This document shows, piece after piece, positions 1-20,356 of a stretch of DNA of 20,356 nucleotides. Each line of letters begins with the position of its first letter. The stretch's first letter is position 1. The DNA comes from a virus: positions 1 through 20,356 of IMG/VR virus record IMGVR_UViG_3300044626_000110; one strand, written 5' to 3'. The notes under the pieces were generated by a model. The model searched no databases. It was not told the origin of the DNA and was given only the letters and a program-made list of their open reading frames with translations. A program made the translations under genes and the position numbers.

Positions 1-2
1 GA

Positions 3-809
3 CATCAGGCGCTATTTGCGAACACATCCGCTAGCAACAACACCGCAGTTGGATTTCAAGCGCTCGGATCGGCCACAACAGGCGGGTTGAACACCGCCGT
101 TGGTCATTCTTCTATGCTTTCGACAACCACGGGTGCGTACAACTGTGGCTTCGGACAAGACGCTCTGCGCACAAATACGACTGCAAGCAGCAATGCTGCG
201 TTTGGAGCACTGGCGCTGACTACTTCCACAGGTGGCAATAATTCGGCTCTTGGTGCGTTTGCCTTACGTTATCAAACCACTGGCGCGTCAAATGTTGGTA
301 TTGGAACGGAAACCGGAGACGTTATTACTACCGGCTCACGCAACACCATAATTGGAACCGCTTCCGACCCCAGCGCACTGGATGGCAACGACCAGACTGT
401 TATAGGCGAGGGCCTGACCGGCAAAGGAAACGACACTGCTTTCATCGGCGGCACCAACGGCGCATACAACGAAAAGAACGTCACGACTTGGGAGACCACC
501 TCCGACGCTAGGATTAAGAAAAACATCGCGGATTACAACGATGGCCTCGCGGTTATCGAAGCTCTCAGGGTTCGCACGTTCGAGTATCGCACGCCCGAGG
601 AAATCACCGAACTTCCGCAGTCTGCCGCCATTGACCGCCCCGGCGTCCAGCTTGGCGTCATCGCGCAGGAAATCCAGGAAGTCCTGCCTGCTTGCGTTAC
701 GGAAAACTCAACCGGGGTCCTGTCGGTCTCAACCGATCCACTGGTTTGGCATCTTGTCAACGCTGTCAAACAATTGTCGGCGGAAATCAAAGCCATCAAA
801 GGACTATAG
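3..809 (+). CDS. Tail fibre with YadA-head-like repeats and C-terminal S74 self-cleaving chaperone (5' partial)
   Basis: The reading frame is open to the left edge, so the true start lies upstream; 268 residues are visible. The N-terminal half consists of about 17-residue repeats of the form N-(T/S)-A-(V/F/L)-G-x-x-A-L-x-T-T-G, as in trimeric adhesin heads. The C-terminal 102 residues are an intramolecular chaperone domain (Peptidase_S74, endosialidase type). The junction motif TTSDARIKKNI is present, with the predicted cleavage serine at 501-503 and the partner lysine five residues later at 516-518, the spacing of the known Ser-Lys dyad. A GVIAQEIQEVLP block and the terminal helix AVKQLSAEIKAI also fit the family. 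In known members the chaperone drives trimer folding and then cuts itself off. This is probably a host-binding fibre. The domain call is firm; the receptor is unknown. Confidence 0.88.
   Translation, partial: HQALFANTSASNNTAVGFQALGSATTGGLNTAVGHSSMLSTTTGAYNCGFGQDALRTNTTASSNAAFGALALTTSTGGNNSALGAFALRYQTTGASNVGIGTETGDVITTGSRNTIIGTASDPSALDGNDQTVIGEGLTGKGNDTAFIGGTNGAYNEKNVTTWETTSDARIKKNIADYNDGLAVIEALRVRTFEYRTPEEITELPQSAAIDRPGVQLGVIAQEIQEVLPACVTENSTGVLSVSTDPLVWHLVNAVKQLSAEIKAIKGL
39..353 (+). repeat. Tandem ~17-codon repeats of a trimeric adhesin-like head
   Basis: About six diverged units start at codons 39, 90, 141, 192, 240 and 291, most 17 codons long. Each opens with Asn followed by a short hydrophobic residue and Gly (NTAVG, NCGFG, NAAFG, NSALG, NVGIG), and a further NTIIG follows. 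The repeat is conserved at protein level while the DNA has diverged. In YadA-like heads such units form turns of a left-handed trimeric beta-roll. The array continues toward the left edge, so the total number of units is unknown. Confidence 0.7.
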
Positions 810-812
810 CCA

Positions 813-1043
813 ATGCTTGATCGTGTCATCGAACCCCCTAGCGCCGAGCAGATCGCTCGCCATTACAGCGCCATGATAGATGGCGTTGCCCTCATCAACG
901 GCTTAATTCCGACGCAAGATACGGACAACGTCAACACGCTCGCCCGCAACGTCCTGCATCTGGAGCAAATGCTCATGAATGACTGGTGGGCTGGCTACGA
1001 CCTAGCGCCGATCAACGCAGCTATCGTGGCAGGTAAACAGTGA
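813..1043 (+). CDS. Small conserved phage protein between fibre and tailspike
   Basis: This 76-aa protein starts at an ATG 3 nt after the fibre stop, with AAAGGA about 10 nt upstream. It is predicted mostly helical, with a PPSAEQIARHYSAMIDG segment and a terminal acidic/aromatic region (LEQMLMNDWWAGYDLAPI). There is no signal peptide or membrane span. Its stop overlaps the GTG start of the tailspike gene, so the two are probably translationally coupled. I recognise it only as the kind of short protein found beside podovirus fibre genes. A role in fibre assembly is possible, but the sequence does not show one. Confidence 0.7.
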   Translation: MLDRVIEPPSAEQIARHYSAMIDGVALINGLIPTQDTDNVNTLARNVLHLEQMLMNDWWAGYDLAPINAAIVAGKQ

Positions 1044-2962
1044 GTAACGCGCGCGAGAACGTCAACCTGCTGACCAGCACGGACTGGGACATAGCAACCC
1101 TGCGCCTAGCAAACTGGGGAAGCGGGGCCGTTCCGCCACAGGTTGTGCTCAAAACTAATTACGTCGCAGGCGATGGTGGCGGCCTGTTCCGCTATGACGC
1201 ATCCGACACTACGACCGCAGACAATGGCGGAACCGTCATTGTGGACGCCGCTAACAACCGCTGGAAGCGTCAATGGTCTGGATATGTTCAGACGAAATGG
1301 TGGGGCGCAACCGGCAATGATGCCGTGCTCACTGCTGCAAAAGCTGCCGCGGGTAGTGGCGGCGTTATATCGGTTAACAGCGCAATCACGCTAAGTTCAT
1401 CTGCTACGACAGATGGGTTCATCCTATCTTTTGATGGCGGGACCATCGCTCCGCCTGCTTCGTCAGCAACTTTGACAATAGGCGCGATCCAAGCTCCAGA
1501 CCGTCAAATATTCGTCGGCGCTAATGTTGCGCGGGTGCGCGCCACCATACGCACAGCCATCGCTAATGTTACATGGTTTGGCGGGACATGGAATGGCGTT
1601 GCGTCTGATAGCGCCGCAATCAATGCTGCGGTTGCGGCAGCTCAAAACGAGGCCGGCGTTCAGGTTTGGTTTCCGGTCGGAAATGCAGCCATTGACAGCT
1701 CGATTGTTATTGGCGACGGCACAACCACGACACGATCAACGACAACGGGCTTGACGCTAATTGGCCTTGGCTCAGGCGCCGCCGATAATGAATTTGGAGC
1801 CCCAAACTACGTAACAAGCATCAAATGGGTCGGCGCGACCAGCGCAACGGCGGCAATGATTGACGTGCGCGGGCCTTATCATAACTTCTCAATTCAAAAC
1901 CTGACGCTTAACTGTGATAGCAAGGCCGGCATTGCAATCAAAACGCGCACGGTGTTTCGCAGCGAGATCACTAATGTTCTTGTTACGAAGCAAACTGCAT
2001 ATGCGATTGATGCGAGATCATATGACGTGACAAACCCACCAGGCGTGGCTGTTGGCACGGCGCTTTTGATTTTGCGGCGCTTCTTCTCGCGCAGCCCAGC
2101 AAACAGCAGCGCACGCGGCGTTCTCATGGCCGGAGGCCCTGTCAACAATGTTGCAATGTCGCGCTGCGCGATAGAGGACAGCGAAATTGAATACGGCGGC
2201 GCTTCTGGCAGTTATGGCTTAGGTCTATATTTTGCGGATAACAACTATTTTTCAAACACGTTCATTCAATGCCAACTAGCTGCGCTCGGAAAAGACATTG
2301 TCTTCTTCACAGACACAACCAGTCCGTATCCCGGTTCATTCCCGCAAGAGAATACGTTTATACAGACGCCAGCGCCAAAAGGCATTTATGTCTGCAACGA
2401 TGCCAACTTTCCTGACATCAACACCGAAATTACCAACGGTGGATTGGGGTTCAATGTTTTTCTTGCTTATCCGGAAAGCGATGGGGGGCCGATCCCAACA
2501 AACAACAAGATAAAAACCCTTACACACGAAGGCGTTCTTTATAACCGTTGGGCTGGGTCTCAAAATTACTGGAACGGTAGGACTGCCAACGCAACCGGGT
2601 TAACGACATCAAAAACCTATTTTTGCTTAATCGGAGACAATGCCGGCTCTGGTACTTACAACAATATGCGGATTTCGGCGCCCTCTGGAGGCATCATTGA
2701 TCGTTTGCAGGTGACGCTTGCAACGGCTCCAGGCGGGTCAGAAACTCGCACATTTACTTTGTTCAAAAACGGTTCCGCAACGGCGGCAACCGTAACCTAT
2801 ACGTCCGCGCAAAGCGGGGTAAAAGCGCTCACAACAGCAAGCGGGATTTCTTACTTTTTTGGCGATGAATTTGCACTTGAATCCGATGTATCGAGCGGAT
2901 CTGTAGCCAATTCGCAGGCATCGTTTTGCGTTTCGTATTACCCTCTGGAAATTTACGCTTAA
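1040..2962 (+). CDS. Tailspike protein, right-handed beta-helix type
   Basis: This 640-aa protein uses a GTG start that overlaps the preceding stop (GTGA). Residues 18-81 form an N-terminal module containing NYVAGDGGG(L/V)FRYD and RWKRQWSG, common in phage tailspikes ahead of the helix and shared with the protein at 4229-6037. Residues from about 85 to 500 are Ser/Thr/Asn-rich short beta repeats of pectate-lyase-like type, including the typical WFGGTWNGVASDSAAINAA entry segment. The last ~135 residues look like a separate beta-sandwich that would trimerise or bind receptor. The likely job is binding, and perhaps cleaving, a surface polysaccharide of the host. Catalytic residues cannot be placed. 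Base composition is clearly more AT-rich than the neck genes, as expected for a swapped receptor gene. Confidence 0.82.
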   Translation: MSNARENVNLLTSTDWDIATLRLANWGSGAVPPQVVLKTNYVAGDGGGLFRYDASDTTTADNGGTVIVDAANNRWKRQWSGYVQTKWWGATGNDAVLTAAKAAAGSGGVISVNSAITLSSSATTDGFILSFDGGTIAPPASSATLTIGAIQAPDRQIFVGANVARVRATIRTAIANVTWFGGTWNGVASDSAAINAAVAAAQNEAGVQVWFPVGNAAIDSSIVIGDGTTTTRSTTTGLTLIGLGSGAADNEFGAPNYVTSIKWVGATSATAAMIDVRGPYHNFSIQNLTLNCDSKAGIAIKTRTVFRSEITNVLVTKQTAYAIDARSYDVTNPPGVAVGTALLILRRFFSRSPANSSARGVLMAGGPVNNVAMSRCAIEDSEIEYGGASGSYGLGLYFADNNYFSNTFIQCQLAALGKDIVFFTDTTSPYPGSFPQENTFIQTPAPKGIYVCNDANFPDINTEITNGGLGFNVFLAYPESDGGPIPTNNKIKTLTHEGVLYNRWAGSQNYWNGRTANATGLTTSKTYFCLIGDNAGSGTYNNMRISAPSGGIIDRLQVTLATAPGGSETRTFTLFKNGSATAATVTYTSAQSGVKALTTASGISYFFGDEFALESDVSSGSVANSQASFCVSYYPLEIYA

Positions 2963-2980
2963 CCTTTCAGGATTTTACCC

Positions 2981-3340
2981 ATGGCTTTGCGCGGTATCGT
3001 AAAACTTTCAAATGTTCCTGTTGAAATAGATACGTATGTGCGTATTACAGACGCTAGGCTGTCAAAACGGATCATCCGCACTGATCCGGTGACTGGCGCG
3101 GCATTACCTTCTCCAAAAAAAGCTTATCTTCTTTTTCTAAGCGTTGATTGGCATGTTGTTGAAAACGACGCTCCTGTAAACGTTCCATATCGCCACGAGC
3201 AACATCAGATTGTGGCTTCTGAAGTGCCAGTAAATACGGCCGAGAATTTAGATGCTGATGCTCAAATCCTCACTGTCGCTTACGAACTATTAAAAACGCT
3301 TGAGCCTTACAAATTTCTAATATCTGACAATACTCCTTAA
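2981..3340 (+). CDS. Hypothetical protein following the tailspike
   Basis: This 119-aa protein starts at an ATG 18 nt after the tailspike stop, with AGGAT about 7 nt upstream. The first ~100 residues look like mixed beta strands (GIVKLSNVPVEIDTYVRITDARLSK, then a YLLFLSVDWHVVEND core). A helical tail follows (LDADAQILTVAYELLKTLEPYKFL). No membrane span or signal peptide is seen. I do not recognise the family. Its position right after a tailspike is compatible with a spike-associated or assembly protein, but that is inference from context only. Downstream, in the +1 frame, lies the remnant ORF described separately. Confidence 0.7.
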   Translation: MALRGIVKLSNVPVEIDTYVRITDARLSKRIIRTDPVTGAALPSPKKAYLLFLSVDWHVVENDAPVNVPYRHEQHQIVASEVPVNTAENLDADAQILTVAYELLKTLEPYKFLISDNTP

Positions 3341-3464
3341 ATCCGGCCCACCACAAAAAGTTACCTGCGCCAACGCTAACATCAAGATAAAAATTGGCCG
3401 CCCGCAAAAACAGGTAATTGCCGTTGCCTTGCAGAAAACTGGCAAAACAAAAAAAGGTAAATAA
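3321..3464 (+). pseudogene. Startless remnant of a small basic phage protein
   Basis: The gap between 2981-3340 and 3466-3624 contains an open frame (codons from 3321, TAA at 3462-3464) with no ATG, GTG or TTG before its last third. It nevertheless encodes a protein-like C-terminus, IGRPQKQVIAVALQ, followed by a Lys/Gly-rich tail. This resembles the end of small Lys-rich phage proteins with an RPxKQxxAIAL motif, and the next two genes are also small basic phage proteins. I read it as a gene that lost its start, or that once joined the preceding ORF through a +1 shift. Start at a non-standard codon (CTG at 3324, ATA at 3387) cannot be excluded. Confidence 0.35.
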
Positions 3465-3465
3465 T

Positions 3466-3624
3466 ATGGCTAAAAAACCGGGTTTGTACGCTAACATCCA
3501 CGCCAAAAGAGATCGTATCGCTGCCGGGTCTGGCGAAAAGATGCGTAAACCAGGGGCCAAGGGCGCCCCTAGCGCTCAGGCGTTTGTTGAGTCGGCCAAG
3601 ACGGCCAAGAAGAAAGGCAAGTAG
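3466..3624 (+). CDS. Small basic conserved phage protein
   Basis: This is a 52-aa, Lys/Ala-rich protein. The ATG at 3466 is chosen over an in-frame TTG at 3418 because AAGGT sits about 7 nt before it and the protein then begins MAKKPGLYANIHAKRDRIA. The conserved-looking core, AGSGEKMRKPGAKGAP, is one I associate with short basic proteins of marine and freshwater phages; their function is unknown to me. It is followed by the related-looking basic gene at 3626, with only 1 nt between stop and start. A nucleic-acid or virion-binding role would fit the charge but is speculative. Confidence 0.75.
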   Translation: MAKKPGLYANIHAKRDRIAAGSGEKMRKPGAKGAPSAQAFVESAKTAKKKGK

Positions 3625-3625
3625 C

Positions 3626-3880
3626 ATGGCGACCCCCGCAAAAGGCAAGGCCAAGGTCAAGGTTACGTCTGAAGGCCATAAGGTGTCCTACGGACAGGCT
3701 GGCGAGGCTAAGGGCGGCGGTCCCAGGGTCAAGCCGGGCACGAGCAAGGGCGACGCCTACTGCGCCCGTAGCGCCGGCCAGATGAAGGATCACCCGAAGG
3801 CGGCGGCTAACCCTAACTCGCCTCTGAGGTTGTCTAGAGAGCGCTGGAAGTGTAGTGGTACGAAGTCCAAACGCAGCTAG
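3626..3880 (+). CDS. Small Cys-containing basic protein, DUF6321-like
   Basis: This 84-aa protein starts at an ATG 1 nt after the preceding stop, with AAAGG about 9 nt upstream. The N-terminus is Lys/Gly-rich and probably disordered. The C-terminal half carries the recognisable block GDAYCARSAGQMKDHPKAA followed by SPLRLSRERWKCSG. In this block two cysteines and an R-x-x-W-K-C end are the hallmarks of a small phage family that I believe is DUF6321. The function of the family is not known to me. It belongs to a small-gene cassette between the two tailspikes. Gene reality is firm; the family label is from memory of the motif. Confidence 0.75.
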   Translation: MATPAKGKAKVKVTSEGHKVSYGQAGEAKGGGPRVKPGTSKGDAYCARSAGQMKDHPKAAANPNSPLRLSRERWKCSGTKSKRS

Positions 3881-3893
3881 TCAGGGCTAACTC

Positions 3894-4217
3894 ATGGCGA
3901 ACGTCAAAATTTCCCAGTTGCCCGTAGCCACTACGCCGTTGACCGGCGCAGAGCTTATTCCCGTCGTACAGAACGGGATTACGCGCCAGACGACCATCAC
4001 GTATGTGCGAGCGGCTAAAGCCGACGTCTACACCGCCACCGCAGGGCAGACGCTGTTCAATTTGAGCGGCACGTATGTGCCGGGGTCTGACGTTCTCCAA
4101 GTGTTTGTGAACGGTTTGCTGTTGATCAAAACGCAAGACTACACCGAAACGTCGTCGTCTTCAGTGACGTTTACCAGCGGTTTGTCGAGCGGCGACCAAG
4201 TCGTGTTTCGGTATTGA
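3894..4217 (+). CDS. Short adaptor-like tail fibre protein
   Basis: This 107-aa protein starts at an ATG preceded by a weak AGGG. Residues 1-34 (VKISQLPVATTPLTGAELIPVVQ followed by GITRQTT) match the first 34 residues of the neighbouring tailspike at 4229 at 21 positions without gaps. Residues from about 43 to the end form a compact beta domain (ATAGQTLFNLSGTYVPGS, VFVNGLLL, DYTET, SVTF, GDQVVF), a pattern common in phage tail-fibre subunits. It thus looks like a virion-anchor module plus a small beta domain, with no receptor-binding helix of its own. It may be an adaptor or the stub of a split fibre. It ends 11 nt before the next start. Confidence 0.75.
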   Translation: MANVKISQLPVATTPLTGAELIPVVQNGITRQTTITYVRAAKADVYTATAGQTLFNLSGTYVPGSDVLQVFVNGLLLIKTQDYTETSSSSVTFTSGLSSGDQVVFRY

Positions 4218-4228
4218 CGGAGACCTAA

Positions 4229-6037
4229 ATGACCGGCGTCAAAATAACCGAGTTTCCTAATGCAACGCTGCCTTTAACAGGGACGGAAATTTTCCCTGTA
4301 GTACAGTCTGGCGTTACTAAGCAGACGACGGTCAACCAGGCTACGTCAGGCGCTGCGCGGATCTTGACCAACATCGCGGCCCTGCAAGCGCTCAACCTTG
4401 CGACCACGTCGCTTCCGACCCAAGTCCAACTGACGTCCAACTACGTTGCGGGCGATGGCGGCGGCGTGTTCCGTTACGACAGCACGGACACGACCACGGC
4501 GGATAATGGCGGAACGGTTATCGTTGATGCGGCGGGGCGGCGGTGGAAGCGGCAATGGTCGGGGGCGGTGAATGCAAGCTGGTTTGGGTTTGCCACCAGC
4601 GCAACCGCCGCGACTAACACAACTGCAATTAACGCGGCGTTAGCGGTTGGTCCTACTTTTCTTCCTGCTGGTTCTTATGCATACGGCGAAAGCGGATCGT
4701 CTGGAATTTCTTTTACACTTGCAGCGGGCTGTCAGATTTTTGCAGAACCAAGAAAAACAACGCTTGTTGCAGCGGCAGGCACTTACAAAACTTTTGAAAT
4801 AACGGGCAGCAATACTCGTGTTTCTGGCGTTGATTTTACGAATACATCAAAAATAAGCGGTGCGTTTCACAACATTGCCTGCGGTTCTTCGGGTGCCATT
4901 ATTGAGACTTACGTTGACGACTGTCTGGTGACAGGCGACCCAGGCGGCGCGACTGACACCGGCTCCGCTACGGGAATTCAGTACCGAACTTATTGGTCAA
5001 ACGTAAAATTTTTGGCTCACCGTGGCCCAGGCGTAGTGTATTCGCGTGCGTTTGCTTTTGTTTATTTCGATCAACATTGTGTTGTTGATTACGTCGGCTC
5101 GTCATCTAAAAATCACACTGCGGTTGCAATGACAATGACCGGACTGCCTGCCGGAGCAGGTGGTTATTACATTGGCGTGCAGTGTCTTGGCACAGCTAAA
5201 GATGGGTCAACTACATCGTCGCAAAAGGGTTTTGTGTTTACGGATGCCGCAGAAGTTCACTTGAACAACGCGCGAGTAGACGGTTTTGGGGGTGAGGGCG
5301 CATTTTTTGACGGATGTTCAAAAGTTTATCTTTCCAACCTGCATATTGGTTTGTGCGATGGGCATTTGCTGCGGTTTGTAGATTGCGCGGTTGTAGCCGG
5401 ATCGCCCTTCCTGCAAGGCCGTCTTGGCGTGGGATCGCCAGCGGCTAACATCGACGCCTTGCGAACCGAAGGCGGTTGCTATGCGTTTGACATAAACCCG
5501 ACAATATACGACGTGGTGCGGAACGGCATTTACCAAACGTCCGCAACAGACACAGAACTGAATTTTTTTGATTTTATAGTTCGATCGTTTGCGGGGTCGG
5601 CGCTGATTACTTCGGCAGGCGGTTTAATTACGTTTAACGGGGGTCAAATTAACACAGTTAGCGGCGGGGGAACGGACACCAATTTAAGCGCCGGTCAAAA
5701 GCACTACGTGAAAAACGTAACTGGATCGGCTGGAACGCTACTGCGCGCGGGTTACATCACTGAAAATTATGGAACAGCTCAAATCAATCTTGACGGAAGC
5801 AGCCTAGCAAGCGTGGCGCACGGTTGTTCAATGACACCAACGTATGCAACCGTTAATGTTTTGGGGAATTTTGACCCTCGTATTTTGATGGTCGTAAGTA
5901 TAGACGCCACAAACATTAACCTGGTTTGCTGGCGCGGCCACAACGCAAACACTGATGCAGATGGTTTGGAAAAAGCGTTGAGCGGCGATAGCGGTTTAAG
6001 CAATCCGTTTAACGTGCAATTCTATGCGAGGGCCTAA
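4229..6037 (+). CDS. Second tailspike protein, beta-helix (pectate-lyase-like)
   Basis: This 602-aa protein starts at an ATG with GGAGA about 5 nt upstream. Residues 1-34 are an anchor module shared with the protein at 3894. Residues 49-112 are the GDGGG/RWKRQWSG module shared with the tailspike at 1040, aligned without gaps. Residues from ~118 open a right-handed beta-helix with the standard entry ASWFGF, NTTAINAAL and FLPAGSYAYG. The helix runs to roughly residue 500 in short Gly/Asn/Asp-rich turns. The last ~95 residues (VAHGCSMTPTYATVNV onward) are a separate beta domain typical of spike C-termini. The predicted role is polysaccharide receptor binding or depolymerisation; the active site cannot be assigned. 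Its TAA shares an A with the next start. Confidence 0.83.
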   Translation: MTGVKITEFPNATLPLTGTEIFPVVQSGVTKQTTVNQATSGAARILTNIAALQALNLATTSLPTQVQLTSNYVAGDGGGVFRYDSTDTTTADNGGTVIVDAAGRRWKRQWSGAVNASWFGFATSATAATNTTAINAALAVGPTFLPAGSYAYGESGSSGISFTLAAGCQIFAEPRKTTLVAAAGTYKTFEITGSNTRVSGVDFTNTSKISGAFHNIACGSSGAIIETYVDDCLVTGDPGGATDTGSATGIQYRTYWSNVKFLAHRGPGVVYSRAFAFVYFDQHCVVDYVGSSSKNHTAVAMTMTGLPAGAGGYYIGVQCLGTAKDGSTTSSQKGFVFTDAAEVHLNNARVDGFGGEGAFFDGCSKVYLSNLHIGLCDGHLLRFVDCAVVAGSPFLQGRLGVGSPAANIDALRTEGGCYAFDINPTIYDVVRNGIYQTSATDTELNFFDFIVRSFAGSALITSAGGLITFNGGQINTVSGGGTDTNLSAGQKHYVKNVTGSAGTLLRAGYITENYGTAQINLDGSSLASVAHGCSMTPTYATVNVLGNFDPRILMVVSIDATNINLVCWRGHNANTDADGLEKALSGDSGLSNPFNVQFYARA

Positions 6038-6357
6038 TGAACGCGGACGCTAAAATTCTGCAAATTATGTTGTCTTTGCGGCCCGCATTGACAACTGTTA
6101 ATGCTCCTGGCGCGTTAGCTCGTTTTCTGGCGCACATGTACGTGCATGGACGTATGAAAATTGATGAAGAAGACATTTTCAAAAGTCGAATTGCGGTTGC
6201 AGTTAATGTAGGGTTAGGCGTTTTGGTTGAGCATCAATCAGAACAAGATTGGCGGCTAACGGACACAGGCCGAGCGTTTGTTGAAGCTAATTCATTATTT
6301 AGTGACATTATCCAGTCTGAACCGTCCGCGCCTTTCGTGCAACCCTCCGACATGTAA
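6037..6357 (+). CDS. Hypothetical protein, possible winged-helix fold
   Basis: This 106-aa protein has an ATG that overlaps the tailspike stop by one base (TAATG), implying coupled translation. Residues ~25-60 look helical (GALARFLAHMYVHGRMKID, then DIFKSRIAVAVNVGLGVLVEH). They are followed by DWRLTDTGRAFVEAN, which has the look of the wing of a winged-helix protein. No basic recognition helix is obvious, so DNA binding is not established. It could equally be a small structural accessory. It is the last gene before the capsid promoter region. Confidence 0.65.
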   Translation: MNADAKILQIMLSLRPALTTVNAPGALARFLAHMYVHGRMKIDEEDIFKSRIAVAVNVGLGVLVEHQSEQDWRLTDTGRAFVEANSLFSDIIQSEPSAPFVQPSDM

Positions 6358-6363
6358 CGCCTA

Positions 6364-6391
6364 TTGACGGGGCATAGCGTTCTGTCATACT
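6364..6391 (+). promoter_or_regulatory. Candidate sigma70-type promoter for the capsid genes
   Basis: TTGACG at 6364-6369 matches the -35 consensus at 5 of 6 positions. CATACT at 6386-6391 matches the -10 box at 4 of 6, with a 16-nt spacer. It sits in one of the two longest gene-free stretches of the window, directly upstream of scaffold and coat, which need high expression. The pattern match is modest. An imperfect inverted repeat (AACGC at 6356-6360 and TAT at 6362-6364, against ATAGCGTT at 6374-6381) overlaps the -35 region and could be an operator or chance. Confidence 0.35.
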
Positions 6392-6405
6392 TAACCCTAC
6401 ACGTA

Positions 6406-6421
6406 CTGGTGCGTTCACCAG
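6406..6421 (+). promoter_or_regulatory. Leader hairpin ahead of the scaffold ribosome-binding site
   Basis: CTGGTG and CACCAG form a perfect 6-bp stem with a CGTT loop, ending 9 nt before the GAGGT ribosome-binding site (6431-6435) of the scaffold gene. If transcription starts near 6397-6399 from the candidate promoter, this stem would lie near the 5' end of the mRNA. There it could protect the transcript, as leader stem-loops of capsid mRNAs do in other phages. There is no T-tract, so it is not a terminator. Confidence 0.4.
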
Positions 6422-6441
6422 GTGACTGATGAGGTCGATCT

Positions 6442-7176
6442 ATGGAAAACGAAGCGGTTGCGCCCGCGCCAGAGCAGGACATTACGGCAGACCCTGTTGC
6501 TGTTGAAACAACGCCGGAAGCCCCCAAGACCTTCACTCAGGAGGAATTGGATTCGATCATTGCTAAACGTCTCGCAAGAGAACAACGGAAGTGGGAACGG
6601 GAGCAGAAAGCCGCCGTTGCGACAACCGCCAGACCTGTAGAGCCTCCAGCGGTTGTTGAGACCGCCGACGACGCCAGGGCATACGCCGAGGCGCTCGCCG
6701 AACAAAAAGCGCAGGAGCTGTTGGCGCGGCGAGAGCAGAACGAAGCTCTTGAGACCTACTACGAACGGGAAGAAGAAGCGCGGGCGCGCTACGATGACTT
6801 TGAACAGGTCGCGTACAACCCCAAGCTGGCCATTACGGAAGTGATGGCACAAACGATTCAAACGTCTGACGTCGGGCCGGACCTGATTTATCATCTGGGG
6901 ACGAACCCGAAAGAAGCCGAACGGATCGCTCGTTTGCCGCCCGTCTTGCAGGCTAAGGAAATCGGTAAACTGGAAGCCAAACTGGCCGCCAGCCCACCGG
7001 TCAAAAGAACATCAACCGCCCCGGCGCCTATTGCTCCGGTCACTGCCCGGTCTGCATCTAACCCCAGCTTCGACACGACGGACCCCCGGTCCATCAAGTC
7101 CATGTCGACCAGCGAGTGGATCGAAGCCGAACGGCAGCGCCAGATCAGAAGGTATGAGGCAATGCGCAACCGTTAA
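6442..7176 (+). CDS. Capsid assembly scaffolding protein
   Basis: This 244-aa protein has its ATG 6 nt after GAGGT. Composition is typical of a scaffold: acidic/Pro-rich at the start, then highly charged helices. The segment FTQEELDSIIAKRLAREQRK at residues ~31-50 is a familiar opening of podovirus scaffolds. A Glu/Arg/Ala-rich coiled-coil stretch runs to about residue 115. The end is basic and amphipathic (TSEWIEAERQRQIRRYEAM), fitting the coat-binding tail known from P22 scaffold. It lies immediately upstream of the coat gene. No protease motif is seen, and the module has no separate protease gene, in line with P22-like assembly where scaffold is released intact. It is shorter than P22 scaffold (about 300 aa). 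Confidence 0.88.
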   Translation: MENEAVAPAPEQDITADPVAVETTPEAPKTFTQEELDSIIAKRLAREQRKWEREQKAAVATTARPVEPPAVVETADDARAYAEALAEQKAQELLARREQNEALETYYEREEEARARYDDFEQVAYNPKLAITEVMAQTIQTSDVGPDLIYHLGTNPKEAERIARLPPVLQAKEIGKLEAKLAASPPVKRTSTAPAPIAPVTARSASNPSFDTTDPRSIKSMSTSEWIEAERQRQIRRYEAMRNR

Positions 7177-7188
7177 GGACATAAGGAT

Positions 7189-8394
7189 ATGGCCAACTCG
7201 CTTCTTACTATCGACATGATCACCAGAAAAGCTCTGGAGATCCTCGAAAACAACCTCGTCATCACCCGCAACGTGAACCGTCAGTACGACGACAGCTTTG
7301 CCGTCGAAGGAGCCAAGATCGGCTCCACCCTCCGCATCCGTCTGCCCGACCGTGCTCTTGTCACGGATGGCGCGGCGCTTCAGGTGCAGGACGACAACGA
7401 GCAGTTCACCACGCTCACCGTCAACAACCAGAAGCACATCGGCGTCAACTTCACGACCGCCGAGCTCACCATGCAGCTCGACGACTTCGCCGAGCGCGTG
7501 CTCAAGCCGCGTATTTCGCAGCTTGCCTCCAGCATTGACGCCGACGTCGCTAACTCGTTCAAGTCGATCTTCAACACCGTCGGCACGCCGGGCACCACGC
7601 CGGGCACCTCGCTGGTCCTGCTTCAGGCGCAGCAGAAGCTGAACGAATCCGCCGCCGTCATGTCCCCGCGCTACGCGACCGTCAACCCGGCCGCCAACGC
7701 GAACTTGGTCGAAGGCATGAAGGGTCTCTTTAACCCGGTCGACACCGTCTCCCGCCAGTTCAAGAACGGACTGATGGGCACCGGCGTGCTTGGGTACGAA
7801 GAAATCAACATGTCCCAGTCCATCAAGCAGTTCACCACTGGCTCGCGCTCCGGCACGATCACCGTGGACGGCACGATGACCGCGCAGGGTTCCACCAAAA
7901 TCACGCTCAACGGCACGACCGGCCACACGCTGGCCGTCGGCGACGTGTTCACCATTGCCAACGTCTACGCCGTCAACCCGCAGACCCGCGAGTCGACCGG
8001 ATCGCTCCAGCAGTTTGTTGTCACCGCCGCCAACACGGCCGCGGCCAGCAAGTTCACGGACGTCAACATCAGCCCCGCGATCTACACCGCGGCTAACGCT
8101 CTTGCGACCGTTGACAGCTTCCCGGTCAACCTTGCGGCGGTCACGTTCGTCGGATCTGCTTCCACGCAGTACCCGCAGAACCTGATCTACCACAAGGACG
8201 CGATCACCTTCGCCACCGCCGACCTCATGCTCCCGCAGGGCGTCGACATGGCCTCGCGCCAGGTTCACAACGGCATCTCGCTCAGGATCGTGCGCCAGTA
8301 CGACATCAACAACGACAGGCTCCCCTGCCGTATTGACGTCCTCTACGGCTTCAGCGTGATTCGTCCGCAGATGGCCGTGCGTCTCTGGGGCTAA
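7189..8394 (+). CDS. Major capsid (coat) protein, P22 gp5 family
   Basis: This 401-aa protein has its ATG 9 nt after TAAGGA, which overlaps the scaffold stop; a second AAGGA lies too close to the start to be the main site. The N-terminus (SLLTIDMITRKALEILENNL, then ITRNVNRQYDDSF) and the segment STLRIRLPDRALV are characteristic of P22-type coat proteins, a HK97-fold family. Residues of about 220-330 are beta-rich (GTITVDGTMTAQGSTKITLN, GDVFTIANVYAVNPQT) and occupy the position of the P22 insertion (telokin-like) domain. The C-terminus closes with the core strands ISLRIVRQYDINNDRLPCRI and PQMAVRLW. Codon use is strongly biased to C/G-ending codons, as expected for the most abundant virion protein. 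Confidence 0.93.
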   Translation: MANSLLTIDMITRKALEILENNLVITRNVNRQYDDSFAVEGAKIGSTLRIRLPDRALVTDGAALQVQDDNEQFTTLTVNNQKHIGVNFTTAELTMQLDDFAERVLKPRISQLASSIDADVANSFKSIFNTVGTPGTTPGTSLVLLQAQQKLNESAAVMSPRYATVNPAANANLVEGMKGLFNPVDTVSRQFKNGLMGTGVLGYEEINMSQSIKQFTTGSRSGTITVDGTMTAQGSTKITLNGTTGHTLAVGDVFTIANVYAVNPQTRESTGSLQQFVVTAANTAAASKFTDVNISPAIYTAANALATVDSFPVNLAAVTFVGSASTQYPQNLIYHKDAITFATADLMLPQGVDMASRQVHNGISLRIVRQYDINNDRLPCRIDVLYGFSVIRPQMAVRLWG

Positions 8395-8420
8395 CGGAAC
8401 AGGTTTAGGAGAACACGATC

Positions 8421-8849
8421 ATGGCACTTTCTAATGGCGCAGGCGGCTACCAGATTGGCGACGGCAATCTTGGCGAAGTCAGCTTTTTCAACACCAACGC
8501 TCCCGACGCGCTGACCGGCGCTTCGGTAACGATCACCGCGGCAAACCTCGCTAACGGCGTTTGCACGATGGACCCCGGCAGCACTTCCGCGGGAACCTAC
8601 GTGTTCCCCACGGGCGCGCTTCTTGACGCGGCGTTCCCCAGCCTGAAGGTCGGCTCGACTTTCGACTGCGCGTTCATCAACATCGGCGACGATGCTGGCA
8701 ACGACGTCACGTTCACGGCTGGCGCGGGCAACACCCTCGTCGGCAACGACGTGATCCAAGACGCGCTGACGAAGACGAACAACACGTCGGGCATCTTCCG
8801 CTGGCGCAAAACCGGCGACGCCGCGTACTCCATCTACCGCATCGCGTAA
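8421..8849 (+). CDS. Probable capsid decoration / head-fibre protein
   Basis: This 142-aa protein has its ATG 8 nt after AGGAGA. It begins MALSNGAGGYQIGDGNLGE and is followed by an all-beta, Gly/Ala/Thr-rich body (FDCAFINIGDDAGNDVTFTAGAG, then SGIFRWRKTGDAAYSIYRI). Position directly after the coat gene and matching biased codon use suggest an abundant capsid-surface protein. The C-terminal beta pattern recurs in the next gene and at the end of the fibre at 12599-13387. No membrane span or signal. The call rests on position, size and fold look, not on a recognised signature. Confidence 0.7.
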   Translation: MALSNGAGGYQIGDGNLGEVSFFNTNAPDALTGASVTITAANLANGVCTMDPGSTSAGTYVFPTGALLDAAFPSLKVGSTFDCAFINIGDDAGNDVTFTAGAGNTLVGNDVIQDALTKTNNTSGIFRWRKTGDAAYSIYRIA

Positions 8850-8855
8850 GCAACC

Positions 8856-8879
8856 GGCCCCGGCCTAACCGCCGGGGCC
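8856..8879 (+). promoter_or_regulatory. GC-rich perfect hairpin between two capsid-surface genes
   Basis: GGCCCCGGC and GCCGGGGCC form a perfect 9-bp stem with a 6-nt loop, starting 7 nt after the stop of 8421-8849. No T-tract follows, so a simple intrinsic terminator is unlikely. It could pause polymerase, mark an mRNA processing end, or protect the upstream capsid transcript. Confidence 0.55.
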
Positions 8880-8884
8880 AACCA

Positions 8885-8892
8885 TAAGGAGG
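8885..8892 (+). promoter_or_regulatory. Near-ideal Shine-Dalgarno site for the second decoration-like gene
   Basis: TAAGGAGG at 8885-8892 is a full 8-base match to the anti-SD end of 16S rRNA, 5 nt before the ATG at 8898. It is among the strongest ribosome-binding sites in the window and suggests that this small protein is made in quantity. Confidence 0.75.
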
Positions 8893-8897
8893 GGCTC

Positions 8898-9326
8898 ATG
8901 CCCAATACCAAACCTGTTGGCGTCGCTTATTCGGACCCCGCGCTTGTTTCAGGTACGACAATCACCGACGCGGCTATAAGCGGCGGAACTGTCAGCGGCG
9001 CTATTGTTAGTGGCCCTGTTACAACCGTTGCGGCGGCTGGCTCAACTAACGCAGACGCGGCGGCCGTACCGGCCAACACCTACATCTGCGTTGTTACGGC
9101 TGGAGACGGAACCAAAGGCGCTATTCTTCCGACAATGGTGGACGGTCAGACCATCAAGATCAAGAATAACGCGGCAGCGGTTCTGAAAGTGTACCCTTTC
9201 TCGGGCGCGGCTATTAACGGGCTTACGGCAACGACGGGCGCCCTTAGCATGGCGGCCAACACCATTGCTGATTTTACCCGCACCTCGTCTACGCAGCTTT
9301 ACTCGACGCCACTTCTGCCGTCATAA
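8898..9326 (+). CDS. Probable second capsid decoration / head-fibre-like protein
   Basis: This 142-aa protein starts at the ATG served by the TAAGGAGG site. The N-terminus (MPNTKPVGVAYSDPALVSGT) is followed by a repetitive ISGGTVSGAIVSGPV strand segment and then a beta domain (AILPTMVDGQTIKIKNNAAA, VLKVYPFSG, TIADFTRTSSTQLYS). It has the same length as the preceding protein and a similar strand pattern, although sequence identity is low. It is likely exposed on the capsid, or a head fibre, given its place between coat and neck genes. The gene ends just before a strong terminator. Function is inferred from context. Confidence 0.68.
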   Translation: MPNTKPVGVAYSDPALVSGTTITDAAISGGTVSGAIVSGPVTTVAAAGSTNADAAAVPANTYICVVTAGDGTKGAILPTMVDGQTIKIKNNAAAVLKVYPFSGAAINGLTATTGALSMAANTIADFTRTSSTQLYSTPLLPS

Positions 9327-9333
9327 TAGAGGA

Positions 9334-9368
9334 CTCAAGGCGGCGTTTAGCTGCCTTGAGTTATTTTT
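9334..9368 (+). terminator. Rho-independent terminator after the capsid module
   Basis: CTCAAGGCGGC (9334-9344) pairs with GCTGCCTTGAG (9350-9360), an 11-bp stem with one G-T pair and a 5-nt GTTTA loop, followed at once by TTATTTTT. This is a textbook intrinsic terminator. It lies between the decoration-like genes and the neck genes and would lower expression of the tail module relative to coat. Confidence 0.88.
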
Positions 9369-9380
9369 ACGGGAGAACTT

Positions 9381-9581
9381 ATGGCTGTTATCTACCTGGA
9401 GCACCCCGTTCACGGGCAGAAAGTTGCTACGTCTGACGCGGAAGCGCGTTATGATCGTGCGAACGGCTGGTACGAATTTGACCCAAACGCACCCGTTGTT
9501 GACGAGCCACCGCTGGTTGATCTAGTCAACGAGATGGCCCCGAAACGGCGTAGCCGAAGGACGGCGCAAACGGAGAACTAA
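9381..9581 (+). CDS. Small conserved phage protein upstream of the gp4-like gene
   Basis: This 66-aa protein has its ATG 4 nt after GGGAGA. It begins MAVIYLEHPVHGQKVATSDA and has an acidic/Pro middle (FDPNAPVVDEPPLVDL) and a basic end (PKRRSRRTAQTEN). Short proteins opening with a Y-L-x-H-P-x-H-G motif are common between coat and neck genes in podoviruses, but I know no defined function. The small beta start with disordered tail would suit a head-completion or accessory protein. It ends 3 nt before the next start. Confidence 0.75.
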   Translation: MAVIYLEHPVHGQKVATSDAEARYDRANGWYEFDPNAPVVDEPPLVDLVNEMAPKRRSRRTAQTEN

Positions 9582-9584
9582 GCT

Positions 9585-10295
9585 ATGGCGACCGCTGGCG
9601 ACATCATAAACGGTTCGCTTAGGCTGATCGGGATGCTGGCGGAAGGTGAAGTTCCGTCGTCGGAGACATCCGACGATGCGCTGAACGCCATGAACCAGAT
9701 GATCGAAAGCTGGAACACGGAACGGCTCTCGGTCTACTCGACGCAAGATCAGGTCTTCAACTGGCCTCCGGCTACGATTAGCCGGACGCTGGGGCCGTCA
9801 GGTGACTTTGTCGGCAATCGTCCCGTGCAGCTTGACGACGCGACGTATTTCCGTGACCCCGCTACGGGAATTAGCTACGGTATCAAGCTGATCAACCAGC
9901 AGCAGTACGACGGCATCGCCGTCAAAACGGTGACGTCAACCTATCCGCAGGTTATGTGGGTTAACATGACCTACCCCGACATCGAGATGTACATCTACCC
10001 GGTGCCGACCAAACTGATTGAGTTTCACTTCATCTCGGTTGATGAACTAACGCGCCCGGCTAATCTGGCGACAGACCTGACCTTCCCGCCCGGCTATCTC
10101 CGCGCCTTCCGCTATAACCTGGCTATGGAGCTGGCGCCGGAGTTTGGCGTTGAGCCCAGCGGGCAGGTGCAACGGATCGCCATGACGTCCAAGCGCAACC
10201 TGAAGCGCGTCAACAACCCTGATGACATCATGGCGCTGCCCTACAGCATCGTCGGCACGCGCCAGCGCTACAACATCTTTGCGGGCAACTACTGA
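9585..10295 (+). CDS. Tail accessory factor / head completion protein, P22 gp4-like
   Basis: This 236-aa protein has its ATG 8 nt after GGAGA. The opening GDIINGSLRLIGMLAEGEVP, with NAMNQMIESWNTERLSVY following, is the signature helical start of gp4-type neck proteins. The body continues with MYIYPVPTKLIEFHFIS and a helical YLRAFRYNLAMELAPEFG segment. In P22, gp4 binds the portal ring and, with gp10, seals the packaged DNA. It is longer than P22 gp4 (about 166 aa) but of the size usual in other podoviruses. Its stop overlaps the gp10-like start (TGATG), keeping the two partners coupled. Confidence 0.87.
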   Translation: MATAGDIINGSLRLIGMLAEGEVPSSETSDDALNAMNQMIESWNTERLSVYSTQDQVFNWPPATISRTLGPSGDFVGNRPVQLDDATYFRDPATGISYGIKLINQQQYDGIAVKTVTSTYPQVMWVNMTYPDIEMYIYPVPTKLIEFHFISVDELTRPANLATDLTFPPGYLRAFRYNLAMELAPEFGVEPSGQVQRIAMTSKRNLKRVNNPDDIMALPYSIVGTRQRYNIFAGNY

Positions 10296-11902
10296 TGAAA
10301 ACGCCGATTCTCGGCAGTTCCTATGTGGCTCGCAGCGTCAACGCTGCGGACAGCCGCATGGTGAACCTGTTTCCCGAGGTCGTGCCCGAGGGCGGCAAAG
10401 AGCCTGCGTTTCTGAACCGCGCCCCGGGCCTGCGCTTGCTTGCAACGGCGGGTACGGGGCCGATCCGCGGCTTGTGGCAATTTGGCGGCTACGGTTACGT
10501 CGTGTCGGGGACGCAGCTCTACCGCGTCAACGCCAGCTGGACGGCGACGCTGCTAGGCCCTGTCTCCGGCTCAGGCCCGGTTAGCATGGCCGACAACGGC
10601 ACGCAGCTGTTCATCGCCTGTAACCCGGACGGGTTTATTTACGACTCCTCGACCGGCGTCTTGCAGCAGATCACAGACCCGGATTTCCCCGGCGCTGTTA
10701 CCGTTGGCTACCTTGACGGCTACTTTGTTTTCAACGAACCCAACAGTCAGCGCATCTGGGTGACTAGCTTGCTTGACGGCCTGTCCGTCGACGCGTTGGA
10801 CTTCGCCAGCGCCGAAGGCGCGCCGGACCAGCTTGTGTCGCTGATCGTCGACCACCGCGAGGCATGGCTGTTTGGGACCAACTCGGTTGAGGTCTGGTAC
10901 GACGCCGGTCTGGCCGACTTCCCGCTGTCGCGCATCCAAGGCGCGTTTAACGAGATCGGGTGCGCTGCTCCGTACTCGGTCGCCAAGCTCGACAACGGTC
11001 TGTTCTGGCTGGGCTCCGACGCCCGAGGGCAAGGTATTGTCTACAGGTCCAACGGCTACACCGGCGTTCGCATGTCGACGCACGCCGTTGAGTGGCAGAT
11101 CCAGCAGTACGGCAACCTGTCCGACGCCATAGGGTACACCTATCAGCAGGACGGCCATGCGTTTTACGTGCTGGTCTTCCCTACCGCCAACACGACCTGG
11201 GTCTACGACGTCGCCACCGGCGCATGGCACGAACGGGCGGGCTTTGCTAACGGGCACTTTGTGCGGCACCGCAGCAACTGTCAGATGTCGTACAACAGCG
11301 AGATTGTTGTCGGCGACTACCAGAACGGCAACCTGTACGCCTTTGACCTTGACGTTTACGCCGACAACGGCGCGGCGCAGAAGTGGCTACGCTCTTGGCG
11401 CGCGTTGCCGACCGGCGCTAACAACCTGAAGCGCACGGCGCAACACTCGCTCCAGCTGGACTGCGAGTCCGGCGTTGGCCTGAACGGGCTGGACTTTTAC
11501 GACCTTGTCGACCTGCTGGCCACCGAAGGGTACGTGTTCCTTTACGACGCTGAAGGCGACCCGGTGCTTGACGAAAGCGGCAACCCTATCCTTGTCCCTA
11601 TCGACGCCGCAGGCGACCTGCTGGTGACGGAGAGCGGCGACCCGCTGTTGATCACGGCCGTTACGGTGCAGGGCGCAAACCCGCAGGTTATGTTGCGCTG
11701 GTCGGATGATGGCGGCCACACCTGGTCCAACGAGCATTGGAAGTCCTTGGGCCGCATTGGCCGCTACGGCACCCGCGTCATCTGGCGGCGGCTGGGCATG
11801 ACCGTGAAGCTGCGCGACCGCGTTTACGAGCTGTCCGGCACCGACCCTGTCAAGATTGCCATTATGGGGGCCGAGCTGTCGGTAGAGGAGACTAATGCCT
11901 AA
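10295..11902 (+). CDS. Packaged DNA stabilization / tail hub protein, P22 gp10-like
   Basis: This 535-aa protein starts one base inside the gp4-like stop. It has the expected beginning (SYVARSVNAADSRMVNLFPE, RAPGLRLLATAGTGPIRGLW) and body (FNEIGCAAPYSVAKLDNGLFW, MSTHAVEWQI, TTWVYDVATGAWHERAG). The conserved end QVMLRWSDDGGHTWSNEHW, IGRYGTRVIWRRLG is also present. Residues 396-457 are an acidic, repeated insertion (GDPVLDESGNPILV, GDLLVTESGDPLL) between the usual blocks. Without it the protein would be 473 aa, close to P22 gp10 (about 472). In P22 this protein forms a ring below gp4 where fibres or spikes attach, which suits the following fibre genes. Confidence 0.88.
   Translation: MKTPILGSSYVARSVNAADSRMVNLFPEVVPEGGKEPAFLNRAPGLRLLATAGTGPIRGLWQFGGYGYVVSGTQLYRVNASWTATLLGPVSGSGPVSMADNGTQLFIACNPDGFIYDSSTGVLQQITDPDFPGAVTVGYLDGYFVFNEPNSQRIWVTSLLDGLSVDALDFASAEGAPDQLVSLIVDHREAWLFGTNSVEVWYDAGLADFPLSRIQGAFNEIGCAAPYSVAKLDNGLFWLGSDARGQGIVYRSNGYTGVRMSTHAVEWQIQQYGNLSDAIGYTYQQDGHAFYVLVFPTANTTWVYDVATGAWHERAGFANGHFVRHRSNCQMSYNSEIVVGDYQNGNLYAFDLDVYADNGAAQKWLRSWRALPTGANNLKRTAQHSLQLDCESGVGLNGLDFYDLVDLLATEGYVFLYDAEGDPVLDESGNPILVPIDAAGDLLVTESGDPLLITAVTVQGANPQVMLRWSDDGGHTWSNEHWKSLGRIGRYGTRVIWRRLGMTVKLRDRVYELSGTDPVKIAIMGAELSVEETNA
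11480..11665 (+). repeat. Acidic repeat insertion within the gp10-like gene
   Basis: Sixty-two codons interrupt the conserved gp10 framework between LDCESGVG and VQGANPQVMLRW. Within them, three diverged copies of a GDPVLDESG-like unit follow one another (GDPVLDESG, GNPILVPIDAAG, GDLLVTESGDPLLI). The segment is rich in Asp, Glu and Leu with no Lys or Arg. Similar LL-(T/V)-E-S-G-D repeats occur in phage fibres. The boundaries are set by where the family-like sequence stops and resumes, so they are approximate. Confidence 0.6.
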
Positions 11903-12602
11903 CATTACGAACATTCCCGCGCCCCGCGTTCCGTTCATCGACGAACGGACAGGGCTGGTCGCGCGCGAATGGTATCGGTTCCTGTACAACCAGTTCAACC
12001 TGACCGGCGCTGGCGAAACCGACATAACCCTGTCGGACCTGGAACTTGCGCCGTTCTCTGACGCTGCAACAGAAGCCGAAGTGCAAGCGATCGCGGCGGA
12101 AATTCAAGCGCTTAAACTGCGCCCAGCCATAACCCTGCCCGAGCCTCCGATTCTTTATTATGGTTCGTTCTCCAGCGATGTTACGCAGACGGCCGCGGCG
12201 ATCAACACGGCCTACGGCGCTACGTTCAACACGACGGACCTGTCCTATGGCGTCTATCTGGGCTCCCCCGCGTCACGCATCATCTGCGCTAACCCCGGCG
12301 TCTACAACTTCCAGTTTAGCGCCCAGTTCGACAACACATCGGGCGGCGCGCATTTTGTCTACCTCTGGCCCCGCGTTGACGGCGTAGACCTGCCTAAGTC
12401 CGCTAGCCAGCTTAGGTTGCAAGGCAACAACAACGAATTGATCGCCGCTTGGAACTTTGTGCTGAAAATGAACCCCGGCAGCTACTTTGAGCTAATGTGG
12501 TCAGTCTCAGATACGGCTATACAGATGATCGCCGTTGCGGCATCATCGCCCGTACCGGCGATACCCTCCATCCTCCTATCCGTTACGCAGGTGAACATAT
12601 GA
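11895..12602 (+). CDS. Tail fibre / jelly-roll protein attached to the neck
   Basis: This 235-aa protein overlaps the gp10-like stop by 8 nt, with GAGGAG just upstream. Residues 1-35 (NIPAPRVPFIDERTGLVARE, WYRFLYNQF) form a short anchor seen at the start of many podovirus proteins that follow gp10. Residues ~45-80 are helical (ATEAEVQAIAAEIQALKLR), probably a short trimeric coil. From ~90 the sequence reads as a jelly roll of C1q/TNF-like look (GVYNFQFSAQFDNTSGGAHF, LRLQGNNNELIAAWNF, GSYFELMWS). The likely role is a trimeric fibre or needle-like projection. No P22 gp26 counterpart is otherwise visible, and this may fill that place. Confidence 0.72.
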   Translation: MPNITNIPAPRVPFIDERTGLVAREWYRFLYNQFNLTGAGETDITLSDLELAPFSDAATEAEVQAIAAEIQALKLRPAITLPEPPILYYGSFSSDVTQTAAAINTAYGATFNTTDLSYGVYLGSPASRIICANPGVYNFQFSAQFDNTSGGAHFVYLWPRVDGVDLPKSASQLRLQGNNNELIAAWNFVLKMNPGSYFELMWSVSDTAIQMIAVAASSPVPAIPSILLSVTQVNI

Positions 12603-13387
12603 CCGTTTACATCTCGGCGCTGGGCGGGGCTGGCGCGCAGTTTTTCGATAGCAACGGCGACCCGCTGTCGGGCGGCCTGCTGTACACTTACGCGGCCGGG
12701 ACGACGACGCCGCAGACGACGTACACCAGCGACACCGGCCTGACGACCAACGCTAACCCTATCGTCCTCAACTCCGCCGGGCGCACACCAGAGGGTGTCT
12801 GGCTAACGCAAGGCGCCGCGTACAAGTTTGTGCTCAAGACCAGCCTTGGCGTCGAGATCTGGACGTTTGACGACATCGTCGGCGTCAACGACGTCAGCGC
12901 TGTAGCTTGGTCAGCCCTCTCCGGCACGCCGACCACCCTTGCGGGGTACGGCATTACCGACGCGCTGTCGACCGCCGCCGCTGCAACTATCTATGCCCCT
13001 ATTGCAAGTCCGGCTTTTACCGGCGCTCCGACGGCGGCGGACAACGGCGGTACGCAACAGTCCATCGGCTGGCGCGACGCCCCGCAGAACAGCCAGACGA
13101 CGAACTACACGCTGACGCTGGCCGACCGCGGCAAGTCCGTGCTGATGAACGGCACCAGCCTGACGTTGACCATCCCGGCCAACGGCACAACGGCGTTCCC
13201 TATCGGGACCGTTATCATCGTGGTCAACATCAACACAACGTCGCTGTCTATCGGCATCACGACCGACACGCTGACCTTGGCCAACTCAACGACCACCGGC
13301 ACGCGCACACTGGCGCGTAACGGCGTCGCAACGCTCATCAAGATCGCCGGTACGTCATGGCTGGCCAGCGGGACGGGGCTCACCTGA
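12599..13387 (+). CDS. Tail fibre protein with P22-tailspike-type head-binding N-terminus
   Basis: This 262-aa protein starts at the ATG at 12599, not at the in-frame codon at 12497. The later start overlaps the previous stop (ATGA), has AGGTGA upstream, and gives the conserved start TVYISALGGAGAQFFD. Residues ~10-70 (SNGDPLSGGLLYTYAAGTTT, TYTSDTG, NPIVLNSAGRTP) are a common head-binding domain of short-tailed phage spikes. A short linker with ALSGTPTTLAGYGITDAL, a familiar fibre repeat, follows. The last ~90 residues form a beta domain (LTIPANGTTAFPIGTVIIVV, TLARNGVATLIKIAGTSWLAS) resembling that of the decoration-like proteins. It has no helix or enzyme domain, so it probably carries the glycine-rich tip encoded next. 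Confidence 0.8.
   Translation: MTVYISALGGAGAQFFDSNGDPLSGGLLYTYAAGTTTPQTTYTSDTGLTTNANPIVLNSAGRTPEGVWLTQGAAYKFVLKTSLGVEIWTFDDIVGVNDVSAVAWSALSGTPTTLAGYGITDALSTAAAATIYAPIASPAFTGAPTAADNGGTQQSIGWRDAPQNSQTTNYTLTLADRGKSVLMNGTSLTLTIPANGTTAFPIGTVIIVVNINTTSLSIGITTDTLTLANSTTTGTRTLARNGVATLIKIAGTSWLASGTGLT
13086..13102 (+). repeat. 17-bp direct repeat, copy 1 (copy 2 at 14089-14105)
   Basis: AGAACAGCCAGACGACG occurs here, in the fibre gene 12599-13387, and again at 14089-14105 in the gene 14046-14381. In both it encodes NSQTT, followed by YT two residues later. It is exact over 17 bases and lies 1 kb apart. It may be shared coding ancestry of a short strand or chance in biased codons. Confidence 0.6.
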
Positions 13388-14037
13388 TGGGCGCTGCAAC
13401 GCTGGGCGTGTTCAACATGGGGACGGCCGCCGCAGGCGCGAACGTCCACGACATCACCGAAGCCGGTACGGGGTCGATCACGATCCCCGGCGGCGTGACC
13501 AGCGTTACGATACAGGTCTGGGGCGCGGGCGGCGGTGGCGGCTCCAGCATCCTGACGTCGCAGTACAACGGCTACGTTCTGGAGATCGTGGAGCTTCCTG
13601 GCGGCGGTGGCGGCGGTGGCGGCTACTCCAAGTCGGTCATCGCTCTGACCGGCGCAGACACCGGCAAGACGATCCTGTACGTCGTCGGCGCAGGTGGCGG
13701 CGGGGGCTCGTCGGGCGAGGCTACAGGCGGCGGCGGCGGTCAGTCGCTGGTCTACAGCGGGACGTACAGCCTGACGTCGCTGGCCGCCAACGGCGGCAAC
13801 GGCGGCTCCAGCGGGGAGTACGGCGGTGCGCAGGGCACGGGCGGCACGGCTAGCGGCGGCAACACGACGAACACGACCGGCAACGGCAGCGGCGTCCCTA
13901 ACCCGGCAGGCGCCAGCCCGCTGACGGGCGACAACGGTCTGACGGCAGGCGGTGGCGGAGACGCCGGTGAAGTGGTACTGTTTGGACAGAGCGGCCTTGT
14001 AGGGTATGCAGGCCGCGTCCGCATCGCGTTTACGTAG
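13387..14037 (+). CDS. Glycine-rich fibre tip / adhesin
   Basis: This 216-aa protein begins at the ATG at 13387, overlapping the previous stop by one base (TGATG). After a short N-terminus it reads GSITIPGGVTSVTIQVWGAG and then becomes extremely Gly-rich, including an uninterrupted run of eight glycines (codons 13600-13623) and many GGNGG and GGGGS stretches. It ends with LVGYAGRVRIAF. Proteins of this look sit at the ends of phage fibres. In the S16 gp38 adhesin, Gly-rich stretches pack as polyglycine-II helices carrying the receptor loops. A receptor-binding tip on the fibre at 12599 is the likely role. Homology to gp38 is not claimed. Confidence 0.72.
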   Translation: MGAATLGVFNMGTAAAGANVHDITEAGTGSITIPGGVTSVTIQVWGAGGGGGSSILTSQYNGYVLEIVELPGGGGGGGGYSKSVIALTGADTGKTILYVVGAGGGGGSSGEATGGGGGQSLVYSGTYSLTSLAANGGNGGSSGEYGGAQGTGGTASGGNTTNTTGNGSGVPNPAGASPLTGDNGLTAGGGGDAGEVVLFGQSGLVGYAGRVRIAFT

Positions 14038-14045
14038 GGGCTATC

Positions 14046-14381
14046 ATGGCGGTTACAGTTAAAGCGCTCATACCGGCCAAGATTGCCGAGAACAGCCAGA
14101 CGACGCAGTACACGGCGACGAACGTGACCGCGATCATCGACAAGTTTACCGCGACCAACTACGGCGCGTCGGCGGCGTCGCTGTCGGTCAACCTGGTGAC
14201 GCAGTTTGACAGCGCCGGGAACCAGAACCTGATCGTCAAGACGAAGACACTTCTGCCCGCAGAAACGTATACTTTTCCCGAGCTGGTCGGGCATGTGCTG
14301 GGAACGAACGGGTTCATCTCGACCCTGGCCAGCGCTGCGTCGTCAATCACCATACGCTCCAGCGGAAGGGAAGTCTCGTGA
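14046..14381 (+). CDS. Small beta-strand virion protein, conserved hypothetical
   Basis: This 111-aa protein has its ATG 5 nt after AGGGG. Predicted strands alternate throughout (VKALIPAKIAENSQTTQYTA, NLVTQFDSAGNQNLIVKTK, TLLPAETYTFPELVG), ending near SITIRSSGRE. No signal peptide, no span. I do not recognise a named family, but short all-beta proteins of this type are frequent downstream of podovirus fibre genes. It may be a fibre accessory. Its stop overlaps the GTG start of the next gene (GTGA). Confidence 0.7.
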   Translation: MAVTVKALIPAKIAENSQTTQYTATNVTAIIDKFTATNYGASAASLSVNLVTQFDSAGNQNLIVKTKTLLPAETYTFPELVGHVLGTNGFISTLASAASSITIRSSGREVS

Positions 14382-14827
14382 GGGCGGAAGACTGGCTGGT
14401 TCATAACTTCCGCAACGGGCTCCGCCTGTCCGACCCCGCTATTGAGTGGCTGATGGACCTGTGGGCGGCTATCCAGTTCTTTGACGACATTGCCGACAAG
14501 GACGACGTCGACCGCGACCGGCTGGACCGCGTCATCGCCTCGACGCTTGTCTCCATGCCGACAAACGCCTTCTTCGTGGCTAACGCCGACATGCTGCGCC
14601 CGGCTCTGGCCACGGCGCTGCTCAAGTGGAAGGCCGCGGATGAGGCCGAGCTGCGGGGCGAGGCCGACGAAAAATCGTTCGTGTGGCGCGCGTCGTACTA
14701 TGATATCGTCCTTCTCGTCGTCGCGTTGACGCACGGGTTTGAAGAAGCTATGGCCCGCGCCGTTGACGTCATGTCGCTCTACGGCGAGAAGTTTGCCGAC
14801 TATCGAAGGGAGTTTCCCAGTGCCTGA
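14378..14827 (+). CDS. Conserved helical phage protein of unknown function
   Basis: This 149-aa protein starts with GTG overlapping the previous stop, with AAGGGA about 8 nt upstream. It is all helical with many acidic and aromatic residues: LSDPAIEWLMDLWAAIQFFD, DIADKDDVDRDRLDRVI, SFVWRASYYDIVLLVVALTH, VDVMSLYGEKFADYRREF. The DDIAD stretch superficially recalls metal-binding Asp motifs of isoprenoid enzymes, but nothing else supports that. The hydrophobic stretch YDIVLLVVALTH is too short and interrupted for a clear membrane span. It sits at the head of the ejection-protein genes and overlaps the next start by 8 nt, so a virion or ejection-related role is possible. Confidence 0.72.
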   Translation: MRAEDWLVHNFRNGLRLSDPAIEWLMDLWAAIQFFDDIADKDDVDRDRLDRVIASTLVSMPTNAFFVANADMLRPALATALLKWKAADEAELRGEADEKSFVWRASYYDIVLLVVALTHGFEEAMARAVDVMSLYGEKFADYRREFPSA

Positions 14828-15539
14828 ACCCGTTTCCGCCATAATTGCATCCAGCGTTGGAAGTTCAATCATTGGCGGCATGTCGGCCAAGAAGGCCGCC
14901 AAGGCGCAGACGCAGGCCGCGCAGCAAGCGTCTGATGTCCAGCGTCAGATGTTTGAGCGTCAGGTCGAGCTTCAGGCGCCGTTTCGCCAGGCGGGCCTTA
15001 CGGCGCAGAACCGCTTCATGGAGCTGATGGGTCTGGGAGAACCGACGGGCGGGGCCGACTACGGCCGCTACGCACGCGACTTCAGCATGCAAGATTACCA
15101 GCAAGACCCCGGCTACGCCTTCCGCCTGTCGGAAGGCATGAAGGCGCTGGAGCGGTCGGCGGCGGCGCGGGGCGGGCTTCTGTCCGGCAGCATGATGAAG
15201 GGCGCGCAGCGCTTTGGGCAAAATCTTGCCAGCGAAGAATATCAGAACGCCTTCAACCGCTATCAGGTCAACCGCGCCAACCAGCTTGACCCGCTGTCCT
15301 CGCTGATGGGCGCAGGCCAGACCGGCGCTAACATATTGACCAGCGCGGCTGGCGACTTGGGCGGTCGGCTTGGGGAAAACTACATGCAGATGGGCAACGC
15401 CCGCGCCTCTGGCTACATAGGCCGCGCCAACGCCCTTAGCGGAGCGCTGGGGACGGTCGGTAACTTCTACGCCAACCAGCCGCTTAACGACGCGCTGACA
15501 AAATACTACAACACCGCTATGCCAGGGTCTGTCACTTAA
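14820..15539 (+). CDS. Ejection protein 1 (small internal virion / DNA transfer protein)
   Basis: This 239-aa protein starts at the GTG at 14820, 7 nt after GGGAG. An earlier in-frame ATG (14739) lies deep inside the preceding gene. The N-terminus has a short hydrophobic, Gly/Ser-rich stretch (AIIASSVGSSIIGGM), then an Ala/Gln-rich coiled coil (KKAAKAQTQAAQQASDVQRQ). The segments FRLSEGMKALERSAAARGGL, LSGSMMKGAQRFGQNLASEE and YQNAFNRYQVNRANQLDPL are a recognisable signature of a widespread podovirus internal protein, often annotated as a DNA transfer protein. It probably leaves the virion during infection and helps line the channel through the envelope. It heads a block of three ejection genes, as in P22 and T7. 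Confidence 0.82.
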   Translation: MPEPVSAIIASSVGSSIIGGMSAKKAAKAQTQAAQQASDVQRQMFERQVELQAPFRQAGLTAQNRFMELMGLGEPTGGADYGRYARDFSMQDYQQDPGYAFRLSEGMKALERSAAARGGLLSGSMMKGAQRFGQNLASEEYQNAFNRYQVNRANQLDPLSSLMGAGQTGANILTSAAGDLGGRLGENYMQMGNARASGYIGRANALSGALGTVGNFYANQPLNDALTKYYNTAMPGSVT

Positions 15540-15549
15540 GGAGCGCACC

Positions 15550-16713
15550 GTGCCGCTTGACACTCGTATCCCGCTGATGGCGCAGACCTATCAGCCTGAC
15601 TTCGGCGAGATCGCCCAGACCCGAGCGCAGGGCATGAATGTCCTGTCGCAGATGCGCCAACGCGACCAGGAGCTGGCGCAGCAGAACGCGCTGGCGGAGT
15701 ATGTTAGGAGCGGAGGACTTACGCGGGACCCTCTGGGCGCGCTTCAGTTTGGCGCGGCGGGCGCGGACATGCTGAACGCAAGCACACAGGCTAATCGTTT
15801 TAAATTGGAACAAGACAAGGCAACGCGCGAAGCCGAGCAAGAGCGGCTTGAAACCCAAAAGAAAGCGTTTGGGACCGCGCTCATGAATGTCCACGCCGAC
15901 CCTAGCGACGCCAACGCGGACATGAATTTTGCAAATTTGGAAGTGCTGGGCATCGATACTTCGCCTTACAGGCAAATGCTGTCGCAGGTCAAAGACCCTG
16001 TCGAACGCAAGAGATATCTGGACGACTTCCTCAACACGACCGAAGAAGGCCGCACGTTTCTTGAGCGCTACGAGTCAAAGCCGGAGATGGTGGACTTAGG
16101 CAACAGAAAAGTCATGATGGAGAAAAACCGTAACCGTGATGATTTTGGCAAAGAAATAGCCAAGTATGATGTGGGCGTGTCACCAGACCAGCAATCCCGC
16201 GAGCGTATAGCCGACGCAGATCAAGCAGCTAAAGCGAGTGCTGCTAAATCCGGCGTAACCCTGACGTCTAACGCCGCGTTTAATAAAGTGATCTCTCAAG
16301 CAAAAACTTTGCTTGACGACTTAAATGCTAGAAACGCCATACCTAGCACTCAGAAAAACGCGCTGGAAAATGTCATGGCGTCTACGCGGGCGTCGCCAGT
16401 AGGCCGGGTAATTGAGAGAGCTACTGGCACTCAAGCGCAAACTACGCGGGATGAGTTTGCGTCTTTGCGGCCGCTGATTATGTCGTCAATTAAAAACGCT
16501 ACGGGCCTATCGTCGCAGCAACTTAACAGTAACGTCGAACTTCAATTTTACATAGACGCCATAGGCAAGCAGGGGGCTACATACGAAGCCAATCTAGCGG
16601 CGCTTAACAACCTTTCAAATTATGTTTCTGGTCTTATAGACGAACAGGGCGGCGGCGCGGGTGCGGGCGCAGGCGCGGGCGGTGTAACTGATTTCAACGA
16701 TCTGACAGACTAA
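15550..16713 (+). CDS. Ejection protein 2 (internal virion protein)
   Basis: This 387-aa protein starts at a GTG 6 nt after AAGGAG. It is almost entirely helical and charged: QTRAQGMNVLSQMRQRDQEL, a Glu/Lys/Arg-rich coil around residues 80-100, and a repeated helical body. Near the end, SSQQLNSNVELQFYIDAIGK and YEANLAALNNLSNYV match a C-terminal motif common in podovirus internal virion proteins. It closes with a Gly/Ala run and an acidic tail (DFNDLTD). Order and spacing between the small and large ejection proteins suggest the middle member of the set. Assignment to a specific P22 or T7 protein would be a guess. Codon use becomes more AT-rich in its second half. Confidence 0.8.
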   Translation: MPLDTRIPLMAQTYQPDFGEIAQTRAQGMNVLSQMRQRDQELAQQNALAEYVRSGGLTRDPLGALQFGAAGADMLNASTQANRFKLEQDKATREAEQERLETQKKAFGTALMNVHADPSDANADMNFANLEVLGIDTSPYRQMLSQVKDPVERKRYLDDFLNTTEEGRTFLERYESKPEMVDLGNRKVMMEKNRNRDDFGKEIAKYDVGVSPDQQSRERIADADQAAKASAAKSGVTLTSNAAFNKVISQAKTLLDDLNARNAIPSTQKNALENVMASTRASPVGRVIERATGTQAQTTRDEFASLRPLIMSSIKNATGLSSQQLNSNVELQFYIDAIGKQGATYEANLAALNNLSNYVSGLIDEQGGGAGAGAGAGGVTDFNDLTD

Positions 16714-16728
16714 TTTTGCGAGGCTGGA

Positions 16729-19245
16729 ATGGACGTTAAACTTCCAGACGGGACGATTATTAAAAACGTACCGGAAGGTATGACAAAAACGCAGCTGCGT
16801 GAAAAACTGATCAAGAACGGATTCAAGCCGGAACAGTTTGAGACGCAGGTACCCAAAGACGTCGTCAAGCCGTTTACCAAAGAAGACCTTGCGTTGCAGC
16901 CCCGTACACCTACAGACGTGGCCGGTGCGATAGCCGATCTGCCTATGGGTTTTGGCAAGACCGGGATACCGTCGGTTCTGGCCGGCGCATACCGCGGCGC
17001 GCGCGACGTTACTGACACGCTGGTAGGGCTTGGCCAGGACGCGTTGCGCGTCAGCCAAGCTGGAGGCGCGGCCCTGCTGGGACAGGCCCCGTCAGGGTCT
17101 AGGGACGTTATGGCGGAGATGTCGCGCGAGGCCGCGACCCCTCGCACCCCGTCGGAAATTGACCGCATCAACGCTGTCGCGCGGGAACAATACGCGCGCA
17201 ATTACGGACCTAATTTGCTTGCTCAAGCCGGTCGGTTTGGTGGTCAAGTTGCCATGACCGCCCCTGTTGGGGGAGTTTTAGGGGCCGGCGCAAAAAAATT
17301 AGGTGCAAACGCTCTAGCCAACTCTTTAATATCTGGCGGGTTTGTGACCGGCGCGACGCCTAGGGGCGTGTTTGGAGCGCTTAGTGACGTCACCACCCGC
17401 GCCGCCGGCGGCGCGGTTACAGGCGGTACACAGGCGGCTCTGGTGGGTGACGATCCTACAGCGGGCGCCGTCATCGGCGCGGCTTTACCCGCCCTTAGCG
17501 TGCCGTTAGCTAAAGGCGTAGGCAGTGCTTTGGGTAACTTTTTTGACGCGGCGACCGGCCAGCTGGGTAAGGTGCGCGCGTCTAAGATTGTGCAGGACGT
17601 TCTGGGGCCGGACTTTGACAAAGCCGTTCAGATCCTGAAGAACGCTCCGAGCAACGTCACGCCGGAGCAGGCGCTGGTCGCCGCCGGCATCCCGCCCGAG
17701 CGCATAAAGGGTTTCATTGCGCTTGGCGAGTGGTCCGCCAAACGAGACCCAGAGGCAATTACCGATATGCTGCGTACCAGCCAGACCGCAGGCCGGCAGG
17801 CATTGCTGGATATTGTGAGCGGGGGCACGACCGAAGCCGAACGAATTGGCGCGCAGCGCGCGGCGACTGGGAAACTTCAGCAAACGACGGCGGCGTTGCG
17901 CGAAAAGGCGCTGGGCAAGGCGCAAGAGATAACGGCGAGGATGCAGTCGCTATCAAAGAAGATTGGCAGCGAGTCAAAGACTTACGAAGGTCTAGCAAAA
18001 GAAGCAGAGTCGCTGACTAAGGCTAGCGACGACATGTTCGCGCGAGCTGCGGAAACTTCGCAAAAACTTAAAGGCAAGACCGGTCCTGTCGACGTGTCCC
18101 CTGAAGGAACGGTCGAGTATTCTACCGGGCAAGATCTCAAAGGGTCCGCGGCGATGATATCCAGCGCCGCAAAGAACGCCAAGCGTCGTCTGGACGCCGC
18201 GCAAAAACAGCTTGCTGCCTTAGAACAAAAAGGGCTGAAGCCGCTACGGGTAAACGAAGTATCGGCGGCTATTAGTAAAATGCTGCAAAGCTCAAAAATT
18301 GGTATTGAGGACACTAACGCCAAAGCGTTGAACAAAGTCCTTGAAAAGCTGGACGAGTGGAGTGACCCTAACGGAATTATTGACGCCGACGCACTGTACG
18401 AGATCCGCAAGTCTACAATTACCTCAACTATCAACGAGCTTCTTGGCGGCAAGGTGACCGATGCAGAGGTGAAAGCCCGCGCCGCGTCGCTGCTCGCACA
18501 GATCAAGCCGCTGATTGACGGTGCTATAATTCAGGCCGGCGGCGCGGATTGGGGCAAGTATCTGCGCGCGTATTCGGAAGGCGCGAGAGAGATCGAGCGC
18601 CTACAGATGGCTGGCGAAGCCGCCAACTTGTTCCGCACTAACCCTACGAAATACGTTGACCTGGTGAGCGGCAACGACACCAAAACAGTGTCCGACATAT
18701 TTGGCGGCGGCGTATATGACTTTGAGTCTGCTATGGACCCCACCATACAGCTTACGGGACGGCAAAAGAAGCCGCGCCCGCCAGCGGGCCCCGACCGTCG
18801 CGTTGTAATGCGAGAGGTAGCCGAGCAGCTTAAAGTAGACGAGAAGATAGCCTCGCAGGCCGCGCGGGGCTACGACCGTCTTCAGGAGGCGTTCCGTTCT
18901 GTTGAGCCTCGCCCCTTGGGGTTCCCGTCTCTGCTTAACCGCACCGCCACCATCGCCAACGTGGCGCTGGACGCGCTGGAGAAGCGCTTCGGCAAGGACA
19001 CTATTGACACGCTGATCACGTCCATGCGCGAAGGCAAGGGCGTGGTTGAGGCCGTGTCTGTTCTGCCGGCGAACGAGCGCAACGCCGTGATACGCTTCCT
19101 CAGCGGGACAATGGAGCTGAAGACGCCTACCGCGAAGGCAGCGGCCGCTGCGGCCGGCGCCGCCGCGACGAAGGGCGCGGCTACAGCCGCCGCGCCGCCG
19201 AACGCCATGAACCGAGACAATCGTAACGCTATGAGGCCGCGATGA
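16729..19245 (+). CDS. Ejection protein 3 (large internal virion protein)
   Basis: This 838-aa protein has its ATG after GAGG. The start MDVKLPDGTIIKNVPEGMTK is the familiar N-terminal motif of large phage ejection proteins. Residues ~170-285 contain several Gly/Ala-rich hydrophobic segments (VAMTAPVGGVLGAGA, AGAVIGAALPALSVPLAKGV) that could enter membranes. From ~370 long charged helices follow, including KLQQTTAALREKALGKAQEI and AQKQLAALEQKG. The block DPNGIIDADALYEIRKSTIT, then YLRAYSEGAREIERLQMAGE and VYDFESAMDPTIQL, is typical of the family. The end is Ala-rich low complexity. No transglycosylase motif was seen. It is likely extruded with the other two ejection proteins to form the trans-envelope conduit. 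The stop overlaps the next start (ATGA). Confidence 0.84.
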   Translation: MDVKLPDGTIIKNVPEGMTKTQLREKLIKNGFKPEQFETQVPKDVVKPFTKEDLALQPRTPTDVAGAIADLPMGFGKTGIPSVLAGAYRGARDVTDTLVGLGQDALRVSQAGGAALLGQAPSGSRDVMAEMSREAATPRTPSEIDRINAVAREQYARNYGPNLLAQAGRFGGQVAMTAPVGGVLGAGAKKLGANALANSLISGGFVTGATPRGVFGALSDVTTRAAGGAVTGGTQAALVGDDPTAGAVIGAALPALSVPLAKGVGSALGNFFDAATGQLGKVRASKIVQDVLGPDFDKAVQILKNAPSNVTPEQALVAAGIPPERIKGFIALGEWSAKRDPEAITDMLRTSQTAGRQALLDIVSGGTTEAERIGAQRAATGKLQQTTAALREKALGKAQEITARMQSLSKKIGSESKTYEGLAKEAESLTKASDDMFARAAETSQKLKGKTGPVDVSPEGTVEYSTGQDLKGSAAMISSAAKNAKRRLDAAQKQLAALEQKGLKPLRVNEVSAAISKMLQSSKIGIEDTNAKALNKVLEKLDEWSDPNGIIDADALYEIRKSTITSTINELLGGKVTDAEVKARAASLLAQIKPLIDGAIIQAGGADWGKYLRAYSEGAREIERLQMAGEAANLFRTNPTKYVDLVSGNDTKTVSDIFGGGVYDFESAMDPTIQLTGRQKKPRPPAGPDRRVVMREVAEQLKVDEKIASQAARGYDRLQEAFRSVEPRPLGFPSLLNRTATIANVALDALEKRFGKDTIDTLITSMREGKGVVEAVSVLPANERNAVIRFLSGTMELKTPTAKAAAAAAGAAATKGAATAAAPPNAMNRDNRNAMRPR

Positions 19246-19412
19246 AGGACGATGTAGAGGCGCGTCTGGACACGCACGAGGCGGTGTGCGCGGAGCGTTA
19301 CCTAGGCATCAACGCGCGCCTGAAGCGCCTGGAGGGCCTGTTTATCGCTGGCGTTGGCGCGATCCTGACCGGGCTGGTGGCTATAGTGGTGCAGTTGAAC
19401 GCATGGCAATAA
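19242..19412 (+). CDS. Small single-span membrane protein, putative holin-type lysis protein
   Basis: This is a 56-aa protein. The ATG overlaps the ejection-protein stop (ATGA), and the gene itself overlaps the endolysin start by 10 nt. Residues 1-32 are charged and helical (MKDDVEARLDTHEAVCAERY, INARLKRLEG). Residues ~33-51 form one clear membrane span (LFIAGVGAILTGLVAIVV), and a short QLNAWQ tail follows. Small coil-plus-span proteins next to endolysins (XhlA-like) often act as holins or holin partners. The coupling with the endolysin supports a lysis role, but one span alone does not prove pore formation. Confidence 0.75.
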   Translation: MKDDVEARLDTHEAVCAERYLGINARLKRLEGLFIAGVGAILTGLVAIVVQLNAWQ

Positions 19413-19756
19413 CGCACGCATCCCGCCTCAAGGGCGTCCACCCGGATCTTGTCCGCGTCATCGAGCGCGCAGGCAAGGACGCGGACTTCATGGTCATCGA
19501 GGGCGTCCGCTCGCTGGCGCGGCAGAAGGACCTGGTCGCGGCGGGGGCGTCGAAGACGCTGCACAGCCGCCACCTGACCGGCCACGCCGTTGACATCGCG
19601 CCCCTGATCCGTGGTAAGCTGTCTTGGAGCTGGGACGTCTTTCACACGCTGGCTCCGGTCATCAAGGCGGCCGCCAAGGCCGAAGGGGTGGCTGTAACTT
19701 GGGGCGGTGATTGGAAAAATTTTCCTGACGGCCCTCATTGGGAGCTACCCCGGTAG
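19403..19756 (+). CDS. Endolysin, VanY/M15-type L-alanyl-D-glutamate peptidase family
   Basis: This 117-aa protein starts at the ATG at 19403 inside the membrane-protein gene, since the family begins about there (RLKGVHPDLVRVIERAGK). The zinc-peptidase motifs are complete: EGVRS at 33-37, SRHLTGHAVDIAP with His57 and Asp64, and FPDGPHWE with catalytic-type Asp109 and third zinc ligand His112. The 130-133 Asp-His spacing known from the T5 enzyme is reproduced here as 109-112. It cuts peptide cross-bridges or stems in peptidoglycan to lyse the host. It lacks a signal peptide, so release should depend on a holin. No cell-wall-binding domain is present, as usual for phages of Gram-negative hosts. 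Confidence 0.92.
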   Translation: MAITHASRLKGVHPDLVRVIERAGKDADFMVIEGVRSLARQKDLVAAGASKTLHSRHLTGHAVDIAPLIRGKLSWSWDVFHTLAPVIKAAAKAEGVAVTWGGDWKNFPDGPHWELPR

Positions 19757-19765
19757 GCGCACAAA

Positions 19766-20356
19766 ATGGTCAACGCGTTTAACCCTACGCCTAAAAATAA
19801 AATGTCCTTCGACCTGTCGCCAGACGCGATAGCGCGCATGACGGCGCCGCAACCTCAAAAGGTAGTGTTCACGGCGCGGGGGGTCGACCCCGAGATGCGC
19901 AAACGCGCGCAAGAGATAAAACGAAAAAGTCTTCGCTCCGCGTTTGCGTCAAAAGAAGTTTCCGACACCTATCGGGATCAATTAGCTGAACAAATATGGA
20001 AAGAAACCGGGTTATGGGAGTACCAGCCTAACGTGTGGGTGAAAGAAATTCCTGACAACGAAACAACTCTTAACGCCCCGTTCCCCAGCCCTGAAATGCT
20101 TCCGCGTCTTGGTAATGGGCGCACAAAATATTCGCGGCCTGTTTTTACGACCAATAGCGGCGAGCAGTATATGAGCGGTGACACGGTCGCTACGGGTATG
20201 CTGCCTGACATTATGAAACGCGGCGCAAACGATGAGCTTTACAAGCTATACCCTGAGTTAAACAAAGTGCCGATGGAGGTTTACAACGACTACATTACAA
20301 GCCCTTCGGCGTATATTGGCGGCTACGTAAACCCAAAAACAGGCGGGCTAGCGGTG
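19766..20356 (+). CDS. N-terminus of a probable polyvalent-type protein with LPD23-like region (3' partial)
   Basis: The ATG at 19766 opens a frame that runs off the right edge; 197 codons are visible. The start is basic and low in structure. Residues ~70-100 (DQLAEQIWKETGLWEYQPNV, WVKEIPDNE) and residues ~145-197 (GMLPDIM, DELYKLYPELNKVPMEVYND, YIGGYVNPKTGGLAV) match my memory of two linked blocks. These are the IWKETGW...W..EI block and the LYPEL..V.V...GGY.P.TG.I.V block of phage polyvalent proteins (large polyvalent-protein associated region LPD23). Such proteins are often very long, join several enzyme domains, and are thought to be delivered with phage DNA. The ribosome-binding site is weak. 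The gene is certain, the domain call moderate, and any enzyme domain lies outside the window. Confidence 0.65.
   Translation, partial: MVNAFNPTPKNKMSFDLSPDAIARMTAPQPQKVVFTARGVDPEMRKRAQEIKRKSLRSAFASKEVSDTYRDQLAEQIWKETGLWEYQPNVWVKEIPDNETTLNAPFPSPEMLPRLGNGRTKYSRPVFTTNSGEQYMSGDTVATGMLPDIMKRGANDELYKLYPELNKVPMEVYNDYITSPSAYIGGYVNPKTGGLAV

Follow-up and report, generated by a model that had tools for sequence, protein, structure and literature searches.

Among the closest described counterparts of the gene studied here are the zincin-like metallopeptidases (MPTases) of polyvalent phage proteins, for which autoprocessing, action in the virion or action on proteins of the injected host have been proposed, autoprocessing in particular for P1 DdrB (Iyer et al. 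2017, PMC5512222). The family described below shares with them a phage late-gene neighbourhood and, in its complete relatives, the HExxH helix and a C-terminal glutamate; however, those MPTases are modules of giant proteins whereas ours is a one-domain type of about 370 aa, and it is placed here in none of the 12 MPTase clades of PMC5512222.

A second point of comparison is the LPD23 domain (large polyvalent protein associated domain 23, PF18838), uncharacterised until now. Pseudomonas phage H66 gp60 (3787 aa) carries an LPD23-HExxH domain at residues 2137-2379 (E 2.5e-64), as does phage AF gp16 (2213 aa; E 2.1e-72); both share this domain with the present family but are multidomain proteins, which the present type is not. 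The H66 gp60 record bears the note 'verified by mass spectrometry as part ...'. A search of the available literature collection returned no paper usefully naming LPD23 or the Pfam entry DUF6782 (PF20573), and we know of no experimental protease activity for any LPD23 protein. Here we describe a gene at the end of a viral record of 20,356 bases (the whole of which we call the window) that very probably encodes, as a small protein in its own right, a relative of the zinc-protease segment of such giant, virion-carried phage proteins.

The gene at the window edge and its complete relatives

Nine bases after the stop codon of the endolysin gene an ATG starts a frame that stays open to the last base of the window, 197 codons in all, and that contains IWKETGLWEYQPNVWVKEI and LYPEL...IGGYVNPKTGGLAV (Table 1); the ORF and blocks named in an earlier note on this DNA are thus real, and the rest of this gene copy lies beyond the end of the record. 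Two viral loci with relatives, L002 and L003, were found. The L002 sequence begins within this endolysin gene too and agrees with the window over its first 48 bases; its positions 49-1152 encode a complete orthologue of 367 aa that is 60% identical across the visible part. Compared with this orthologue over 188 codons the window gene has a dN/dS of 0.35, which marks the ORF as a protein-coding gene under selection. The L003 relative is longer (620 aa) and consists of the same domain followed by a C-terminal tail. This C-terminal part (L003:10961-11779) ends in EGEYVIPSDVVRRKG and gives a weak match (41%, E 0.4) to gp62 of Roseobacter phage CRP-603, the gene of which sits between portal and coat genes; this may indicate that an LPD23 protease here carries a tail of virion type.

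Table 1 Features of the window at and upstream of the edge gene
Feature	Position	Strand	Basis or remark
DNA-ejection protein homologue, P22 gp7-like	14739..15539	+	PHROG 598, E 2.4e-42
Small ORF, 56 aa, one hydrophobic stretch, 5' of endolysin	19242..19412	+	Sequence
M15 endolysin gene; left border of inserted gene	19403..19756	+	Pfam Peptidase_M15_4 E 1.8e-12; PHROG 465 endolysin E 2.6e-48
ORF, predicted N-terminal part of stand-alone LPD23-type metallopeptidase	19766..20356	+	197 aa visible, open at edge
LPD23-like block, residues 74-103, ..IWKETGLWEYQPNVWVKEIPDN..	19985..20074	+	Sub-threshold PF18838 (positions 29-58 of 58) and 34.5 bits, independent profile
LYPEL block	20246..20260	+	Alignment of LPD23 proteins
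IGGYVNPKTGGLAV strand region	20315..20356	+	Alignment with L002 and L003

The edge had left room for a giant ORF, and the earlier note had taken the gene for the start of a polyvalent-type protein. On the strength of the complete L002 gene we reject the giant ORF, and since the relatives show a short protein the reading as a large polyvalent protein finds no support: the L002 protein has one recognisable domain, whereas a polyvalent protein is defined by at least two domains with distinct activities in a single polypeptide, and the window copy is presumably like L002. Domain searches with the relatives of the window protein detected no ADP-ribosyltransferase, methylase or helicase domain. The peptidase, also among the enzymes suggested, fared better. 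Past the position of the window edge L002 reads HELQH and L003 HETQH (within T/AxxHExQH), and in the alignment the edge falls some 30-40 residues upstream of this HExxH helix in both. A downstream glutamate is likewise present in the two relatives (RGEEALAR and RGSEVLAT); the candidate third zinc ligand is the first E of the LPD23 motif GEVEAR, which in the alignment corresponds to E256 of L002 and to an E of L003 and is kept in most LPD23 proteins.

A probable accessory gene in a late operon

Upstream of the LPD23-type gene the window holds P22-type coat, head-closure (Hc3) and DNA-ejection genes, followed by lysis genes. This is the late/virion gene neighbourhood by which polyvalent proteins are recognised, and the nearness to ejection-protein genes had been correctly observed. 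An ORF of 838 aa (16729-19245) that separates the ejection-protein block from the lysis genes has neither a PHROG nor a significant Pfam match; compared with phage L006, parts of it are 89-92% identical and its middle is strongly diverged, and it is possibly a further ejection protein. At the other end of the window, the C-terminus of the first ORF (3-809; SDARIKKNI..., recognised by eye only) looks like the end of an S74-type tail-spike intramolecular chaperone. The 56-aa ORF before the endolysin has no match in Pfam and is, judged by its hydrophobic stretch, a probable lysis-cassette membrane protein.

On the other side of the gene the L002 locus continues with a Pam3-gp28-type holin (Pfam E 7.5e-16) and with small ORFs that, to go by sequence, look like a spanin pair. 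Across much of the head, tail and lysis region phage L006 shares 80-92% identity with the window; in L006 the stop codon of the endolysin gene overlaps the start of the holin gene, leaving no gene in between. The same empty site is found in L291 and L292, whose holins are 98-100% identical, and no copy of the gene was seen elsewhere in these three records, which are possibly fragments. In L002 the insertion swaps the overlapping endolysin/holin start for a different arrangement, in which a new AAGGAG site precedes the holin. The inserted gene has a GC content of 0.49-0.51 against about 0.64 in its flanks. The border sequences GGGAGCTACC (left) and AGGAGCTGCC (right) of L002 may mark a recombination site. 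Neither a promoter nor a terminator of its own was detected above chance for the L002 gene. The lysis neighbours, in other phage pairs, evolve at a dN/dS of 0.05-0.09, below the value of the LPD23-type gene, which looks like a recently gained, selected and fast-evolving accessory gene. As a separate observation, the first 60 codons (19766-19945 versus L002:49-228) differ from those of L002 by a dS of 0.26 and the remainder by about 1.5, so that, from this substitution pattern, the gene looks like a mosaic joined by recombination at an internal junction.

This setting bears on what a protease encoded here might do. It could act as a maturation protease on head, tail or ejection proteins of the phage itself while particles are assembled, without any action on the host: other solo LPD23 genes adjoin portal genes (at least seven proteins) as well as terminase, scaffold and head-closure Hc3 genes, and autoprocessing is what has been proposed for P1 DdrB (PMC5512222). 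Yet the gene lies in the lysis cassette rather than the head block, and it looks dispensable, for three close sister phages do without it at this site, which makes an essential maturation step improbable; we consider such a role rather unlikely. Alternatively, its exact position between endolysin and holin and the AAGGAG site that arrives with it might point to a late, non-packaged moron that aids lysis timing, release or superinfection exclusion inside the infected cell. The position in the lysis cassette is, however, not conserved, as the L003 gene lies in a tail/ejection block near a GH108 ORF and a polyvalent-type ORF of 1718+ aa, and this second role appears decidedly unlikely. The large L003 ORF (15322-20475) has a HETLGH motif of its own and no significant match in Pfam or PHROG.

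LPD23 membership and a probable zinc-protease fold

With the Pfam LPD23 model the window copy scores 14.7 bits (E 0.027) and the L003 protein 20.2 bits (E 5e-4), both under the gathering cut-off of 27 bits, and the L002 protein gives no match. An independent profile of 72 LPD23 domains, from which the window family was left out, scores the L003, L002 and window proteins at 60, 52 and 34.5 bits, respectively, the best of 900 shuffled sequences reaching 4.0 bits. This bears out the LPD23 resemblance proposed in the earlier note, which holds for the ETG...EI block, whereas LYPEL and GGY come from further downstream in one and the same conserved region. The assignment to LPD23, made at the level of sequence, is strong, and the edge gene is very probably a divergent relative of this family and not a new system.

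The common features are the ETG...W..EI block, the F-A-x-G-A / L..A helix before it and the AYPxL block after it, in which Y is kept in 97% and P in 100% of the aligned LPD23 proteins. There are also differences: the window family reads ETGLW-EYQPNVW where LPD23 reads ETGWF-GxDGKW, and in its relatives HExQH is not followed by the classical EGFAxGG and GEVEAR has lost its second E. In a joint alignment of 65 members Pfam detects LPD23 in 63 and DUF6782, annotated as 'putative metallopeptidase', in 24; the window, L002 and L003 proteins do not match DUF6782.

The link between LPD23 and the protease motif was assessed by searching viral contigs for a DNA pattern that encodes ETGW-x7-W-xx-EI and does not include HExxH. 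Among the 80 ORFs recovered, two were not LPD23 and five were cut by a contig end; in all 73 others, true LPD23 ORFs that are not truncated, an HExxH follows at a distance of 87-180 residues (median 105), compared with 3.8% of 140-residue control windows from the same proteins. That LPD23 is instead a separate binding domain travelling with a zincin, so that the window protein, too short to show HExxH, might have no working protease, would agree with the two distinct Pfam entries, but is very unlikely given this invariant linkage, the way in which LPD23 strands align together with zincin cores (described next), and the retention of HExxH and the glutamate in both L002 and L003.

AlphaFold models the L002 protein with a mean pLDDT of 66, confidently mainly in residues 40-240, and a classical solo LPD23 protein (L174, 319 aa) with a pLDDT of 84.8 and a pTM of 0.78. 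The latter model runs from a strand and two helices through the LPD23 hairpin and more strands to the HELQH helix and a C-terminal GEVEAR helix. In VIA-align its first match is Deinococcus PprI/IrrE (Z 6.7, 100 residues, rmsd 3.3, model residues 77-294), with the Spartan-type 6mdw at Z 4.8 (model residues 37-294); Z-scores below 8 are weak and not decisive alone. IrrE also comes first in a profile search of the PDB (E 0.0087), and Foldseek gives a weak best match to a zinc-binding metallo-peptidase (E 0.042). For the L002 model Foldseek returned nothing significant, probably because of its low-confidence tails, and VIA lists the zincins 3lmc and selecase among weak rows. PprI/IrrE and SprT/Spartan are thus the best structural matches of the solo LPD23 model, but they are cellular DNA-damage proteases with 12-17% identity, and the fold alone is common. 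Because the aligned ranges include the LPD23 strands, the best reading of LPD23, on these models, is that it forms the N-terminal portion of the protease fold. Taken together, it is highly likely that the gene encodes an LPD23-type metallopeptidase.

The subfamily itself is sparsely represented. Neither the named phage genomes, searched with the proteins of the window and L002, nor the bacterial genomes scanned with A2 yielded a relative, a Pfam LPD23 search of 385 genomes of one class gave a single sub-threshold match, and no additional member turned up at 160 loci surrounding related endolysins, from which we conclude that it is rare in the collections searched.

A candidate for packaging and ejection

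The connection drawn in the earlier note to polyvalent-type phage proteins was right, and its reading of the gene as an ejected early effector is plausible, considering the related domains in virion proteins and the late-operon placement; for solo LPD23 proteins we found no virion proteomics. We propose that the gene product would be a stand-alone gluzincin-type metallopeptidase of the LPD23 family, about 370 aa in length, in which LPD23 would supply the N-terminal strands and helices of the protease fold, and the HExxH and downstream glutamate past the edge would supply the zinc ligands. As an accessory cargo gene between the endolysin and holin of a P22-like phage it would be transcribed by read-through from the late operon; the protease would then be made late, packaged in the particle, ejected and able to cut a host protein at an early stage of the following infection. 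Packaging and ejection seem the most likely course because the protein would be late-made, homologous domains occur in virion proteins and the gene is absent from sister phages. For the window protein we infer zinc binding, proteolysis, packaging, ejection and a host target alike, and we put the probability of the whole reading at roughly 0.5.

IrrE/ImmA-type proteases cut regulators. A bolder version, in which LPD23 is the N-terminal half of one phage-specific gluzincin family whose solo form is swapped in and out of the lysis cassette and, packaged and ejected, destroys a host defence or regulatory protein, is rather unlikely as a whole.

The window type is a small, single-domain and exchangeable version of a module that is otherwise buried in virion proteins of 2000-4000 residues, and in this form its protease activity and its target would be directly testable. 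For the family at large, the results suggest that LPD23, so far uncharacterised, and the metallopeptidase region invariably found after it would better be given a single label.
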